Part shown: piece by piece, positions 1-64,000 of the stretch
How the letters are laid out: each line of letters opens with the position of its first letter
Position numbering within the stretch: the first letter of the stretch is position 1
DNA from: Armatimonadota bacterium
Lineage (GTDB): Bacteria > Armatimonadota > Fimbriimonadia > Fimbriimonadales > Fimbriimonadaceae
Direction: 5' to 3'
Assembly: GCA_020438215.1 (NCBI GenBank)
Contig: JAGQUX010000005.1
Coordinates: 1-64,000 of the forward strand
DNA: 64,000 bases
Position numbers and translations under genes: made by a program
The notes under the pieces: generated by a model
Databases searched by the model: none
Told to the model about the DNA's origin: nothing
What the model saw: only the letters and a program-made list of their open reading frames with translations

Positions 1-16
1 CAAAATCACTCAGATA

Positions 17-42
17 CCCCCGGCATTGCCCGGGGGATTTTT
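17..42 (+). terminator. Rho-independent terminator of a gene left of the window
   Basis: A 7-bp G+C-only stem (17-23 with 30-36, six-base loop) is followed by A and a run of five T on the + strand. It therefore ends a rightward transcript whose gene lies before the window. It touches the stop codon of the leftward polyphosphate kinase gene. On the minus strand there is no T-run, so it is not an obvious terminator for that gene. Confidence 0.75.
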
Positions 43-887
43 CATTTCTGAGGGGCAGCAATGCGGAAGCGCTCGAGTTCCTTCTTTGCTTCTTTGCCAA
101 CCTGTTTGAGCGATTCCATCCACTCTTCGCGATACGGTTTGAGCGTTTCAACAACTGCCTGTGTGACGATGTAGTTCCGGAACCACTTTTTGTCTCCCGG
201 AACGACCAACCAAGGCGCATCCTGAGATGCACATTTGCCAATCGCATCGGAGTACGCTTCTTGGTACTCCTTCCAATAGCGTCGCTCCTTCCAATCATTC
301 ACCGAAAGCTTCCAAGCATCTTCCGCATCTTGTTCGCGCTCAAGGAGGCGTTCTTCCTGCTCCTCTTTTGAGATGTGGAGGAACACTTTTAGCACAATGG
401 TGTTGGAATCCACCAGCAGGTTCTCAAACGCATTGATGTGGTCAAACCGCTTCTTCCAAACGGATTCATCCACCAAATTGTGAACTCGAACAACCCCAAC
501 GTCTTCGTAATGTGAGCGGTTGAAAATGACTGTCTCGCCTTTGCCCGGAGTCTTGTCATGGCACCGCCACAGAAAGTCGTGGGCAAGCTCCTGCGGAGTC
601 GGCACTTTGAAGCTGGCAACCCTCACCGACTGAGCATGTGTGAATCGAAGCATATGCCGGATCGTGCCGTCCTTCCCCGCAGTATCCATCCCCTGCAACA
701 CAATAAGGAATCCATGTTTTCCCGCAAAAAAGAGCAGGTCGAGTAGCTCTTCCATCTCCTTTCCGAGTTGCTCAGTCATGGTTTCCACCGCTTCGCGCTC
801 CAAATCGGCTTCGGGCTTGGTTGGCATATCGGCAAGATCGAACTTGCCCGGTTTCCTCACCCAAAACTGCTCATGTGTTGTTGCCAT
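42..887 (-). CDS. Polyphosphate kinase 2 family phosphotransferase
   Basis: This 281-aa protein has the PPK2 fold. It has a Walker A loop GMDTAGKDG at about residues 66-74 and the conserved FNRSHYEDV..VRVHN block at about 122-137. A basic lid region (LLEREQDAEDAWK..) and the W-K-x-Y segment follow. Such enzymes move phosphate between polyphosphate and nucleoside mono- or diphosphates in the cytoplasm. The direction and nucleotide (AMP, ADP or GDP) cannot be read from the motifs alone. The length is that of a single-domain PPK2. It is transcribed leftward, divergent from the DUF4870 gene at 970. The start at 887 has no clear Shine-Dalgarno. Confidence 0.93.
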   Translation of the reverse strand: MATTHEQFWVRKPGKFDLADMPTKPEADLEREAVETMTEQLGKEMEELLDLLFFAGKHGFLIVLQGMDTAGKDGTIRHMLRFTHAQSVRVASFKVPTPQELAHDFLWRCHDKTPGKGETVIFNRSHYEDVGVVRVHNLVDESVWKKRFDHINAFENLLVDSNTIVLKVFLHISKEEQEERLLEREQDAEDAWKLSVNDWKERRYWKEYQEAYSDAIGKCASQDAPWLVVPGDKKWFRNYIVTQAVVETLKPYREEWMESLKQVGKEAKKELERFRIAAPQK

Positions 888-969
888 TGCGGTTCATTTT
901 GGCACTGAAATAGGACTACGCAACTGGAATTCGCAACCCGATTTTTTGCAGATCGTAATTCTAGTTACC

Positions 970-1332
970 ATGATCACTTCACGCAACGAACGACTGGCAG
1001 CAACTGGCGCCCATGCCGCCGGCATCTTGCTTTCGGCAACCTTTTTGGGCTGGGTGATTCCCCTCGTCATGTACTTCGCGAACAAGGAAAAGTCCAAGTT
1101 CGTAGCGTTCCACTCAATGCAGGCGGTGCTGTATCAGCTCGTGATCGCGGTCGTGGGATTGATCGCCGGGATCGCCGTCTTCATCACGTTCGGAATCCTT
1201 TGGTTCCTGCCGATTGCGGTCGGAATGATTGGTCTGCTCTTTGGAATCGTTGCCGCCGTGCAAGCGTTCAAAGGGAAGACCTTCATGCTCCCAATAGCAG
1301 GCGACTACGCCCGCAAAATCGTACGGATGTAA
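970..1332 (+). CDS. DUF4870-type small membrane protein
   Basis: The 120-aa protein begins MITSRNERL and carries three hydrophobic segments (about residues 12-33, 50-74 and 76-98). It has the FHSMQA motif after the first one and a short basic tail. That layout, with the conserved 'A..AH.....' start and 'KFVAFHSMQAVL' segment, matches the DUF4870 (Tic20-like) family of small inner-membrane proteins of unknown function. The frame is open further upstream to 640, but that part lies antisense to the PPK2 gene and does not look like protein, so I take the ATG at 970. It ends just before the tRNA-Ser gene on the other strand. Confidence 0.8.
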   Translation: MITSRNERLAATGAHAAGILLSATFLGWVIPLVMYFANKEKSKFVAFHSMQAVLYQLVIAVVGLIAGIAVFITFGILWFLPIAVGMIGLLFGIVAAVQAFKGKTFMLPIAGDYARKIVRM

Positions 1333-1341
1333 GGAGAATTA

Positions 1342-1432
1342 TGGCGGAGAGGGTGGGATTCGAACCCACGGAGGCTGTTACACCTCACCGCATTTCGAGT
1401 GCGGCGCACTAGACCAACTATGCGACCTCTCC
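1342..1432 (-). tRNA. tRNA-Ser (anticodon CGA)
   Basis: Read on the minus strand, the 91 bases fold as a class II tRNA. The acceptor stem is GGAGAGG/CCTCTCC with discriminator G and an encoded CCA end. The anticodon arm shows CACTCGAAATG, giving anticodon CGA, which reads UCG. There is a long variable arm (GTGAGG..CCTC) and a T arm GTGGGTTCGAATCCCAC. The long variable arm is typical of serine tRNAs. The gene is intact, with an encoded CCA. Confidence 0.96.
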
Positions 1433-1442
1433 GCAGACGGTT

Positions 1443-1473
1443 ATTATCCCCAATATTGGCGAGCGCGTGCCAG
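1443..1473 (-). promoter_or_regulatory. Possible promoter of tRNA-Ser
   Basis: On the minus strand a GATAAT -10-like element (1443-1448) ends 10 bases before the mature tRNA 5' end. A CTGGCA element (1468-1473) sits 19 bases upstream as a weak -35. It lies entirely in the gap after the DUF255-like gene. The spacing is longer than ideal, so this is tentative. Confidence 0.35.
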
Positions 1474-1478
1474 GCCTG

Positions 1479-3485
1479 TCAGTTCGCCCGTGCCAGAGCA
1501 ACTGCTTCTTCAAGCGTCACGAGCTTCGGCTCAATGTTCGGGGAAAACACCTCGTACATCCCGTCCTCTGATCCGCCAGGAATCACCAAAGTCGTTCGTG
1601 GAAACTGAGATCGCACGGAGGCTGAGGCACCTTGCGGAACAGCAACCAAAAACGGGTGAGAAAATACGTTTGCCGCGCGGGCAAATCCTCCCGCTCCAAG
1701 GCTCAGCGCATCGACCGATGACGAGTATCGCTCCAGCCACTGTTCCGCCCGGGCCATATTCATGAGACAATTATGCGGATCGCGAGACATCAGACCATAC
1801 TCCACCAAAAGGTGAATCACTTTGCTGACCGCCGATCGAGAATAACTGTCGGTCAGGTCTGGAAAAGTGAACGGATCCACATCTGGCAAAAGATCTTTCC
1901 AATTCCCGAGTACCAAGTCTCCGCCGCTCTCTCGTGCAAGAAAAATTCCACGATCCAGCACCGCTTGCCCCTCTTCCAATACTTCACTATTTGGTTGAAA
2001 ATATTGTGTTGCCAAGACCATCTCAGCGTATGCAAGGTAGTCCATCAGGTCGCCGGGCTTGACCGCTCCATCAAAGTTCCGCCGGTAGACGTCATCGAGG
2101 CCAATCCTCATCACGTCCTGCAAACGATGGAATTCCGCCGTTGCCCGGCCCAGCAGAAACTGATCCTCTAGCAAGAGAGCTGCTCTGAAAACAGCGGCAA
2201 CGGATCGAGCCAGAACTCCCAAATCGTGACGATCGCCAACCGTGACCTTTCCATCCTGCCGATTGTCACGAAGAACTTCAAGCAACTTCTCGATCTCATC
2301 CCGCTGCCCCAAAAATGCATCCACTCGCCGGATATAGAGGGATAGTTGAGGGTTTGACTTTACCTCCATGCCAAGAGCACTTTCTGCAAGCAGTTTTTGC
2401 CGAGGAGTCAATTCACTCTTCAAACGGTTCACTGTCCATGAATATGTGAGCGACCGCCGGTTATCAGCTTGAAATGCGTCTCGATAAACAGGCATTCCCT
2501 CACTCCACTGGTTAATGATTCGGTACGCAAGTTGCTTAGCTAATATCCGGGAAAGGTCGTCGCCATCTGCGGCCCGATTCGCTAGCAAATCCAGCATATC
2601 GAAATTGGCACTAGCGACCTCGCTGTAATTGACATTCCACCAACTGGTGGAATTGGCATCCCAGAAAAATCCACCGTCCAACAGGTTAACGGCAGGTGAC
2701 TGCAAAACTGGCGAGAGGCAAGCAGCGAGATTCTCGTCATCCCCCATTTCGTACATCAAGAGCCATTCCTGTGGATACAAACGAACGTGGGATTGGCCCC
2801 GGAATCCTCCCGACGATGGATCCATTCGAGAGACCAATTTTTCGAGGTAAGAACTTGGATCGAACGGTTCAGCAAGCGAGCCACCCCTCACCCAAAACTG
2901 GCTTTCCTCCTGCTGTTCCTGAGCCGGGTCGAATTCTCCAGAACCTTTTCGTTCCAGTGCGGTTTTCAGCATCGTCAGAAGACCTCGGTCGTTGACTTGC
3001 CAAAGCTGAATCGAAGAGGGTGCTAGCAATATCTTCCCAGTTGGAGTGAGGATGTACATCCCAAAAGTTGGGTCTTCAGCAAACTCAGCGCGGCGAAACT
3101 GAAGCAAAGCACTCCGCCAAGCCGGATTCTCAGTCGTATCCACGCGGGTGCAAATGAAATCGTGATTGAGTTTCCGCACAATGTCATCGGTTTCAAAAAA
3201 CCGATCCATCCGTTGCCCGAGCTTGCTCCAACCAGTACCCGTCACGAGAAGGATTGGCTTATCCTGTCGCCGCGCTTCCACAAACGCCTGCGAACCAAAG
3301 AGCGTCCACTTCAGCTTTTGAGATTGGGCTGCACGGACAAAATCACCCGGCTGATTGACCAGCAGATTTGGCTCAGGATCAGGAATCAGAGGTCTGAGAA
3401 GATAGGCGACCGAAGCCACCAATATCCAGAAAGTGACCAAAAAAGTCACAACCTGATACCCTTCTCTGCGTCCCCAAACTGACAT
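1479..3485 (-). CDS. Membrane-anchored DUF255/YyaL-like protein without the CxxC site
   Basis: The 668-aa protein has one N-terminal membrane segment (about residues 12-31). A thioredoxin-like DUF255 region follows: W..FGSQAFVEARRQDKPILL, then ..FF.TDDIVRKLNHDFICTRVD. After it comes a (alpha/alpha)-barrel-like region with the family's D..SGGFRG and LLDGGFFWDAN landmarks. YyaL/SSP411 proteins normally carry a Cys-His-Trp-Cys-type site after 'KPI.LSI.YS'. Here the equivalent stretch reads TGTGWSKLGQRMDRFF and has no cysteine. I infer a non-redox, envelope-anchored paralogue. The alpha-helical part is also diverged. It is divergent from gatC, with -10 elements of both genes close together. Confidence 0.75.
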   Translation of the reverse strand: MSVWGRREGYQVVTFLVTFWILVASVAYLLRPLIPDPEPNLLVNQPGDFVRAAQSQKLKWTLFGSQAFVEARRQDKPILLVTGTGWSKLGQRMDRFFETDDIVRKLNHDFICTRVDTTENPAWRSALLQFRRAEFAEDPTFGMYILTPTGKILLAPSSIQLWQVNDRGLLTMLKTALERKGSGEFDPAQEQQEESQFWVRGGSLAEPFDPSSYLEKLVSRMDPSSGGFRGQSHVRLYPQEWLLMYEMGDDENLAACLSPVLQSPAVNLLDGGFFWDANSTSWWNVNYSEVASANFDMLDLLANRAADGDDLSRILAKQLAYRIINQWSEGMPVYRDAFQADNRRSLTYSWTVNRLKSELTPRQKLLAESALGMEVKSNPQLSLYIRRVDAFLGQRDEIEKLLEVLRDNRQDGKVTVGDRHDLGVLARSVAAVFRAALLLEDQFLLGRATAEFHRLQDVMRIGLDDVYRRNFDGAVKPGDLMDYLAYAEMVLATQYFQPNSEVLEEGQAVLDRGIFLARESGGDLVLGNWKDLLPDVDPFTFPDLTDSYSRSAVSKVIHLLVEYGLMSRDPHNCLMNMARAEQWLERYSSSVDALSLGAGGFARAANVFSHPFLVAVPQGASASVRSQFPRTTLVIPGGSEDGMYEVFSPNIEPKLVTLEEAVALARAN

Positions 3486-3488
3486 TCC

Positions 3489-3518
3489 TTGGCTCCATTA
3501 TGGTCGCCATGCTATCAT
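3489..3518 (+). promoter_or_regulatory. gatC promoter, probably leaderless
   Basis: TATCAT at 3513-3518 is followed by exactly six bases and then the gatC ATG at 3525, so transcription would start at or next to the A of the start codon. A TTGGCT element (3489-3494, four of six matches to TTGACA) lies 18 bases upstream. No Shine-Dalgarno is present. A CATAAT-like -10 for the opposite gene lies within the same stretch (3497-3502). Confidence 0.55.
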
Positions 3519-3524
3519 CGGTTG

Positions 3525-3815
3525 ATGTCGATTTCTTTGGACGAAGTGCGTCATGTGGCAAAACTCGCCCGGCTTGAACTCAATGAAGACGAGTTAGTCG
3601 ATTTTCAAGGCAAGCTGAACGCCTTGCTGGGCCACTTTGAAGATATTCAGGGCCTAGACGTGAGCAACCAGGCTCCCAAGCCTCATGCCGTCAGCATGAT
3701 CAACGTTCTTGCCGAAGATATTGCCCGTCCTGGAATCCCGCGCGAACGCGGAATGGCCAACACCGCTGATAGCAAAGCCGGACTCTTCATCGTCCCCACA
3801 ATCATTGAGGAATAA
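3525..3815 (+). CDS. gatC: Asp-tRNA(Asn)/Glu-tRNA(Gln) amidotransferase subunit C
   Basis: The 96-codon frame begins MSISLDEVRHVAKLARLEL, the characteristic GatC start. It continues with E(D/E)L..F..L..LL.HF..IQ..DV and ends with the usual R.D region. GatC stabilises GatA within the GatCAB complex, which amidates mischarged Glu-tRNA(Gln) or Asp-tRNA(Asn) in the cytoplasm. It is first in the gatC-gatA operon with a 9-base gap to gatA. gatB is not in the window. Residues encoded before 3525 are unlike GatC, so this ATG is the start. Confidence 0.95.
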   Translation: MSISLDEVRHVAKLARLELNEDELVDFQGKLNALLGHFEDIQGLDVSNQAPKPHAVSMINVLAEDIARPGIPRERGMANTADSKAGLFIVPTIIEE

Positions 3816-3824
3816 GCAAAGCCG

Positions 3825-5267
3825 ATGTCTACTCAACTGACAGCCACCGAGCTTGGACGAAAGATCGCGGCAGGTGACATCAAAGTTCAAGAAGCCATTG
3901 ATGCTTCCTGTGCCCGCATTGATGCCAACGATGAAATCTACAAAGCTTTTCTGACTCTCAATGAAGATGTCCAAACCGACATCGACCGCGCAGAAAAGAT
4001 GCTCACTGATGGCTCAGCTGGCCCCCTCACGGGCGTGCCTGTTGCGATCAAAGACAACATCAGCACTGACGGGCTCCGCACAACCTGCGCCAGCAAGATC
4101 CTCGAGAACTACATCCCGCCTTACGATGCGACGGTCATTGAACGGATGAAAGCCGCAGGGATGATCGTCATCGGCAAAACAAACCTCGACGAGTTCGCAA
4201 TGGGAACATCCTGCGAAAACAGCGCGTTCTTCCCCAGCCGTAACCCCTGGGATCCGGATCGGGTGCCGGGCGGAAGCTCAGGTGGCTCTGCCGCCGCAGT
4301 GGCAGCAGAATACGTGCCTCTCTCCCTTGGGAGCGATACGGGCGGCTCCATTCGCCAACCGGCAAGTCTTTGCGGCATTGTCGGATTCAAACCAACTTAC
4401 GGGCGTGTTTCCCGCTACGGGCTCGTTGCTTTTGGATCAAGCCTTGACCAGATCGGCCCGTTCGCACGATCGGTTGAAGATGCCGCCGCAATTTCTAATG
4501 TCATCTCGGGTCACGACGCCAACGATGCCACCAGCCAACCGGATTCTCAGATCAAGCTCAATGGTTTGAAAGATGGTTCACTCAAAGGGCTAAAAATCGC
4601 CATCCCCAAGCAACTCTTTGGCGAGGAAATCGAAGAAGGTGTCCGCCATGTCATTGCTCAGAACATCAAAACTCTTGAGCAAGATGGCGCAACGGTCACC
4701 GAAATTGATCTGCCCAGCATCAACTACGGCGTGACCACCTACTACATCATCGCCCCCGCAGAAGCGAGCAGTAACCTCGGGCGATACGATGGAGTGCGCT
4801 ATGGCCCTCGCATTGACGCTGACGGTCATATTGAAGCGTTTTCGGCGACGCGCGGCAGTCTGTTTGGGAAAGAAGTCAAGCTCCGCATCATGGTGGGAAC
4901 TTACGCGCTTTCTGCCGGGTATTACGATGCGTACTATCACCGCGCACAGCAAGTTCGTGGTTTGATGGCACAAGAATTCGAGCGTGCGTATCAGGAGTAC
5001 GACGTCATCATGAGCCCGTCTTCTCCCGGAGTTGCTTTCCCGGTGGGAGGGATTCAAGACCAAATGGCGTTGAAACTTTTGGATCTTTGTACGATCCCGG
5101 CGAACATGGGCGGCTTCCCCAGCATCTCACTCCCCAGCGGATTGAGTGAAGGGCTTCCGGTTGGATTACTTCTCAATGGGCCAGTTAATGGCGATGAGCG
5201 ACTCCTTCAGATCAGTTACGCCGTAGAACAAGCATTGGGATTCGATAAGCGCGCTCCCATGCCATAA
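3825..5267 (+). CDS. gatA: Asp-tRNA(Asn)/Glu-tRNA(Gln) amidotransferase subunit A
   Basis: This full-length 480-aa amidase-signature protein hydrolyses glutamine and passes ammonia to GatB. The Ser-cisSer-Lys triad is visible: the lysine in VAIKDNIS (about residue 76), GGSSGGSAAAV (about 149-155) and GSDTGGSIRQP with the nucleophilic serine (about 175). The GIVGFKPTYGRVSRYG and SSLDQIGP blocks typical of GatA (rather than a general amidase) follow. It sits 9 bases after gatC and 8 bases before the next gene, so it is part of the same transcript. Confidence 0.97.
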   Translation: MSTQLTATELGRKIAAGDIKVQEAIDASCARIDANDEIYKAFLTLNEDVQTDIDRAEKMLTDGSAGPLTGVPVAIKDNISTDGLRTTCASKILENYIPPYDATVIERMKAAGMIVIGKTNLDEFAMGTSCENSAFFPSRNPWDPDRVPGGSSGGSAAAVAAEYVPLSLGSDTGGSIRQPASLCGIVGFKPTYGRVSRYGLVAFGSSLDQIGPFARSVEDAAAISNVISGHDANDATSQPDSQIKLNGLKDGSLKGLKIAIPKQLFGEEIEEGVRHVIAQNIKTLEQDGATVTEIDLPSINYGVTTYYIIAPAEASSNLGRYDGVRYGPRIDADGHIEAFSATRGSLFGKEVKLRIMVGTYALSAGYYDAYYHRAQQVRGLMAQEFERAYQEYDVIMSPSSPGVAFPVGGIQDQMALKLLDLCTIPANMGGFPSISLPSGLSEGLPVGLLLNGPVNGDERLLQISYAVEQALGFDKRAPMP

Positions 5268-5275
5268 GGTGAGCA

Positions 5276-6205
5276 ATGGAAGATATCAAGCGAAGAGACA
5301 AAAAGGTTTTCCTGAAGGAAGCCTTTTCTCTTTCGCGCCTCATTGCTTTTGGAGCGATAGGAGGGTGTATTGCTATTCCAGTAATGGCGAGTACCGAATC
5401 TACGTTTCCGGCGGTTCCTATTGCCCTTACATTACTAGCCACTTGGGGAATCACCTCCTACATCGCCAGCATTGAGAAGCGATTTCACGATCAAAGGTTC
5501 AAGCGGCTCTGGGATGCCTGCGTCGATCGTAGGAAACGCCTAGAAGAAGCTCTGCAGGCCCTGCGCAAGAAGAAAATCGGAGACCTGCAAGAACTCCCTG
5601 GCACCGTCGAGCGACTCTCCAACCAGCTTTACCTCGCTCTCCGCCGCGCCGACCTTGTCCACCACGAAATTGTCTCTAGCGAATACCGGACTGCACCGCC
5701 CGTAGGAGGAAGCCCAAAGAAGTTCATCAATGACATGCAGGCGCAAGAACTCTACAAAGTCGCCGATCGAAACATCGCCGAATATAGCCATCACTTCAAA
5801 AATGTAATGTCTGGGGTTGAACGAGCCGAAGCCCAAGCCGTGGTTTTTGCTACAACTCTCGATACACTCCGGATTCGGATGCTGAACTACCGCCTCAGCG
5901 GAAATGCCCCCGAAGCCGAGTCGATGGAATTCCTGAATATGATCACAGAGGCGAAAATGGAGTTCGAAGCAATTGACAAGGCACTCGAAGAGATTGCTCT
6001 CACTCCCTTCCCAGAAACGATCGCCACAATCAAGCCGACACCATTCCCAAGCTCTAATCTCAGGGAAGTTGATGAAGAAGACGCGGCGCGCAAGCAAGCG
6101 ATTGCCGAGCTGAACTCAGAGCTCGGGCTGGATCATGAGAGCCTGGGCGGGCCACCACCAGTTCCTCCGCATGCGATCAAAAAAGAACAAGAGGATCAAG
6201 CGTGA
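5276..6205 (+). CDS. Membrane protein with coiled-coil cytoplasmic region, function unknown
   Basis: I do not recognise this 309-aa protein. Two adjacent hydrophobic segments (about residues 21-40 and 46-65) form a hairpin. A long charged, helix-rich region follows (KRLWDACVDRRKRLEEALQALRKKK.., ..EAQAVVFATTLDTLRIRMLNYRL..), and the acidic tail contains PPPVPP. Shape suggests an inner-membrane hairpin with a cytoplasmic coiled coil. AAGGTGAG upstream is a reasonable ribosome site for the ATG at 5276. Its stop overlaps the GTG of ispE by four bases (GTGA), so the two are translationally coupled. Confidence 0.7.
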   Translation: MEDIKRRDKKVFLKEAFSLSRLIAFGAIGGCIAIPVMASTESTFPAVPIALTLLATWGITSYIASIEKRFHDQRFKRLWDACVDRRKRLEEALQALRKKKIGDLQELPGTVERLSNQLYLALRRADLVHHEIVSSEYRTAPPVGGSPKKFINDMQAQELYKVADRNIAEYSHHFKNVMSGVERAEAQAVVFATTLDTLRIRMLNYRLSGNAPEAESMEFLNMITEAKMEFEAIDKALEEIALTPFPETIATIKPTPFPSSNLREVDEEDAARKQAIAELNSELGLDHESLGGPPPVPPHAIKKEQEDQA

Positions 6206-7026
6206 AAGGCTCGACATTCTGCCCAGCTAAGATCAACACTTTCCTTTCCGTCGGGCCGCCAGACAAAACCGGCTACCACCCCATCCGATCCCTCTTCCAA
6301 TCGATCAGTCTGGGTGACGATCTCACCATTTCCGAAACCGATGGCCCCGATCAGCTCATTTGTAACATTGACCTCGGCCCGGTCGAAAACACGCTCACAA
6401 AGACGTTACGCCTCCTCCGCGAGCTTTTGCCCATTCCGAGCCTCCGAATGGAGCTAACCAAGCGCATTCCGGCCGAGAGCGGCCTTGGTGGGGGCAGCAG
6501 CGATGCCGCTGGCCTGCTCCGCATCCTCAAAGCCAATATGAAACACGACCTCCCCGATATCTTGATGGATGATGTCGCGCTAGCGGTCGGGGCGGATGTG
6601 CCGTTCTTTTTGGTCGGTGGACGAGCCAAAGCAGAGGGCTACGGGGAAATCCTTACTCCCCTTGATGATTTGCCAACACAACATCTCTTGATCGCGCGTC
6701 CAGAGGTTGGAGTCGCCACCGGGCCTGCGTACCGAGCACTCGATGCGATGGATCGACCTTGGCGGGATTTTCCTAGCGACTCAACCGAACTCTATAACGA
6801 CTTTGAGCGAGTTTCACCCTGTGAATGCGGCGAACTCGCCGAGCGGCTTCAAATCCACGGGGCAAGCGGTGCCCTCATGTCGGGCAGTGGCAGCGCAGTA
6901 TTTGGCTACTTCGCTGATCAAGCAAGGGCGGAAATCGCGAAAGAAAAACTCCTTGCGGAAGGGTGGAAGAACCTCTGGTTAGCGCATACTCTGGACAGGG
7001 CATCATGCATCTCGACGACATCCTAA
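6202..7026 (+). CDS. ispE: 4-diphosphocytidyl-2-C-methyl-D-erythritol kinase
   Basis: This 274-aa GHMP kinase phosphorylates CDP-methylerythritol in the MEP isoprenoid pathway; dxs of the same pathway lies at 26.5-28.4 kb. Evidence is the N-terminal PAKINTFLSVG with the catalytic-site lysine, the 'YHPI.SLFQSI.L.D' segment and the ATP loop ESGLGGGSSDAAGLL. The C-terminal SGSGSAVFGYF motif also fits. It starts with GTG, inside the stop of the preceding gene, and its end overlaps the next gene by 22 bases if that gene begins at 7005. The length is normal or slightly short. Confidence 0.94.
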   Translation: MKGSTFCPAKINTFLSVGPPDKTGYHPIRSLFQSISLGDDLTISETDGPDQLICNIDLGPVENTLTKTLRLLRELLPIPSLRMELTKRIPAESGLGGGSSDAAGLLRILKANMKHDLPDILMDDVALAVGADVPFFLVGGRAKAEGYGEILTPLDDLPTQHLLIARPEVGVATGPAYRALDAMDRPWRDFPSDSTELYNDFERVSPCECGELAERLQIHGASGALMSGSGSAVFGYFADQARAEIAKEKLLAEGWKNLWLAHTLDRASCISTTS

Positions 7027-7766
7027 TCCTTGCTGGGGGCCGCACCGATGATGAGTGGCGTGACGCCACCGGCATCGAATGGCGTGCTGATGTCGAGATT
7101 GATGGCAAGTCCATGCTTGAGCACGTTTTGCAGGCCACGCGCCCGCTCCACGAGCCTCTGCTGATCGGCGGTCCGGATGGGATTAGTCATCGACAATTGC
7201 CCAGCGGCGAAAATTTCATTGATAGCCTCAAGAAAGGCCTTGAAAACGCGGAAGGCGAAAAAGTCTTGCTCGTCACCGTGGATATTCCGTTTATCACGAC
7301 GGAGGGACTCCAAGAATTCCTTGATGCCGCCCCGACTGATGCTGGAATTGCCTATCCTATCATTCGATCAGAAGCCTGCCAAGAAGCCTTCCCCGAATTG
7401 CCGCGCACAACACTGAAACTCGCTGAGGGCGAATTCACTGGCGGCAACATTGCATTGATTACACGTTCCAAGATGCTGGAAGCAATCCCTGTCATTGAGC
7501 GCGCCTATGCCGCGCGTAAGAGCCCGATCAAGCTTGCTTCGATTGTGGGTTGGGACACGCTTTCGGCAGTTCTAGTGGGCAAGTTCTTCCCGCAAAAACT
7601 CAAGATTGCTGACTTAGAAACAAAAGTCAGTAAGTTCCTTGGCATTTCCGTGCGGGGTGTCATCTCAAATGATGCGGCGATCGGAACTGATATCGACCGT
7701 TATGAGCATTACCGCATCATTACGAGCCTAAAGGAATCTCAAAACCGACCGAAGACAAAGGTGTGA
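7005..7766 (+). CDS. MobA/CofC-like nucleotidyltransferase-fold protein
   Basis: The 253-aa protein starts MHLDDILILAGGRTDDEW, a shortened form of the LAGG...R nucleotide-binding loop of MobA-type transferases. It then has IDGKSMLEHVL, the LLVTVDIPFIT segment holding the metal-site Asp, and ..FTGGNIALIT. It is a GT-A-fold NTP transferase, but the substrate is unclear: the loop lacks the usual R-M-G-x-D-K. Similar genes are sometimes annotated IspD-like, and ispE next door makes that tempting, yet IspD motifs are not complete. The ATG at 7005 follows GGACAGGG. It overlaps ispE by 22 bases and the next gene by 4. Confidence 0.7.
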   Translation: MHLDDILILAGGRTDDEWRDATGIEWRADVEIDGKSMLEHVLQATRPLHEPLLIGGPDGISHRQLPSGENFIDSLKKGLENAEGEKVLLVTVDIPFITTEGLQEFLDAAPTDAGIAYPIIRSEACQEAFPELPRTTLKLAEGEFTGGNIALITRSKMLEAIPVIERAYAARKSPIKLASIVGWDTLSAVLVGKFFPQKLKIADLETKVSKFLGISVRGVISNDAAIGTDIDRYEHYRIITSLKESQNRPKTKV

Positions 7767-8017
7767 GACTAGAAGTCGTCCAAGGTTACGATCACACACC
7801 GGATATCTTCACAACTCGGGATTTCCTTCTCAAACAAGAAGGTGTTTCCGATGCTGAGGTGTGGATGCGTGGCGACGCGGTTCTTGCTCGAGTCACAGTG
7901 AACGAACTCACGTTCCTCTCAGAAGTTGATCTTCAACAAGCATGCATGAAAAAGCTAGGGCCAAATTTGACCCCGCGAATGATCATGATGGAACGCGCAA
8001 AACGCCGCGCGGCCTAG
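7763..8017 (+). CDS. Small hypothetical protein, last gene of the gatCA-ispE operon
   Basis: The 84-aa protein starts at a GTG overlapping the preceding stop (GTGA) and is not recognised. It is mixed alpha/beta with a basic helical tail (MIMMERAKRRAA) and no cysteines or membrane segment. The tight coupling to the nucleotidyltransferase suggests a partner role, but there is no direct evidence for one. Tandem hairpins follow the stop. Confidence 0.6.
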   Translation: MRLEVVQGYDHTPDIFTTRDFLLKQEGVSDAEVWMRGDAVLARVTVNELTFLSEVDLQQACMKKLGPNLTPRMIMMERAKRRAA

Positions 8018-8035
8018 CATAAACGAATCTGAATA

Positions 8036-8090
8036 GCACTGGCAGAACCAGTGAATGCATCGCTGTGTGGCACTGGTGGAACCAGTGAAT
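8036..8090. repeat. Two tandem CACTGG-N5-CCAGTG hairpins
   Basis: A 21-base unit occurs twice at a 34-base period (8036-8056 and 8070-8090) with two mismatches, both in the loop. Each copy holds a perfect 6-bp inverted repeat with a five-base loop (8037-8053 and 8071-8087). They lie between the end of a rightward operon and the end of leftward genes. There is no T-run on either strand, so a simple Rho-independent terminator is unlikely. Confidence 0.7.
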
Positions 8091-8122
8091 CCTTACGCCT
8101 GAAAAACTGCGTGAACTAAGCC

Positions 8123-8365
8123 TTACTTCTTCTTAGCTTTTGCTGACTTCTTGTCATCAGCTTCGGCTTCATCCACAGTTGCTTCCGCAGATTCTTCAGA
8201 TGCTGCCGCTTGCTCATCTTCAGCTTTCTTTGGCTCAGGAAGTTTGATATCGGCAATGCTCTGAATTTCGCGATCCGGGCAGTTATTGCAAACAAACTTC
8301 ACATTGACTCCATCGAGCCAATTGGGGATCTTATCGATTTTCTTTCCGCAAGAACAGGTGACCAT
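8123..8365 (-). CDS. Small zinc-ribbon-like protein with charged tail
   Basis: The 80-aa protein has CSC near the start (C4, C6) and CNNC at about residues 26-29, four cysteines spaced like a minimal zinc ribbon. A linker and a low-complexity acidic then lysine-rich tail (..EESAEATVDEAEADDKKSAKAKKK) follow. I do not recognise a specific family. It is the last gene of a short leftward group with a 9-base gap from the membrane protein upstream. Confidence 0.6.
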   Translation of the reverse strand: MVTCSCGKKIDKIPNWLDGVNVKFVCNNCPDREIQSIADIKLPEPKKAEDEQAAASEESAEATVDEAEADDKKSAKAKKK

Positions 8366-8374
8366 TGCTATGAT

Positions 8375-8668
8375 TTACTCCGAATCTGTTTGAACCGCAC
8401 TTGCGGTTGAAGTCGCGCCTTCCTCTTCTCCGCCTTCTTCTTCAAAAGTTTTAAGGCTTTGTACGTGGGTCAACCAACCATTGACCAACATCACTGCCCC
8501 ACCAAGGAGATAAAAGAGGACAAGTCCCTTTTCCCGAATTTGACCGGGATCACGAATGACTTTTTCGCCCGAAAACAATCCCCAGAATCCGATGACCACC
8601 AAGGCGGCACCGAATAGGAAAAATGTGTTCTTCCACCAAACTGGACGTTTCGGTTGTTTGCGACTCAC
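8375..8668 (-). CDS. Small two-helix membrane protein, function unknown
   Basis: This 97-aa protein starts at a GTG and has hydrophobic segments at about residues 15-31 and 47-65. Its tail is acidic (EEEGGEEEGATSTASAVQTDSE), with a basic N-terminus (MSRKQPKRP). No family was recognised. A TATCTT element ends eight bases before the GTG, close to the leaderless spacing seen elsewhere in the window, and there is no Shine-Dalgarno. Confidence 0.55.
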   Translation of the reverse strand: MSRKQPKRPVWWKNTFFLFGAALVVIGFWGLFSGEKVIRDPGQIREKGLVLFYLLGGAVMLVNGWLTHVQSLKTFEEEGGEEEGATSTASAVQTDSE

Positions 8669-8688
8669 AGGTCGCTAAGATACCCGCC

Positions 8689-8895
8689 CTAAGCGCGGAT
8701 GTCGATGACCTTGCCCTTTGGCTCTAGCATCTGGAGCAACTTTTCACTTGCAGCCTGGTGCGAGTCTAGGGCTTTTTTCAAAACGGCGACCTGTCGCTCG
8801 CTGTCTTGAGCGGCCGGAGTCTGTGCGGCGGCTATCTGTTGAGCCTGTGCCGCGTACGGGTTGGATCCACCGATTCTCATAGCTATCTGAATCAT
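8689..8895 (-). CDS. Short helical protein, possibly YjfB-like
   Basis: The 68-aa product has an Ala/Gln-rich middle followed by VLKKALDSHQAASEKLLQML and ends GKVIDIRA. A tail of that form recalls the YjfB family of small putative motility proteins, but the match is from memory and weak. GGGGGAA precedes the ATG by about eight bases, supporting the start at 8895. Confidence 0.45.
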   Translation of the reverse strand: MIQIAMRIGGSNPYAAQAQQIAAAQTPAAQDSERQVAVLKKALDSHQAASEKLLQMLEPKGKVIDIRA

Positions 8896-8936
8896 CGGTA
8901 GTTCCCCCGCAATTCGACAGGGAAAATTGAGAATTC

Positions 8937-9533
8937 TTAGCGTTGCGGCAGGCGAATGCCTTTGCTGATCACGATATCGCGGAGAAGTTTACGCCCGCGG
9001 TGGATACGTGATCGAACAGTTCCGACCGTCGTACCTTGCATCTCGGCAATTTCTGAATAGCTCAGTTCTTGCAAATCACAAAGCTCGAGAGAGGTGCGAT
9101 ACACCTCGGGAAGTTCGCTGAGAGCATTCCGCAGTTCAGCAGAAAATTCGCGATAAACCATCTCCTCTTCGACCGAAGGATTGTGATCGGGAATGGTGAT
9201 CTCTTGCACTTCGCCATCACTCGGGCTGATGAGCGAGTTCAAACTGTCGGCTTTTCGGATGGGATTGTCGCGGCGACGGGAATCCAAATATGCCCGTTGC
9301 ATGATCCGCAGAAGCCAGTTCAAAAACGGTCGGTCGGAGTGATAGCCGCTAAACCCTTTCCAAGCTTTGATATAGGTTTCCTGAACCAGATCCTCAGCAT
9401 CAGAAGGATTTCGTGTGAGTTGGAGGGCCATGGAATAGGCACGTCGTTGCGTTCCCGATTTCATTTCTTCGAACGCTTTGATGCTACGGTCTGGGGTCTC
9501 TAGACTCTGAATTTCATCAATGATCGTTTGCAT
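8937..9533 (-). CDS. RNA polymerase sigma factor, ECF (sigma-70 group 4) type
   Basis: The 198-aa protein shows region 2 (RAYSMALQLTRNPSDAEDLVQETYIKAWKGF) and then region 4 with ALSELPEVYRTSLELCDLQELSYSEIA and a helix-turn-helix (GTTVGTVRSRIHRGRKLL). There is no region 1.1 or 3. ECF sigma factors direct transcription of small regulons, usually under an anti-sigma factor; no obvious anti-sigma gene lies next to it. GAGGAAGGGA precedes the ATG, and a TATAGT -10-like element lies at 9553-9558 on the minus strand. The short downstream gene at 8689 could be cotranscribed. Confidence 0.9.
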   Translation of the reverse strand: MQTIIDEIQSLETPDRSIKAFEEMKSGTQRRAYSMALQLTRNPSDAEDLVQETYIKAWKGFSGYHSDRPFLNWLLRIMQRAYLDSRRRDNPIRKADSLNSLISPSDGEVQEITIPDHNPSVEEEMVYREFSAELRNALSELPEVYRTSLELCDLQELSYSEIAEMQGTTVGTVRSRIHRGRKLLRDIVISKGIRLPQR

Positions 9534-9666
9534 TTCCCTTCCTCAACTTCTTACTATACGTTCGTAATGCTAAAGAATTCGTAAAGATTCCAAGAAAATA
9601 TACATTTTTGTGAAGATTGTCCCATCTTGCAAATCGGTGGTCGCACTCGCTATGCTGGTAAGCAAC

Positions 9667-10032
9667 ATGAAATTCGTGCTGATCACTCGTGACCCGCAGA
9701 TTGTGGAAGCCACAAATGGGGCCTTCCAACCGGATGACGAGTTAGTAGTGATTGAAGATTGGCGCGAAGCACTCGAAAAATGTGGTGATGCCGACATTTT
9801 GTTCGTCGATCTCATCGCCACTCTCAAGAAACCGCACAAAATCGCCGGTTACGAAGAGTTCGCGGAAACCAAGATGGATCACCCTATTGCGAGCCCCACT
9901 CCGGTCTGTTTAATCGCTCCCCCACCAGATTACGAACTCGATTTCATGGCCGGCTACCCGAACTTCGTGTTCGCACATTTGCCCCGACCGATTACATACA
10001 AAATCTTCCGCCGGGCCACCACTTGGGTTTGA
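9667..10032 (+). CDS. Hypothetical protein with receiver-like N-terminus
   Basis: The 121-aa protein begins MKFVLITRDPQIVEA and continues EDWREALEKCGDADILFVDL, the beta-alpha-beta pattern of a response-regulator receiver. The acidic pair and threonine/lysine are not convincingly present, so phosphorylation cannot be claimed. I do not recognise a family. An upstream ATG at 9652 is possible; TATGCT at 9651-9656 may be a promoter element, favouring 9667. It converges on the recombinase gene with one base between the stops. Confidence 0.55.
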   Translation: MKFVLITRDPQIVEATNGAFQPDDELVVIEDWREALEKCGDADILFVDLIATLKKPHKIAGYEEFAETKMDHPIASPTPVCLIAPPPDYELDFMAGYPNFVFAHLPRPITYKIFRRATTWV

Positions 10033-10033
10033 G

Positions 10034-10918
10034 TTAGCTTTTCTTCTTCGCGCCTTCTTCACCGCGAGGGTGCGCTTTACCGACTACTTCGCGAAGTCGT
10101 TCCACGCTCACATGAGTGTAAACCTGCGTCGTAGCCAGGCTTTCGTGCCCAAGAAGCTGTTGAACCGTTTTCAAATCAGCCCCGCCATTCAAAAGATGGG
10201 TTGCAAATGAATGCCGCAACGTGTGAGGGCTAACATCTGGGGGCAACCCTGCCGCAATCGCCCACTTTTTGACAATCGAACTGATCGACCGAATCGATAA
10301 CCGCCCACCTCGCTGATTCGTAAAAACTGGGTCGCCTTTGACTGGGCGGACATACTCTCGCTCCCGATAGTCTTTGAGAGCCCGTTCGCACACCTCACCA
10401 AACAAGCAGATGCGATCCTTGTTCCCTTTCCCTCGCACCCGGATCGAGCGATCACGAAAATCAAAGTCATCCCAGTTTGCTGATTCAACTTCACTCACAC
10501 GCAGACCCGCTCCATAAGCCAACTCTAAAATCGCGCGATCACGAAGCTTGGTAGGGGATTCAATCTCTTGTTCCAGGAGCTTTTCAACTTGAGTTTCGAG
10601 AAGGGCCTTCGGGAGTTGTTTCCGCTGATACGGAGCTTCCAGAGCCTCGGTGGGGTCCTCATCCAACTCGCCCATTTCAATCAAGAATTTGCAGAATCCC
10701 CGTAGCGTGCTCAGCTTCCGAGCGCGGGTAATCGGAGTTGTTCCGTACTGGCGCATGAACTTCCGCATAGAGACAAGAAGGTTTTCGCGGCTCCCATCAG
10801 CAACTTTTGCGAACTGAGTCAAGTCGGTGCCATAGCTCTTCACCGTGTTGGGAGAACGTGTGGCTGTCAGGGTATCCAGATAGTCTTGGATGAGCGCATC
10901 CAAAGACTTGCCGCTCAT
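10034..10918 (-). CDS. Tyrosine recombinase XerC/XerD family
   Basis: At 294 aa this is the normal Xer length. The N-terminal SAM-like DNA-binding domain (SLDALIQDYLDTLTATRSPNTVKSY) precedes the catalytic domain. Catalytic residues visible are GAGLRVSE (Arg), GKGNKDR (Lys), HTLRHSFATHLL (His..Arg), LLGHESLATTQ (His) and VYTHV (Tyr). Such enzymes resolve chromosome dimers at dif. It lies three bases after fabF at the end of the fatty-acid operon. With no phage genes or att sites nearby, a housekeeping Xer is more likely than an integrase. XerC versus XerD cannot be decided here. Confidence 0.92.
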   Translation of the reverse strand: MSGKSLDALIQDYLDTLTATRSPNTVKSYGTDLTQFAKVADGSRENLLVSMRKFMRQYGTTPITRARKLSTLRGFCKFLIEMGELDEDPTEALEAPYQRKQLPKALLETQVEKLLEQEIESPTKLRDRAILELAYGAGLRVSEVESANWDDFDFRDRSIRVRGKGNKDRICLFGEVCERALKDYREREYVRPVKGDPVFTNQRGGRLSIRSISSIVKKWAIAAGLPPDVSPHTLRHSFATHLLNGGADLKTVQQLLGHESLATTQVYTHVSVERLREVVGKAHPRGEEGAKKKS

Positions 10919-10921
10919 AGC

Positions 10922-12184
10922 CTAATCTACCGTTTTCTTGAAGATCAGCGTTGCGTTGTGACCGCCAAACCCAAACGAGTTGGTGAGCACATATTCCAAA
11001 TCCTTCTTGCGAGCTTCGTTCGGGATGTAATCCAAATCACACTCAGGATCGGGAGTTTCGTAGTTGATCGTCGGCGGCATGATGCTATCGCGCATAGCCA
11101 GGATACAGATTATGGATTCCACTGCTCCCGCCGCACCAAGCAAGTGACCAATCGCCGATTTCGTACTACTCACCGGGATTTTATAAGCGTCATCGCCAAA
11201 AGTGCGCTTGATCGCCATCGTTTCAAACTTATCGTTGTATGGCGTACTAGTTCCGTGCGCATTGATGTAGTCCACATCGCCCGGCTGGATTCCAGCGTTC
11301 TTGATCGCCATCTTCATCGCCCGATGGGCGCCACTGCCTTCCGGATCGGGCATGGTGATGTGGTGAGCATCGCCGGACATTCCGTACCCGACGACTTCGC
11401 CGTAAATCTTGGCACCGCGGGCTTTGGCAAATTCGTAGTCTTCCAGGATGAGGACGCCCGCCCCTTCTCCCATCACGAATCCGTCACGACCCGCATCGAA
11501 CGGCCGTGAAGCTTTTGAGCCCGCTTCGTTATTGGTGGTCATCGCCCGCGCAGAGCAAAATCCGGCCAAACCGATCGCGTTGATCGGAGCTTCGGCACCG
11601 CCCGCGACCATCGCCACCGCATCACCCCGTTTGATGATGTGATAAGCATCGCCGATTGCATGAACGCCTGTCGCACAAGCCGTGACCACACAAGTGTTCG
11701 GGCCCGTGAGCTTATGACGGATAGAAACGTAACCTGACCCCATATCTGGGATCATATACGGGACAAGAAATGGAGAGACTTTGCCCGGGCCATCTTTGTG
11801 GAGACGCTCGGTTTGCTCCGTCATCATGGTGAGGCCGCCAATCCCCGAGCCGATCAGAACCCCAACATTTTCTTTAAGGTCTTCATCATCCATTGGGAAG
11901 TTAGCGTCTGCGAGCGCCATATCTGACGCCGCACAAGCAAACGCAATAAAGCGATCCACTTTACGAGCTTCTTTTCGATCCAGCCAATCTTCGGCGTTAA
12001 AGTCTTTGACTTCCCCAGCGATTTTGGTGGGATACGCATCCGTATCCATGAGCGTGATTTCGCCGATGCCGCTCTCGCCCGCAATCAAACGAGACCAGAA
12101 CTCATCAACAGAATTACCGACTGGGGTGACAGCACCCAAGCCGGTAATCACAACTCGACCACTTGCTTGATAGGTTTTGGACAT
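10922..12184 (-). CDS. fabF: 3-oxoacyl-ACP synthase II
   Basis: This 420-aa condensing enzyme elongates acyl chains with malonyl-ACP. The Cys-His-His triad is visible: VVTACATG (Cys), [11 protein letters not shown] (His) and [12 protein letters not shown] (His). [14 protein letters not shown] at the start and [14 protein letters not shown] at the end are typical. It is 34 bases after acpP in the fabD-fabG-acpP-fabF order and precedes the Xer gene by three bases. There is no sign of truncation. Confidence 0.97.
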
Positions 12185-12218
12185 AAAGCTCTATGGTGAG
12201 AATTCGCGCTAACGAAAG

Positions 12219-12458
12219 TTAGCTTGCTTTGCCTTCGATGTACTTAACCGCGTCGCCGACGGTTTTGAGATTGGCAACATCATCATCCGGAATTTCAGTT
12301 CCGAATTCATCTTCCAGTGCCATAACGAGTTCGACAACATCAAGGCTATCCGCGCCGAGATCATCGGTGAAGGACGCAGTTTCCGTCACTTCGCCTTCGC
12401 TGACACCCAGCTCTTCGCACACAACTTTCTTCACGCGATCAAAAACGGTATTCGACAT
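12219..12458 (-). CDS. acpP: Acyl carrier protein
   Basis: The 79-aa acidic protein has the phosphopantetheine attachment site [21 protein letters not shown], with the modified serine in DSL. It ends with the usual ..[14 protein letters not shown]. It carries growing acyl chains for FabD, FabG and FabF encoded around it. A 109-base gap separates it from fabG and holds a GCGAGG-CCTCGC hairpin (12482-12498) and A+T-rich -10-like sequence. acpP may therefore also have its own promoter, as is common because it is needed in large amounts. Confidence 0.97.
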
Positions 12459-12501
12459 ATTGATTCTCTGAATTCAATGACGCGAGGGTTCGCCTCGCCC
12501 A

Positions 12502-12510
12502 GTTATATTA
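12502..12510 (-). promoter_or_regulatory. Possible internal promoter for acpP-fabF
   Basis: On the minus strand the gap between fabG and acpP holds TAATATAAC (12502-12510), containing two overlapping -10-like hexamers (TAATAT and TATAAC). A small hairpin follows in what would be the 5' leader. No convincing -35 is seen. Confidence 0.3.
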
Positions 12511-12567
12511 CTCCCAAACTTACTGGCGTGTATGCCCTGAAGTTTCAAGACCCACACCAGATAGCGA

Positions 12568-13296
12568 TTAGAGGGTCAATCCCCCATCGACGGTGATGGT
12601 TTGCCCGGTGACATATCCCGCCGCATCCGAAGTCAAAAATCCGACAACGCCAGCGATATCTTCCGGAGTACCAAGCCGACCAAGCGGAGCAGAGGCCATC
12701 ACATTTGCACGCATTTCTTCACTCAGTTCACTAGTCATATCTGTTTCGATAAAACCTGGAGCAACTGCGTTGCAGGTGATGTTCCGGCTTCCGAGTTCTC
12801 GCGCAACTGACATCGTCAGACCGACCAGCCCGGCTTTGCTCGCTGAATAATTGACTTGACCGGCTGCCCCGTGGAGCCCGACAACGCTCGTGATATTCAC
12901 GATGCGTCCCCACCGCGCTTTCATCATGCCGCGCAGGAGTGCTTTGATACAATTGTAAGTACCGGTCAAATTGACGTCGATCACCTTCTGCCAATCGTCG
13001 TCGCTCATCCGGGCGAGAAGGGTATCGCGGGTGATCCCGGCGTTGTTGACAAGAATCGTCGGCGTCCCGAAATCGTCGTCAATAGCGGTCATGACTTCCA
13101 AAACTTGAGCCGCGTTGCTCACATCGCAACCGTAGGCCTTGGCTTGACCACCAATCGCTTCAACAGTTTTCTCCGCGTTTTCTCGGCGAGTAGCTACACA
13201 CGCCACGATATGCCCTTGCCGAGCGAGTTCTTCTGCAATCGCTTTGCCAATCCCTCGACTTGCTCCTGTCACAACTGCTACTTTTTGTTCACTCAT
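12568..13296 (-). CDS. fabG: 3-oxoacyl-ACP reductase
   Basis: The 242-aa short-chain dehydrogenase has TGASRGIGKAIA (NADPH-binding glycine motif), NNAGITRD and the catalytic Ser-Tyr-Lys set (NITSVVG.., YSASKAG). It ends ..GYVTGQTITVDGGLTL, typical of FabG. It reduces 3-oxoacyl-ACP in fatty-acid elongation. It follows fabD by six bases, so the two are cotranscribed. Confidence 0.96.
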   Translation of the reverse strand: MSEQKVAVVTGASRGIGKAIAEELARQGHIVACVATRRENAEKTVEAIGGQAKAYGCDVSNAAQVLEVMTAIDDDFGTPTILVNNAGITRDTLLARMSDDDWQKVIDVNLTGTYNCIKALLRGMMKARWGRIVNITSVVGLHGAAGQVNYSASKAGLVGLTMSVARELGSRNITCNAVAPGFIETDMTSELSEEMRANVMASAPLGRLGTPEDIAGVVGFLTSDAAGYVTGQTITVDGGLTL

Positions 13297-13302
13297 TGTC
13301 TG

Positions 13303-14229
13303 TTAGTTCCCCTTTACTTGTTCTGCGACTTCCGCGAGAGTCGCTGTATCCACGACCTTCATGCTGGTTGCCTCTTTATCAATACGACGAAGCAATCCAC
13401 TCAGCACTTCCCCGCTTCCACATTCGATAAATTTATTAATTCCATCGCGGCGCATGTTTTGAATGGATTCCGTCCACCGCACCGGACTCATCAACTGCTT
13501 TTCAAGCAAGTCAGGCCAATTGTCGCCGGGTTCGGTGGTCACGTTGGAATACACCTTGACATCGCCAGCATTGAACTTGGCATTGCGAAGGTGCTCACCC
13601 ATTGCTTGTGCAGAATCTTCCATGAGCGGCGAGTGGAATGCCCCGCTGACGTTCAGCGGCAGAACGCGCTTCGCGCCTTTTTCAGGGAGAACCGCAGTTG
13701 CCTTGTGGATCGCATCCATATCCCCGCTGATAACGAGCTGCCCTGGGCAATTATCATTCGCAATCACGGCAACGCCGCTTTCGGAAATATCCTTGAGAGC
13801 AGATTCGAGTTCATCGCGCTCCAGACCGAGAACCGCCGCCATGCCACCAGGCCGCATCGCCCCTGCGCGAGACATCAGATCGCCGCGCTTCTGAACGAGC
13901 TTTGCTCCTGCTTCCACCGAGAGAACTCCTGCCGCCGCAAGCGCCGCGTATTCGCCCACGCTGTGTCCCGCCATCGCCGCTGGCTTCAAACCGGTCATCT
14001 CGTGGAGGGCGTACCATGCCGCCAGCCCGCAAGTATAAAGGGCAAGCTGAGCATTCTGAGTTTCCCGCAGAGTTTCTGCATCGGCATGGAAACACAAATC
14101 GGAAACGTTCACTCCGGTTGCATTGCTCACTTGGTCAAAGACCTGGCGAGCAAACGAATCGTTGTGATAAAGGTCTTCACCCATTCCGGGTGCTTGCGAA
14201 CCCTGGCCCGGGAACACCACCGCAATCAT
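13303..14229 (-). CDS. fabD: Malonyl-CoA:ACP transacylase
   Basis: The 308-aa protein starts [17 protein letters not shown] and contains the nucleophile elbow [10 protein letters not shown] and the AFHSPLM block with the catalytic His. It loads malonyl groups onto AcpP and heads the fab operon. The frame is open upstream to 14283, but family alignment and the promoter favour the ATG at 14229. TAAAGT ends exactly seven bases before it on the minus strand and there is no Shine-Dalgarno, pointing to a leaderless mRNA. Confidence 0.96.
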
Positions 14230-14236
14230 ACGTGGG

Positions 14237-14242
14237 ACTTTA
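14237..14242 (-). promoter_or_regulatory. -10-like TANNNT element of fabD, leaderless spacing
   Basis: TAAAGT on the minus strand is followed by seven bases and then the fabD ATG at 14229. It would place the transcription start at the start codon. Confidence 0.45.
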
Positions 14243-14287
14243 CCTCTCGCTCGAACCGAGTCACACGAACTTCCCCGCAACATTTGG

Positions 14288-14293
14288 TAGATT
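14288..14293 (+). promoter_or_regulatory. -10-like TANNNT element of queF, leaderless spacing
   Basis: TAGATT is followed by seven bases (CAACGCA) and then the queF ATG at 14301. No Shine-Dalgarno exists in the gap, and no preQ1 riboswitch-like fold is seen in the 71 bases between fabD and queF. Confidence 0.45.
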
Positions 14294-14300
14294 CAACGCA

Positions 14301-14663
14301 ATGTCAATCGAAATCTTGGAGACTTTCCCTAACCCTAATCCCGAACGTGACTATGTGATCGTCCATTCGTTTCCGGAATTCACCAGCGTCTGTCCGAAGA
14401 CTGGTCTCCCCGATTTCGCAACGATTGAAATGCACTACGTCCCCGACCAAACGTGCATCGAGCTCAAATCGCTCAAATACTATTACGTTTCCTTCCGCAA
14501 TCAAGGCATCTTCTTTGAAGCGATCACGAACCGCCTTCTGAACGAGTTTGTCGAAGTTTGCTCTCCACGGTGGATGCGTGTTGTGGCGAAATTCAACAAT
14601 CGCGGGGGAATTACCAGCGAGATCATTGCCGAAACTGGCCCAAAGCCTGAGTACCTGCCCTAA
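14301..14663 (+). CDS. queF: NADPH-dependent 7-cyano-7-deazaguanine reductase
   Basis: This 120-aa protein is the short, single-domain (YkvM-type) QueF that reduces preQ0 to preQ1 in queuosine synthesis. [12 protein letters not shown] provides the catalytic Cys31 and Asp38. [20 protein letters not shown] is the substrate and dimer motif (E-L-K-S-L-K). It is a single gene between the fab operon and the PqaA-like gene, whose stop it overlaps by four bases. Other queuosine genes are not in the window. Confidence 0.95.
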
Positions 14664-15862
14664 CGTTTCTTGATGATAAAAGCCGGGCTTGTCAATCGCC
14701 AGAAGCCGTCATCGTCCTTGAACTCCACTTCGAGCAGGTAAGCCCGATTTTTGTCGGCTTGGTCAAAAACAACTTCGCCACGATGACCGCCCGGGCAGCT
14801 TTCTTGCTTTTGCCATTGCGATTCGGTGAACAAGAGATCATCTGATTCTGCCGCCCAGATATGAGTCGCGCACGCGTCGTAGTGGCAAGACCACTCTAGG
14901 GTCAGCGATTCGGACTGAGCGGTCTGATAGAAAGAATGGAAATTTGGAACCGAGAATTCTTGATCGCTCAGCATCGCCTGAACAAACCGTGCAAAGCCTG
15001 GCCCCCAGAAGTTTCTCTCACCCAATGCGTGCGGCAAATTCGGAACGACAACCTGCGATGATTGTCCAGGCAAATCGCGATAGTAATGCGTCAGCGCATC
15101 CACCGCCCAATAAGGATCATTCGCTCCGTTGATGATGAGCGCAGGAACTTCACTATCGGCAATATGGATCAAGGGATCAACAATCTGAACAAGTTCCTTG
15201 CCCTCCTCATTGATCGCCAGCTCATGAAGTTGCCGCCGGGTGTAGTCTTCGATCTGCTCACTGGGTGTTCCCCATAGGTCAATTTGGCGGTGAACTTGTT
15301 GGGCCATTCCGAGGTTATCAAAAACAATCGGAACAATGCCCTGCAGACCATCTGGTCTTGATGCGGCAAGAAGCCAACTTGTCCAGCCACGTTTGCTTCC
15401 GCCCCCCGCAACAAACTTATCGATCCCAAATTCAGACCGAGCAATCTCTAGCCCGCGATTTGCCGCACGAACCATTGGGACAAGCAAGGGCCAACTCTGA
15501 TCGCCGGATTCGATGAATTTCTCAAAAGTGTGTGCGATCAAATCGTCCTCGCGCATCTCCCAGAGCGGCTGATTCGGGATTGAAAACAAAACAACCACGG
15601 GCACTCCGGAAATCTCAGCGAGATCACGAGCGTAATCCACATCGGCTTGCCCAACATCATCACCGGTGATCTCTAAATATGCTCCCTCCACTCCTGCAGA
15701 CCAACTCGGTTTGACAAGAATCAGGTCATGCCGCCACTCAATCCCCTGCCAGATTTGGCTATGGAAACTCAGTCGGGCATCCTCGCCAAGCATCGGCTCC
15801 GCGTGCCGAATTTGGAAATCAATCTGCTCTCCATGCCCGAGTTCTCGCCACAACATACTCAT
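14660..15862 (-). CDS. PqaA-like (PhoPQ-activated pathogenicity-related) alpha/beta hydrolase
   Basis: The 400-aa protein matches the PhoPQ-activated protein family in layout. It has an N-terminal beta region, [46 protein letters not shown] with a nucleophile-like serine (GGSKRGW), then ..[17 protein letters not shown] (acid) and LPHALG (His). Enzymatic activity is not proved. Unlike many members there is no visible signal peptide, so it is probably cytoplasmic. Two ATG codons compete (15862 and 15856). A TAAAAT element at 15865-15870 ends eight bases before the second. Confidence 0.8.
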
Positions 15863-15900
15863 TGATTTTAGTCCGAACTCAAAGGAACTTAGCTCAAGAC

Positions 15901-15929
15901 TTGACTTTTGAGCCCGAGAATGGGAGAAT
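15901..15929 (+). promoter_or_regulatory. Candidate promoter of the copper-amine-oxidase-domain gene
   Basis: TTGACT (15901-15906) and GAGAAT (15924-15929) are 17 bases apart, a good spacing for the main sigma factor. The leader to the gene at 15999 would be about 60 bases. Confidence 0.45.
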
Positions 15930-15998
15930 AGCAGTGTTACATGGGACGACTACGTCTTATGCAACACAAAAACTCGACTTGAGTTTTGGGTGAACGGG

Positions 15999-17360
15999 AT
16001 GAAAATTACCGGAAAAATGAAAATGTTGGCGTGTGCGGGGGCGATGTTGATTGCCGCGCTCAGCCAAGCTACTCTGTTTGATACCAGTATCATCATTGAT
16101 CGAGCCGCGAACAATAAAACCTTGACGGTTCGCTATGATGGTGCCGCTGCCGCTTTAGTTGAACTCCGCATTAATGGAGTCAGCGTTGCCTCTCGCGTTC
16201 TTGACGAAAACACTTCCGAAGGCGAAACCAACTTCCCTGTGGATGTTGCCGCTCTGGAAGATGGCGAGAACAAAGTTGAAATCCGACTTTACGACAAGAA
16301 CGGAAAACTTCTGGGCACGCAAAAAAGCACTCTGTCAGTTGATCGCCAAGCCACCGGCCCGGTGACTCTTCTGACCCCAGCAAAGAACGACACTGTTCAA
16401 GGCATCACCGAAATCAAAGTTGGTTTCCGCACTGAACTCAAGAATGTCTATGTCAGCTTCTTTGTCAACGACGATTTCAAAGTTCTGAAGAACTTCCCGC
16501 CATACGCTTATCTTTGGGATACGCGAACCGTTCCGAACGGCTGGCACGAAGTCCAAGCGTGGATCGTCGATGAATCCAACGCCACCTTCAAAACTGAAAA
16601 GCTCCGACTTTATGTCAACAACCCAGGCGGTCAAACCAAGCGCGAAGCGATGGATCCAAAAGCGGAAGCCATCAAGAACGCTGGTACCAAGCCGGTTGAA
16701 GCACCGAAGTCCGATATCAAAGCTCCGACCGACCCGAAAGTCACCGGAACTATTGGTAGCAAAGCAAACGGCACCGCAACCGGTACCCGCGCAATGAACC
16801 CAGGCAATAACACAGCTAAGCCGGCAACTGAAAAGCCGATCGTGATCGCCATTGATGGTTCCAACAAGACTTCGACAACTCCAAAGGTTGATCCGCAGTC
16901 CGTAAAGGGCGCCGGCGACCTGATTGCGAAGACCACTCCGAAAGAAACTCCGAAGCTCAAGCCGGTTCTTATCGACTTAGGCACTCGGCTTCCGGATATG
17001 GATTCCATGCCGATCTACATGAACGGTGAAATGGTCAATTTTGATGTGAATCCTCGCGTCACCAATGGTGTTGCGCTCACTCCGTTCCGCCACCTCTTCG
17101 AGCACAACGGCGGAAAGGTCAAGTGGGATCACGAAAAGAAGATGGTTCAAGGTCTGGACGAAGCACTCTCCATCTCCTTCACGATTGGTGATCCAACTGC
17201 ACGGGTTAATGGAAACAGCATGTTGATGGAAATGGCTCCGTTCATCGAACGAGGTCGTTCAATCATCCCGCTGAGCTTCTTTAGCCAAGCACTCAACGTT
17301 GATGTTCAGTTCGATCCGGCAACCGGCCACGTTCTGATTCTCAACGCAAAAAGTAAGTAA
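15999..17360 (+). CDS. Secreted Ig-like protein with copper amine oxidase N-terminal-like domain
   Basis: The 453-aa protein starts with a signal peptide (KMKMLACAGAMLIAALSQA). Two Ig-like segments follow (about residues 25-105 and 110-195, the latter with FFVNDD..YAYLWDTRTVPNGWH), and then a Pro/Lys/Thr-rich linker. Its C-terminal module (MYMNGE-like start, TPFRHLFEHNGGKVKWD, RGRSIIPLSFFSQAL) is the domain named after copper amine oxidase N-termini. That module is common in Gram-positive and Armatimonadota envelope proteins and does not itself imply oxidase activity. GGGTGA lies six bases before the ATG. GTG at 15990 and ATG at 16017 are alternatives. A strong terminator follows. Confidence 0.8.
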   Translation: MKITGKMKMLACAGAMLIAALSQATLFDTSIIIDRAANNKTLTVRYDGAAAALVELRINGVSVASRVLDENTSEGETNFPVDVAALEDGENKVEIRLYDKNGKLLGTQKSTLSVDRQATGPVTLLTPAKNDTVQGITEIKVGFRTELKNVYVSFFVNDDFKVLKNFPPYAYLWDTRTVPNGWHEVQAWIVDESNATFKTEKLRLYVNNPGGQTKREAMDPKAEAIKNAGTKPVEAPKSDIKAPTDPKVTGTIGSKANGTATGTRAMNPGNNTAKPATEKPIVIAIDGSNKTSTTPKVDPQSVKGAGDLIAKTTPKETPKLKPVLIDLGTRLPDMDSMPIYMNGEMVNFDVNPRVTNGVALTPFRHLFEHNGGKVKWDHEKKMVQGLDEALSISFTIGDPTARVNGNSMLMEMAPFIERGRSIIPLSFFSQALNVDVQFDPATGHVLILNAKSK

Positions 17361-17381
17361 GAATCTGAAAGTTCACCCATC

Positions 17382-17419
17382 GAAGTGGGCATCGGCAACG
17401 CCGATGCCCACTTCTTTTG
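17382..17419 (+). terminator. Strong Rho-independent terminator
   Basis: A perfect 15-bp stem (17382-17396 with 17400-17414) with an AAC loop is followed by TTTT. It ends the preceding rightward gene and insulates the HD-GYP sensor gene downstream. Confidence 0.92.
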
Positions 17420-17513
17420 CGTTACGATTCACAAGTATTTGACCTTGCAACCTCTAACGCTTCTCTAAGTTTGAACCGAAAACTCTACTAAGACTTGTGG
17501 AAAAGTCGTTCAA

Positions 17514-19757
17514 ATGTTGAGGCAGAAACTCGAAAAATCCCACTGGCTGGTGTTTGGGATCATCGCGCTTGCTCTGATTGCAATTGGAGCAGGAGTGTCC
17601 GTTTTTGCCTTTCGAGAAGCTCGGAATAGCATTTATCACGAAAAATTCTCAGCCCTCAATATGGCGGGCAAAGTCGGTGCACTGACGATTGATCCTGCCG
17701 ATCACGCTAAACTCAAGAACCCGCGAGATAGCTTCTCATCTGCTTATGGCAATCTTCAACAATCCGTAGCCAGCTTGGTCAGCTCCACCGAGTATGTAGA
17801 TCGGGCATACACGGTTGTCAAACAAGATAATAATTACTACTCCGTTCTCAATGCCGAAGCCTACAAATCAGATTCTCGCGATTCTCAGCTGTACCATCCA
17901 CTTGTCTCTCCGCCACGGGAACTCCTCGACAGTTTTACCGAACGCGCTCACCACTACAATTCGCAACCTTATGGTGATCGCTGGGGTTCTTGGTATGGCT
18001 CTTTCTGGCCGATATTAGATGAAAGTGGCGAAGTGCAGTTCGTGCTCGCAGTCGAATCAAATTCAAAACAGTTTGAATTGCCTCTCGAAAAACTGAAGAA
18101 TGCCTTCATCGCAGCAGTCTCAATTGTTTTTCTGCTTTCATTTGGCATTGCGTGGATTGCAACAACATTGATTGTTCCAAGGTCAGCGCAAAAGCGAACA
18201 CGTCATCTTCGGTTTATACGACCAATTTCAGAATTCCTTCTCGTACTTTTCCTTGTCGTCCTTGTAGGCGATGGTTTGACCTCACTCCGCACAAGATCAG
18301 AGCTTGACCTGAAGCACAGTAGTCTAGCCAAAAACCTGGAGAGACTTGATCAAGTTGAAGAGCTTTCAAACAAACTCAATAATGGATTTCGACCCAATAC
18401 CGATGGCATGGACATCCTTATTAACTCGACGAACAGCGCGGGATGGACGGATATTTCGTCGACTTTGGAGAGCCTAAAATTCGGAACCCTCACTCCCGAA
18501 AGTACCGCAAGTGAACTCAAAAATCGGATATCAAACATTGAAAGTCAATTGACTGCCGATATCAATTCAACTTCATTGGAAATGCAGCATCAAACCCAAT
18601 CCATCCTCCGGACGATGGTGCTTGCGTTCTTCATGGCGGTCGGGTCACTGATTTTGGTGCGTCACTCATCAAAGCAAGAAAGGCAAATCAGTGATGCGCT
18701 CGACAACTCCACGCAACTTCAAACGCGATATCAAAACGTTGTTGGGAACCTACCAATCGGGCTGTTTACATACATCAATGGTGAGTGGAGTTTTGCAAAC
18801 CAGGAGTGGCTGCGTCAGATTAATGCTGAACCTGGTGCCGAAAGAACCGAGTCATTCTTCAATGCGATCCACCCTGATGACCGCGAGGAAACCCGCGCAA
18901 TTTTTGATCAAGCAGAGCGAGAGCGCAATCCATTCCGACTGGAATACCGCTTACTACTCAACGATGGCAATATCCGCCATATGGAAAGCCGCGGCATCCC
19001 GGTGTATGCCGCCGATGGATCGTTCGAGCAGATGCTTGGATTCAATGTCGATGTGACCCGGATTGTCCAGGCCCGGATTGCCCAGCAACAAGCCTTTGGC
19101 GAGATCGAAAACAAGAACAAACTTCTATCCAGCGCGCTAGGTGAACTCGAACAAGCCTTGGAAAGCATCGTTCTTTCCTTCATCAAAGCGGTTGAAGCCA
19201 AAGACCCGTATACAGCGGGTCACTCCGAGCGGGTAATGCAATACAGCCTTTGGCTGGGTGAAGCGATCGGTCTCGGCCCATACGAACTCCGGATTCTCGA
19301 ACTGGGAACGCTTGTCCATGATGTTGGAAAGATCGGTATTCCCGACGCAATCCTCACTAAGCCGGATCGCCTGACGGACGAGGAATTCGCCGTCATTCAA
19401 AAGCACCCAGAATATGGCGAAGAGATACTGAAGAGCATCGGCATCTTCCGAGAATGTCTTCCCATCGTGCGATCTCACCACGAACGCCTCAATGGTATGG
19501 GTTACCCCGATGGCTTGCAAGGCGATCAGATTCCCATGCTTGTTAGAATTTCCACCATCGCCGATATGTTCGACGCGATGACATCAAATCGTGCTTACCG
19601 GGCTGGAATGCCAATTGAAAAAGTGCTTTCCATCATGCGGGAATGCGTGGATAAAGGCGAGCTCGATGCCCAACTTTTTGCCGTCTTCTGCCAAGTCGTC
19701 AAAGAACGCGGAATCATCGAACAGCGAGATAAGAAAAATCCGTCGGAAGCGGCTTGA
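17514..19757 (+). CDS. Membrane sensor with PAS and HD-GYP phosphodiesterase domains
   Basis: This 747-aa protein has membrane segments at about residues 12-34, 200-222, 240-258 and 366-385. The first two enclose an extracytoplasmic sensing region. A PAS fold follows at about 405-520 (HPDDREETRAIFDQ.., EYRLLLNDGNIRHMESRG). The C-terminal HD-GYP domain shows DPYTAGHSERV, LVHDVGKIGIPD (HD, about 600), RSHHERLNGMGYPDGL and RISTIADMFDAMTS. Such domains hydrolyse cyclic di-GMP. All metal-site residues appear present, so it is probably active. A PilZ protein follows 75 bases downstream. Confidence 0.92.
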   Translation: MLRQKLEKSHWLVFGIIALALIAIGAGVSVFAFREARNSIYHEKFSALNMAGKVGALTIDPADHAKLKNPRDSFSSAYGNLQQSVASLVSSTEYVDRAYTVVKQDNNYYSVLNAEAYKSDSRDSQLYHPLVSPPRELLDSFTERAHHYNSQPYGDRWGSWYGSFWPILDESGEVQFVLAVESNSKQFELPLEKLKNAFIAAVSIVFLLSFGIAWIATTLIVPRSAQKRTRHLRFIRPISEFLLVLFLVVLVGDGLTSLRTRSELDLKHSSLAKNLERLDQVEELSNKLNNGFRPNTDGMDILINSTNSAGWTDISSTLESLKFGTLTPESTASELKNRISNIESQLTADINSTSLEMQHQTQSILRTMVLAFFMAVGSLILVRHSSKQERQISDALDNSTQLQTRYQNVVGNLPIGLFTYINGEWSFANQEWLRQINAEPGAERTESFFNAIHPDDREETRAIFDQAERERNPFRLEYRLLLNDGNIRHMESRGIPVYAADGSFEQMLGFNVDVTRIVQARIAQQQAFGEIENKNKLLSSALGELEQALESIVLSFIKAVEAKDPYTAGHSERVMQYSLWLGEAIGLGPYELRILELGTLVHDVGKIGIPDAILTKPDRLTDEEFAVIQKHPEYGEEILKSIGIFRECLPIVRSHHERLNGMGYPDGLQGDQIPMLVRISTIADMFDAMTSNRAYRAGMPIEKVLSIMRECVDKGELDAQLFAVFCQVVKERGIIEQRDKKNPSEAA

Positions 19758-19832
19758 TTTTGACTACAGATTTGTTAAAGAAATCCAACAATTATTGACA
19801 GGAGTCTTGGTAGCACTACCCAATAAACGACC

Positions 19833-20207
19833 ATGAGTATCGACGAACAGAACTACAGTGATCGCCGGCGTCACGCCCGATTCGAGCTTCTTGATTACGC
19901 TATCGTAACCAAAGATGGGGACACCGATTCAAAGCGATCTGTTATTGTGGACATCAGCCTTGGTGGTCTGCAATTGCGATCTCGCCAACCGTTTGAGTCT
20001 GGCGCAAAGTATTCACTTGTGATCGCTCGTGGCAACAACACGCCGATTTCCATCAAAGCGGAAGCGCGACACTCTAAGTCAATCGAAGACACCGATCTTT
20101 GGTCAACCGGTTTCCGCTTGACCCCAGAAACAGCGGTTGAGCGTATTGAATGGGTGGAATATGTCCACCAGGTCTTCAAAACTCAGGGCGAATCTCTAAT
20201 CGGCTAA
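19833..20207 (+). CDS. Single-domain PilZ protein
   Basis: This 124-aa protein is essentially one PilZ domain. SDRRRHARFELLDYAIV holds the RxxxR c-di-GMP-binding motif, followed by VDISLGGLQLRS (D/NxSxxG) and the closing ..STGFRLTP segment. It should bind cyclic di-GMP in the cytoplasm. It follows the HD-GYP gene, which suggests a linked output. A perfect TTGACA at 19795-19800 may be the -35 of its own promoter, though the -10 is weak. A strong terminator follows. Confidence 0.9.
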   Translation: MSIDEQNYSDRRRHARFELLDYAIVTKDGDTDSKRSVIVDISLGGLQLRSRQPFESGAKYSLVIARGNNTPISIKAEARHSKSIEDTDLWSTGFRLTPETAVERIEWVEYVHQVFKTQGESLIG

Positions 20208-20230
20208 GAAACGCTCAGTAAGACTCCAAC

Positions 20231-20268
20231 AAAAAAGACCTTCGCTGATTCCAGCGAAGGTCTTTTTC
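20231..20268. terminator. Bidirectional Rho-independent terminator
   Basis: An 11-bp stem (20237-20247 with 20252-20262) is flanked by A-run on the left and T-run on the right. It can stop both the rightward PilZ transcript and the leftward IscA-family transcript that converge here. Confidence 0.92.
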
Positions 20269-20286
20269 GTAATACAGCCTAACTGA

Positions 20287-20670
20287 TTAGCCTTGGTGGG
20301 CGCATCCGCCGCAACCGCCAGCAGGAGCACCTTCTCCGCCTTCAGTTTTGAAGGAAGAGCCACAGCCACAGGAAGAAACAGCGTTCGGGTTTTCGATTTT
20401 GAAACCACCGCCCATCATATCATCCACATAGTCCACTTCGGAGCCATCCATGTACTGCAGGCTAAGGCCATCAACATAAATCTTCAGACCATCATAATCG
20501 TAGATTTGGTCGCCGTCTTCCGGGGTGCCATCATCCAATGCCATTCCGTACGAGAGACCGGAGCAACCGCCGCCAGCAACCCAAACGCGGAGTGCGGCTT
20601 CAGCTTTTTGTTGACTTGCCATGAGCTCTTTGAGCTCAGAAGCAGCGCGAGCAGTAAGTGTAATCGCCAT
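20287..20670 (-). CDS. Iron-sulfur cluster assembly/insertion protein (IscA/ErpA family)
   Basis: The 127-aa A-type carrier has the three conserved cysteines: GGGCSGLSY (C36) and SSCGCGSSF (C101, C103). It transfers Fe-S clusters to target enzymes. The usual protein stops soon after the CxC. Here a Gly-rich tail of about 20 residues adds CGGCAH with two more cysteines and a histidine. Neighbouring Fe-S proteins include the ferredoxin at 20919 and quinolinate synthase at 24895. ErpA versus IscA cannot be decided from these motifs. Confidence 0.92.
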   Translation of the reverse strand: MAITLTARAASELKELMASQQKAEAALRVWVAGGGCSGLSYGMALDDGTPEDGDQIYDYDGLKIYVDGLSLQYMDGSEVDYVDDMMGGGFKIENPNAVSSCGCGSSFKTEGGEGAPAGGCGGCAHQG

Positions 20671-20918
20671 ATTGCTTCATCCCGATAAAGGGATACCTGT
20701 AAGTACGAATATTTTGTCACAGGTTCACGGAGTCCCAGGAAGAGTGCCGGTAAAGGTCTCAGTCCAATTTCTCCGCCCCAACTTAGTTATTCCACACATA
20801 CCGGTTCAAAATGTACTTTTTAGGTCAGATTCCGCAGGTCCCCAATTCCTGTATGGAGTCCCAACTCTTTCAGCCATAATGAGACCGTTCCCAAAAGGAA
20901 CGCATTCTAGGAAATCAG

Positions 20919-21170
20919 ATGCCATACGTCGTAACAGAACCCTGCATTGGAGTCAAGGACAAATCCTGCCTGACCGTCTGCCCGGTCGACTGTATCTATG
21001 AAGGCGACGATATGGTGTTCATCCACCCAGACGAGTGCATTGATTGCGGCCTCTGCGAACCGGAATGCCCTGTTGCGGCAATCTTTGTGGATACCGATGT
21101 GCCCGATAATTGGCGTGACTTTATTGACAAGAACGCAAAAGAAGCCACTCGAATCGCCGAAGGCGGTTAG
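20919..21170 (+). CDS. 7Fe ferredoxin (FdxA-like)
   Basis: The 83-aa protein has two cluster motifs: CIGVKDKSCLTVCPVDC at the N-terminus, with the spacing of a [3Fe-4S] site, and CIDCGLCEPECP for a [4Fe-4S] cluster. It is an electron carrier. The start MPYVVTEPCIG is typical, and AGGAAATC lies upstream as a ribosome site. A CATAAT -10-like element is at 20875-20880. The 248-base gap before it holds only the promoters of this gene and of the divergent IscA-family gene. Confidence 0.93.
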   Translation: MPYVVTEPCIGVKDKSCLTVCPVDCIYEGDDMVFIHPDECIDCGLCEPECPVAAIFVDTDVPDNWRDFIDKNAKEATRIAEGG

Positions 21171-21823
21171 TGGATTTCGCGCATAAAGCGATCCCAGCGT
21201 GGTCGCTCAATGCGATCCATTTCTTTGATTTGAAGACCTGTGCGGTAATACCCCGCATTCCGAATATCTTCAACACAGTACTTAACTTCCACTATTCCCG
21301 TGAGTGTGCCGAAGTTTGTTTCCAGATTCATGCGGACATCTGAGCCGATTTCCAATTGCTCTTCGACGATCATCCCCACACCGCCTGGACTGACATCCAC
21401 TGCCTTTGCTTGAACTTCCTTCGGCCCCACCAGCACCGATCCTGGCAAGTTGGAAACCTTTATTCGAACAGCCTCATTTGAAGACGCGAATCGGATTTGT
21501 CCGGTCACTTTGAGCACAAAAGTCGATCCGTAAGATTCCAGCACTTTCGCATTTGAGCCTTCAATCACTGTTTCCACCCCACCTGTCAGGACATCGATTG
21601 CGTTGATGGATTCCAGTTCGCTCTGGAAGACCATGGTGATATGGTGGCCAAACCCTTCGAACCGAAATTCGTCACCAACCTCAACCGGAACTTGGGAGCT
21701 CGTGGCAACTTCAAGCTTGTTACCGAAGAAATTCTCAATCCAGCCGTTAAATATCTTGGCGTCCCGCATACGTTGAAAACGCGCACGAGTCCCAACAAAG
21801 TCGCGTGGACTGATTCTTGACAC
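21167..21823 (-). CDS. PilZ domain protein
   Basis: The 218-aa protein starts at GTG after GGGGAG. The first half is beta-rich and unassigned. The second half (about residues 95-215) has a PilZ-like core: VDVSPGGVGMIVEE (D-x-S-x-x-G), ..VEVKYCVEDIRNAGYYRTGLQI and RPRWDRFM. The canonical RxxxR is not obvious; IRFASSNEAVR is the nearest stretch. Binding of cyclic di-GMP is therefore likely but not certain. It converges on the ferredoxin gene with a 4-base overlap. Confidence 0.75.
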   Translation of the reverse strand: MSRISPRDFVGTRARFQRMRDAKIFNGWIENFFGNKLEVATSSQVPVEVGDEFRFEGFGHHITMVFQSELESINAIDVLTGGVETVIEGSNAKVLESYGSTFVLKVTGQIRFASSNEAVRIKVSNLPGSVLVGPKEVQAKAVDVSPGGVGMIVEEQLEIGSDVRMNLETNFGTLTGIVEVKYCVEDIRNAGYYRTGLQIKEMDRIERPRWDRFMREIH

Positions 21824-21928
21824 AGTAGTGGTCTCCCCGTTGATTCAATTTTTGGTCAAGTTCAGGTCATTCTTTAGCGGAGTTGGGAGCAAGAATGCCC
21901 TATTCCTGGTTAGAATGAAAAAGGAACG

Positions 21929-22507
21929 ATGCCAGGCAACATGGATTCAAAAGACAGCGATGCTTTAGAGATCGCGCAGGAGCGTTTTATCCTGGAATGG
22001 GGGCGCATGAGTTCCAGTTGGGGCATTAACCGAACGATGGCTCAAATCCATGCCCTTCTCCTAGTGAGCGGAGAGGCATACACCATGGATGAAATTATCG
22101 ATAAGCTCCATATCAGCCGGGGGAATGCCAGCATGAATCTCCGAGATTTGTGCGAATGGGCGGTGATTCGGCGATTTCGACGACCGGGTGACCGCAAAGA
22201 TATGTACCAAGCCAACGGCGACATCCTCTCCATGTTTGCAAGGGTGGTTCGAGAGCGCAAACGGCGTGAAATTGATCCCACCGTTGCCGCGATTCGAGAA
22301 TGCCTTGATCTCGTTCCTCAATCCGATAAGACCGAAAACGCCGAGACCCTGCGGCACAGACTAACTGTTCTGTTGGAGCTTTTCTCTCTCATCGACCGGG
22401 TTTACCAGCAGGTTTTCGAGACTGATGCCTCGTTCCGCGAAGTGTTTGAAGTGCTTGGAAAAACCGAAGAAATTACAATCCCGTCAAATCCACCGTCGGC
22501 AGAGTGA
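21929..22507 (+). CDS. GbsR/MarR-like transcriptional regulator
   Basis: The 192-aa protein has a winged-helix region (about residues 30-95): INRTMAQIHALLLVSGEAYTMDEIIDKLHISRGNASMNLRDLCEWAVIRR. This is the GbsR pattern, also seen in regulators of osmotic or choline genes. A helical C-terminal part probably forms the dimer. The target is unknown; lon follows after 36 bases. AAGGAACG precedes the ATG. TAGAAT at 21911-21916 would give a leader of about six bases. Confidence 0.82.
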   Translation: MPGNMDSKDSDALEIAQERFILEWGRMSSSWGINRTMAQIHALLLVSGEAYTMDEIIDKLHISRGNASMNLRDLCEWAVIRRFRRPGDRKDMYQANGDILSMFARVVRERKRREIDPTVAAIRECLDLVPQSDKTENAETLRHRLTVLLELFSLIDRVYQQVFETDASFREVFEVLGKTEEITIPSNPPSAE

Positions 22508-22543
22508 ACTTCTGTGCGGTAAGGTCAAATCATAACCACACCT

Positions 22544-24898
22544 ATGGCTGAAACTCGCCTTGACTCAACACCAAAACTAGACGCAAAAGCACCCCTCCTC
22601 CCGGTTCGGGATACGGTGCACTTCCCCGGCGTCATCCAGACCCTTCTCGTCGGGCGCGATATGTCGATTTCAGCCCTCCAAGATGGGATGCAATCCGATC
22701 GCGAAGTGATTGTTGTTGGGCAACGTGACCCACTCGTTGAAGAGCCCACCAAAGACGACCTTTACGCCATCGGAACTCTCAGCGAAGTCCTTCACGTCCT
22801 CCCTCTGCCTGATGGGACAATGCGCGTGGTGTTGCGCGGAATGGCTCGCGTTCAAGTTGCCAAATTCCAGTTCAAAGACGGTTTTTTCCGGGGGCATTAC
22901 CGCATCCTCGAAGACATTGATCCCGTTGGCGATGAAATTGATGCCCTCAAACGAGAATGTGTCACCCGGATGCAAGAAGGGGTGCAGATGGGACTCCAAG
23001 TGCCACCCGAAGTCCAAGACACCCTCAGCGGAATTCAAGCCGCAGGCCATCTCGCGGACATGATCGCGCACCACCTCCCGATTTCGGCCGATCAAAAACA
23101 ACCGCTCTTGGAAGATCTGGATATCAACAATCGCTTACGTAGCATCGTCGTGATCTTAGCGAAAGAACTCCAAGTCTTGGAGCTTCAACAGTCGCTCCGC
23201 TCCCAAGTTGAGCGAGAACTAGGACAAACGCAACGCGAATACTATCTACGTGAGCAGATGCGGGCGATCCAAAACGAGCTCGGTGGAGACGATGTCCTCA
23301 GCGACGAAGGCGAAGAGTACAAGTCCAAGCTCATGGCTCTGGGGATGTCCGAGGCTAACCTCGAAAAAGCCCTCCAAGAGCTGAAAAGATTAGAGCGATC
23401 ACCATCTTCCAGCCCAGAAGGCATGGTCATCCGCAACTACCTGGATTGGTTGCTTGCTCTGCCTTGGAGCACACTCAGCGAAGACCAGATTGATGTTCAC
23501 GAAGCAGCCAAAATCCTGAACCGCGATCACTACGGCCTGGAAAAAGTCAAAGACCGCATCCTCGATTTTCTTGCCGTTCGGCAGCTTTCGAACTCTTTGC
23601 GCGGCCCGATTCTTTGTTTTGTCGGCCCTCCAGGGGTCGGGAAGACATCCCTCGGGCGATCCATCGCCGAATCACTCGGGCGGAAGTTCCACCGGATTTC
23701 ACTTGGGGGTGTGCGTGATGAGGCCGAAATACGTGGCCACCGCCGCACCTACATCGGCTCCATGCCTGGTCGCTTGATCCAAGGGCTCAAGCAATGCGGC
23801 ACCCGTAATCCCGTCTTCATGCTGGATGAAATCGACAAGATGACCAGCGACCTGCGTGGTGATCCGACAAGTGCCTTGCTAGAAGCTCTCGACCCAGAGC
23901 AGAACGACCAATTCAGCGATCACTACATCGAGGCTCCGTTTGATCTGAGCGGCGTGATGTTCATTGCCACAGCGAATCTGCTGGAGAATATTCCTCCTGC
24001 GCTCCGCGACCGAATGGAAGTCATTCGCTTCCCAAGCTACACAGAGCAAGAAAAGCTCCAGATTGCAACTCGTTATCTGGTTCCAAAGCAAATCGAAGCG
24101 CACGGCCTCAAGAAAAAGCAGCTCAGTGTTGGGAAGAAGTCGCTAGAGGTGATTATCCGCGAATACACACGAGAAGCGGGCGTCCGGAACCTCGAGCGCG
24201 AACTGGCCACCGTCTGCCGTAAGACCGCACGAAAGATCGCCGAAGACCCGAATGTTGATGCCGTGAAAGTTGAGCCAGATGCGCTCACGGAACTCTTGGG
24301 TCGCCCACGTTTCCGATATGGGAGCCGCGGACGCACCTCCGAAGTAGGCATGGCAACCGGAATGGTTTACAGCGAATACGGCGGCGACATCATCTCAATT
24401 GAGGCTTCCCTCTCCGAACCGTATTCCGATACACCCACAGTTCGCCTTACTGGTTCTCTCGGTGATGTGATGAAGGAAAGCGCACTGACAGCAATGACCT
24501 ACATCCGCTCACAGCAGAAAAAATTGGCTCCCGAACGCGAATACAAGTTCGATGTTCACCTCCATGTCCCGGAAGGGGCGGTACCAAAAGATGGCCCTTC
24601 TGCCGGCGTCTCAATGCTAACGGCGATTACCTCGGCGTACACCGGACGCCCTGCGCGGGCGGATATTGCTATGACCGGTGAAATCACTCTACGCGGCAAA
24701 GTTTTGCCCGTAGGTGGAATCCGGGAGAAAGTACTTGCAGCGCACCGAGCCGGAATTCGGAAGATCATCCTCCCCGCTGATAACCTCCGTGACCTGGACG
24801 ACTTACCGGACAACGTCCGTAAACAGCTCGATGTCACATTTGTGAAAGAAGCGGACGAAGTGCTTAATCTCGCGCTAGAAAAACAACCAAAAGGTTAG
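22544..24898 (+). CDS. lon: ATP-dependent Lon protease
   Basis: This 784-aa LonA has the N-terminal substrate domain (LLPVRDTVHFPGVIQTLLVGR), the AAA+ module with Walker A GPPGVGKTSL (about residue 360) and Walker B VFMLDEIDKM. The C-terminal protease domain has the catalytic serine in PKDGPSAGVSM (about 686) and lysine in LRGKVLPVGGIREK. It degrades misfolded and regulatory proteins in the cytoplasm. CATAAC ends seven bases before the ATG and no ribosome site is present, so it may be leaderless. Its stop overlaps nadA's stop by four bases. Confidence 0.97.
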   Translation: MAETRLDSTPKLDAKAPLLPVRDTVHFPGVIQTLLVGRDMSISALQDGMQSDREVIVVGQRDPLVEEPTKDDLYAIGTLSEVLHVLPLPDGTMRVVLRGMARVQVAKFQFKDGFFRGHYRILEDIDPVGDEIDALKRECVTRMQEGVQMGLQVPPEVQDTLSGIQAAGHLADMIAHHLPISADQKQPLLEDLDINNRLRSIVVILAKELQVLELQQSLRSQVERELGQTQREYYLREQMRAIQNELGGDDVLSDEGEEYKSKLMALGMSEANLEKALQELKRLERSPSSSPEGMVIRNYLDWLLALPWSTLSEDQIDVHEAAKILNRDHYGLEKVKDRILDFLAVRQLSNSLRGPILCFVGPPGVGKTSLGRSIAESLGRKFHRISLGGVRDEAEIRGHRRTYIGSMPGRLIQGLKQCGTRNPVFMLDEIDKMTSDLRGDPTSALLEALDPEQNDQFSDHYIEAPFDLSGVMFIATANLLENIPPALRDRMEVIRFPSYTEQEKLQIATRYLVPKQIEAHGLKKKQLSVGKKSLEVIIREYTREAGVRNLERELATVCRKTARKIAEDPNVDAVKVEPDALTELLGRPRFRYGSRGRTSEVGMATGMVYSEYGGDIISIEASLSEPYSDTPTVRLTGSLGDVMKESALTAMTYIRSQQKKLAPEREYKFDVHLHVPEGAVPKDGPSAGVSMLTAITSAYTGRPARADIAMTGEITLRGKVLPVGGIREKVLAAHRAGIRKIILPADNLRDLDDLPDNVRKQLDVTFVKEADEVLNLALEKQPKG

Positions 24899-26028
24899 TC
24901 TTTCGGTTTTGCGCCGATATCCAGCATTCGCTGGAGGGCGACCCGAGCCCAGTGCGCAACGTCATCTGGTACTTGGATCTGATTGATCACTTCTCCGTCC
25001 GCGAGTTTTTCTAAAACATACAACAAGAAACTCGGGTGGATGCGATACATCGTCGCGCAGGGGCAAATCTGAGGATCGAGGCAGAAAATCGTCTTATCTG
25101 GGTTCTCTTTAGCCAGACGTTCCACCAGGTTGATCTCGGTTCCGATCGCCCAGGCTGAGCCTGCCTCTGCCGCTTCCACCTTGTTGATGATGTATTCGGT
25201 GGAGCCGTTGAAATCGCTGGCCCCCACTACTTCGAGTTCACATTCCGGGTGGACGAGCACATTCACACCAGGATGAGATGCGCGCGCCGCCTCAATTTGA
25301 TCAATGGTAAATCGCTTATGAACGGAGCAATGCCCTTTCCACAAGATGAACGTCGCCCGCTTGATATCCTCGGGAGAGTTTCCACCATATGGTTTGAAAG
25401 GATCCCAGACAATCATATCCTTGTCTGGGTCGTAGCCCATCTTTACGCCAGTGTTTCGCCCAAGATGTTGGTCTGGGAAGAAGAGAATCTTTTGTCCTTG
25501 CGTGAACGCCCATTCCAGAGCACTCGGAGCGTTGGTGCTCGTACAAACAGTGCCGCCATGCTCACCAACAAAACTCTTGAGATTCGCCGCTGAATTGATG
25601 TATGTCACCGGAACGACTTTCGGGCCATCACCGTCCGAGCCGAGTTCGATGTCACCGAGAACTTCGCTGATCTGCTTCCAAGCATTGCGAACCTGAAAAT
25701 GGTTCGCCATATCCGCCATTGAACATCCTGCGGCCAGGTTGGGAAGGATAACAATTTGATCTGGGTTGGTGAGAATATCCGCGCTCTCCGCCATGAAGTG
25801 CACGCCGCAGAATACGATATATTTAGCTTCGGGGTGCTTGCTCGCATCCTTGGCGAGCTTATAGCTGTCCCCCCGGTAATCAGCGTGTTGGATGATTTCG
25901 TTCCGCTGGTAGTGATGCCCCAAAATCACCAAATCTGAGCCAAGTTTTTGCTTAGCGGATTTTATACGAGAGGCAGTCTCCTCATCGCTGAGTTGGGTGT
26001 ACTCAATGGGTAGTGGCTTTTGAAACAT
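24895..26028 (-). CDS. nadA: Quinolinate synthase
   Basis: The 377-aa enzyme condenses iminoaspartate with dihydroxyacetone phosphate to quinolinate in NAD synthesis and needs a [4Fe-4S] cluster. Ligand cysteines are visible in VFCGVHFMAESADIL, in the GTVCTSTNAPSALEWA region and in CPCATMYRI. ILGHHYQRNEI and VHPECE are also typical. nadB, which supplies iminoaspartate, is at 31.5 kb on the other strand. nadC is not in the window. The length is normal. Confidence 0.96.
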   Translation of the reverse strand: MFQKPLPIEYTQLSDEETASRIKSAKQKLGSDLVILGHHYQRNEIIQHADYRGDSYKLAKDASKHPEAKYIVFCGVHFMAESADILTNPDQIVILPNLAAGCSMADMANHFQVRNAWKQISEVLGDIELGSDGDGPKVVPVTYINSAANLKSFVGEHGGTVCTSTNAPSALEWAFTQGQKILFFPDQHLGRNTGVKMGYDPDKDMIVWDPFKPYGGNSPEDIKRATFILWKGHCSVHKRFTIDQIEAARASHPGVNVLVHPECELEVVGASDFNGSTEYIINKVEAAEAGSAWAIGTEINLVERLAKENPDKTIFCLDPQICPCATMYRIHPSFLLYVLEKLADGEVINQIQVPDDVAHWARVALQRMLDIGAKPKD

Positions 26029-26115
26029 CCCTACTTGTACTCTACGGGGATCATTCTACTTGGATTTCCTTGCCACACCTCAAGCCCTATTCCTCGTACA
26101 CTAAGGAGAAGAGAA

Positions 26116-26502
26116 ATGCCGGAACAGCCATTTTTTCAGGTTCCGATCAATCTGTCCCATGCGGCGACAGTTGCGACCCGTATTGTCTCTCGATTAGTCG
26201 AAAATCTTCCAAGCAAACACGAATCAGAGGCACTTTCCCAAGCCGAGTTCCTAGTGAGCGAATTACTTCCCTACCGGATTGATCCCGAAGAGCCCGCTCC
26301 TGCCGAAGCGATGGTTGTGCAAGCCCACTGCCTCGATATTGCCCGGCACCTGGTGACCTTAATCCGCGAAGAAAAACTCCAATCCGACCGCGTTGGGCAG
26401 TCGGTTCGCAACCTTTTTGAATGCCTTGGCGCAGGGCGCGAAGGGTCGGTCAAAGGGCTGGAGGCAGGGGAAGACCCCAGCTCTCCACAACGCCCGACCT
26501 AA
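26116..26502 (+). CDS. Hypothetical helical protein
   Basis: The 128-aa protein starts MPEQPFFQVPINLSHAATVA after a clear AAGGAGAAG ribosome site. The open frame upstream to 26020 is not needed. It is mostly helical (ATRIVSRLVENL.., AEFLVSELL.., LDIARHLVTLIREEKL..) with a Gly/Glu/Ser-rich tail and no membrane segment or recognised motif. Its stop overlaps the dxs stop by four bases. Function unknown. Confidence 0.6.
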   Translation: MPEQPFFQVPINLSHAATVATRIVSRLVENLPSKHESEALSQAEFLVSELLPYRIDPEEPAPAEAMVVQAHCLDIARHLVTLIREEKLQSDRVGQSVRNLFECLGAGREGSVKGLEAGEDPSSPQRPT

Positions 26503-28421
26503 GCCAATCCAGAATTCGCGCGACTACGCTTGACCTGTTTCACCAAATGGTCAGCGTTCAGGCCGTGCTCGCCACGGATGATCGGCTGAGTTCCGTGCTC
26601 AACCCAATCATCAGGCAAACTCATGATCTCAAATCGAGCCGGGAAGATGCTTGCATCGCCAAGCTGATCGCGGAGTTGTTGCCCAAAACCACCAATCCGG
26701 ACATTCTCTTCAATCGTGATGACGTGGTTGGTTTTCGCCGCCCAAGCACCAATCGTGTCAATGTCAATCGGTTTGCACCAGCGCGCGTTGATCACAAGTG
26801 CTTTGACACCTTCATCAGCTAGTTGCTGAGCGGCTGTCCAAGCCTCAGTTACCATCGATCCAATAGCCACGATGACAACATCTGGTCGCCCTTCCTGCCC
26901 TCGCGGGACGCCAGGAATTCCCAGCACTTCAGCGCGACCATATTCAATCGGGCTCCGGCTTTCCGGAAGATTTTCTGGAACGCCACCGCGTGGATATCGA
27001 ATTGCAATCGGTCCCTTGTTGTAATCCGCCATGAATCCCATCATTTCGCGAAGCTCGGTTGCATCACGCGGAGCAATGAGCGTCATCTTCGGAATGTGAG
27101 TCAAGAACGAAATATCGAAGGTGCCGTGGTGAGTCGGGCCATCATCGCCAACGAGCCCAGCACGATCCATACAGAAGCGCACAGGTAGATTCTGGATACA
27201 CACATCATGCAGAACCTGGTCGTAGCCACGTTGCAAGAACGTTGAGTAGATCGTACAGAACGGCTTGAGGCCGCCCGCCGCCAATCCTGCCGCGAATGTC
27301 ACCGCGTGTTGCTCAGCAATCCCTGTGTCGTAATACTTGTCCGGGTGCTTCTGGCTGAACCCGATCAGTCCAGTTCCGTCTGGCATTGCCGCAGTAATCG
27401 CGAGGACTTTGTCGTCCTGATCAGCGAGTTCAATCATCGCATCGCCGAAAACTTGCGTATAGGCACGAGTTGAAGATTTCTTTGGCAGTTCACAAGCGGC
27501 AACATCAAACGGAACAACACCGTGCCACTTGGTCGCATCTTCTTCGGCAACTTCGTAGCCCTTGCCCTTGACGGTGATTGCATGAACAAACTTCGGGCCA
27601 GGGACATCGCGAAGATTGCGGAAGATTTCCAGCAAAGTTTGAAGATCGTGCCCATCGACCGGACCGATGTATTCGAAGCCCATCTCCTCGAAGATAGTGC
27701 CCGTGCTTTCTGGCGCAAAGTAGTGCGTGACACCATGTCGGAGACCTGCGGCAATACGTGGCGCTGGTCCAGGAATCCGCTCAATAATGCCCTTAGCACG
27801 TTGAGCAATATCCTGCACATAAGGGCGAGAGCGAAGGCGTGTGAAATAGCTGGTGAGCGCACCCACATTTGGCGCAATCGACATGCGGTTGTCATTGAGA
27901 ACCACTGTCATGTCGGTATTGAGTTCACCGGCATGGTTGAGAGCCTCCCAACTCATACCCGCGCAAATTGCGGCATCTCCCGTGACGGCGACAATGCGCT
28001 CTTTGGTACCCAATTGATCACGTGCTTCGGCAAAGCCAAGCGCGGCTGAGATTGCCGTTCCTGCGTGGCCAGCCCCAAATGCGTCTAGCTCGTGCTCATC
28101 GCGCTTCAAAAATCCGCTCAAACCGCGATGTTTCCGCATCGTTTCGAATCGCGGAAGGCGACCGGTCAGGAGCTTGTGCGGATACGCCTGGTGACCTGTA
28201 TCCCAGATCACTTTATCCGGCGGCATATCGAACGCCGCATAGAGAGCAACCGTCAGTTCAACCGTCCCCAAATTGGAAGAAAAGTGACCGCCCGTTTGAC
28301 TAATCTTGTCCAAAATCGCTTGGCGTACTTCCTTCGCGACTTCGTGCAATTCGGGGTCAGAAAACTTCTTCAGATCAAGGGGATTGACGATCTGGCTGAG
28401 CAGACGATAGGCTTCGCTCAT
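26499..28421 (-). CDS. dxs: 1-deoxy-D-xylulose-5-phosphate synthase
   Basis: This 640-aa thiamine-diphosphate enzyme makes DXP from pyruvate and glyceraldehyde 3-phosphate, the first step of the MEP pathway; ispE is at 6.2 kb. Evidence is SNLGTVELTVAL, the GDAAICAGMSWEALN..VLNDNRMSIAPN ThDP/Mg site, DGHDLQTLLEIF and the transketolase-like C-terminus with GIAEQHAVTFAAGLA. The order is standard and the length typical. AGAGAGTG precedes the ATG. Confidence 0.97.
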   Translation of the reverse strand: MSEAYRLLSQIVNPLDLKKFSDPELHEVAKEVRQAILDKISQTGGHFSSNLGTVELTVALYAAFDMPPDKVIWDTGHQAYPHKLLTGRLPRFETMRKHRGLSGFLKRDEHELDAFGAGHAGTAISAALGFAEARDQLGTKERIVAVTGDAAICAGMSWEALNHAGELNTDMTVVLNDNRMSIAPNVGALTSYFTRLRSRPYVQDIAQRAKGIIERIPGPAPRIAAGLRHGVTHYFAPESTGTIFEEMGFEYIGPVDGHDLQTLLEIFRNLRDVPGPKFVHAITVKGKGYEVAEEDATKWHGVVPFDVAACELPKKSSTRAYTQVFGDAMIELADQDDKVLAITAAMPDGTGLIGFSQKHPDKYYDTGIAEQHAVTFAAGLAAGGLKPFCTIYSTFLQRGYDQVLHDVCIQNLPVRFCMDRAGLVGDDGPTHHGTFDISFLTHIPKMTLIAPRDATELREMMGFMADYNKGPIAIRYPRGGVPENLPESRSPIEYGRAEVLGIPGVPRGQEGRPDVVIVAIGSMVTEAWTAAQQLADEGVKALVINARWCKPIDIDTIGAWAAKTNHVITIEENVRIGGFGQQLRDQLGDASIFPARFEIMSLPDDWVEHGTQPIIRGEHGLNADHLVKQVKRSRANSGLA

Positions 28422-28503
28422 GTCACTCTCTAACGTACCTTACGCTAGAGACCGTTCCCGCGTTCTTTTTACCGATCTGTAAGGCTTATTGCGGGGAAAA
28501 CAC

Positions 28504-28947
28504 CTATTCCCAGCGATCGGCAAGGATTTTGGCGAGTTTTTCAAGGAATTCCTCGTGCCCTTCATTGAAAGAACCGACCTGGTGACCATCAATATCTATC
28601 TGCCCGAGAATCTCGTCCCCCCCACGAATCAGCACCACGATTTCGCTCCGCGTTTCGAGTGAGCAAGCCAGATAATTCTCTAGCTCACGGACATCACTGA
28701 TGACCTGGTTTTTGTTCTCGGCAACGGCTGTCCCGCACACGCCACGACCCACGGGAATCCGATCATGATCGGTAAACGCCCCGACATACTCATCAAGTAC
28801 CAGCGTATCGCCCTCAAGCCGGTAGACACCGCTCCAGTTGTAGTCAGGCAGAGATTCCAACTGCTTCATCGCAAACTTACGGAGCGGAGCGCCAGACAAA
28901 CCTGAATCGCGTACAGAATTCAAAATCGCTTCGAATGAGGGGTTCAT
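28504..28947 (-). CDS. GAF domain protein related to free-methionine-R-sulfoxide reductase
   Basis: This 147-aa protein is a single GAF domain: NWSGVYRLEGDTLVL, RIPVGRGVCGTAVAE, SDV..L.NYLACSLETRSEIVV, ILGQIDIDG. The layout matches fRMsr (MsrC), which repairs free Met-R-sulfoxide. Two cysteines align with the family (C71 in GVCG and the likely catalytic C95 in LAC). The third, normally in a 'PAC.RI' stretch, is replaced (GAFTDHDRI). I take the ATG at 28947, which overlaps the preceding stop as ATGA, over the in-frame ATG at 28965. Confidence 0.75.
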   Translation of the reverse strand: MNPSFEAILNSVRDSGLSGAPLRKFAMKQLESLPDYNWSGVYRLEGDTLVLDEYVGAFTDHDRIPVGRGVCGTAVAENKNQVISDVRELENYLACSLETRSEIVVLIRGGDEILGQIDIDGHQVGSFNEGHEEFLEKLAKILADRWE

Positions 28948-29846
28948 GACAATTGCTTTTGCCAATCCAGCAAAACCTGTGATGTATCGTGACCCTTTTG
29001 CGGCAGAAGTTCATAGGTCAAGACCCCACCGTTTACGCCCGGCTGAATTCCCGATTCAGTGAGCATAAAGGCAAATCCGCTATCCCCAACCATTGATCCC
29101 GGGTGCATTGGCCCATTTTTGAGGACACCCATCCCGAGCCCGAGGAGATATTGTGTCGCTGCTTCAGCCGCTTCTGGATTGATCTCTCGAAACATGAGTT
29201 CTGCCAAGGAAAACTTCTGCATCCCCAACGTTTGAATCTCCAATCCCACACGACCGGGATTCAACTTCACTTGCAAAACATCCAGCACGCGGTATCCCAA
29301 CTCGGGATGCGGGAAGTCTGCGTGGACTCCTGGAAAGCGGTACATCTGACTAAGCGGGTCGGCAACAACCCCATCCGTAAGCAATGCAAGCTTTTCCGTC
29401 ACATCCAGCAAAAAAGAAACGGCGGGGCCAACATCGGGATCAAAGCTCTCGAAAGTGAACTGCACCACATGCCAAGCTCCTCGTAAGCGATCAGCTACTT
29501 GTGGGTCAAGCTTCTGCCCGGCGGATGAATTCAAGAACGGCGCAGGATCAAAGCCACTTTCGTCGGTGCTCATCACCAGCATCTTCAGAACTGTTTTGCG
29601 ATCAAGGCTCGCAACAGCGTAGGTTCCTCGCAATATCGGTTGCTCAAGTTCGGATTTATCATCACCCCGAAGCGGTACAGCGAACCCAGGGATAGCTCCA
29701 CCTTCCCCCTTAGGGTTCATAAATGCCTTGAGCGTCGGTAAGTGAGCATTCCCGGTCAGTACCGACATATAGAACCCAGACTGAATGCCATATCCTGGCC
29801 CTTTGGGTTTATTGAATGTGAGTCTTTCACGCAGGCGATTGAACAA
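28944..29846 (-). CDS. Hypothetical protein of the HTTM cassette
   Basis: This protein of about 300 aa is unrecognised. No membrane segments are seen; it looks like a soluble alpha/beta protein (..ILRGTYAVASLDRKTVLKMLVMS.., ..GVVADPLSQMYRFPG.., ..QVLLDWQKQLS). The frame is open to an ATG at 29918, but that would overlap the HTTM gene by 92 bases. I infer a TTG at 29846, overlapping by 20 bases and preceded by a GGAGGGAGAG stretch. An ATG at 29768 is the conservative choice. It is translationally coupled to the GAF gene downstream. Confidence 0.6.
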   Translation of the reverse strand: MFNRLRERLTFNKPKGPGYGIQSGFYMSVLTGNAHLPTLKAFMNPKGEGGAIPGFAVPLRGDDKSELEQPILRGTYAVASLDRKTVLKMLVMSTDESGFDPAPFLNSSAGQKLDPQVADRLRGAWHVVQFTFESFDPDVGPAVSFLLDVTEKLALLTDGVVADPLSQMYRFPGVHADFPHPELGYRVLDVLQVKLNPGRVGLEIQTLGMQKFSLAELMFREINPEAAEAATQYLLGLGMGVLKNGPMHPGSMVGDSGFAFMLTESGIQPGVNGGVLTYELLPQKGHDTSQVLLDWQKQLS

Positions 29847-30804
29847 CGGAACTCTCTCCCTCCTCGGCAAGGGCTTCTCCTCGGAAGAAAACCTTGCGCA
29901 GATTCGGATACTTCTCACTCAATCTACGTGCCCAAGCCGTCACTTCTTCGCCGGAATAGAAACAAATGTACGATGAAGTGATGACATAGCCAAACAACGG
30001 AATGTTCATCGAATACTCAATGTAGCCGTGGAGCAAGAGTCCACCCAGGAGCACCCACTTCCTTAGCGGCTTTGCAAAAGCCAAGAACGCCACCGCAAGC
30101 TCCACGATCAGTGTCCCGTATGTCGTTAGCATCACCATGAAGTGGCTATTGACGAAATCCGGCACCGGGAACCGATCAAATTCATGAAGCTGGGCAGGAT
30201 AATACGATGCGGTTCCATCGCGCCACATCGATCCCATCCACTTCCACCAGACCGTCGTGAAATAGACAATGCTGAGTTGAAGTTGAATCAGTCGCTGTGG
30301 CCATAGAGAAACTTCTTTTGGCTCTACCGTAGCCTTCCCTTTCTTTATGGCGATCATCCGATCCAGCGAAAGCGCCGCACCGCTCGGAGCGATCATTACG
30401 TAGAAGCACCACATCCGAATCAGCGTATCGGCCGAACTCAAAATATCGGGTGAGCGATGATGCAAAGCCAGCGTGCCAACAAACAGCACCACACTCGATA
30501 CGCGCGACCACAACCCGAGCATCGTGGTCAAAGCGGAAAGCGTGATGACCGCGTAAATCACCGCCATCAATCGAGCGTCTTGAACGTAGATCAGCGGACT
30601 AAACCTAGGAACCCCTTCGCTCCATCGCTGAGCCATCCATGCGGGATAGAGTCCCTTCTCGGTGTACCAAGAGTTGAACGATACCGCCGTCATCAAGAAG
30701 TTGAGGAGCGAGAACAACCCGACAAAAATCCGAAATGTCGCCAAGGCAACCGGCGAGCCAAACCCAAAAACCGCTTCGTTGAAGCTGATCTTCTCCTTAC
30801 TCAC
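29827..30804 (-). CDS. HTTM (vitamin K-dependent gamma-carboxylase-like) membrane protein
   Basis: The 325-aa polytopic protein has about six hydrophobic segments. HTTM family landmarks are ..LATFRIFVGLFSLLNFL, SWYTEKGLYPAWMAQRW, LHHRSPDILSSADTLIRMWCFYVM and QLQLSIVYFTTVWWKWMGSMWRDGTASYY. The human relative carboxylates glutamate; bacterial members are mostly uncharacterised. It overlaps the partner gene upstream by eight bases and the gene downstream, forming a compact leftward cassette. Confidence 0.85.
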   Translation of the reverse strand: MSKEKISFNEAVFGFGSPVALATFRIFVGLFSLLNFLMTAVSFNSWYTEKGLYPAWMAQRWSEGVPRFSPLIYVQDARLMAVIYAVITLSALTTMLGLWSRVSSVVLFVGTLALHHRSPDILSSADTLIRMWCFYVMIAPSGAALSLDRMIAIKKGKATVEPKEVSLWPQRLIQLQLSIVYFTTVWWKWMGSMWRDGTASYYPAQLHEFDRFPVPDFVNSHFMVMLTTYGTLIVELAVAFLAFAKPLRKWVLLGGLLLHGYIEYSMNIPLFGYVITSSYICFYSGEEVTAWARRLSEKYPNLRKVFFRGEALAEEGESSVVQSPA

Positions 30805-31432
30805 TCTTGAACTCCTTTAGCTTTTCTTGATCAAGTACGGTGTAGTAAATCTCCCAAGTTTGGTACTCATCTTTCACCGGCGTGCCGATATCCGGACAAT
30901 CCATCCAATGACGTCTTAACCGGATTTCAACCGGGGGGTTTTCTGGAGTCACCCATGCTTGAGCCGCCATCCAATAGGCGGTTTGTGGCCACTTGTACTC
31001 GTAAGCATCGGGGGAAAGTCGCTCTCGAAACTTGCGATACCGCTCGTGGAAAAATTTCTTGGGAATCGGCATGGAATAGATCCGCGGATACTCCACCGTT
31101 TTCTCCGACCCATCCTCATACTTGACAATTGCGTCCATATACATGTCGGTACGGGCAGGGTTCGGAGCAAACATATCCCAACTCTGCCAGAGCCCAGTCG
31201 GCATCATGTAGTAGGACAGAAAAACATCGCGGTTCCGGAATAGGTTGCGGTTCTCCGTCAGGAAGGTATCGGAGAAGTATTGAACTCTTTTCAATGGCGG
31301 TAAAGCTCGGTTTTCGACCTCACGCTCAGGTGACAACCCGGGGAGAGACCACCCGATGATCATCACTGCGTGAAAAATCACAAACGCTTTCACCGCCCAA
31401 TGAACCTGCTTTTTTTCGCGGGATTCATCCAT
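30797..31432 (-). CDS. Single-pass membrane protein partner of HTTM protein
   Basis: This 211-aa protein has one N-terminal membrane segment (about residues 14-30) and an extracytoplasmic region. The region contains QSWDMFAPNPARTDMYMDAIVKYEDGSE, a WDMFAPNP signature I associate with partners of HTTM proteins. It ends in a charged region. It is first in the leftward cassette and overlaps the HTTM gene by eight bases. Function is unknown; pairing and topology suggest a two-subunit membrane complex. Confidence 0.7.
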   Translation of the reverse strand: MDESREKKQVHWAVKAFVIFHAVMIIGWSLPGLSPEREVENRALPPLKRVQYFSDTFLTENRNLFRNRDVFLSYYMMPTGLWQSWDMFAPNPARTDMYMDAIVKYEDGSEKTVEYPRIYSMPIPKKFFHERYRKFRERLSPDAYEYKWPQTAYWMAAQAWVTPENPPVEIRLRRHWMDCPDIGTPVKDEYQTWEIYYTVLDQEKLKEFKSE

Positions 31433-31492
31433 GCTGTGCCCTTAGTATGACCGGTTCCACCTGCGAATCGAATAGACTCAGGCGGGAACTTG

Positions 31493-32986
31493 ATGGAACG
31501 GGCAGATTTCTTGGTCATTGGTAGCGGGTTAGCTGGCCTCACCTTCGCGCTTGAAGTGGCGAAACACGGACGAGTCATCGTCTTGACGAAATCGCACATC
31601 ACCGATTCCAACACCAACTGGGCGCAAGGTGGAATTGCCGCCGCTGTTGGCGAATCCGATTCTTGGACGCTCCACGAACAAGACACCCTTACCGCCGGCG
31701 CAGGTTTGTGTGACCCTGCCGCAGTTCAGTTCCTCGTCAAAAACGCCCCCGAAGCCATTGATTGGCTTACCAGCCTGGGCGCACGATTCGATGTCACAGG
31801 TTCCAACGAACTCGATCTCGGGCGCGAGGGAGGACACAGCCGCCATCGCATCGTTCACCACGCGGATAAGACCGGCTGGGAAGTGGAGCGCACCGTCAGC
31901 GCGGCTGTACGAAAGAACCCCAACATCACCGTCTTTGAAAACACTTTTGTCACCAAATTGTTAGTGGATAACAACCGATGCCTTGGCGTCAGTGCGATTG
32001 TCAACGACCTGGGTGCGCGGAATTTCTTCGCACGGGCAACGATTCTCGCCACAGGCGGATGCGGGCAAATCTACTCCACAACCACCAACCCAAAAGTCGC
32101 GACCGGCGATGGATTCGCACTTGCCCAAGATGCGGGTGCCGAACTCAAAAACCTAGAGTTCCAGCAGTTCCACCCCACAACCCTCGTCCATCCACAGCTA
32201 CCTGGGTTCCTCATCACCGAGGCAATGCGTGGTGCCGGGGCCACCCTCCGCAACCATCGGGGTCGGCGATTCATGTACGACCACGACTCGCGGCTGGAAC
32301 TCGCGCCGCGCGATATCGTCGCCCGCGCCATCCAAAAGGAGATTCAGCGGCTCAGCACTTGGTGCGTTTATCTTGATGCAACCCACATCCCCGCCGAACT
32401 TCTGCAGAGAGAGTTCCCAACAATCTGGGAGAAACTCCGCACGGTTCGCATTGAAATTGAAAAGGATTGGATTCCCATCAGCCCCGCCCAGCACTACGCT
32501 TGTGGCGGCGTCACCACCGATCTTGATGCCAAGACAAACATTCCTGGCCTCTATGCCAGCGGCGAGGTGACCTCTACCGGCGTCCACGGCGCAAACCGCT
32601 TGGCCAGTAACAGCCTCCTCGAGGCGATTGTTTTCTCTCGGTCAGCGGCGCTGGTGGCGGTGGATGAAGCCGATTTGCCTTCTGGATTGCCGGAGGCGGT
32701 GCACATCCCGCAGAGCATCCCCGAAGCCGAGGCGATCCGGGTTCGCCATGCTGTCCAGCATCTGATGAGTCAGCACGTTGGTGTTTTCCGAACCACGAAG
32801 GGTTTGCAAATCGCTTCCGAGCAGATTCGTGAGACTGCGGAGGAGGTTGCCTCTATGCCCCGAACCTCGTTCAGCACCTACGCGCAAGAGGCGGAGAACA
32901 TTGTCAATGTTTCGCGCCTCGTTGCCGATGCCGCCGCCGCCCGCACCGAGAACATTGGCTTGCACTTCAATGAAGATTTTGCGTAG
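31493..32986 (+). CDS. nadB: L-aspartate oxidase
   Basis: This 497-aa flavoprotein oxidises aspartate to iminoaspartate, the substrate of NadA. The N-terminal FAD motif is DFLVIGSGLAGLTFALEVA. Family blocks include SNTNWAQGGIAAA, GGHSRHRIVHHADKTG, FQQFHPTTLVHP and YASGEVTSTGVHGANRLASNSLLEA. The long helical C-terminus of full NadB is somewhat short. The start is the ATG at 31493, with GGCGGG about nine bases upstream; a TTG codon directly precedes it. Confidence 0.95.
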   Translation: MERADFLVIGSGLAGLTFALEVAKHGRVIVLTKSHITDSNTNWAQGGIAAAVGESDSWTLHEQDTLTAGAGLCDPAAVQFLVKNAPEAIDWLTSLGARFDVTGSNELDLGREGGHSRHRIVHHADKTGWEVERTVSAAVRKNPNITVFENTFVTKLLVDNNRCLGVSAIVNDLGARNFFARATILATGGCGQIYSTTTNPKVATGDGFALAQDAGAELKNLEFQQFHPTTLVHPQLPGFLITEAMRGAGATLRNHRGRRFMYDHDSRLELAPRDIVARAIQKEIQRLSTWCVYLDATHIPAELLQREFPTIWEKLRTVRIEIEKDWIPISPAQHYACGGVTTDLDAKTNIPGLYASGEVTSTGVHGANRLASNSLLEAIVFSRSAALVAVDEADLPSGLPEAVHIPQSIPEAEAIRVRHAVQHLMSQHVGVFRTTKGLQIASEQIRETAEEVASMPRTSFSTYAQEAENIVNVSRLVADAAAARTENIGLHFNEDFA

Positions 32987-33023
32987 CAAAATGAACTCCC
33001 ACCCGTTACAATAGTTAGTAACT

Positions 33024-33434
33024 ATGCTCTGCTCACTGATTGCTCTTTATTTGCTCAATCAAGAGATTCCTGCCAATAGCCGTGCAGGGTATGCCTACAT
33101 CAACGCCATTACCGATTTGCACTTTTCGGCTACGGAAATCCAAGGGCTGCAAAAACAGTTGGCTGAATCGAAAGACTATCAAGAAAGAGTCGGAGCCGCA
33201 TATGTCCTCTACCTTCATTACCGCACAGAAGCGAACATGAAAGTTGTAGTCAAAGAAGCCGAGGCGAGCTTTGAAACCAACTCGATTTGGCACGAATATC
33301 TCGGGAACACCGTCGGTAAGATTGCTCTGAATGACTGCGATCAGGTCGCCTTTTCAACTCTTATCACGCTTAAATCAGATGGGGCAATGGCAGAACTGAT
33401 CAGCGAGCGGCTTTCGGAGATACTGCTGAAGTAA
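33024..33434 (+). CDS. Hypothetical exported-type protein, probably truncated by an in-frame stop
   Basis: The 136-aa product has a short hydrophobic start (MLCSLIALYLLNQ) that may be a signal or anchor. A helical region follows (EIQGLQKQLAESKDYQERVGAAYVLYLHYR.., ..MAELISERLSEILLK). No family is recognised. The stop TAA (33432-33434) is followed in the same frame by about 95 more codons of protein-like sequence with no start of its own. The original gene was therefore probably about 230 codons. TACAAT at 33007-33012 gives a promoter-like element with a very short leader. Confidence 0.55.
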   Translation: MLCSLIALYLLNQEIPANSRAGYAYINAITDLHFSATEIQGLQKQLAESKDYQERVGAAYVLYLHYRTEANMKVVVKEAEASFETNSIWHEYLGNTVGKIALNDCDQVAFSTLITLKSDGAMAELISERLSEILLK

Positions 33435-33722
33435 CCGCTCTTCTTTGCCGAAGGCTTAGAAGCATTCTTTCCCCAGCTCGATAACGCGAAAAGTCTCCGT
33501 TCCTTGAAAGCAAACAAACGCTTACTGGGATGGGCATTCATGGCGTCAGATTCTAAGGAAGCGACTCGCTTTAACCGAGCATTGGATACGATGTCAAAGG
33601 GCAAACCCGTCCATCAAAAATGGGCAGGGCTACTCGAAACACTTTTGCGGGAAGTCACTCAGAATAACCCGGAGTCGGGACACCGACCGGCAACGGCGAA
33701 GCCCACGCCGGTAGCCGGATAA
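33435..33722 (+). pseudogene. Downstream half of the split 33024 gene
   Basis: Directly after the TAA at 33432-33434 the same frame stays open to 33722. It encodes plausible helical protein (LFFAEGLEAFFPQL.., LKANKRLLGWAFMASDSKEA.., WAGLLETLLREVTQ). Only a TTG at 33504 could start it, with no ribosome site. The last 68 bases run antisense into the end of the 588-aa gene and need not be real. A nonsense mutation of a CAA, GAA or AAA codon, a sequencing error or stop read-through would each explain it. Confidence 0.5.
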
Positions 33723-35421
33723 TCACCGAGCAGGTGCCCTGCTCTTTCGGTTGGAAGCTGAGCATTGTTGAACCCAAAAGCGTGCTTGGTTTCACCCCAA
33801 CGAGGTTCGTTTCCGCTTCAATCTCGATGGGATAGCCCGTCAGCAAAACGAGACTCTGCGGAGCCCCCGCGCGGTGTATCCACGACAGCCGATACCCCTT
33901 CTCGTGTGGCTCGACCGTCACACCAATGGGCGAAAGAACGCGCACATGCCCCAGTAGAGACGCAACATACGGGTGGATGTTGGTGATCACGGTTGCATCA
34001 CTGAACAGCGACAGACGCAGGCTCGCCAAAGGATCGGGTTGCTCGCCTTTCTTGACTTCAAAGCCGCGCTTCTCTTGGTAGATCGGAAGCACCTTCTCTG
34101 CCACCAACCCAGCGTGAAGCATCGCCGCTCGAAGGCGCAACGACTGATCATCACTCAATGCCGCCGCAAACGCCGCGAGCCCCGTGGCGCGATGATCCGG
34201 TTTTGAATCCGCATCGGTGAGCACCCACCGGCTCGCATCAAAAGTCTTGAGAAGTTCGGCAAGGAACGAATTGGGAGCTTCCGTGAGTTCTTCAATCCGA
34301 ATTGACTCTTCTAACAGCGCATGAGCGGCGAGAATGTCCGGATTCTCGCGCGGTGCACCGCTACTATTCACCTGCGCGGAGAGCCGCTGGAAGTCTGTTC
34401 GCACCGAATCTACTGCCGACTTGAGAGCCAAATCGCGGCGGCAAACCAAGTTCTTGAGGGCAAGTTCGGTCACACTCGGGACATCGAACGGGTTCACTGT
34501 CGTCAGCCCATCGGGGACGGTGCCAACACTCAAACCGCGCCCAACGGGCACGCGCCGGATGGGAAATCGGACAGCAATACGCGGCTCAGTTGAGAAAGCA
34601 AGCGGACCATAATCCAGATCGCCGACGGGAGGTGTGACTCCAGTCAGAATCTTGACCCCATAGCCGCCTTGCTTGCAGAGCATCAGCGGAATCGGAATAA
34701 TTGCGCCGGGCTTATCGTAGTTCCAAATCGCAACCAGCGCAGATTCTTCCGATCTCACATCCACCGAGACCAGCTCTGGTGCCGACTGAGTGAGGTACTT
34801 TGCGTTCGCTTTGACTTTATTGACGGTCTGCCCCAACCCGGCAACAGACATCCCTATCTTCTCCAATCCAATCGGGAGCATGGCGCGAACCCAGCCCTTG
34901 TACCGCTCCGTCGTGCGGACTCGCCATTCGCCCGATGAACCTTCGGCTATCAGCTGTACCGGCTTATCAAAGACGAGGAGAACCGGCACTTGATCCGCTT
35001 GGAAGGAGACCATCACCCAGTTCGATGGAGCAGTCGGATTTCCCGCATCGACCGTACCTTCCCCCCAACTGAGGAACGGACTAAGATTGCTACCGAAATT
35101 GAGCTCGAACCCGAGGGCAAAGTACATCTCCATTCCCGGTGTGGAGCGATGAAATTTGAACGCACTGGGCGTCATCGCAAAGTCGCGCCCGCGATAGAAG
35201 GCGGTCTGCTCCGACTCTTCCTTCAGAGCCATCTCTTTGACTGGAGATGCAAACTTGAACTTCTCACCAAACGTGGCTTTCACCCGAAAACCGTCTTCGG
35301 TTATCAGGAAATCACGGGATAAAGGCGATTCGCCAAACCCGTACTGTCCAGCCCATGCAGAAACGCAAAAAGCTAACCCACACAACGAGCTAAAAGCTCG
35401 TACCCAACAATTCAATGCCAA
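33655..35421 (-). CDS. Large secreted protein, function unknown
   Basis: The 588-aa protein begins with a likely signal peptide (WVRAFSSLCGLAFCVSAWAG, cut after AWA). The N-terminal half is beta-rich (SRDFLITEDGFRVKATFGEKF.., ..WVMVSFQADQVPVLLVF..) and the middle part helical (..ALAAFAAALSDDQSLRLRAAML..). I do not recognise a family. It overlaps the LptD-like gene upstream by 32 bases on the same strand. That close coupling suggests a shared envelope role. Confidence 0.6.
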   Translation of the reverse strand: MALNCWVRAFSSLCGLAFCVSAWAGQYGFGESPLSRDFLITEDGFRVKATFGEKFKFASPVKEMALKEESEQTAFYRGRDFAMTPSAFKFHRSTPGMEMYFALGFELNFGSNLSPFLSWGEGTVDAGNPTAPSNWVMVSFQADQVPVLLVFDKPVQLIAEGSSGEWRVRTTERYKGWVRAMLPIGLEKIGMSVAGLGQTVNKVKANAKYLTQSAPELVSVDVRSEESALVAIWNYDKPGAIIPIPLMLCKQGGYGVKILTGVTPPVGDLDYGPLAFSTEPRIAVRFPIRRVPVGRGLSVGTVPDGLTTVNPFDVPSVTELALKNLVCRRDLALKSAVDSVRTDFQRLSAQVNSSGAPRENPDILAAHALLEESIRIEELTEAPNSFLAELLKTFDASRWVLTDADSKPDHRATGLAAFAAALSDDQSLRLRAAMLHAGLVAEKVLPIYQEKRGFEVKKGEQPDPLASLRLSLFSDATVITNIHPYVASLLGHVRVLSPIGVTVEPHEKGYRLSWIHRAGAPQSLVLLTGYPIEIEAETNLVGVKPSTLLGSTMLSFQPKEQGTCSVIIRLPAWASPLPVGVPTPGYSE

Positions 35422-37387
35422 TTCGCTTTGTCCGTTGCGAATAGCTCAAGCCCACTTCACGAATGCCCAGCTTATAGCTGAGAATCACCGATTGATCCTG
35501 GAAAGAATCCGGCCCGAACTGATCATAAAAATACCCATAACTGAACCGCCAGAGCGGCCCAAATCGATAATTGAGTTTAGCATTCAAATTGAGTCGATCG
35601 ATGTCGAGACTTCTTGTCATGAATGCGGTTACACTGCCGGGGCCAATATTGTAATAGCTCTCCAGCGAAACTTTGTGGCGGCCCAGCAGGTTACTGGTAA
35701 AGCCGTCTTCTGTGAAATCGTAGTTGAAATTGAAGATCAATCCATTGGTGGGGATGGTGCTGTAGCTTAGCGAAGCAAAGTGAGTCAGCCCCCTATTGGA
35801 ATTGGTGCCTGAATTCTGTGCAACGGTGTAAGAAACATTCACCGAAGAATTCGAAGCCGGCCGGAACGTGTCAGATACAAACCGCGCTTGAATCCCCACG
35901 TTATTGTTCGTCTGATCAGTCGAACTTGTGATGATATGATTTTGCGACGCCCGCACCCCAAGGAACACGTTCCCAGGAATCAATCCTGTGCGGAATGGAT
36001 CTTTTTCAAGCACTAAGTTGGCGTTGTTAGTGATTAGCTTCCCACCACTGATTGAACGCCCATGGTTGCCGTTCAGACTGACGTTATAGCCCGAGAAAGA
36101 GTGACTGACGTTTGCAGAGGCGTACATGCTCTTATGCGCGGGAAAATCAAGCTGGGTGTTGATATTGGTCACGCCATCAAACGACCAGGATTGCCGAACG
36201 CCTGCGCCCCAATCCTCGCGCCCAAGCCCGAAGAGGGTCATTCCCCCATCCATCTCATCGCCACGATTCCAGTTCAACTGGTAATCAATGAATGCACCCC
36301 CGCCTGCGCCTGCACCGGTGCCGTACCGGTTGCCATACCGGAAAACCACCGCGCTCGTTTCGCCAGGTTTGAGGGTCAGATAATACGGGTAGTTGATCGC
36401 AACATCGTTGTTACTGATGTTCAGAAACTGTTCGGTGACTAGCGGTGAGCTGTTGTTCACGTTCACACGGAACAGGGGCAACTTCATAATGCTCTGCCCG
36501 CCGACAATGACGTTAGCGTCTTGGAATTGCACTTCCTTTCGCGGGAAAGCAATCACTTTCTTTGCTTCCACCATTGAAGTGGACTGCGAGATATCGGCAA
36601 AATCGAATCGGCGGCGATCAAATTGCCCGGTGATGCGTTCGAGCCCGCTACGGGTGATGTTCACAACTGCGGTGATCTGCTTGGCTTTGATCGGGATTGA
36701 ATATCGCCCGACAGCTTCTGGATCATGCACAGGAATAGTGAAAGTCCCAACTCCCAACCCTTCTCGCTTGTTGAGCTGATAGTAAAGCTCGTCGAACTCA
36801 TAGACTTGCCCGCGAATGGTGAGCTTGGCGCGTCGTGCCTTGACTTCATAGCTTGGAATTCGAACCTGAAGGTCATCCGCTTCGACAACGATATCACGGT
36901 AGCGAAGCTCTGCACCCCGCTCTTGACCACTCGCTTCTATCACGCGGTCACTTTGCGAGTAAACGAGTGATTCCTTGCCGACAATCTCGAAGTATTCCTT
37001 TGCAGAGTTCAAAAGTTCTCGATCACTGACGAATTCAACTTCTAGCTCAGCCGATGCCCCGAACTGCAATGCACTCGCTCGAACTCGCGCAAAACCGGGG
37101 ATGCTCCCTGCAACGAGAATTGCCCGCGCGTAGCCATTGGAAGTCTTGACGATCTTATCGCGGAAGGCTCCTAGGTTGGAATCAAACACAACCTGCGTTC
37201 CATCAGGAACGAGGCGACCATTGGAATCGCGCACGAGTGCCGAAATGGTGAGATTGCTCCGACCATCAGCGACAGCGATGGAGGGGTAGGTTTCGAGCGA
37301 GATTGTTCCGTTGTTCGCGGATGCAAGGGCGGCAAGCCCAAAAAGTGCTTGCACTGCAATTGCCCTGATAACCCGATCACATCTCAC
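35390..37387 (-). CDS. Outer-membrane beta-barrel with Ig-like and LptD/OstA-like regions
   Basis: The 665-aa protein starts at GTG with a signal peptide (..IAVQALFGLAALASA). An Ig-like Big_1/invasin-type domain follows (about residues 25-115: VADGRSNLTISALVRDSNGRLVPDGTQVVF). Next is a beta-jellyroll-like region (about 120-300: AELRYRDIVVEADDLQVRI.., KLPLFRVN) of the OstA/LptD kind. Residues about 330-665 alternate as a beta-barrel and end in Phe (ELLGTSF), as many outer-membrane proteins do. Barrel residues are rich in Asn, Ser, Tyr and Gly. LptD function is an inference; the LptD cysteines are absent. Confidence 0.7.
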   Translation of the reverse strand: MRCDRVIRAIAVQALFGLAALASANNGTISLETYPSIAVADGRSNLTISALVRDSNGRLVPDGTQVVFDSNLGAFRDKIVKTSNGYARAILVAGSIPGFARVRASALQFGASAELEVEFVSDRELLNSAKEYFEIVGKESLVYSQSDRVIEASGQERGAELRYRDIVVEADDLQVRIPSYEVKARRAKLTIRGQVYEFDELYYQLNKREGLGVGTFTIPVHDPEAVGRYSIPIKAKQITAVVNITRSGLERITGQFDRRRFDFADISQSTSMVEAKKVIAFPRKEVQFQDANVIVGGQSIMKLPLFRVNVNNSSPLVTEQFLNISNNDVAINYPYYLTLKPGETSAVVFRYGNRYGTGAGAGGGAFIDYQLNWNRGDEMDGGMTLFGLGREDWGAGVRQSWSFDGVTNINTQLDFPAHKSMYASANVSHSFSGYNVSLNGNHGRSISGGKLITNNANLVLEKDPFRTGLIPGNVFLGVRASQNHIITSSTDQTNNNVGIQARFVSDTFRPASNSSVNVSYTVAQNSGTNSNRGLTHFASLSYSTIPTNGLIFNFNYDFTEDGFTSNLLGRHKVSLESYYNIGPGSVTAFMTRSLDIDRLNLNAKLNYRFGPLWRFSYGYFYDQFGPDSFQDQSVILSYKLGIREVGLSYSQRTKRIGIELLGTSF

Positions 37388-37404
37388 AAATTACGTGCCC
37401 TACA

Positions 37405-37445
37405 AAGAGAAAACGGTCGGAGAGCCTCGAAAGGTTCTCCGACCG
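37405..37445 (-). terminator. Rho-independent terminator of the 916-aa gene
   Basis: A 14-bp stem with one G-T pair (37414-37427 with 37432-37445) and a CGAA loop is followed on the minus strand by TTTCTCTTT. It ends the leftward transcript of the 916-aa gene just upstream of the beta-barrel gene. Confidence 0.85.
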
Positions 37446-37470
37446 TGATTATACTAGCCAGCGCGTTCTT

Positions 37471-40221
37471 TTAGCGAACCACGTTGACCGGAACGAGCTT
37501 GCGGACTCGTTCGCCGTTCGGGGTTTCTGCCAAGATTTCAACTCGGTAGGTTCCCGGAGCAACGGCTCGGTTTGCATTGTCGCGCAGAGTCCATTGGACT
37601 GAGTTCTCGCCAGAGTTTTCTGCTCGGCCGCGGGTTACGGTAAAGACTTCCTTACCGGATGCGGACAGAACTCGAACTGTAACGAGAGCGTCTGCGGACA
37701 GTGCGTAGTTGATGACAACCGGGCTGTTCGGGCCTTTACCTGCGGGCAGAACCGTCACGTTACCGATCACAGGCTTGTTAGAACCACCTGGCTCAGCTGT
37801 GATGGTGAACTCGCGGGTACCAGCTTGATCCATGCGGAATGTGTATCCGCTAGTGGTTCGCAGGTCGCGCTTTTCACCGGTCAGGTTGTCTTCGAGTCGG
37901 AGTCGCATACCGCGTGGCACGCTTGCCATGGTCGGCCAGGTGAGAGTGACTTCACCAGCTTCTTCGACTTTGACGCGAGCAGTCCAGGATTGGCGTCCAA
38001 CGCGATCGTTGATCGCTTGTGCCATTCGAGTGACTTCGCCATCCATTTCGTCCATGATGGCGAGTTCCAGGTTTTGGCCAGGAGCCTGCGGTGCTTTCGG
38101 AACGGAAAGCTGTTGAGCTCGGCTCTTGTCAGCAACGACGCCAACATAGTTTTCAGAGTCGTATCCAGCTTGAGATCGTGCGGAGAGTTTCAGTCGCCAT
38201 TCGCGATCTGTTTGCTTCCACTGATCAGCGACACCACGTCCAGAGAACGGAAGACCTTCTTGGAAGAGTGGCGGCCAGATGATTCGGATCGGTTGGAATG
38301 TTCGGACGAATACCCAGTACGCTTTGTGCGGTTCGATCACAAAGTCGGAACCTTGTGTGAACAGGTAGCTGTTGGTATCCGGATCGAAGAACTGCATGGA
38401 AGAGCTGATAAAGTTGTTTTGAACCAACTCTGCCCAGGTCATGGAATTCGACGGGCTATCTTCTGCAACACCGATGAGGTGGGATACAGGGACGCCGTAG
38501 TTGTACGGGTTACCAATCATGTTCCAACCCTTCTTCAGGTTGACCAGGAGGCCGCCAGTCGGGGAATTAGGATCATAAGATGCACCCGGCAGATCGTAGC
38601 TGTTGACAGGATTCGTTGGAACGATCCAGTAGCCAATTCCACGCTCGATTGAGGTCACTGGTTGGTAAGTTCGAGAATCTTGATCGTATCGGAATGCCAG
38701 ATAGTCAACACCCGTTTGCATTTGCAAGATATTGTCCAAAGACGTATCAGCAAAGATGTACGGGAACGAGACCATGTTTGCGCCAGCCGCCAACGAGATT
38801 GTTGGGACGGAAGCAACACGTACTACCTGAGTCAGAGACTTTGAAGGCCCTGGCAACGGCGCAATGGTTACGTTGATCGGAAGATCACCGAAGGTTTCGC
38901 CATCGCTCACAACTTGCCAATCGATAGGCACGAGTTGATTCGGGTTGACGATTGAAACTTGCTTTTCTTGCGTTTCGCCTGGAGCAAGGCTCAAGCCATC
39001 CGGAAGATTGATGATGCAGCGCACGTTGTGAAGAGGTACTTCTTTATCGATCGTTGCATATTGGTTATCAATCCAAAGTCGAACTTGCATCGGATTCGGG
39101 TTTTGACCCGCGCCAACGTAGTTGACAACTTTCGGTGCATCAAGAACAACGGTGTAAGGATCGGTGTAATCGGAGATGCCCCATGAAGTGCGGATGTACT
39201 GCACGACTTGGCGAGATCCGCCAGCCGGAACAAGTTCACCCGGATACTTTGTTGCCATCGACATTTGTCGATAGTTGACGTCAGCCGATTCAGCCAACCC
39301 AGTCGGATCACCGAAGACACTAAAGGAAACTCCGTTACCAAGACCGACGCCTGTATGGCTACCAACGATGATTTCCGATGTCCGTGTTGAATCCGGCGCA
39401 ATCGCTGGCGGAACGAGGTCAAGTTGAAAACCGTAGTTTTCAGACTGTCCAAAAAGTGCTCGATATTTGTTTGGATAATTGGTATTGGAGCCGAAGCGTT
39501 TTTCCCAAATTCGAATTGGTCGATTTTCCTGGAAATATGCGTGGCCAATATATCGCTCAGCGGTGAATTTGCTTGGTCCAGTTAAGTTAGAAAACGCAAC
39601 CTGTGCACCAGTGCTGTCAGGTGCCTGCGAAATCATCCCGTGATACATCACCCAAATCAGACCCATTGTGTGATCAACGGTATCTGTGTTATTCAAAGTC
39701 CAACCAAGTCGAACTGCGTCACCGAGAACCTTCGCGCGCACTTCTACTTGGCTTCCTGTGCCAGCCCAGATCGCGACTTGATATCGATTACTGAATCCAA
39801 CGTAGGCAGTGATCAAGCCGTTATCGCCAAAAAGTTCGCCGTTAGCCGGGTCATCCCCATCTTGGGTAATGAGTGCAAAACAGAAATCACCAACAGGATC
39901 GATGGGCCAACCCGTTGTGAGAGCCATATTGTCATCGAAAGTGCTTTGAACTGAACCAATGGCACCTACACCAAATGCGAATCGCCCGGAGGCATCCAGA
40001 TTACGTGCAGGGGCATAACATGGCCCAGTTTGGCCACCCCAGGTCGCTGTGCCAGTAACGCCGATGGAAACACCGATCAAAGGATCTACCACTGTATTTA
40101 TCGCATAGTCGATCGTATACGGCATGGTGTTCATCGGGTCAATACAGACGCCAGCCCACCCCTGTCCGAAGGACACGGCAGACAAGGCACCTGCTGTAAG
40201 TATTCCGATTAATTTCTTCAT
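37471..40221 (-). CDS. Large secreted protein with FlgD-type Ig tail
   Basis: The 916-aa protein has a signal peptide (MKKLIGILTAGALSAVSFGQGWA) and a long beta-rich region with Asn/Gly/Thr-rich repeats. A segment with GWNMIGNPY (typical of extracellular 'FlgD/T9SS-like' repeats) occurs at about residues 560-600. The C-terminal Ig domain of FlgD type is INYALSADALVTVRVLSASGKEVFTV..GENSVQWTLRDNANRAVAPGTYRVEILAET. In other bacteria this fold caps surface or secreted proteins. The role is unknown. It is followed by a terminator. Confidence 0.75.
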   Translation of the reverse strand: MKKLIGILTAGALSAVSFGQGWAGVCIDPMNTMPYTIDYAINTVVDPLIGVSIGVTGTATWGGQTGPCYAPARNLDASGRFAFGVGAIGSVQSTFDDNMALTTGWPIDPVGDFCFALITQDGDDPANGELFGDNGLITAYVGFSNRYQVAIWAGTGSQVEVRAKVLGDAVRLGWTLNNTDTVDHTMGLIWVMYHGMISQAPDSTGAQVAFSNLTGPSKFTAERYIGHAYFQENRPIRIWEKRFGSNTNYPNKYRALFGQSENYGFQLDLVPPAIAPDSTRTSEIIVGSHTGVGLGNGVSFSVFGDPTGLAESADVNYRQMSMATKYPGELVPAGGSRQVVQYIRTSWGISDYTDPYTVVLDAPKVVNYVGAGQNPNPMQVRLWIDNQYATIDKEVPLHNVRCIINLPDGLSLAPGETQEKQVSIVNPNQLVPIDWQVVSDGETFGDLPINVTIAPLPGPSKSLTQVVRVASVPTISLAAGANMVSFPYIFADTSLDNILQMQTGVDYLAFRYDQDSRTYQPVTSIERGIGYWIVPTNPVNSYDLPGASYDPNSPTGGLLVNLKKGWNMIGNPYNYGVPVSHLIGVAEDSPSNSMTWAELVQNNFISSSMQFFDPDTNSYLFTQGSDFVIEPHKAYWVFVRTFQPIRIIWPPLFQEGLPFSGRGVADQWKQTDREWRLKLSARSQAGYDSENYVGVVADKSRAQQLSVPKAPQAPGQNLELAIMDEMDGEVTRMAQAINDRVGRQSWTARVKVEEAGEVTLTWPTMASVPRGMRLRLEDNLTGEKRDLRTTSGYTFRMDQAGTREFTITAEPGGSNKPVIGNVTVLPAGKGPNSPVVINYALSADALVTVRVLSASGKEVFTVTRGRAENSGENSVQWTLRDNANRAVAPGTYRVEILAETPNGERVRKLVPVNVVR

Positions 40222-40263
40222 GACTCTATTTGTCTCTAAAAATCTTGATTATGGTTGCGTGCC

Positions 40264-40299
40264 AGCCCTGTCCCCATTTTGTGGAATGAAGACAGGGCT
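40264..40299 (-). other. Hairpin between the CsgG-like gene and the 916-aa gene
   Basis: A perfect 9-bp stem (40264-40272 with 40291-40299) encloses an 18-base loop in the 106-base gap. There is no T-run on the minus strand, so it is either a leader structure of the 916-aa gene or a processing site rather than a standard terminator. Confidence 0.4.
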
Positions 40300-40327
40300 C
40301 GCATATGGGACGGAACGATGCTCCTAT

Positions 40328-42238
40328 TTAGTTCCTTGTGAATCGGCGAACCGCACTGAAAATGTACCGTTTACCGGAGGCATCAGCCACTGGGCCAGGT
40401 ACGTCTGCGAGGTTGCGTGCCCCAATTCTCCAGAACAGGGTTGTTGATCCTGGGAAGAACGTGGATGTATCGACTACAGGCGATGCCACGCTTTGTCCAC
40501 CAGGTGTGTTCAGGTCAATGAACGGATCAAGTGTGACCGTCGCTCCTGCTGAGAACAGAGGATCAGTTGAGAGCTGAACCACATACTCGAGTTGGATAGA
40601 GGTCACCCCGCCGCGAACCGATTGGAATTGGAACGGGATCGGAGTATTGATCGTGGCGTTGTTGATCGGGCTGACCAACTGCGCTCGGTTGAGCGGAGTT
40701 GCGGAGCCAGATGCTGCAACTCGAGTAGATGCGAAGTAGCAGTACTCTTGTGCAGTTCCGCCACCAGTTGTACCAGTTGTACCGGTTGTACCAGTCGTCC
40801 CTGTCGTACCGGTTGTGCCGGTAGTTCCCGTCGTACCTGTGGTTCCAGTCGTACCGGTCGTGCCGGTTGTACCAGTTGTTCCACCTGTTCCACCGCTACC
40901 ACTAGTGGTTGGGCTCGGAATCGAGTTAGAGCTGACTCGGTAGATCACTTCTACAGAGTAGAGGGTCGGAGTTCCAGGGACAACACCTGTGACGCCATTA
41001 TCAGTACCATTAGGAGCTGTCGGGTTATTACAGGTTGTACCGCCAACTACACCACCGAAGTCGAAGTAGTTTGCACCTGGCTGGAAGCTAGCATTTGCAT
41101 CGTCGATTGCGGAGGATTGGCTACCATCAGCAACGACAACCGGGCCAGCCGCAAAGCCACCACGGTGGACTTGCCACATAACCGGGCCTTCATTGATACC
41201 GCGCAAGAACGCGTCTCGCACCCAGCTAACACGGACACCAGGAACGTCGTTGCCTTGCATGATTGCTTCAGCTTGCACGTTACCGATAAGGGTGTTGGAC
41301 CCACCTCGTCCTTGACCCAGCAAGAAGCCGAGAACGACGAGAAGGAGAAGAATCTGAACCAGGCCGCTGTTACCAGAGCTGGATTTTCGATTCTTGATTC
41401 GGACGTCGCCATTGTTGCTGAGCGCAACGGTGGTCGGAACGTCAACGACGGGGAGAACCTTATCGCTCGGTTGAACACCTTTATAAGTTCGAGTGACTCG
41501 AGCAAAAGATGAATCCGGATCGACGTTGGTCAATACTGCTTCAGCAACAATCTCTCGACCGCGTCGAATGATCACCTTTTGACCTTGATTGTAACCTGAG
41601 CGGGTACCTTTGTCGATCAAAATTGCTTGAGGTGTTGTGTTGAGAACGGTACCGGTCTTGAGGACTCGGGTTTCCATTTCTCGAACAATGTGAAAACCTG
41701 CATCTGCAAGTGCTTCGTTAAGAAGAGTTGCTTCGCTGACGTCGCCAGAGCGAACACCAGACTGACCCTTAAGTGCACCACCGTTGATGGTGATAGCAGA
41801 GCTTGCATCTTGCATCAGGACGCGGATCACCGCGACTGCTTGCTTGCCGCCTTGTACTTCAGCGATTTGCCAAGTAACGACTTCACCTGAAACGATGAAA
41901 TCAGCTCCCAGAGCTTGGCCCAATCGGACTAGGTCGGCAGAGCGGGAAATGGGAGGCACGTAACCCAAATCGCTCATCGTTCGGGTGACTGTATCCTGTG
42001 CAATTACATCCTTTCCAGCTTTTACAAGTTCACCTCGGACAGCATCTCGGGCGCTTGCACCCAGATCTACTGCCGAACTCGGAACTCGAACTGTAAAGTC
42101 GGTAACTGCGAGTGTTTCGGACGAACCCTGTACCTGCGCTTGGGCAGGGGTTGCGCCTCCAAATGTCAATACAGTTACCAAACCGGCAACTGCCAGGGCG
42201 ATTTTGCCCTTTAGGCTATTGAAAGAAGTTAACTTCAC
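40328..42238 (-). CDS. CsgG/FlgT-like envelope protein with Gly-Thr-Thr repeat and Ig/Fn3-like tail
   Basis: The protein of about 636 aa starts at a GTG at 42238 preceded by GAGGAGGAA and a signal peptide (KIALAVAGLVTVLTFGGATPAQAQ). A CsgG/FlgT-type alpha/beta region follows: LAVTDFTVRVP..ASARDAVRGELVKAG.., LVRLGQALGADFIVSGEV. The next stretch (KGTRSGYNQGQKVIIRRGREIVAEAVL) resembles the FlgT C-domain. A membrane-spanning or hydrophobic segment (VQILLLLVVLGFLLG) sits in mid-protein at about residues 300-316. A 13-unit GTT linker and beta-sandwich tail follow. The frame is open to 42382 but those residues are not needed. Function is unknown; a secretion or surface-assembly role fits the parts. 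Confidence 0.75.
   Translation of the reverse strand: MKLTSFNSLKGKIALAVAGLVTVLTFGGATPAQAQVQGSSETLAVTDFTVRVPSSAVDLGASARDAVRGELVKAGKDVIAQDTVTRTMSDLGYVPPISRSADLVRLGQALGADFIVSGEVVTWQIAEVQGGKQAVAVIRVLMQDASSAITINGGALKGQSGVRSGDVSEATLLNEALADAGFHIVREMETRVLKTGTVLNTTPQAILIDKGTRSGYNQGQKVIIRRGREIVAEAVLTNVDPDSSFARVTRTYKGVQPSDKVLPVVDVPTTVALSNNGDVRIKNRKSSSGNSGLVQILLLLVVLGFLLGQGRGGSNTLIGNVQAEAIMQGNDVPGVRVSWVRDAFLRGINEGPVMWQVHRGGFAAGPVVVADGSQSSAIDDANASFQPGANYFDFGGVVGGTTCNNPTAPNGTDNGVTGVVPGTPTLYSVEVIYRVSSNSIPSPTTSGSGGTGGTTGTTGTTGTTGTTGTTGTTGTTGTTGTTGTTGTTGTTGGGTAQEYCYFASTRVAASGSATPLNRAQLVSPINNATINTPIPFQFQSVRGGVTSIQLEYVVQLSTDPLFSAGATVTLDPFIDLNTPGGQSVASPVVDTSTFFPGSTTLFWRIGARNLADVPGPVADASGKRYIFSAVRRFTRN
40766..40882 (-). 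repeat. 9-bp minisatellite coding for (Gly-Thr-Thr)13
   Basis: Thirteen consecutive 9-base units in frame encode Gly-Thr-Thr on the minus strand. Units differ mainly at third codon positions, so the amino-acid pattern is more regular than the DNA. It forms a flexible, possibly glycosylated linker in the CsgG/FlgT-like protein. Confidence 0.9.
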
Positions 42239-42334
42239 TGTGACGTTTCCTCCTCGTTCCAGATCGTCTTCGCTTGCATGTTCACGTTCCCAAAACCGGC
42301 GCACCATAAGGCGCGTCCAGCCGTACGTAGTCGA

Positions 42335-42364
42335 ATCATAGCCGAAACGTAACAACAGAATCAA
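42335..42364 (-). promoter_or_regulatory. Candidate promoter of the CsgG/FlgT-like gene
   Basis: On the minus strand TTGATT (42359-42364) and TATGAT (42335-42340) are 18 bases apart, giving a leader of about 90 bases before the GTG at 42238. A consensus TATAAT is also present further upstream (42450-42455), so two promoters are possible in this 239-base gap. Confidence 0.45.
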
Positions 42365-42477
42365 CTGAACTTGTGCCAACAACGCACAAAGTTCAAAAAA
42401 AGTTCTGTAAAACGCCCGATTGATTCAACTCTGCTTGACTCAGCGCGGAATTATATCCGAAATGAGACTCGCTTTGC

Positions 42478-43017
42478 TCACATCGCAATAAGTTTGCTAA
42501 TGCGAGCTACGTCAGTACGGACGGCAGACAATGGCAAATCAGTTCGAATTGTCTGGTCAGATAGCAACTCTTTGACTCTGAGAGGAAGTTGAAGTCCAAC
42601 CATTCTCTCGGCAGCCTCACGATCTTGAACCCGGTGAGTAAGTCGTTCAAGTTGAATTTCCGCACCGCAGCTTACGCAAAGGATCTGTGCAAACAAGCAT
42701 TGAATAGTGGATTCAAAGAGTAAGGGCACTTCAATAATGTCGGCTCCCGAGCTATCCATAGCTTCCAGTACCCGCCCATGCATAAGAGTATTCAGTGCGG
42801 TTCTCTTTTCAGGATCATCGGTGATCGCTTCCCGGATTGCGGTGACATCCTTTGCATCTACACCCAACAACCAACTGATTTCCGCCTGAACTTCTGTTCG
42901 CTCGCGGACTTCCTTAGCGATCTCATCGGCAGAGGCGACAGAAAAGCCCAGTTCGCGGAACATCGAGCACACTGTGCTCTTCCCCGTTGCAATCCCTCCG
43001 GTCACCGCGACTTTCAC
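42478..43017 (-). CDS. coaE: Dephospho-CoA kinase
   Basis: This protein of about 179 aa phosphorylates dephospho-CoA in the last step of CoA synthesis. MKVAVTGGIATGKSTVCSMF is the P-loop start, followed by ASADEIAKEV and DIIEVPLLFES. The C-terminus (QTIRTDLPLSAVRTDVARI) is shorter than the usual N-x-x-s-x-e-x-l tail but complete. Two starts are possible: GTG at 43017, which gives the family-like MKVAVTGG, or a TTG at 43041 directly behind the rpsA terminator. No good ribosome site is seen for either. Confidence 0.9.
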   Translation of the reverse strand: MKVAVTGGIATGKSTVCSMFRELGFSVASADEIAKEVRERTEVQAEISWLLGVDAKDVTAIREAITDDPEKRTALNTLMHGRVLEAMDSSGADIIEVPLLFESTIQCLFAQILCVSCGAEIQLERLTHRVQDREAAERMVGLQLPLRVKELLSDQTIRTDLPLSAVRTDVARISKLIAM

Positions 43018-43044
43018 AACTCTATTGTGACGGAGAGGCAAACC

Positions 43045-43076
43045 AAAAGAGGCTGAAAACCTTAGTTTTCAGCCTC
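43045..43076 (-). terminator. Rho-independent terminator of rpsA
   Basis: A perfect 12-bp stem (43049-43060 with 43065-43076, TTAG-type loop) is followed on the minus strand by TTTT. It ends the rpsA transcript. coaE begins within about 30 bases of it. Confidence 0.9.
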
Positions 43077-43102
43077 AATCTCGATAATCCGGTAATCAGA
43101 GA

Positions 43103-44581
43103 TTATTCGGACTTTTCTTCTGAGCCGCCTTCGTCGGACTTCATCAAGCCCTTGAGCAAGCCCAGTCGTTCGCCGATGGTTGCGCCACCGGTCGGGGTTT
43201 GGCGAGCCGCTGCATCGGAAACATCCGATTGCGGGCGTCGACCGCCGCCACGTCGGTTTCCACCGCCGCCGCGTTGATTGCCTTGACCGCCACCGTCGTA
43301 TCGGTAGCCTGGCAGTCCGGCACCATCTCGAAGAGAAAGCACCATACGTCGATCGTCCGGTCGGAGGTCGATGATGACTGGCTCAATTTCTTGATTGTCT
43401 TCAAGTTCCTCTTGCGGCTTCTTAAGTCGCTTGTCGCTGATTTCACTGAGTGCCAAGAATGCTTCGACACCTTCTGGTAGTCGAACAAAAGCGCCGCTCG
43501 GAACCATACGCGTGACCGAAGTCTTGATTCGCTGACCTTGCTTGTAGTTCTCGCGAACTGTCTTCCAAGGATCAGGAAGCACCTGGCGAAGACCCAGGCT
43601 GATTCGACCGTTGTTTTCATCCAAGCGAAGCACCATGACTTTGATTTCATCGCCGTCTTTCAGAACTTCCTTCGGATGGTCGATTCGCACCCAGCTCATT
43701 TCGCTGATGTGCAGAAGACCGTCGATGCCGCCGAGATCAACAAATGCTCCGTAATCGGTGAGGCGTCGAACAACGCCTTCAACGATATCGCCCGCTTTGA
43801 TCTTGGAGAACATTTCTTCCTTGATCTCGTCACGTCGCTCTTCTTCTGCGGCTCGGTTCGAGAGAACAACTTTCTTTCGCTCCTTGTCAACTTCGATAAT
43901 CTTGACGTTGAGCGTGTTGCCAACGTACTTTTCGATGTTGCGTAGCTTTCCGCTACCCACATGGGTTGCCGGAACAAAGCCTCGAACGCCGATATCAACG
44001 ACAAGTCCGCCCTTGACTCGCTCAACAACATTGGCTTCGAACATGGTGCCTTCTGCGAACGCATCCAGAATCTTTTGCCATTGAACATCAAAGTCAGCAC
44101 GTCGCTTAGAGACAACCGGATTCCCTTCTGCACTGTTCGTCTTTAGAACAATAACTTCGAAGGTGTCACCGGGCTTGACGTGGCCAACAGCGGTTTCCAG
44201 GTTTTCGAATGCGAGTTCGCTGAGGGGCACAACGCCTTCGGCTTTGGTACCCAGGTCAACGAAGACTCGATCGATTTCCACTTGGATAACGCGTGCTTCA
44301 ATTCGTTCGCCTTTCGAAATCAGGCTCTTGTTTTGGGGAAGATTGGAATCTTCAGTTCCCAAACTCGCAAAAGCTTGTTCGAAGAGCAATTCGTCTTCGG
44401 TTTTTCCGCCGGTTGCTACAGCGGCGGATTCAGTCTTGGTGGCGTCCGCCGCGGGCTCAGAAGCTGAGGTTGCTTCGGGACTCGGCGTGACGCCAGCATC
44501 CGTAGAATCGGTAGAGCCAGTGTCAGTTTGCGGCTGGTTCATCTGGTCTTCCACCGGGGTTTGCTGATCGTCGTTAATCAC
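43103..44581 (-). CDS. rpsA: Ribosomal protein S1-like RNA-binding protein (four S1 domains)
   Basis: The 492-aa protein starts at GTG. It has an acidic, Ser/Thr/Ala-rich N-terminal extension (about residues 1-85). Four S1 domains follow at about 87-155, 170-240, 257-327 and 343-412, the third with the textbook GDIVEGVVRRLTDYGAFVDLGGIDGLLHISEMSW. The tail is Gly/Arg-rich (RGGGGNRRGGGRR), an RGG-type RNA-binding segment. S1 binds mRNA leaders on the 30S subunit. The leader of about 150-210 bases upstream (44582-44792) contains a TACAAT -10-like element and small stems that could serve autoregulation. Confidence 0.92.
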   Translation of the reverse strand: MINDDQQTPVEDQMNQPQTDTGSTDSTDAGVTPSPEATSASEPAADATKTESAAVATGGKTEDELLFEQAFASLGTEDSNLPQNKSLISKGERIEARVIQVEIDRVFVDLGTKAEGVVPLSELAFENLETAVGHVKPGDTFEVIVLKTNSAEGNPVVSKRRADFDVQWQKILDAFAEGTMFEANVVERVKGGLVVDIGVRGFVPATHVGSGKLRNIEKYVGNTLNVKIIEVDKERKKVVLSNRAAEEERRDEIKEEMFSKIKAGDIVEGVVRRLTDYGAFVDLGGIDGLLHISEMSWVRIDHPKEVLKDGDEIKVMVLRLDENNGRISLGLRQVLPDPWKTVRENYKQGQRIKTSVTRMVPSGAFVRLPEGVEAFLALSEISDKRLKKPQEELEDNQEIEPVIIDLRPDDRRMVLSLRDGAGLPGYRYDGGGQGNQRGGGGNRRGGGRRPQSDVSDAAARQTPTGGATIGERLGLLKGLMKSDEGGSEEKSE

Positions 44582-44779
44582 TCTGAGAATGACCTCTTTT
44601 GAAATAGGTACATCAAAGAACCCTCATTGGAAACTTCAGCAAAAAAATCACAAAAGACAGCCAAACCGAGCGGCTTTTTGACGCGGACATATTGTAGCCC
44701 ACCCAACTAAATTCAGGCCCGGACCTTTGTGGGTTCAACGGAACCAATCCAGTCCCATGCTTTTTGAATTCTAGGGATA

Positions 44780-44785
44780 TAGACT
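44780..44785 (+). promoter_or_regulatory. -10-like element of the Ppx/GppA gene, leaderless spacing
   Basis: TAGACT is followed by seven bases and then the GTG at 44793. No Shine-Dalgarno is present. It lies in the divergent gap with rpsA. Confidence 0.42.
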
Positions 44786-44792
44786 CGCCATC

Positions 44793-45716
44793 GTGATCAA
44801 AGCCGCCATCGACGTAGGTTCAAATTCGGTACTTCTTCTTGTTTCCGAGTTTGCTGATGGCAAATGGAATCCGCTCCGCGAAATCAGTACCGTCACCGCC
44901 CTCGGCGAAGGCACCAAAGAGACTGGGCTCCTCAAAGAAGATCGAATGACATCTACTCTGGAGGTTCTCATTTCGTACAAAGTGATTTGTGGGGAAATGG
45001 GAGTGCAAGAGTGCCTTACCGGCGGAACGATGGCCCTCCGCATAGCAAAGAACGCGGATGAGTTTTTGAATCGAGCCGCAGAGCAAGGAACTCCTGTGCG
45101 GATTCTTTCTGGTGACCAAGAAGCAGAACTCGGCTTTCTCGCCGTTGCCAACGATCCGCTTTTCGCCAATGAGGCTCGGCTGTCCATTATTGATCCTGGT
45201 GGGCACAGCACCGAACTCATGACTGCCGACCGCCAGCCGGACGGCGCTTGGATGATGAAGTTCCGGCAATCGTTTGCTGTGGGAGCCTTAGGGTTACGCG
45301 GCACGATCATCCCCGATGAAACGCCCGACTTTGCCCAACGGCTCAACGCGATGGATCAGATCGATTCTCTTTTGTCCTTTGATTATCTTCCGGGGCAAAG
45401 TGGCCGCGCCGTTGTGTTAGGGGCAACTGGGACAAACTTGATCTCTATTCGGGAAGGATTTGCAGATTGGGAACCGGACAAAGTTCATGGACAGATTCTC
45501 GATTTTGAAGAAATTAGCCGAGCCGTTGGTTGGCTCTGTGACAAGACTGATGCCGAGCGATCCCAAATAGTTGGGCTGGAAAAAGGGCGAGAGAAAACCA
45601 TCCACCTCGGCGCGTTGATCCTTGAACGTTTCATGCAATCCATCCACGTTTTGGATGTCATGGTTTCGATTCGTGGCTGGAGACACGCTCTTCTTGAGAC
45701 GGGTTGGCCGTCTTAG
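44793..45716 (+). CDS. Ppx/GppA-type phosphatase
   Basis: The 307-aa protein starts at GTG with KAAIDVGSNSVLLLVSEF, the actin-like ATPase phosphate-1 loop of exopolyphosphatase and pppGpp phosphatase. RILSGDQEAELGFLAV (catalytic Glu), IDPGGHSTEL (usually D-x-G-G-G-S-T-E) and VGALGLRG follow. It splits terminal phosphates from polyphosphate or pppGpp; which one is not decidable. It lacks the C-terminal HD extension of long Ppx. PPK2 at the left end of the window is functionally related. Its stop codon is part of the next gene's promoter element. Confidence 0.9.
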   Translation: MIKAAIDVGSNSVLLLVSEFADGKWNPLREISTVTALGEGTKETGLLKEDRMTSTLEVLISYKVICGEMGVQECLTGGTMALRIAKNADEFLNRAAEQGTPVRILSGDQEAELGFLAVANDPLFANEARLSIIDPGGHSTELMTADRQPDGAWMMKFRQSFAVGALGLRGTIIPDETPDFAQRLNAMDQIDSLLSFDYLPGQSGRAVVLGATGTNLISIREGFADWEPDKVHGQILDFEEISRAVGWLCDKTDAERSQIVGLEKGREKTIHLGALILERFMQSIHVLDVMVSIRGWRHALLETGWPS

Positions 45717-45719
45717 AAT
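45714..45719 (+). promoter_or_regulatory. TAGAAT element of the ArnT-like gene, leaderless spacing
   Basis: TAGAAT begins with the TAG stop of the Ppx/GppA gene and is followed by exactly six bases (TTGGTT) and the ATG at 45726. The same arrangement, TAG stop inside TAGAAT, occurs at 53848 before the mntR-like gene. Confidence 0.5.
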
Positions 45720-45725
45720 TTGGTT

Positions 45726-47207
45726 ATGTCGTCTAGCCGCTATTCCAGCCCACCAAACTGGCTCATTGCCCTCATTGTGGTGATTCCTTATCTGGGTTTT
45801 TGGCTTTATGGACTGACCGATCTTGACGAGGGGTTTTATGGGGCGGTCGTCACCGACATGCTCCGGCGAGGCGATTGGATCACGCCGACCTACAACGGGC
45901 TTCCATGGTTTGAAAAACCGATTCTGAGCTACTGGCTTTCCATGCCATTCGTCAGCGTGATGCACAACGAATTCGGAGCCAGGCTCCCGAGCTTTCTCTG
46001 TACTCTCGCAACCGGATTTGTGTTATTTCGATTCCTTTCGAAATGGACACAGGTTCAAGCTGGACAACTTGCCTTACTGGTGTTTTCGGGAAACATTCTG
46101 GTCGTCGCAATCGGGCGCATGATGATGACCGATGCCGCCCTGATGCTCTCGCTCACCCTCGCTTTCGCCACATTTTTTGAGAGCCTCCACGGTGAGAAAA
46201 AATGGAGGCTCGTTTCCGCAGCGATGGTCGGAGTTGGCGTGCTTGCGAAAGGGCCAGTCGCTGGTCTTCTTTTCCTAGGAGTCATCGGACTGACTTACTG
46301 GCAACTCCGATACCTCCGTCCCAAGTTCCGCGGGCTCTGGCTCCCCGGGTTTGTAATTTGTCTCGCTGTGATCGCTACTTGGTATGTGCCCGCCTATCTT
46401 GCCAATGGTCAGGTGTTCATCGACAAATTTTTAATCGAGCAGAACATCGGTCGCTTCACAGGGGGAGACAAAGCCCATTCCATCTCGGAAGTGCTCAAAA
46501 ATTATGCTTGGCTTGTTCGGTTCCTGGCTAACATCCTGTTCTTCCCGCTCGTGGTTTTGATTGCCGGCGCACCTTGGTTCTTGAGCCTCAGAAAGGCCAA
46601 AACTGCAATTACAGAACATTTGGTCAAAACACCAGAACACGACCTGAAAACCTATCTGCAGATATGGTTTCTGGTGATCATCGGGTTCTTTACACTCAGT
46701 GGCACAAAACTCCCCCACTACATCCTCCCCGCAATGGTGCCGCTATCTGCCCTCATCGGGTGGTCGCTGACGGAGCAAATCAAAGGCGTTTTCCTTCTTC
46801 AGCGGAAGCATCTCATACTGGCGGGATGCTGGTCAGTTTTCATGCTAATTCTAGCGAATTACGTATTTTTGACCGACTATTACAGAAAGTATCAGCCGGT
46901 TCAAACGGCGGCAAAACACGCCTGGAAAGAAGGTCGAGAGTTCGCGGTTTACCAGCCACACTTGACCAACAAGAAAGACCAAAACGGAAGTCTGGAAATG
47001 CTCCCCACCAGCAACCCCAGTCTCCTTTTCTATTATCGCAAGCCGTTGACTTTCATCAACTCGGAAGATGAATTAGATGCACTGAAAGAAAAGAACCCAC
47101 TGGTGCTAACAATCAAGGAAAAGGCATCCCCAAAACTGAGGCCAATAGAAGCGTATCCAGAGTCAAATCCCGACTGGAAAACCTGGCTCTATGAAATTGA
47201 AGACTGA
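45726..47207 (+). CDS. ArnT/PMT-like glycosyltransferase (GT-C fold, membrane)
   Basis: The 493-aa polytopic protein has about ten hydrophobic segments. The first periplasmic loop carries LTDLDEGFYGAVVTDMLRRGDWITP (the D-E pair of GT-C enzymes) and WFEKPILSYW, as in ArnT. MMMTDAALML and VLAKGPVAGLL follow. It should transfer a sugar from a polyprenyl-phosphate donor to lipid or protein on the outer face of the inner membrane. Acceptor and sugar are unknown. A TTG at 45720 precedes in frame, but the ATG at 45726 fits the promoter spacing. It ends one base before the methyltransferase stop. Confidence 0.85.
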   Translation: MSSSRYSSPPNWLIALIVVIPYLGFWLYGLTDLDEGFYGAVVTDMLRRGDWITPTYNGLPWFEKPILSYWLSMPFVSVMHNEFGARLPSFLCTLATGFVLFRFLSKWTQVQAGQLALLVFSGNILVVAIGRMMMTDAALMLSLTLAFATFFESLHGEKKWRLVSAAMVGVGVLAKGPVAGLLFLGVIGLTYWQLRYLRPKFRGLWLPGFVICLAVIATWYVPAYLANGQVFIDKFLIEQNIGRFTGGDKAHSISEVLKNYAWLVRFLANILFFPLVVLIAGAPWFLSLRKAKTAITEHLVKTPEHDLKTYLQIWFLVIIGFFTLSGTKLPHYILPAMVPLSALIGWSLTEQIKGVFLLQRKHLILAGCWSVFMLILANYVFLTDYYRKYQPVQTAAKHAWKEGREFAVYQPHLTNKKDQNGSLEMLPTSNPSLLFYYRKPLTFINSEDELDALKEKNPLVLTIKEKASPKLRPIEAYPESNPDWKTWLYEIED

Positions 47208-47774
47208 TTATTCCGGTTTCTGCAAAATCAAGTGGTGGACATGCCAATGCTTGGGTTCATTGAACACGGTCTTCCCCGCCCGATTGACTTCATTCCACTG
47301 CAGAATTTTCCAGTCAGGAACGAGTTCTTTGATCTCAGGATAAGTCAGCGTTGTGACATCGTCGCGCCAGTCGTCATCCGGCCCGAGTAACTGTCCTGCC
47401 CAAAGCCCACCGGGCTTAACGCATTCCAAAGACTGATTGAAGACTTCGTAAAACCGATCACCGGTCACAAAGAAGATGGAGAACACGGCAGAAACTACAT
47501 CATATTGGTCGTTGAAGCCCATGCAGTAATCGCCTTCCATGATCTCGCATTTGGCGTTTTCACCGATCTCGCACCGCAAGTGTTCGCAGAATTCGCTCCC
47601 TTGATCCACCGCCGTAACTTCCCAGCCTTTGTCTAGCCACCAGAGAACCCCCGTACCAACCCCAAACCCGAGTTCCAATACCTTGCCCGGATCGCCCAGA
47701 TGCGGATCCAACTCCTTGTAAAAAGGGTTCGGCCCAAGTTTTTTGGCTGATTCGAAGTACTGTTTAAAATCCAT
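47208..47774 (-). CDS. SAM-dependent methyltransferase
   Basis: The 188-aa class I methyltransferase has KVLELGFGVGTGVLWWLDKGWEVTAVDQG (SAM motif I and acidic end of strand 2), YDVVSAVFSIFFV (motif II-like) and VKPGGLWAGQLLGP (motif III-like). It ends with a strand-rich HWHVHHLILQKPE. It resembles tellurite-resistance/TehB-like small methyltransferases; the substrate is unknown. The ATG at 47774 has GAGG upstream. It is last in the purE-folD-comEA operon with a 7-base gap. Confidence 0.82.
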   Translation of the reverse strand: MDFKQYFESAKKLGPNPFYKELDPHLGDPGKVLELGFGVGTGVLWWLDKGWEVTAVDQGSEFCEHLRCEIGENAKCEIMEGDYCMGFNDQYDVVSAVFSIFFVTGDRFYEVFNQSLECVKPGGLWAGQLLGPDDDWRDDVTTLTYPEIKELVPDWKILQWNEVNRAGKTVFNEPKHWHVHHLILQKPE

Positions 47775-47781
47775 AGCAACC

Positions 47782-48375
47782 TCAAAGGGAGAGATAAGGT
47801 TTGATCCGATCAAAGAGATTGGGGCCAATTCCGGGGACTTCTTGGACGGCGTCTAGAGTCTGAAATGGGCCATTCTCCTCGCGGTACTGCACGATGTTAT
47901 CGGCAATCGCCGGCCCCACGCCGGGAAGCATGACCAATTCATCAGGACCTGCGAGATTGATACTCACGAGAAAATTCGCCGGTGGATCGTCATTTGAACC
48001 TGGATTGCTGGCTTCCTCGACCCACGGGACATCGATTTTCATCCCGTCCGTCAGCAATGCCGCCTGGTTGATTTTTCGGATATCAGCGCCTTGCTGGAAT
48101 CCGCCCGCGCTCTGAATAGCGTCCATCACCCGCGCATCCGCTTTGAGCTTGTAAACGCCCGGACGATTCACTGCCCCGCTCACATCGACCGTCATCTCTC
48201 CTGCCGTCGAGGGTTTGCGAATGATCGAATCTGTACCTTGCGGTTCAGGGAATTCCGTCAACGCACGATGAGTACGCATTTGTGTCCCAATGACGATTAC
48301 CGCCATAACCACTGCACCAACGACCGCAATCGCGGCAATCTTTTGGCGCGGGGTCATCTGGTCGATCAGGGACAT
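47782..48375 (-). CDS. comEA: ComEA-like DNA-binding protein
   Basis: This 197-aa protein has one N-terminal membrane anchor (about residues 13-31) and an SLBB domain (about 60-120: VDVSGAVNRPGVYKLKADARVMDAIQSAGGF). Two helix-hairpin-helix motifs follow (SINLAGPDELVMLPGVGPAIADNIVQYR and VQEVPGIGPNLFDRIKPYL). ComEA binds incoming DNA outside the inner membrane during natural transformation. No other com genes are in the window. It lies between folD (10-base gap) and the methyltransferase. Confidence 0.9.
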   Translation of the reverse strand: MSLIDQMTPRQKIAAIAVVGAVVMAVIVIGTQMRTHRALTEFPEPQGTDSIIRKPSTAGEMTVDVSGAVNRPGVYKLKADARVMDAIQSAGGFQQGADIRKINQAALLTDGMKIDVPWVEEASNPGSNDDPPANFLVSINLAGPDELVMLPGVGPAIADNIVQYREENGPFQTLDAVQEVPGIGPNLFDRIKPYLSL

Positions 48376-48385
48376 GGCTCAACAC

Positions 48386-49243
48386 CTACAGGAGGCTAAG
48401 TTCGGCCGCTTCAACCGTGTTTGCCAATAGACTTGCCACGGTCATCGGGCCAACGCCACCCGGTACGGGAGTGATATGGCTGGCTTTTGCCGCGCACTCT
48501 TCGTAGTGGCAATCTCCGACATCGTGGGATCGCCCTTCCACTTTGTTGTAGCCCGCATCGATCACGATTGCCCCTGGTTTGACCCAGTCACCGCGCACCA
48601 TCTCTGGGCGACCAACCGCCGCTACTAAGACATCGGCGTTGCGGCACAGATCGGCAAGGTTTTGAGTTCGGGAGTGAGCGATGGTAACAGTGGCGTTTTT
48701 CTCCAAAAGCATCAATGCCATCGGCTTCCCGAGGATATTAGATCGACCGATCACAATCGCGTTTTTGCCGGTCAAATCGAGTTCATACCGCTCGATCAGC
48801 TTGATAATCCCGAGTGGTGTTGCACACCGAAACCCTGGCAAGCCCGCCGTCAATCTCCCGAGCGACGCACTCGTAATACCGTCCACATCTTTCGCCGCGC
48901 CGAGACTTTCCAGCACGGCATCTTCATCAATATGAGAAGGGAGAGGGTGCTGAATCAAAACACCGTGCACTCTGGGATCAGCGTTGTACTGGGCAACCTT
49001 GTCCATCACCTCGCTCTGCGAAACGTCCTCAGTCACCATGAATGCACCGCTTTCTATACCGACCCATTCGGCTTGCTTCTGCTTCATGTTCACATAAGCG
49101 AGGCTCGCAGGGTCTTGGGCGGCAACAATAGCCTCAATCCGCGGAACAACGCCTTTCTCACGTAGGGCCGCACATCGAGGCTTGAGCGATTCGCGGAGTT
49201 CCCTGCTAGAAAGTTTCCCGTCGAGGATAATTGGCTCCGACAT
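48386..49243 (-). CDS. folD: Methylenetetrahydrofolate dehydrogenase/cyclohydrolase
   Basis: The 285-aa bifunctional enzyme interconverts methylene-, methenyl- and 10-formyl-tetrahydrofolate. LAYVNMKQKQAEWVGIES contains the catalytic Tyr..Lys, HGVLIQHPLPSHID and GITTHG-like ..GFRCATPLGI are conserved, and GRSNILGKPMALMLLEKNATVT is the NADP site. The start overlaps the purE stop (TGATG), so 49243 is preferred over 49258. 10-formyl-THF feeds purine synthesis, which fits its place after purE. Confidence 0.96.
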   Translation of the reverse strand: MSEPIILDGKLSSRELRESLKPRCAALREKGVVPRIEAIVAAQDPASLAYVNMKQKQAEWVGIESGAFMVTEDVSQSEVMDKVAQYNADPRVHGVLIQHPLPSHIDEDAVLESLGAAKDVDGITSASLGRLTAGLPGFRCATPLGIIKLIERYELDLTGKNAIVIGRSNILGKPMALMLLEKNATVTIAHSRTQNLADLCRNADVLVAAVGRPEMVRGDWVKPGAIVIDAGYNKVEGRSHDVGDCHYEECAAKASHITPVPGGVGPMTVASLLANTVEAAELSLL

Positions 49244-49746
49244 CAGTTTCCGCTCCATTCGTTTTCAACTCGCGTATTCATATCCGCAACCTTATCTTCC
49301 AACCCCGCACGGTATCTTTCGAGCTGCCCAGCCAAATCTGGATCATCTGTTCCCAAAATCCGGACCGCCAGCAATCCAGCGTTGAAACCGCCACCAATCG
49401 CAACCGTCGCAACGGGGATTCCGCTTGGCATCTGCACGATGGAGTGCAAGGAGTCCACCCCGCTCAAAGTCGAAGTTTTAATCGGAACTCCGATAACCGG
49501 AAGAGTTGTCATGCTCGCCACCATCCCCGGGAGATGCGCGGCTCCGCCCGCTCCCGCAATGATGACTTGCAAACCGCGAGTTCTTGCCGACTCCGCATAC
49601 TCCACCATCGCGTTCGGAGTGCGGTGCGCGCTCACAACTTTGATCTCATGCGACACGCCAAACTGCTTCAGCGCCTCGGCAGCTTCCTGCATCGTGGGCA
49701 GATCCGACTCCGACCCCATGATAATCCCGACTTTCGGGTTCGCCAT
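49243..49746 (-). CDS. purE: N5-carboxyaminoimidazole ribonucleotide mutase
   Basis: The 167-aa class I PurE has [23 protein letters not shown] and [17 protein letters not shown]. It moves the carboxyl group on aminoimidazole ribonucleotide in purine synthesis. It heads the leftward purE-folD-comEA-methyltransferase operon. A longer frame exists to 49767, but MANPKVG at 49746 matches the family. TATCCT ends seven bases before it with no Shine-Dalgarno. purK is not in the window. Confidence 0.96.
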
Positions 49747-49753
49747 AGAGAAA

Positions 49754-49759
49754 AGGATA
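49754..49759 (-). promoter_or_regulatory. -10-like element of purE, leaderless spacing
   Basis: TATCCT on the minus strand lies seven bases before the purE ATG. Confidence 0.42.
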
Positions 49760-49902
49760 CTCGGCAACCACTCCTACGCCTAGCCAAAACGGATGTGGAA
49801 AAGTTGGTCTATATTTGTTCCAGACCCGCTCCCTTTGCCACTGAACTCCCGTCTTGAAAGCGACACAAGCGGAGTGGAGCCCCTTGTGCCTCTTCAAATT
49901 TT

Positions 49903-51054
49903 ATGTCTGGACTAGAAGAAGATATGAACCCCAAGAATCTCTTTGAATCCCAAGCGGTCATCAAGGTGATCGGTGTGGGTGGCGGCGGATGCAATGCCAT
50001 CAATCGCATGATTGCGGCCGGAGTGCAAGGCGTGGAATTCATTGCCATGAACACCGACCGACAAGCATTGGATGAGAGCCTGGCATCAACAACAATCGCC
50101 CTCGGTCGTAATTCGACTCGCGGACTTGGCGCTGGCGGAAACTCTGACAAGGGTTACACCGCAGCAAAGGAATCCGAGCACGACATCCTGGCTGTCCTGG
50201 AAGGCGCAGACATGGTCTTCATCACCGCAGGAATGGGTGGCGGAACCGGAACTGGTGCGGCTCCCTATGTAGCGGAACTGGCAAAGCGTCTCGGTATCTT
50301 GACCGTTGGCGTTGTCACTAAGCCGTTCATCTTTGAAGGGCCACGCCGCAAGAAATCTGCGGATGCGGGCGCAACTCAGCTCGAAGAGCAAGTTGATACT
50401 CTCATCGTCATCCCGAACGATCGCCTGAATTCTTTGGTCGATCGCAACATCCCGCTCAGCGAAGCATTCCGCACCGCTGACGATGTGCTTCGACAAGGCG
50501 TCCAAGGGATATCCGACATCATCACCCGCCCGGGTCTGATCAACGTTGATTTTGCCGACGTGAAAACGGTCATGTCCAACGCCGGAATCGCCCTCATGGG
50601 AATGGGATACGCAGATGGCGATCATCGCGCCAAAGTTGCGGCGGAAATGGCGGCTAACTCCCCGCTCCTCGAAACTACCATTCAAGGTGCAAAGCGAATT
50701 CTCGTCAACATCACCGCTGGCCCAGATTTCGGCATCGGCGAAGCTCAGGAAGCGATGGAATACATCATGCAGCTTGCTGACGCAGACGAAGCCAACATCT
50801 TTATGGGGCAAGTGATTGACGAAACTATGTCTGGACAAGTTTGCATCACGCTTCTTGCGGCAGGAATGTCGGCAACAGCACCACGTAAACCGGAGACTTC
50901 AGTGTTCAACCACACGAATCCGGTTGAGAAGGTGCGTGAAGTGGTCACTCCGGTAGAAACCGTGAGCCCGCTCCGCGATGCAGCGATCATTGAAGTGGAA
51001 GATGTTGATCTCGACATCCCCACCTTCTTGCGCCGGCAACGCCAACGCAACTAA
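49903..51054 (+). CDS. ftsZ: Cell division protein FtsZ
   Basis: This 383-aa tubulin homologue forms the division ring. [27 protein letters not shown] (the GTP-binding signature) and [11 protein letters not shown] are clear. The C-terminal peptide [11 protein letters not shown] binds membrane anchors. The spacer is short. It stands alone: no ftsA, ftsQ or mur genes lie beside it, unlike the usual dcw cluster. The ATG at 49903 and an in-frame ATG at 49924 after AGAAGAAG are both possible. TATATT at 49810-49815 may be the -10. A strong terminator follows. Confidence 0.97.
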
Positions 51055-51095
51055 TCATCAAGTCTTATATCGGCAACGTACTGGTCCAACGAATG

Positions 51096-51125
51096 GCCCC
51101 GCCAACCCCGGCGGGGCATTTTTTC
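51096..51125 (+). terminator. Rho-independent terminator of ftsZ
   Basis: An 8-bp G+C-only stem (51096-51103 with 51110-51117) is followed by ATTTTTT. It ends ftsZ just before the convergent nitroreductase gene. Confidence 0.9.
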
Positions 51126-51129
51126 TGCC

Positions 51130-51930
51130 CTAGCGCTTCAAGAAACCCTGTTCACGCACATAGTCGAGCATGGAGTCTCGCCCACTCATGTGGTTGCCAT
51201 CTACGCGGCGACCAGAGCGCATTGACCAATCGACATCTCCCGACATCCCTTGCGATTCATAAAACTCCTTCATCCGAGCGTTGTATTCAGCGATATCAGG
51301 ATTCTCATCGTACTTTTCGCGGAACCAGATGGCAGGTTGCTTCAGGCGTGGTTTGATTTCTGCCTTCGCATCTTCGGCGGGATAGCCCAAACACAGCCCA
51401 AACAGCCCGTATGTCTGGCTTGGTAGCCCGAGGAGGTCACGTACTCCAACCGGATCGTTACGCAGAGCACCAATATAGCAACTCGCAATTCCGAGTGACT
51501 CCGCGGCGCAGACCATTCTCTCAGCGGCAAGTGCAGCATCTATGGCCGCCATTGTAAAGAACTCGAGATAATCCAGCCCAGCAGGATTTTGACCTGCTTC
51601 CTTAGCTGCTTTTGCCAGGCGAAAGTGATCTGCAACAAACGCAAAGAACCATGAACAGGTATGAATCTGCTTTTGATCAGAGCACATCACAGCTATCTGC
51701 TTGCGAGCTTCCGGTTCCTGCACGCTCACCATCGAATACAGTTGAAGGTTGCTACTAGTCGCCGCACTTTGCGCCGCTGCCACAAGGCCAGCGATCACCT
51801 CTTCAGGGATTGGCTCGTTAGAATATTGCCGTACAGTGCGGTGGTTTAGAAAACGCCCTAAATCGGGCAATGAAGAAGCCTGATCTCCATAGCGCAGAGA
51901 CCAGGCTTGAGAAGGAGTCTCGGTAAACAC
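51130..51930 (-). CDS. NfsA-like FMN nitroreductase
   Basis: The 266-aa flavoprotein has FLNHRTVRQYSNEPIPEEVIAGLVAAAQSAATSSNLQLYS (FMN-binding N-terminal part), AAESLGIASCYIGALRND and GLFGLCLGYP. The C-terminal extension is of NfsA type. It reduces nitro compounds or flavins with NADPH; the physiological substrate is unknown. The start is GTG, with CATAAT ending exactly six bases before it (51937-51942) and GGAG in between. It could be leaderless or carry a very short leader. Confidence 0.9.
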   Translation of the reverse strand: MFTETPSQAWSLRYGDQASSLPDLGRFLNHRTVRQYSNEPIPEEVIAGLVAAAQSAATSSNLQLYSMVSVQEPEARKQIAVMCSDQKQIHTCSWFFAFVADHFRLAKAAKEAGQNPAGLDYLEFFTMAAIDAALAAERMVCAAESLGIASCYIGALRNDPVGVRDLLGLPSQTYGLFGLCLGYPAEDAKAEIKPRLKQPAIWFREKYDENPDIAEYNARMKEFYESQGMSGDVDWSMRSGRRVDGNHMSGRDSMLDYVREQGFLKR

Positions 51931-51951
51931 GACTCCATTATGAGCGCGAAC

Positions 51952-52536
51952 TTACTTCGAGAGTTCAATCATCAAAGGATAGATTTCTGGATCCATCAGC
52001 ACGTATCGGACCCAAAGGAGGAGCCTTTCCTTTTCTGTGTACTGTGAATCGTCAACTTCTGGATTGTAGATTTTCGGGTTTAGAGCCATTGCTGCAGATT
52101 TGATCTGGCCAGCGTTCAGGTGCTCTTCCATTGCTGCTGCGAGTTCATTAATTTGGACAGCAAGCAACTTGATTCGCTCCATATTAAAATTCGCTGCCAT
52201 CAACTGAATTTCTGCATTGAGCTCATCGCTCGGCAAAACCTGCTTCTCTTTTGCATCTTTCAACGCGGCTTGAACCTTCGCGTCGATTTTTGACATTTGG
52301 TCGAACTCGCGCTTTTCCAAATCCTTGACCGCCTGACGCTGTTTTTCCATCACCGGTAAAAGCTTTTTGATTTGCTCTTTGGTCATCAACACCGGCAGCA
52401 CTTGATTCAGCAAGTTAAGTTGATGAACGCGTCGCCCCATTTCCGTTGCTCGCGCAGAGTTATCAACCTGAGCAAAAGCCATCATGCTGATGAGCATCAG
52501 CCCCACCAGCGTTATCAATCGTAATGCGTGTTTCAT
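51952..52536 (-). CDS. Small secreted helical protein
   Basis: The 194-aa protein begins with a clear signal peptide (KHALRLITLVGLMLISMMAFAQ, cut after FAQ). The rest is almost entirely helical and charged (..LLPVMEKQRQAVKDLEKREFDQMSKIDAKV.., ..MERIKLLAVQINELAAAMEEHL..). It resembles Spy/CpxP-like periplasmic chaperones in shape only; the LTxxQ motif is seen weakly as LMTKEQ. AAGGAGAACA precedes the ATG, which overlaps the stop of the gene upstream (ATGA). Confidence 0.65.
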   Translation of the reverse strand: MKHALRLITLVGLMLISMMAFAQVDNSARATEMGRRVHQLNLLNQVLPVLMTKEQIKKLLPVMEKQRQAVKDLEKREFDQMSKIDAKVQAALKDAKEKQVLPSDELNAEIQLMAANFNMERIKLLAVQINELAAAMEEHLNAGQIKSAAMALNPKIYNPEVDDSQYTEKERLLLWVRYVLMDPEIYPLMIELSK

Positions 52537-52883
52537 TGTTCTCCTTCTTTGGTTTGGGACGCTTGAGATCGTGCGGGAGTTTCGTTTGCCAGCGCGGCTA
52601 GGATTTGTGCCGCACCCAGGGTCTGCATCCCGACAAAAACACATCCCAGAAATGCGCAGGCAATCCACGCTGGGATTGTCATCTGCCCATTCTGAATCCC
52701 GCCGGTCGATGCAAGCGCAAAGATCCCGGAAAAGAAAAAGAAAGCTCCTCCAAATAAGAAGAGAATGCCTTTCCATTTCCCACCGACTCCCGATAGCTGC
52801 CCCGGGCGTCCAAACTTGCGCCAAACCCAAATGCCAAACGCAATCCAAACAACGAAGCAGATCGCCGCTTGAGTCCAGAGCAT
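52533..52883 (-). CDS. Small membrane protein, function unknown
   Basis: The 116-aa protein has three hydrophobic segments (about residues 4-22, 38-58 and 71-94) and a polar tail. No family is recognised. TAAAGT ends six bases before the ATG, so it is probably leaderless. It is coupled to the secreted helical protein by a 4-base overlap and is divergent from the PfkB gene. Confidence 0.6.
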   Translation of the reverse strand: MLWTQAAICFVVWIAFGIWVWRKFGRPGQLSGVGGKWKGILFLFGGAFFFFSGIFALASTGGIQNGQMTIPAWIACAFLGCVFVGMQTLGAAQILAALANETPARSQASQTKEGEQ

Positions 52884-52889
52884 AGGTTC

Positions 52890-52895
52890 ACTTTA
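52890..52895 (-). promoter_or_regulatory. -10-like element of the small membrane protein gene
   Basis: TAAAGT on the minus strand ends exactly six bases before the ATG at 52883. The divergent PfkB gene has CACAAT (52912-52917) ending six bases before its own ATG, so two leaderless-type promoters share about 40 bases. Confidence 0.42.
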
Positions 52896-52923
52896 CCTGG
52901 CTGGGTTCAGCCACAATGAGCGT

Positions 52924-53850
52924 ATGGTTCTTGTCTACGGCACGATTTGTCTGGATCGTATCCATCGCGTGCCGAACTTGCCTCGCCCCGGCGGCTATGT
53001 TGAGATCGCCAGCACTGAGCTTCACCTCGGGGGAGAGGCAGCCAACACTGCCACCGCACTTGCTAAGTGGAAGGCCCCTACTATCCTTGCGGGAAATCGG
53101 CTTGGCAATGATGAATACACAAAATTTGTTCTCACACAACTGGAAGTAATGGGACTCAGAACAGATCACATTCAGTGTGGCGACTTCCAAACTCCGTTCT
53201 GTGAAATCTATGTCACTCCGGATGGGGAGCGGACGATGTTCGGTAGTGGGTTCGCGCAAATGCCCGAGCGATCCGATGCGAATGAACTCAATTCCATCGA
53301 ATTCGATTGGATTTCTGTGGATTGGAACCTGGGAGTAACGGCTTGGCGAGCCTGTGAGATCGCCAAAAACCAAGGCAAGAAAGTCTATGTTATGGATTTG
53401 GACTTGTCGGGTGCAGATCATAGGCCGATTGATTTCTGGCAATCCAGCACAGACACGTTCGGCGTCCGCGGAGATGAACAAGCAAATCTGCAATTTGTCA
53501 GCGAACAGGCAGGAAAGTATCATGGCATCCATATCCTCACCGATAGCCGGCGGGGAATCTATGTAAGTGGATTTGGTATCCCTTCAGTTCACATCCAGCC
53601 ATTTCCCATAGAACAACCGATCGACTCTACTGGTGCGGGAGATTGCTTCCGTGCAGGGATGCTCTACGGACTTGATCTGGGCTGGGAACTCGCCGATTGC
53701 CTTTCGTTTGCTTCGGCAGCTGGGGGCCTCAATGCCACGCGTGTTGGCGCGAATTCGAACATCCCCTCTCTTGACGAAATCCGAGCCCATATAGCGCGAT
53801 TCCCCGAAATTCAGGACGCTTTCCGCCAAGCCATTCCGCCGATGCGTTAG
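52924..53850 (+). CDS. PfkB/ribokinase family sugar kinase
   Basis: The 308-aa protein begins MVLVYGTICLDRIHRVPNLPRPGGYVE and has the glycine-rich GGEAANTATALAKWK. The C-terminal signature DSTGAGDCFRAGMLYGL contains the anion hole and catalytic Asp. It phosphorylates a sugar or nucleoside; the substrate is not predictable. No Shine-Dalgarno is present; CACAAT ends six bases before the ATG. Its TAG stop belongs to the TAGAAT element before the mntR-like gene, which continues in the same reading frame. Confidence 0.88.
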   Translation: MVLVYGTICLDRIHRVPNLPRPGGYVEIASTELHLGGEAANTATALAKWKAPTILAGNRLGNDEYTKFVLTQLEVMGLRTDHIQCGDFQTPFCEIYVTPDGERTMFGSGFAQMPERSDANELNSIEFDWISVDWNLGVTAWRACEIAKNQGKKVYVMDLDLSGADHRPIDFWQSSTDTFGVRGDEQANLQFVSEQAGKYHGIHILTDSRRGIYVSGFGIPSVHIQPFPIEQPIDSTGAGDCFRAGMLYGLDLGWELADCLSFASAAGGLNATRVGANSNIPSLDEIRAHIARFPEIQDAFRQAIPPMR

Positions 53851-53853
53851 AAT
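53848..53853 (+). promoter_or_regulatory. TAGAAT element before the mntR-like gene
   Basis: TAGAAT overlaps the PfkB TAG stop and is followed by six bases (CTTCTC) and an ATC codon. The identical hexamer also overlaps the upstream stop at 45714, where it precedes an ATG by six bases. Confidence 0.45.
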
Positions 53854-53859
53854 CTTCTC

Positions 53860-54264
53860 ATCTCCGATCCGACGCCTTTCCACCGCACTCGACAAGATCA
53901 CAGCCGGGAGACTGCGGAAGACTATGTTGAACTGATTCAAGAGCTAATTGAATCAAAGGGAGAAGCGCGCGCCACCGACCTCGCCGACAGGCTGGGCATT
54001 TCCAAAGTGGCCGTATCCAAAACTATCCAGCGATTAGCAAAAGAGGGACTCGTTGATAGTCAGCCTTATCGGAGCATCTTCCTCACTCAGGAAGGGCAGC
54101 AACTGGCCAAAGAAGCCAAAGAACGACACGTGGCCGTGGTCGAGTTCCTTCTCGCACTTGGAGTTTCTTCAGAAGTTGCGGAGATTGACGCCGAAGGGAT
54201 TGAACACCACGTCAGCGATGAAACCCTTACAAAAATGCGCGAGTTTGTCGCGAAGAAATCCTAA
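53860..54264 (+). CDS. mntR: MntR/DtxR family metal-dependent regulator, no canonical start codon
   Basis: The frame encodes DPTPFHRTR..ETAEDYVELIQELIES, a winged helix (ATDLADRLGISKVAVSKTIQRLAKEGLV), PYRSIFLTQEGQ.. and the metal-site segment DAEGIEHHVSDETL. This is full-length MntR, which represses Mn transport genes with Mn. Between the PfkB stop (53850) and this region there is no ATG, GTG or TTG. The first is a GTG at 54007, which would remove the first winged-helix part. I place the start at the ATC (53860), exactly six bases behind TAGAAT. A mutated ATG, true ATC initiation or read-through from PfkB are the options. Confidence 0.7.
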   Translation: MSDPTPFHRTRQDHSRETAEDYVELIQELIESKGEARATDLADRLGISKVAVSKTIQRLAKEGLVDSQPYRSIFLTQEGQQLAKEAKERHVAVVEFLLALGVSSEVAEIDAEGIEHHVSDETLTKMREFVAKKS

Positions 54265-55079
54265 TAACCGGTCGGAACGGCGATCGTGCCCTCGAAACGT
54301 AAATTCGGCTTTGCCGAAACCAGCACCGATTCATCAATGCTTTCCACTTGCATCAGGAGGTCACCACCAAAGCTCGATACGGTGATGTCCCCGACCACTC
54401 CTGATACCCGACTCCACTCAACAGCAGCGGCAGTGGCACCAGTCCCGCACCCTAGAGTCTCTCCAACGCCGCGCTCCCAAATCCGGATTTTGAGGTTGCG
54501 GTCATCCACCGCTTTTGTCCAGATCACACTAGTGCGCTCCGGGAAAATCGGGTTTCGTTCGAGTTTTGCCGAGACCTCTTCAAACCACGGGCTCTCGGGT
54601 AACTCATCCACCATGACAACAAAGTGCGTGCTCCCCGTACTGATCGCTGAACCTTTGACTCCGAATACTTCTTGCTCAATGAACGGTTTATGCGAACAAA
54701 CGGGAACGAGGCTCGGGATATAGGTGGCCCGTGGCATCGTAGAAATCACATCGCCATCTTTGATCGAAACAGGTACAAGCATCCCCCGCTGTAGAACACC
54801 AAATTCCTCGCCAATCCACCTTTTTTCATGGGCGAAGAACGAAGCGCACCGCAAACCGTTTCCGCAAAAATCTGACGTTCCGTCGGGGTTGTAAAAGGCC
54901 ATATCGAGGCCCCATTCTTCCGCACCAATGACGATAAACCCGTCCGCGCCGATCCCAAATCTGCGCTGACAAACGAACTTAGCGACTTCTTGTTTGGGGA
55001 GTCCTTCCACCTGATCTGCCGCAATAAGAACAAAGTCGTTGCCAACACTTTCGAGCTTCGCGAACTGAATCTCTCTCAT
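54261..55079 (-). CDS. dapF: Diaminopimelate epimerase
   Basis: The 272-aa cofactor-free epimerase converts LL- to meso-diaminopimelate for lysine and peptidoglycan. The two catalytic cysteines are in DFCGNGLRC (C72) and LGCGTGATAAA. VGNDFVLI, FGIGADGFIVI and FYNPDGT are conserved. The ATG at 55079 overlaps the stop of the gene upstream (ATGA); the longer frame to 55163 is not family-like. It converges on the mntR-like gene with a 4-base overlap. Confidence 0.94.
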   Translation of the reverse strand: MREIQFAKLESVGNDFVLIAADQVEGLPKQEVAKFVCQRRFGIGADGFIVIGAEEWGLDMAFYNPDGTSDFCGNGLRCASFFAHEKRWIGEEFGVLQRGMLVPVSIKDGDVISTMPRATYIPSLVPVCSHKPFIEQEVFGVKGSAISTGSTHFVVMVDELPESPWFEEVSAKLERNPIFPERTSVIWTKAVDDRNLKIRIWERGVGETLGCGTGATAAAVEWSRVSGVVGDITVSSFGGDLLMQVESIDESVLVSAKPNLRFEGTIAVPTGY

Positions 55080-57061
55080 ACGAGCGGCTCTAACCTCAAC
55101 TCCGCTCCCCGAACGATGGATCGGAACCAGTCTCCATTCGGGCTTACTACCGGCACCCACCAAGCGGCGGGACGGCGATTGCTTTGCTCCAGCCCTTCCA
55201 TGCAGATCACCGATTCGCGAATCAGCTCCATTCGCATCAGCTCGGCTTCCATCGCGATTTCTGCGCGTCGTTCTCTCATTTTTGTGATCGCATCAGCGGA
55301 TACCAGCACGTCTTGCTCGGCAGCAAGCTCGCGGAATTTGATGCGCAGGTCGATGATCTCTCCATCAATCCGCTCAAGCCTTTGCTGAATGCTCGTGCGA
55401 TCTTCCCAATCAGCACATTTCGGCTCTTTCTCCCAAATCTTCTTGCGCCAATGCCGACCAAGCTCATGCTGAGTTTCGTTTCTTTGTGCTTTGGCGTTTC
55501 TGAGTTCCGCTAAGACCGTCTGCTTCTTCTCTTTCACTTTCGAAATCTGACAGCTGAGTTTGCTGAGATCCTGTTGCATCGCCTGATACTCCGCCTCAAG
55601 ACTCTCCCATTGACCGCTCAGACGCGATTGGAGATAGCTCACAAGTTCCATCGGGCGGCGACATTGCGCCAATTCGCTTCGCATTGCCGATTGCTTCGCC
55701 CCAACTTCTCGCCACTGCTGAGCAAAGCTCTTTGCGCTCAGTTCTTTGGCTCCATAAGGACGCTGGAATGGCTCAGGAAACCGGAACCATTGATCGACAT
55801 CTTTCAATGCATCCCAAGCGGAGTACTTGATTCGCAGGATAGGGTTGAGCTCCAACCCATGCCCTGCCGACGCAAGCCCCTGCGACATTGCCGCTGAGCG
55901 GTGCACATAGCTACTCGCCCCTTCATGGAAGACGAACACAAACTCCCGCGCGAGCATGAGGATCAGCGAAACCGCCTTCCCGACCAGCACAATATCCGAT
56001 CCGAACTTCGCTTCCAGAACTTCCGCGAGTTCTTGTGCCGACGTAATTGGCTTTTTGAAACTGAATCCAACCGGCTCGGGGGTATTGATAACACCACCCC
56101 GATTTCCAATTCGCAATGTTCCTCGTCCGACTCCTGGGATAAAGAGATCGAACGGCAAAGCTCCTGTACCAAACCGATCGAGAGTGTAAATCTCCGATCC
56201 ACGCACCGCATCATCGTAGGCATTACGAGCGGCAGTTTTAGTTTCCGGATTCAAGAAGCGATCCACCACCTCAAACCGTTTGTGGTGCGCCGTCTGCGAA
56301 TTGAACTTCAAGAGCTGAGTCGTAGCCGTGGTTTCAATTTCCACCTTTTCGCCGGCAACAAACTCCCAAAGCGGATCAAGCATCGACTCATAGAGTCCAG
56401 AGATTGTCTTCGATTTTGGAGTTTCCAGAGCGTCGCAGAAAATCGCCATAAGGCGGTCTGCTTGTTCGCGACAGACCGGTCGGCCATGACAGGCCACACT
56501 CTTCAGGCTCTCATCAATCGCCCAATCTAAAGTCGATTGCAGGGCAGGAAAGACGTTTCGCGTTTGCTTCTCGGCAGTGATTCTGGTATCGCGGTTCAAA
56601 CCAACGACTCCGCGCCAGCCCCAAGCTTCGGTAAGTTGATCGAGTTTTGCCGGGCGAGAATGCTCAACCTTCCCTACTTTCGCCCCACCGCTCAACAATT
56701 TCTCTTTGGTGATCACAATCTCGGAGCCGAAAAGTGCACTGAATTCGCCGGCCGCACTCCACAAATCTTTGGTTGTCGTGTCATTGTGCGGCAAAGCGGC
56801 AAAGCCTTTACTCCCTTTGAGGCTATGCGATTTAGCAAAGTAATCCGTATCGTGAATCCCAACAACGAATCGGCGTTGGGAACCCATTTTCTGGTTCAAA
56901 ACGGCTAAACCAGACTTCATCGCCTCATCCCAGAAAACCGTCTGGCCGAGCGCAAGAAACGGAGCATCCGGTGCTACCGAATCCAATTCCTCGAATATGC
57001 GCGCGACTTTTTGACAGTTACTGTCCATGCTGGCTGAGTTCCGCCGAGAACAAAATCCCAT
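55076..57061 (-). CDS. Large hypothetical protein with coiled-coil C-terminus
   Basis: I do not recognise this 661-aa protein. The first two-thirds is alpha/beta without membrane segments or a signal peptide (..DAPFLALGQTVFWDEAMKSGLAVLN.., ..RRFVVGIHDTDYFAKSHSL.., ..DIVLVGKAVSLILMLAREFVFVFHEGAS..). From about residue 460 it is a long charged coiled coil (..LEAEYQAMQQDLSKLSCQISKVKEKKQTVLAELRNAK..). Two starts (57061 and 57028) are possible and neither has a strong ribosome site. It is translationally coupled to dapF. Confidence 0.65.
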   Translation of the reverse strand: MGFCSRRNSASMDSNCQKVARIFEELDSVAPDAPFLALGQTVFWDEAMKSGLAVLNQKMGSQRRFVVGIHDTDYFAKSHSLKGSKGFAALPHNDTTTKDLWSAAGEFSALFGSEIVITKEKLLSGGAKVGKVEHSRPAKLDQLTEAWGWRGVVGLNRDTRITAEKQTRNVFPALQSTLDWAIDESLKSVACHGRPVCREQADRLMAIFCDALETPKSKTISGLYESMLDPLWEFVAGEKVEIETTATTQLLKFNSQTAHHKRFEVVDRFLNPETKTAARNAYDDAVRGSEIYTLDRFGTGALPFDLFIPGVGRGTLRIGNRGGVINTPEPVGFSFKKPITSAQELAEVLEAKFGSDIVLVGKAVSLILMLAREFVFVFHEGASSYVHRSAAMSQGLASAGHGLELNPILRIKYSAWDALKDVDQWFRFPEPFQRPYGAKELSAKSFAQQWREVGAKQSAMRSELAQCRRPMELVSYLQSRLSGQWESLEAEYQAMQQDLSKLSCQISKVKEKKQTVLAELRNAKAQRNETQHELGRHWRKKIWEKEPKCADWEDRTSIQQRLERIDGEIIDLRIKFRELAAEQDVLVSADAITKMRERRAEIAMEAELMRMELIRESVICMEGLEQSNRRPAAWWVPVVSPNGDWFRSIVRGAELRLEPLV

Positions 57062-57180
57062 TTTGACCCGAGAAGTTCCCAGTTCCCAGGCTCACCCTCT
57101 GTTCTACGTAAGGAACTCAAAAATTGCTTCCTGAAAAATCACCCTGGAAAAAATACGGGGACGTGCCGATATTTGTTGTA

Positions 57181-57196
57181 GACGCAAGCATGCGTC
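57181..57196. promoter_or_regulatory. GACGCA-N4-TGCGTC inverted repeat upstream of the MerR gene
   Basis: A perfect 6-bp inverted repeat with a four-base spacer lies 27 bases before the MerR-family start. It is a plausible dimer operator, possibly for autoregulation, but it is a single occurrence. Confidence 0.35.
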
Positions 57197-57223
57197 GTGA
57201 TTCAGAGGAGCATCGACTCAAAC

Positions 57224-57499
57224 ATGAGCCTGTCGAAAGGGAAAAAGAACGGAACTGCAGTGAGCATTAGCATGGCTAGTCAGATCACTGGCGTAGAAGT
57301 TCATACCTTGCGCTATTGGGAGCGCGAATTCGCCGGATACCTTGATCCGATTCGTACGGATGGTGGCCAGCGACGCTATCGCGCCGAAGATATCCAAGTT
57401 GTGCTCGAACTCAAGCGTCTCCTCCGCGATGAAATGTTCAGCATTGCTGGTGCGCGAAAGCACCTTGCTCAACGGTTCAACGCTCGCCGCGCTGCCTAA
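57224..57499 (+). CDS. MerR-family regulator, DNA-binding domain only
   Basis: The 91-aa protein has the MerR winged helix: SISMASQITGVEVHTLRYWEREFAGYLDPIRTDGGQRRYRAEDIQVVLELKRLLRDE. The C-terminal stretch (MFSIAGARKHLAQRF) replaces an effector domain, so it looks like the short HspR/MlrA-like class. The RYW.REF variant (rather than RYYE) fits a MlrA-like type. GAGGAG lies upstream of the ATG, although 13 bases away; GTG at 57197 is an alternative. It overlaps the thyX stop by four bases. Confidence 0.82.
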   Translation: MSLSKGKKNGTAVSISMASQITGVEVHTLRYWEREFAGYLDPIRTDGGQRRYRAEDIQVVLELKRLLRDEMFSIAGARKHLAQRFNARRAA

Positions 57500-58371
57500 A
57501 CTGGCAGCTTTGGCTCTTCCGGCTCTTCGATTGGGGTTGCTTCCCGAATCGCCGTGAGCTTTTCTTCAAAGATATTCGCCGCGCGTCCGGTCAGACCGTG
57601 TTCTTGACCCGACAGCATTGCTTGAAGCGCGATGCACTCCGCCCGGCTCAACCGAACAGAACCCAAAATGTGCTGCTCAAACGCCTCGTATGCAAGCGGA
57701 GCAACCGCCCGAGCACATTCCGCCATAGCATCAGCATAAACCCGGATTTCGTACTGAGCGTGGGAATCCATCCGCAATCTCAAAAATCGGAATAGGTTGT
57801 GCAGGTCGATCTGCCAATACCACTCGGTGTAGAGCGAGAGTGGCAAGTTCGCACGCGCGATTTCCCGGGCAAGTCCTTGCTCAATCATCCCTTCGTAGTG
57901 AGCGTAAATTTGCTTTTGATCGGCTTCCATTTCAGCGAGCATCGCTTCCACCTGGGCATCTGGCAGAGTTTCATCACCCCGAGCTTGCTTATTGTTCTCG
58001 CTCTGCACCCGCATCTGGTCAGCATCCGGGATATAAAACTCGTCCTTCATGATCGAGTAGCGACCTGAGATTTCGTTCAAACGGGCGGTGCGGTGGCGTA
58101 CCCATTGCCGAGCAACGAAGATCGGCATTTTTGTGTGGAAGGTCAAAACCACTTGCTCGAATGGGGACGTGTGCTCATTGCGGAGGAGATAGTGGATCAA
58201 TCCGCGATCTTGGCGGAAACTCTTAGTGCCAGTGCCATAGCTCACTCGAGCGGATTGCACAATCCGGTCATCGCCGCCCATGTAATCGACCAGCCGGACA
58301 AAACCCTTATCCAAGACCTTAATTTCTTGATCCAAAAGCGCTTCCGCTGATTCCACCACTGCACGAGCCAT
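57496..58371 (-). CDS. thyX: Flavin-dependent thymidylate synthase
   Basis: This 291-aa enzyme makes dTMP from dUMP with FAD and methylene-THF. The ThyX motif RHRx7S is present as RHRTARLNEIS. IVQSARVSYGTG, EHTSPFEQVVLTFHTKMPIFVARQW and LHNLFRFLRLRMDSHAQYEIR follow. It is longer than many ThyX because of inserts. The start is the ATG at 58371, seven bases behind TAGAAT; codons up to 58401 lie within and before that promoter. Confidence 0.95.
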   Translation of the reverse strand: MARAVVESAEALLDQEIKVLDKGFVRLVDYMGGDDRIVQSARVSYGTGTKSFRQDRGLIHYLLRNEHTSPFEQVVLTFHTKMPIFVARQWVRHRTARLNEISGRYSIMKDEFYIPDADQMRVQSENNKQARGDETLPDAQVEAMLAEMEADQKQIYAHYEGMIEQGLAREIARANLPLSLYTEWYWQIDLHNLFRFLRLRMDSHAQYEIRVYADAMAECARAVAPLAYEAFEQHILGSVRLSRAECIALQAMLSGQEHGLTGRAANIFEEKLTAIREATPIEEPEEPKLPV

Positions 58372-58378
58372 GACAAGG

Positions 58379-58384
58379 ATTCTA
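58379..58384 (-). promoter_or_regulatory. TAGAAT element of thyX, leaderless spacing
   Basis: TAGAAT on the minus strand ends seven bases before the thyX ATG at 58371, with no ribosome site between. Confidence 0.48.
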
Positions 58385-58467
58385 ACATCCAGCACCTTCA
58401 ATTTCGCGCGGAAGTGAGGATTTGCGCCAAAGAACTTATCCCCATCGTCCGAGAATATGAGTAAGGA

Positions 58468-58926
58468 ATGGATTCATTCAAGATCACATCCATTGTTTTG
58501 GGCGTCCTGCTCCTCCTCTGCTGCGGCGGAGGCATCTTTATGATGAGCCAGGTCACCGACGCGATGGATAAACGCGCTACCGAGGCAAAAGAATTTGGAG
58601 ATGCCGCCACCGTTCAGATATTGAAAGGGTGGGATGCCGAGGTTTTGTCCGATCTTGCCACCAAGCGGTACCGCGATTCGTTCACCGTTGAACAGTTCCA
58701 AAAGAGCCTGGACGGAAACAAGAAAGCCCTCGGTGCGTTCAGCACAGGTTCTGGTCAAGCCAAGGTCATCAAAGCGGACAAAGACGGCGACAAAAAAGTC
58801 TTGAAGATGGAGTACACCAATCGGGCCAGCTTTGAAAACGGGCGCGGCAAAGTTGTGATGCACCTCCTGGTCGAGGATAAGACCTGGAAAATTGATCTCT
58901 TCCGAATCGACCCAGACGACGGTTAG
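58468..58926 (+). CDS. Small membrane-anchored protein, DUF4878-like fold
   Basis: The 152-aa protein has one hydrophobic N-terminal segment (about residues 6-24: SIVLGVLLLLCCGGGIFMM). The small domain behind it has the pattern of the NTF2/DUF4878 group: ..ILKGWDAEVLSDLATKRYRDSFTVEQFQKS.., ..VKMEYTNRASFENGRGKVVMHLLVEDKTWKIDLFRID. Its function is unknown and the family assignment tentative. GTAAGG lies before the ATG. It overlaps the pabA/trpG stop by four bases. Confidence 0.6.
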   Translation: MDSFKITSIVLGVLLLLCCGGGIFMMSQVTDAMDKRATEAKEFGDAATVQILKGWDAEVLSDLATKRYRDSFTVEQFQKSLDGNKKALGAFSTGSGQAKVIKADKDGDKKVLKMEYTNRASFENGRGKVVMHLLVEDKTWKIDLFRIDPDDG

Positions 58927-59522
58927 GCTCTCGCCCGAACCTGATTCACAAAATTCTGCACGATCTGCAAGCCGTGATCAGTCAGGATGGATTCTGGGTG
59001 GAACTGCACTCCTTCTATTGGAAGTTCCTTATGGCGCATCGCCATCACTTCCCCATCATCTTCGGATCGCGCGGTAACAACGAAATCTGACGGAATCGAT
59101 TCCTCGTCCACTACCAGCGAATGGTAACGAATCGCTTGAAACGGATTGGGGAGCCCTGCTAGACAGCCTTGCCCGTCGTGTTTGACCATGCTCGCCTTCC
59201 CATGCATGATCGTCTTGGCAATTCGCACGGTTCCCCCTGAAACCTGCCCAATCGTCTGATGCCCCAAGCACACGCCAAAAACTGGCTTGCCCGAAAGTCG
59301 AGAGTCACTGTCCAGTGCGACACGGACAATGTCCAAACAAACCCCGCTTTCGCTGGGAGTGCATGGCCCGGGCGACATTAATATCCCATCGAATTCGGCG
59401 CTGAGGAGATCATCAATGGTCAGCTCATCGTTGCGGACTACGTGACATTCCTCCCCACATTGACCAAGATATTGGACAAGGTTATGGGTGAAGCTATCGT
59501 AGTTATCAATGACCCAGATCAT
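58923..59522 (-). CDS. Anthranilate/aminodeoxychorismate synthase glutaminase subunit
   Basis: The 199-aa class I glutamine amidotransferase has VIDNYDSFTHNLVQYL, GILMSPGPCTPSESG and VFGVCLGHQTIGQ (catalytic Cys). The closing His-Glu is in GVQFHPESILTDHG. It supplies ammonia for anthranilate (TrpG) or aminodeoxychorismate (PabA). Neither partner subunit lies in the window, so it may be shared by both pathways. The length is normal. The 267-base gap upstream holds an orphan terminator pointing right. Confidence 0.93.
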   Translation of the reverse strand: MIWVIDNYDSFTHNLVQYLGQCGEECHVVRNDELTIDDLLSAEFDGILMSPGPCTPSESGVCLDIVRVALDSDSRLSGKPVFGVCLGHQTIGQVSGGTVRIAKTIMHGKASMVKHDGQGCLAGLPNPFQAIRYHSLVVDEESIPSDFVVTARSEDDGEVMAMRHKELPIEGVQFHPESILTDHGLQIVQNFVNQVRARA

Positions 59523-59757
59523 TTGCGCTCAATCGTATTGTGAACGGCAAGAACCGAGCCGAATAGTCCGGAAATCGGGGATAGCAATGACAATCACGGT
59601 CCGACTAAAGCCCCCTTTTCCACAACTCATTACCCAATTCATACCCAGACACCATCAACTCTTAACATTTCTAACCGAAGATATAGGTGGTTGCCGACGG
59701 AGGGACACGGAGCAAAAAGATTTCGTGCGATTTGGCAATCACGACAAGCAGTTCGAT

Positions 59758-59791
59758 ACGCGGTGATTGAGAACCACCGCGTTCTTTTTTT
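59758..59791 (+). terminator. Orphan Rho-independent terminator reading right
   Basis: An 8-bp stem (59758-59765 with 59775-59782, nine-base loop) is followed on the + strand by TCTTTTTTT. No + strand gene ends here: both flanking genes are leftward. It either ends an unannotated + strand transcript or acts only as a hairpin after typA on the minus strand, where the T-run is missing. Confidence 0.5.
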
Positions 59792-61616
59792 AACTCGGAG
59801 TGGATGCCCGGCGTTCGGACACGCGGCGATCACTGTGGTCAAGAATCTTTTTGCGGAAGCGAATCAGCTTCGGCGTAACTTCCAAGAGTTCATCATCGCG
59901 GAGCCATGCCAGTGCTTGCTCCAGCGAGAATTCTTTGTGTGAATCCAAAACCGTGGTGGCATCGCTGGTGGCAGAGCGCATGTTGGTTGCGGCCTTAGTT
60001 TTGGTGATGTTCACGACCATGTCTTCATCGCGAGCGTTTTGCCCGACGATCATCCCACCGTAAACATCTGTCCCCACGGGGAAGAACATCTGCCCGCGCT
60101 CCTGGATGTCTTCGTAAGCGTAGCGGGTGATCTTGCCCGGATCTTTCGCGATCAGCGAGCCTGATGCCCGGCTGACAACATTCCCCCGGAATTTCTCATA
60201 CCCTTCGAAGATCGTGCCCATGATCCCAGTTCCACGGGTCATGGTGAGATAGATGGAGCGGAACCCGATCAGGCCACGCGTGGGAACGCTAACAATTACT
60301 CGGCTTCGTCCATTGCCGAGCGTTTCCATGTTCAGAATCTCTGCTTTACGGCGGCTGAGCTCTTCCATGATGTCGCCCATCGCCTCATCATCGTATTCCA
60401 GAGTGGCTTGTTCGATCGGCTCGAGCGTGCCCAGCTCATTCTCCTTGTAAATAACCTGCGGACGCGCAATCGCCATTTCGTAGCCTTCACGCCGCATTGT
60501 CTCAATGAGAACCGAGAGTTGCATCTCGCCACGGGCGGCAACTGTCACCGTATCTGCTGGCGCATTGCGATCAATTTTTAGGCTGACAGAAACCTTTTCT
60601 TCCTTCTCCAGCCGCTCCCGAATCTTGTGGATAGTCAGGAACTTGCCGCCATCTTTCCCGGAAAGCGGTGAGGTGTTGGCATAGAAGTTCATTGTGAGGG
60701 TGCTCGGCTCCACTTCGATACGAGGCATCGGCTCCACGAACCCTTGATCGCAAATTGTGTCGCCAATCAGGACTTCATCAATGCCAGAAAGCATGACAAT
60801 TTCGCCCGCTTCGCCGACTTCAATTTCGGTGAGTTTAAGCGACTGGTAGTTCCAAACCTTGGTGACGTTGAAGCCGATCTGCTTGCCTTCCTCGTTCACT
60901 TGCACCAACCGGTCGCCAACCCGAACTCGCCCGCGAAGGAGCTTGCCGCCAAAGATCCGACCGAGATACTCGCTATGATCCAGATTGTTGATCTGGAGCT
61001 TCATCGGCCCATCTTGCTCAACGCGCGGCGAAGGGATTTCATTGACGATCGCTTCAAACAGAACGCGAAGATCTTGCTCATCGCCATCCGGCTTGATGCG
61101 CGCAAACCCGTTGACGCCGCTGGCATACAGCACCGGAAATTCGAGGTCTTCTTCTTCTGCTCCTAAGTCAATAAAGAGGTCGATTGTTTTATCGTAAGCT
61201 TCAAGCGGTCGTGCCCCATCGCGGTCAATCTTATTGACTACAACCAAAACTTTCAAACCGTTATCAAGTGCTTTCTTGAGAACAAAGCGAGTTTGTGGCA
61301 TCGGGCCTTCGCAGGCATCCACAACCAGCAAAACGCCGTCGACCATACTCAGAACGCGTTCGACTTCCCCACCAAAGTCGGCGTGCCCCGGAGTATCAAC
61401 AATGTTGATCTTCACGCCCTGATAGCTCACGCTGGCAACTTTAGAAAGAATCGTAATGCCGCGCTCGCGTTCCAGGTCGTTTGAGTCCATGACCCGATCC
61501 GCGACAGATTCGTTTTCGCGGAACATCCCGGCTTGTTTAAAGATGGCATCAACGAGAGTTGTTTTCCCGTGATCAACGTGGGCAATGATGCCGATATTGC
61601 GGATGGGTTGAGACAT
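59790..61616 (-). CDS. typA: GTP-binding protein TypA/BipA
   Basis: This 608-aa translational GTPase has [23 protein letters not shown] (G1), GITILSK (G2), [17 protein letters not shown] (G3) and [12 protein letters not shown] (G4). EF-G-like domains and the TypA-specific C-terminus follow (..[19 protein letters not shown]..). It binds ribosomes and affects assembly and stress growth. The start is MSQPIRN at 61616; TTG at 61628 extends it. TATCTT lies ten bases upstream, giving a leader of about four bases. Confidence 0.96.
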
Positions 61617-61681
61617 GACCAAGCGCAAGATACCAATTTGAACCCAGGCTTAACCGGGCCATGCTCCCAGACGTCCCGCCG

Positions 61682-62332
61682 CTAAGCTTCAAATGATAAA
61701 TCGAAGACTTCGGAAAACGCCTCAACAATCTTCGGTTTTGCTTCTGAGATTGGCACTTGTCGCTGAAGTTCTTTGGAAAGACTGGTCACTCCATGAGTTG
61801 TAATCCCGCATGGGTTTATCAGGCTGAAATCGCTCAAATCATTTTCGCAGTTCAAGGCAATTCCGTGGATGTTCACCCATCGCTTGACCTTTACACCAAT
61901 TGCGGCAATCTTTCGATCATTCACCCAGGCCCCGGTATTGACTTCTGGATTCCGAACCGCGGTCAAACCAAAACTTCGGCAGACATGAATCATCGTTTCT
62001 TCTAGATCGCGCATCCATTTATGAAGGTCTTTGCCATGCCGGCTCACATCAAAGATGGGGTAGATGACCTGCTGACCGGGCCCATGGTAAGTGACATCGC
62101 CACCTCGGTCTGTCACTTCGACTTGAACACCCATCTCCGCATACTTTTCGCGGGTGAATAGGAGGTTTTCTTCGTGGAAATTTGCCCCGAGGGTCAAAAC
62201 CTTGGGATGTTCAACCAGGATCAAGGTGTCCGGGGCACCTTCGCGGACTTCGTCCATCACTCGCAACTGCTCGTCCCAAGCCGCACGGTATTCCATGTGG
62301 CCAAGTTCGAGGAGTCGGGCAGGTTTAGTCAT
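61682..62332 (-). CDS. lipB: Octanoyltransferase (lipoate synthesis)
   Basis: The 216-aa enzyme moves octanoyl groups from ACP to lipoyl domains. VTDRGGDVTYHGPGQQVIYPI, DRKIAAIGVKVKRWVNIHGIALN (catalytic Lys) and INPCGITTHGVTSL (acyl-Cys) are all present. The ATG at 62332 lies inside the end of the adenylate cyclase gene (8-base overlap), so the two are cotranscribed. Longer in-frame codons upstream are within that gene and not family-like. lipA is not in the window. Confidence 0.95.
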   Translation of the reverse strand: MTKPARLLELGHMEYRAAWDEQLRVMDEVREGAPDTLILVEHPKVLTLGANFHEENLLFTREKYAEMGVQVEVTDRGGDVTYHGPGQQVIYPIFDVSRHGKDLHKWMRDLEETMIHVCRSFGLTAVRNPEVNTGAWVNDRKIAAIGVKVKRWVNIHGIALNCENDLSDFSLINPCGITTHGVTSLSKELQRQVPISEAKPKIVEAFSEVFDLSFEA

Positions 62333-64000
62333 CTCCGGTTGGGTTCGAGACGAAGTATACAGAGTGTTCATTGACCTTATTAGCCATCTCGACCACTTGG
62401 AGTTCGGGCATTGCACTCGCGACCGCCTCACTCACTGCAATACCTCCAACAGGGGCCATCTTTTCGATATGAGCGGCGATGTCAATCAGCTCATTGAATG
62501 GTGCTTCGCTGAGCTGAGCTTGTGTTTCGCCTGAGTGAATCCCGACCCGGATTCGGAAGCGGCGATCCAGCCGGCTTCTGCGTTCATTGAAATCAGGCAT
62601 GGTCGCTTGCAGAGCGCGACCAGCCTGCACAGCGTTTTCAGCCGATTCAAAAGCCACGATCGCTCCATCACCGGCAGTACTGAAAACTGCGCCCCCGTAT
62701 CGGCGCGTTATCTCATCGACAAGCACCTGATACTCCCGGAACGAATACTCAACGCGAAGCGGATCGGCTTGCGCCTTCATTTTGGTTGAGCCAGCCACGT
62801 CGACACTCATAACGCAGGCAGCTTGCGTGCTGACATTAAGCCGCCATTGCAGGCGCACGATCTCCGCCATCAAGTAAGCGGGGTCATTGTTGCGGAGCCT
62901 GCGCTTTCGGAAAGATCGGTCATCCACTTCTGCCGCCGCCCCAGCGAAGAAACCCATAACCAGCACCATGATGACCGTCTGTGGAACGTAATTGGTCAAG
63001 CTCGCTAAGTGTGAAGGCCCGTACATCCCCCACGGAATGAAGTAGAGCGACATTTGCATGAGTTGCGTGATCGCTACTGCAGGAATCGCCCGCCGCACAG
63101 ATCCAGCGAGGTACCCAATTGCAATCTTGACGACCAACCCCAGGAGCGCAATCACGAGGAGCATCACCAGTGCACCGGGCGGGCTGTCCGCACCGTTTTG
63201 CAGTTGCTCAAAGCTCACTCCTACCATCTGGGTGTAGCTGCCTAACACGGCGACATCAATCATACTGAGAAACAACCCAACACCGCCTGAAAGCACATAG
63301 AAGGATCTCAGGCTACGTGCCCGATCAATCAGGTTTTTTGGTCGTTCGAGAATTGAGCCCCCTTTGCTCACTTCTTTGAACCGCGTTTCGAGCTGAAAGA
63401 CTCGATCTAGTAACTCTTGACGTGTCAGGTTTCGGTCAGCCCGGGTTTCCCGCGAACTAGCCAGATAGGCACCGCTCACCGATACGATGATCCCCAAAAT
63501 GCCATACGCAAACCCTGTGATCGAAAGGCCAAGAATGTAAATGGGAGTCTGAGCCGGATCGTAGTTTCGGAAAAAATTGTTGGTCACGCCGATTGTCACG
63601 ATATTTGTCAATGCAGCGAGACCACCAGCAAGGACACCATATCGAGCTTTGCCGTGTCGAAACAGGCAAATGAGTTGCAGCACAATCCCTAGAAGAATCC
63701 CGATATTAAGAGCGCCAATTTTGAGATTGCCTTCAAGCGGTGAAAGCGCCACCAGCACGAAGTACGATGCCATCGCGATGAATGACCCAACGATGAACGG
63801 CACTGGCTTTGCCGTGATTCGTTTGAGGATGTCTCGGGCACCCCGCCAGCCGTTCACAAACAGCGCACAGAAGCCGCCAATGAACTTCTGAAAATCAAGT
63901 TGGCGAGTGGAGTCTTCTGGGCTCTGTATGGCATCGATGACGCTGGAAACAAACTGCTCTTCTAATCCAAAACGCTCAGCAATTTCGGCCGGAGCTTTGG
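62325..64000 (-). CDS. Membrane class III adenylate/guanylate cyclase, 5' end beyond the window
   Basis: At least 558 codons are visible, and the frame is open through 64000, so the start lies outside. The first visible part (..AEIAERFGLEEQFVSSVIDAIQS..) is soluble. Six or seven hydrophobic segments follow, then a C-terminal cyclase homology domain: CVMSVDVAGSTKMKAQADP (metal Asp), FSTAGDGAIVAFES (second Asp) and RFRIRVGIHSGE. It makes cyclic AMP or GMP; the base-specifying residues cannot be assigned safely. It overlaps lipB by eight bases. Confidence 0.85.
   Translation of the reverse strand, partial: KAPAEIAERFGLEEQFVSSVIDAIQSPEDSTRQLDFQKFIGGFCALFVNGWRGARDILKRITAKPVPFIVGSFIAMASYFVLVALSPLEGNLKIGALNIGILLGIVLQLICLFRHGKARYGVLAGGLAALTNIVTIGVTNNFFRNYDPAQTPIYILGLSITGFAYGILGIIVSVSGAYLASSRETRADRNLTRQELLDRVFQLETRFKEVSKGGSILERPKNLIDRARSLRSFYVLSGGVGLFLSMIDVAVLGSYTQMVGVSFEQLQNGADSPPGALVMLLVIALLGLVVKIAIGYLAGSVRRAIPAVAITQLMQMSLYFIPWGMYGPSHLASLTNYVPQTVIMVLVMGFFAGAAAEVDDRSFRKRRLRNNDPAYLMAEIVRLQWRLNVSTQAACVMSVDVAGSTKMKAQADPLRVEYSFREYQVLVDEITRRYGGAVFSTAGDGAIVAFESAENAVQAGRALQATMPDFNERRSRLDRRFRIRVGIHSGETQAQLSEAPFNELIDIAAHIEKMAPVGGIAVSEAVASAMPELQVVEMANKVNEHSVYFVSNPTGDD

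Follow-up and report, generated by a model that had tools for sequence, protein, structure and literature searches.

A predicted membrane-anchored YyaL/DUF255 paralogue without its redox cysteines in the Fimbriimonadaceae

The window analysed here is a stretch of 64,000 nucleotides from contig JAGQUX010000005.1 of an Armatimonadota bacterium of the family Fimbriimonadaceae (GCA_020438215.1), whose genome (G000) comprises 2.64 Mb in 119 contigs. An ATG-initiated open reading frame at 1479-3485 on the minus strand encodes a 668-aa protein, described below as an anchored, CxxC-less YyaL/DUF255 paralogue. The first-pass annotation had placed this protein in YyaL/DUF255 on the basis of two flanking landmarks, and its reading of both the frame and the landmarks is exact in coordinates and letters, residues 71-80 reading ARRQDKPILL and residues 96-107 FFETDDIVRKLN. 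In profile searches, PF03190 (Thioredox_DsbH, DUF255) scores E 8.1e-12 over residues 40-131 (45.8 bits against a cut-off of 27), and Thioredoxin_7 (PF13899) matches residues 65-121 at E 1.2e-6, above its cut-off. Together with alignments to the solved structures 7tkv and 3ira, these matches delimit a thioredoxin-like (DUF255) region over residues 40-131, encoded at 3093-3368 (minus strand).

Thioredoxins typically show 'WC' at their active site. Alignment with 18 canonical YyaL proteins, all of which carry CxxC, places the former site of the window protein at Ser87-Lys88-Leu89-Gly90 (3216-3227, minus strand), with the cysteines of the canonical CHWC aligned to Ser87 and Gly90. Since Trp86 lies just ahead of Ser87, the thioredoxin-style 'WC' becomes 'WS'. 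The loss of CxxC that had been noticed at first reading is thus confirmed and refined to two defined cysteine positions within S-K-L-G, preceded by Trp86.

The second domain is an (alpha/alpha)6 toroid of the N-acylglucosamine 2-epimerase/GH76-like kind, spanning residues ~206-614 (1644-2870, minus strand), and it is followed by a C-terminal tail (residues 643-668; 1482-1559, minus strand) in which the cysteine pair of YyaL is missing. No enzyme family in Pfam or NCBIfam matches the window protein above cut-off; its sole NCBIfam match is TsoB, with 21.9 bits where the cut-off is 805. At a threshold of E 1 the N-acylglucosamine 2-epimerase profile PF07221 does not appear among the matches of the window protein, although the predicted fold is similar, and it appears in one of 48 relatives, at 0.0014. 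An AlphaFold2 model built from a 15-row alignment (mean pLDDT 81.9, pTM 0.84) has as its top solved Foldseek matches 7tkv (E 9.4e-21) and then 3ira (E 2.2e-5), which indicates that the thioredoxin part is retained in the predicted fold. VIA-align superposes model residues 38-640 on 7tkv (Z 36.3, 568 residues, rmsd 4.0), with the thioredoxin domain ahead of the (alpha/alpha)6 toroid, as in canonical YyaL, and its rows 2-50 (epimerases, GH76 enzymes and similar proteins) delimit the toroid only, with Z 21.9-25.6 over 276-321 residues. Structure prediction, proposed by the first-pass annotation as a check, therefore finds the thioredoxin fold present, with 7tkv as the best solved match.

Ahead of both domains, residues 12-30 (3396-3452, minus strand) form a hydrophobic, anchor-like segment with a mean Kyte-Doolittle value of 2.39, which the model renders as a helix over residues 9-29. 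The net charge is +1 over the 15 preceding residues and -1 after the segment, and from hydrophobicity and charge an N-in/C-out orientation is predicted; the sign of the charge after the segment differs among relatives. A hydrophobic N-terminal segment is present in all 63 anchored rows. The first-pass annotation had further proposed that the protein gained its membrane anchor as it lost its cysteines. The anchor-like segment itself stands, and a joint gain is at most conjectural, given secreted forms with CxxC elsewhere and trees without a fixed root. By eye, seven proteins in other families of the phylum (L130, L131, L133, L138, L141, L144 and L145) are secreted or lipoprotein-like and yet keep CxxC, and we accordingly rejected the idea that an anchor is unique to the CxxC-less form.

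The gene is flanked by a divergent pair at 3525-3815 (plus strand) and 3825-5267 (plus strand), which we take to be gatC and gatA, names recognised from the sequence itself rather than from a family profile. The 39 nt between the divergent starts (3486-3524) contain a CATAAT box directed toward the anchored gene, a consensus match rather than proof of a promoter, and a co-directional gene for tRNA-Ser(CGA) (1342-1432, minus strand) lies 46 nt beyond the 3' end of the anchored gene. This arrangement recurs widely. Divergent gatC/gatA lie at most two open reading frames upstream in 50 of 61 loci, including four of the five sister-family loci, and the start-to-start gap with gatC is 33-60 nt in 20 of 26 clustered loci (full range -30 to 117, the two negative values probably stemming from over-long start calls). 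CATAAT faces the anchored gene in 13 of the 20 loci with a gap of 33-60 nt. An inverted TATAAT-like box toward gatC was also seen by eye in many loci.

On the other side, tRNA-Ser(CGA) follows within 200 nt on the same strand in 42 of 61 loci, all of them from the window's family, compared with none of six outside it; in the window's genome this tRNA is without a near-identical duplicate, the next match being 71%. A [CT]ATAAT box stands within 30 nt before the tRNA in 33 of the 42 linked loci, against 47 of 12,200 random 30-nt windows, and in eight loci the box overlaps or sits inside the 3' end of the anchored coding sequence. With their own -10-like boxes, these 33 tRNAs may not depend on the anchored gene for their transcription, and we rejected the idea that the gene is kept only to transcribe the tRNA. 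The pattern suggests that overlapping promoters, known here as unmapped consensus matches, may hold the locus together, with no functional link shown between its genes. Beyond gatCA, the neighbouring conserved open reading frames and the tRNA, the neighbourhood offers no functional partner. One such neighbour, a 309-aa protein at 5276-6205 (plus strand), has no Pfam match above cut-off (EzrA alone, at 11.5 bits) and belongs to an ORF cluster found near gatA in 41 of 61 loci.

Many genomes of the window's family carry the anchored gene. Among 101 genomes of relatives, the window's own included, 92 have a match at E <=0.001, the weaker matches including canonical YyaL. Fourteen related loci were found, ten with the anchored protein and four with Planctomycetota proteins that keep CHWC; the ten are labelled Armatimonadetes or Fimbriimonadaceae, apart from one 'bacterium' and one 'Chthonomonas sp.'. 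For alignment, 60 anchored proteins were used, 55 from the window's family (the window protein included) and five from a sister family, and each of the 48 sequences in a representative alignment matches PF03190 at E <=0.01. CxxC is absent from the site in all 60: the first cysteine position holds Ser in 41, Asn in 9, Gly in 6, Asp in 2, Ala in 1 and Cys in 1, and the second holds Ala in 24, Gly in 20, Ser in 10, Arg in 5 and Tyr in 1. Two of them have CxxC elsewhere in the chain, L046 at 543 and L075, in a split frame, at 155. CxxC is likewise missing from L095, L114 and L115, anchored proteins of the order that are more distantly related and stand outside the 60. As every one of the 60 aligned proteins lacks CxxC at the site and has the hydrophobic segment, neither chance nor a sequencing slip accounts for these features, and a sequencing artefact was rejected on these grounds.

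The frame is 618-936 aa long in 58 of the 60, and in the other two, L075 and L079, the gene is split over two overlapping frames. These correspond to loci L125 (5001-6979) and L123 (4788-7081), in Uphvl-Ar1 and UBA6659, and may represent either a true frameshift or an assembly error. All counts on 58 orthologues given below exclude these two.

A further difference, which the first-pass annotation missed together with the changed toroid, lies at the C-terminus. The columns of a C-x4-C pair are filled in 18 of 18 canonical YyaL proteins and in none of the 58 orthologues. A wider set comprises 40 proteins with CxxC and 65 without. Of the 40, 38 have C-x4/5-C in their final 160 aa, and the two that do not (L130 and L135) are both cut by contig ends; of the 65, three have this spacing (L040, L081 and L115), counted at any position in that final stretch. 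As a YyaL trait, this cysteine pair is a feature found in the present analysis rather than a published criterion. We also observed, by eye, a YyaL protein encoded in a 1.5-Mb genome of the window's family (L150, 1610-3394, plus strand) that has CYWS for CHWC and lacks the C-terminal pair, which appears to be a partial, separate second case of cysteine loss.

To describe changes beyond the cysteines, a column was called canonical-invariant when identical in at least 17 of the 18 canonical proteins, which gave 110 columns, 52 of them in the toroid. Fifty of the 110 survive in at most five of the 58 orthologues. Residues largely lost include H265 (kept in 0), H277 (1), E279 (7), D284 (0), D335 (1), E342 (1), D418 (5) and K420 (3). 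Another 26 columns, of which 13 lie in the toroid, are retained by half or more of the 58 orthologues, and some of the old site may thus survive; W60, D116 and D546 are present in all 58 and G272 in 54, and in YyaL numbering the toroid also retains D258 (49), K280 (42), N375 (43) and A442 (41). New residues have become conserved in the 53 full-length orthologues of the family, namely R344 in 50 (Glu in 18 of 18 canonical proteins), S345 in 42 (canonical Gly, 18 of 18), F274 in 42 (canonical His, 18 of 18), R114 in 51 (canonical Lys, 18 of 18), D94 in 48, R132 in 45 and P542 in 49. R114 and F274 are found in all five sister-family proteins, and R344 in none of them. The window protein agrees with 61 of 79 family-conserved columns. 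With the pocket located by alignment, these new residues look like the mark of a changed pocket more than of decay.

Phylogenetic analysis sets the anchored proteins apart within YyaL. The first tree (51 rows; quick IQ-TREE, LG+C20 by PMSF, SH-aLRT) has several long branches and an insecure root, and in it a branch with support 99 separates the 30 anchored rows from the rest; the branch of the 18 canonical rows has support 99 and that of the 23 window-family rows 100. In a second tree of 53 rows, likewise a quick-mode tree without a firm root, to which secreted and further CxxC proteins were added, the 21 CxxC-less rows again fall on one side (99), and eight secreted CxxC rows are scattered. 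The window protein thus does not group with canonical YyaL and belongs to a clade of its own beside it (SH-aLRT 99). The homology to YyaL claimed at the outset holds, with no placement outside YyaL.

The anchored protein is the faster-evolving paralogue, with a median identity of 25.3% against 43.9% for canonical YyaL (55 pairs, 11 genomes); for GatA the median is 59.0% (36 pairs). Four close pairs are under purifying selection, with Nei-Gojobori dN/dS values of 0.048 (dS 1.8, near saturation), 0.071, 0.215 (dS 0.05, few changes) and 0.091.

The search for a cysteine-containing paralogue, likewise suggested by the first-pass annotation, located one in the same genome, a 717-aa CHWC-type YyaL with CHWCHVM and a PF03190 match at E 1.1e-74 (G000:C42; L096, 2516-4669, plus strand). 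It has the DUF255 domain and a homologous toroid in common with the window protein, and it differs by CHWCHVM, the C-x4-C pair, the lack of an anchor and its place on the opposite side of the tree. At its C-terminus, a DsbD_N-like match of 24.7 bits (cut-off 25) goes with the C-x4-C. Four weaker PF03190 matches are also present in this genome.

The two paralogues do not always occur together. PF03190 was searched in 24 genomes, mostly picked for having shown one match, a sample that yields no rate. Twelve of them (G016, G018, G026, G031, G035, G038, G045, G051, G060, G160, G238 and G255) keep the anchored gene and show no canonical YyaL, their PF03190 matches being no better than 1e-40; the anchored gene is known from the profile match in G238 and G255 and was read in sequence in the other ten. 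Eight genomes have a strong canonical-type match, at E 7.7e-59 or better, as a profile match rather than a sequence, and two (G036 and G054, the latter a sister genome of that with L150) have intermediate matches (1.8e-43 and 4.1e-43). The incomplete genomes G058 and G084 have neither a strong match nor the anchored gene. That twelve of these genomes carry the anchored gene and show no canonical YyaL argues that the anchored protein is independent of it.

Sequence, model and tree together show that the two-domain YyaL fold is kept, that CxxC and the C-terminal C-x4-C are gone, and that many residues invariant in canonical proteins are replaced around the former CxxC site and in the toroid. The cysteines expected of a thiol-disulfide oxidoreductase are missing from the former CxxC site of the window protein, and with the redox cysteines replaced, binding rather than redox chemistry is most likely. 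We consider it probable, with some reserve, that the product is an envelope-facing, redox-dead, membrane-tethered YyaL paralogue acting by binding, with a putative rebuilt pocket. The N-terminal helix would hold it in the inner membrane, the two domains facing the envelope, the thioredoxin domain may serve as a structural or docking module, and the changed toroid pocket could bind a ligand (a glycan or other envelope component) or a partner protein, so that the whole would work in the envelope as a binding or scaffold protein rather than a thiol-disulfide enzyme. The structural or binding role suggested by the first-pass annotation is likewise an inference.

The main rival to this binding reading keeps the toroid as an enzyme whose chemistry has changed, such as an epimerase or glycosidase of the AGE/GH76 fold, and regards only the thioredoxin part as dead. 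An intact toroid fold (Z ~25 to cellobiose 2-epimerases), conserved polar residues of its own (R344, S345, S349, D482 and D546) and the retention of 13 of the 52 canonical-invariant columns of the toroid by half or more of the orthologues would suit such an enzyme. We nevertheless regard it as unlikely, given that the canonical residues from H265 to K420 listed above are nearly all lost (0-7 of 58) and that no Pfam or NCBIfam enzyme family reaches its cut-off. A pseudoenzyme that regulates or partners the canonical YyaL of the same genome is less likely still: although 24 of the 34 family genomes listed have at least two profile matches, where a split frame may count as the second, the twelve genomes with the anchored gene and no canonical YyaL (a count that gives no rate) speak against such a dependence, as does the lack of an anchor in the canonical protein of the window's genome. 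Fast evolution, tight spacing to gatC and the tRNA, and the two relatives among 60 with overlapping frames could be read as signs of a decaying gene, held in place by promoter overlap with gatC and by the tRNA-Ser gene behind it. Decay is disfavoured by the frame length (618-936 aa in all but two of the 60 relatives), by the invariant residues and by dN/dS values of 0.05-0.22, and the -10-like boxes of 33 of 42 linked tRNAs weaken the tie to the tRNA, which makes this explanation highly improbable.

Returning to the binding reading, we tentatively entertain a wider version of it, which we hold to be possible but doubtful. A conserved envelope receptor may have been made from a whole two-domain redox protein, which lost both cysteine centres and had its toroid pocket rebuilt to take a new ligand. 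In canonical YyaL, the CxxC of the N-terminal domain and the C-terminal pair would then constitute one redox relay. From the joint loss of both cysteine pairs, electron exchange between them is predicted in canonical YyaL; the anchored clade represents one event, and the coupling of the two pairs therefore rests on at most two cases. A subfamily that has shed its putative redox residues and kept its fold separates the binding capacity of this fold from its chemistry. The subfamily also draws attention to a conserved protein, probably located in the envelope, of bacteria that have few representatives in culture.

We know of no established function for YyaL/DUF255 proteins, widespread as they are. 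One report describes the role of its YyaL protein as unclear (PMC7084401). Cysteine-less YyaL is the topic of no paper among the matches listed in searches of titles and abstract openings in the open-licence literature on YyaL/DUF255, SPATA20/SSP411/7TKV, Fimbriimonas and redox-inactive thioredoxins. Among solved structures, the closest known system is 7tkv, which is Bab1_2064 of Brucella abortus, an uncharacterized Thioredox_DsbH domain-containing protein that has the two-domain fold in common with the window protein and matches the family profile at E 1.5e-62. Identity between the two is 17-18%, and 7tkv differs in keeping CHWC and the canonical toroid motifs; as the sequence match begins at its residue 5, it has no anchor of the kind seen in the window protein. 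The DUF255 domain of Methanosarcina mazei (3ira) resembles the window protein in its thioredoxin-like domain and differs from it in being a single domain with CHWC kept. Cellobiose 2-epimerases and GH76 mannanases (3vw5, 7d5g, 4v1r) have the (alpha/alpha)6 toroid in common with it at Z ~25, with an identity of ~10%, and a common fold is no proof of common function. TRX z of Arabidopsis is a different protein without a toroid, and its redox-inactive form is a laboratory cysteine mutant, unlike the natural loss in the window's family. A redox-inactive variant of TRX z is reported to restore the mutant, which indicates that a thioredoxin can act structurally (PMC4036507).

Follow-up and report, generated by a model that had tools for sequence, protein, structure and literature searches.

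The mntR gene described here has no canonical start codon (ATG, GTG or TTG) at the beginning of its frame. Instead, its relatives conserve a putative -10 box, a spacing, an ATC or ATT codon and a small second residue, in a gene under purifying selection; these features are shown by the comparison of genomes. It is very probable that translation begins at the AUC at 53860, whatever the route, and probable, with less confidence, that a leaderless mRNA beginning with that AUC is the template for MntR. Both the transcription start and the N-terminus are inferred, without transcript or protein data. As part of this best explanation, mntR is probably a functional gene with MntR as its product, whose manganese-dependent repression is likewise inferred.

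The mntR frame and its start region

The window is the whole stretch of DNA that was analysed, 64,000 nucleotides long, and its mntR locus belongs to a Fimbriimonadaceae (Armatimonadota) genome (labelled G000, contig 75). A preliminary description had claimed that a complete MntR comes after the TAG of PfkB in the same frame. This held and its coordinates were right: the stop occupies 53848-53850, the frame then stays open for 137 codons to a TAA at 54262-54264, and the protein encoded by 53851-54264 matches NCBIfam NF008273 over its whole length (189.3 bits against a cut-off of 153). PF01325 and PF02742 also match, and 2h09, the E. coli MntR, aligns to residues 7-132 counted from the ATC, i.e., it begins six residues past that codon. 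The likeness to E. coli-type MntR (NF008273/PRK11050; 2h09) covers the whole protein, metal- and DNA-binding parts alike, so that the window gene differs from this type in its start codon and expression signal only. The manganese-ligand set D8/E11/H77/E99/E102/H103, in the established MntR numbering, is kept in the alignments, and EDYVE holds two of these ligands, D8 and E11 in B. subtilis MntR numbering.

No ATG, GTG or TTG occurs in the frame until GTG 54007. The claim that this first usual start lies far inside the winged helix also held, as it is codon 50, in the DNA-binding domain. The codon score 5' of it is 0.18 per codon, equal to the coding mean of the genome, and the two other forward frames of the same region score negative. 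The preliminary description had further noted that TAGAAT plus six bases ends in ATG elsewhere and in ATC at 53860; both parts held, with ATG 45726 as such a case in the window. The pfkB TAG supplies the first three bases of this putative -10 box. The A of ATC 53860 is the predicted transcription start, inferred from sequence alone and without transcript data.

Table 1. Positions of the mntR features in the window and of the palindrome sites in five genomes
Feature	Position	Strand	Basis or remark
pfkB-family sugar kinase gene	52924..53850	+	PF00294, 108 bits; ORF
Putative -10 box TAGAAT	53848..53853	+	sequence; matching boxes in relatives
Six-base spacer CTTCTC	53854..53859	+	not conserved, no Shine-Dalgarno sequence
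ATC, proposed start codon	53860..53862	+	ATC in 7, ATT in 1 of 8 genomes
mntR, 134 codons plus TAA	53860..54264	+	NF008273 189 bits; 2h09 E. coli MntR 135 bits
Codon 2, TCC (Ser)	53863..53865	+	small residue, as expected behind a removable initiator Met
EDYVE, 5' of every canonical start codon	53917..53931	+	alignment with 2h09
GTG at codon 50 from ATC, where the first canonical start codon in the frame lies	54007..54009	+	within helix-turn-helix
Palindrome sites	G000 C108:57840-57853; G061 C1:110562; G062 C7:107454; G063 C1:374390; G030 C6:11218		

Conservation of the start region in relatives

Matches came from each of the 85 family genomes; at 83 of the loci the start region allowed comparison. 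The closest relative is Uphvl-Ar1 (CP021423; L031, identical in sequence to G061), a single-contig genome whose MntR is 72% identical. Eight genomes from three genera share the unusual codon, seven having ATC and the eighth ATT. Five species of one genus have ATC: the window, Uphvl-Ar1/G061 (TAAAAT-ACACCC-ATC, given as box, spacer and proposed start), G062 (TAAAAT-AACCCC-ATC), G063 (CAGAAT-AGTTGCC-ATC) and G030 (TACACT-CCACCTC-ATC). ATC is also found in G015 (TACAAT-AGGTTG-ATC) and G041 (TACAAT-AGGTTC-ATC), both of genus g16, and ATT in G001 of genus g2 (TAAACT-ACGGTC-ATT). The same layout occurs in relatives with a GTG start, for example TAAAAT-GTCCCG-GTG (L150), TAGAGT-CCCACC-GTG (L159) and TACAAT-AGGTCAA-GTG (L115).

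The distance from ATC/ATT to the Tyr of EDY is exactly 21 codons in all eight genomes, and codon 2 always encodes Ser, Ala or Thr (Ser, Ala, Ala, Ala, Ala, Ser, Ser and Thr). A TANNNT box of the leaderless type lies 6-7 bp 5' of the ATC/ATT in seven of the eight, G063 with its CAGAAT being the exception. None of the eight has a Shine-Dalgarno sequence before this codon, apart from a weak AGG in G015 and G041 only. These two genomes agree at 14 of 15 positions in the block preceding ATC, GGCTACAATAGGTT[G/C], which includes the -10 box, and at 5 of 15 in the bases before that.

Six of the 83 loci (the window, G061, G062, G063, G041 and G001) are devoid of ATG, GTG and TTG all the way from the upstream in-frame stop to EDY. 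In G061 and its sister G062, the sole canonical codon in the whole mntR frame is an ATG, no. 126 of 138. The gene thus meets an infC-like criterion: a near-cognate start is kept in relatives without a canonical alternative. It is also under strong purifying selection, with a dN of 0.003 against a dS of 0.26 between G061 and G062, and a dN of 0.26 against a dS of 1.8 between the window and G061.

Of the 24 in-frame ATC codons counted over the 83 family loci, 8 have TANNNT at 6-7 nt, compared with 3.1% for other codons (p=7e-7), and six of these eight are the proposed mntR start codon. Note that this p value treats related genomes as independent, which they are not. The MntR tree is too weak to tell whether ATC arose once or three times. 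Outside the family, a canonical start was missing in one of 74 MntR loci, that of a Chromatiales bin. This unrelated mntR (L080) reads GAGGGACACCGCC-ATT-TCC and combines a Shine-Dalgarno-like leader, GAGGGA, with ATT.

Alternative explanations for the N-terminus

The preliminary description had left three options for the missing ATG: a leaderless ATC start, a mutated ATG or base error, and readthrough of the TAG into a PfkB-MntR fusion. The first is supported by the eight genomes, from three genera, that have ATC/ATT at a fixed distance behind a -10 box, and the other two failed. A mutated or misread ATG (a pseudogene or a base error in the assembly) could be suspected, as ATC is one substitution from ATG and the window comes from a 119-contig assembly. 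It is refuted because independent assemblies, one of them single-contig, show the same ATC, which seven genomes now share (at the place of 53860, ATC stands in Uphvl-Ar1 and three more relatives of the genus), and the strong purifying selection also speaks against it. We regard this explanation as practically ruled out. The same holds for readthrough, which draws support from pfkB and mntR sharing one frame in the window. However, the stop 5' of the mntR start is TAG in the window but TAA in G061 and G062, pfkB is in a different frame from mntR in G063 and G030, and the upstream gene is divergent in G015 and G041 and dapF in G001, so readthrough is refuted as a general mechanism. A frameshift from pfkB was rejected on the same comparison of upstream genes and start regions. 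A short protein starting at GTG 54007, the first canonical start in the window's frame, can be virtually dismissed too: it would be without the two manganese ligands of EDYVE and most of the DNA-binding domain with its helix-turn-helix, and the equivalent codon is missing in G061, G062 and G063.

The strongest rival accepts the AUC start but places it on a leadered mRNA, where a ribosome ending pfkB (or dapF) would re-initiate a few bases further on without a Shine-Dalgarno sequence. In its favour, the upstream gene ends only 9 bases 5' of the ATC/ATT in the window, G061, G062 and G001, 5 in G063 and 13 in G030. Against it, G015 and G041 keep both box and ATC despite a divergent upstream gene; since it is divergent, mntR must there have its own promoter and coupling is impossible. 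The leaderless-type box in seven of the eight genomes is a further objection, and we consider this rival unlikely. Less likely still is an N-terminus set by another non-canonical codon or a frameshift, with the conserved ATC being an ordinary Ile codon. Weak initiation is possible at any near-cognate codon, and there are candidates in G030 (GTG at -10) and in G015 (GTG at -17 and TTG directly 5' of ATC). However, a stop lies three codons 5' of the ATC/ATT in the window, G061, G062 and G001, no other near-cognate codon nearby is common to the relatives, and, amid varying neighbours, the position and the small second residue stay constant.

Genome context, regulation and meaning

Start regions were surveyed in samples of G000 (264-267 kb) and G061 (400 kb). 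TANNNT is enriched 6-7 nt 5' of ATG in both (24/270 in G000, 26/395 in G061) and of GTG in G000 (9/140). Based on this enrichment, we infer from sequence alone that leaderless promoters are in general use in the window genome. One further gene, a small membrane-like protein gene divergent from pfkB (52533-52883, - strand), itself has a leaderless layout, with TAAAGT six bases before its ATG; Pfam gave no match for it. There was no sign of generally relaxed start-codon use: for ATC/ATT, the 239 and 366 called genes surveyed in the two genomes showed no peak at 6-7 nt.

Four of 69 orthologue pairs were flagged because both members aligned 5' of the first canonical codon; in two of these, mntR and infC, a canonical start is convincingly missing. 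The other two were judged spurious, one looking like a chance upstream alignment and the other coming from an overlapping upstream gene in a different frame. A 596-codon frame on the - strand of the window, from 35445, has conserved first codons after its stop (GCT ATT CGC), seemingly through such an overlap. The infC gene has an apparent ATT or ATC start behind GAGGTG in all eight genomes of the genus (L164-L171, of which L165 is G000 C22:9025-9495). The window genome has one ordinary initiator tRNA and one tRNA-Ile(GAU) of the ordinary type, and none of its 40 tRNA places holds a special initiator tRNA reading AUC.

In the leaderless mechanism that we favour, RNA polymerase would use the TANNNT box overlapping the end of the upstream gene, and transcription would start at or beside the A of ATC. 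The ribosome would bind the 5' end of the mRNA and initiate with the ordinary fMet-tRNA despite the third-base mismatch, AUC initiation itself being an inference. The initiator Met would then be removed, which we infer from the invariable presence of Ser, Ala or Thr at codon 2.

This mechanism resembles known systems in part. A -10 box 6-7 bp 5' of the start is the layout described for leaderless genes of Deinococcus-Thermus (PMC12340547), whose TANNNT box mntR shares; mntR differs in its ATC/ATT, and ATC starts are not mentioned in the sections of that paper that bear on the matter. Mycobacterial leaderless genes have their start at the 5' end and no Shine-Dalgarno sequence, as proposed for mntR, but there only ATG and GTG initiate leaderless translation, and ATC served as a negative control (PMC4633059). 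The infC gene (IF3) likewise has a conserved near-cognate start, AUU or AUC; however, infC of the genus appears to be a classical leadered case with GAGGTG as its upstream Shine-Dalgarno sequence, whereas mntR has none and has a -10 box in that place. Deinococcus deserti, a bacterium rich in leaderless genes, reportedly also has non-canonical initiation codons (N-terminal proteomics, 2010), a case that could be a precedent and lower the novelty of the mntR ATC.

Leaderless initiation in E. coli is stated to need AUG (review PMC9031893; start-codon survey PMC5622118). According to PMC9031893 and PMC4633059, the reason why AUG (E. coli) or AUG/GUG (mycobacteria) is needed is not understood. For 61,358 ancestral AUG starts, the survey (PMC5622118) found one switch to AUU, with no AUC switch on its list. 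In vitro, mismatches at the third base are disfavoured by IF3 (PMC10158994). The mntR ATC/ATT fails the published criterion of AUG or GUG for leaderless genes. This rule and the IF3 effect count against a leaderless AUC start, as do the deviating box of G063 and the upstream GTG or TTG of G030 and G015. Among the papers open to our searches, none deals in substance with leaderless genes in connection with Armatimonadetes or Fimbriimonas, and in none does 'leaderless' occur together with the phrase 'AUC start codon'.

What MntR regulates can be suggested only. In the genus, the three species with a canonical mntR start have mntR adjoining a divergent Nramp gene. The loci L116 (G049), L114 (G060) and L115 (G064) of the same genus carry an mntR of a different branch, with a GTG or ATG start and divergent from an Nramp gene. 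All five ATC species of the genus lack the Nramp gene, and Nramp and MntP were rejected as MntR targets there, both being missing. Each of the five carries a strong binding-protein gene of the ZnuA/MntA type together with ABC partners, and in all five the palindrome TTAACCWWGGTTAA, exact or closely varied, is found 5' of this gene, about 110-130 bp from its matched part; the pattern occurs only one to four times per genome. We suggest, without proof, that this palindrome is a candidate MntR operator and that MntR represses the mntABC (ZnuA-type) operon, repression being inferred. A link between ATC and transporter type fails across the family because G015 and G041 have both the ATC start and an Nramp gene. 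A search by eye for an operator in mntR's own promoter found no conserved palindrome, and the manganese riboswitch RF00080 gave no match above the cut-off.

As the most likely purpose of the arrangement, we put forward that a weak start keeps the MntR repressor scarce, which is inference only. A bolder reading, which we think very improbable, is that the leaderless AUC/AUU start has been retained because it acts as a control device and is more than merely weak. If it were true, use of the start would depend on the fidelity of initiation (the level of IF3, the availability of 70S, or Mn2+ itself loosening codon-anticodon discrimination), and MntR synthesis would directly read out ribosome state or manganese level.

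Under the favoured reading of a leaderless AUC start, there is a practical consequence: such genes would be overlooked or cut short by gene callers limited to ATG, GTG and TTG. Because the published rule is AUG in E. coli and AUG or GUG in mycobacteria, mntR would be a natural, conserved exception to it. If the reading is true, this leaderless AUC gene, from a bacterial family where leaderless promoters are in use, breaks the rule and would offer a ready test case.
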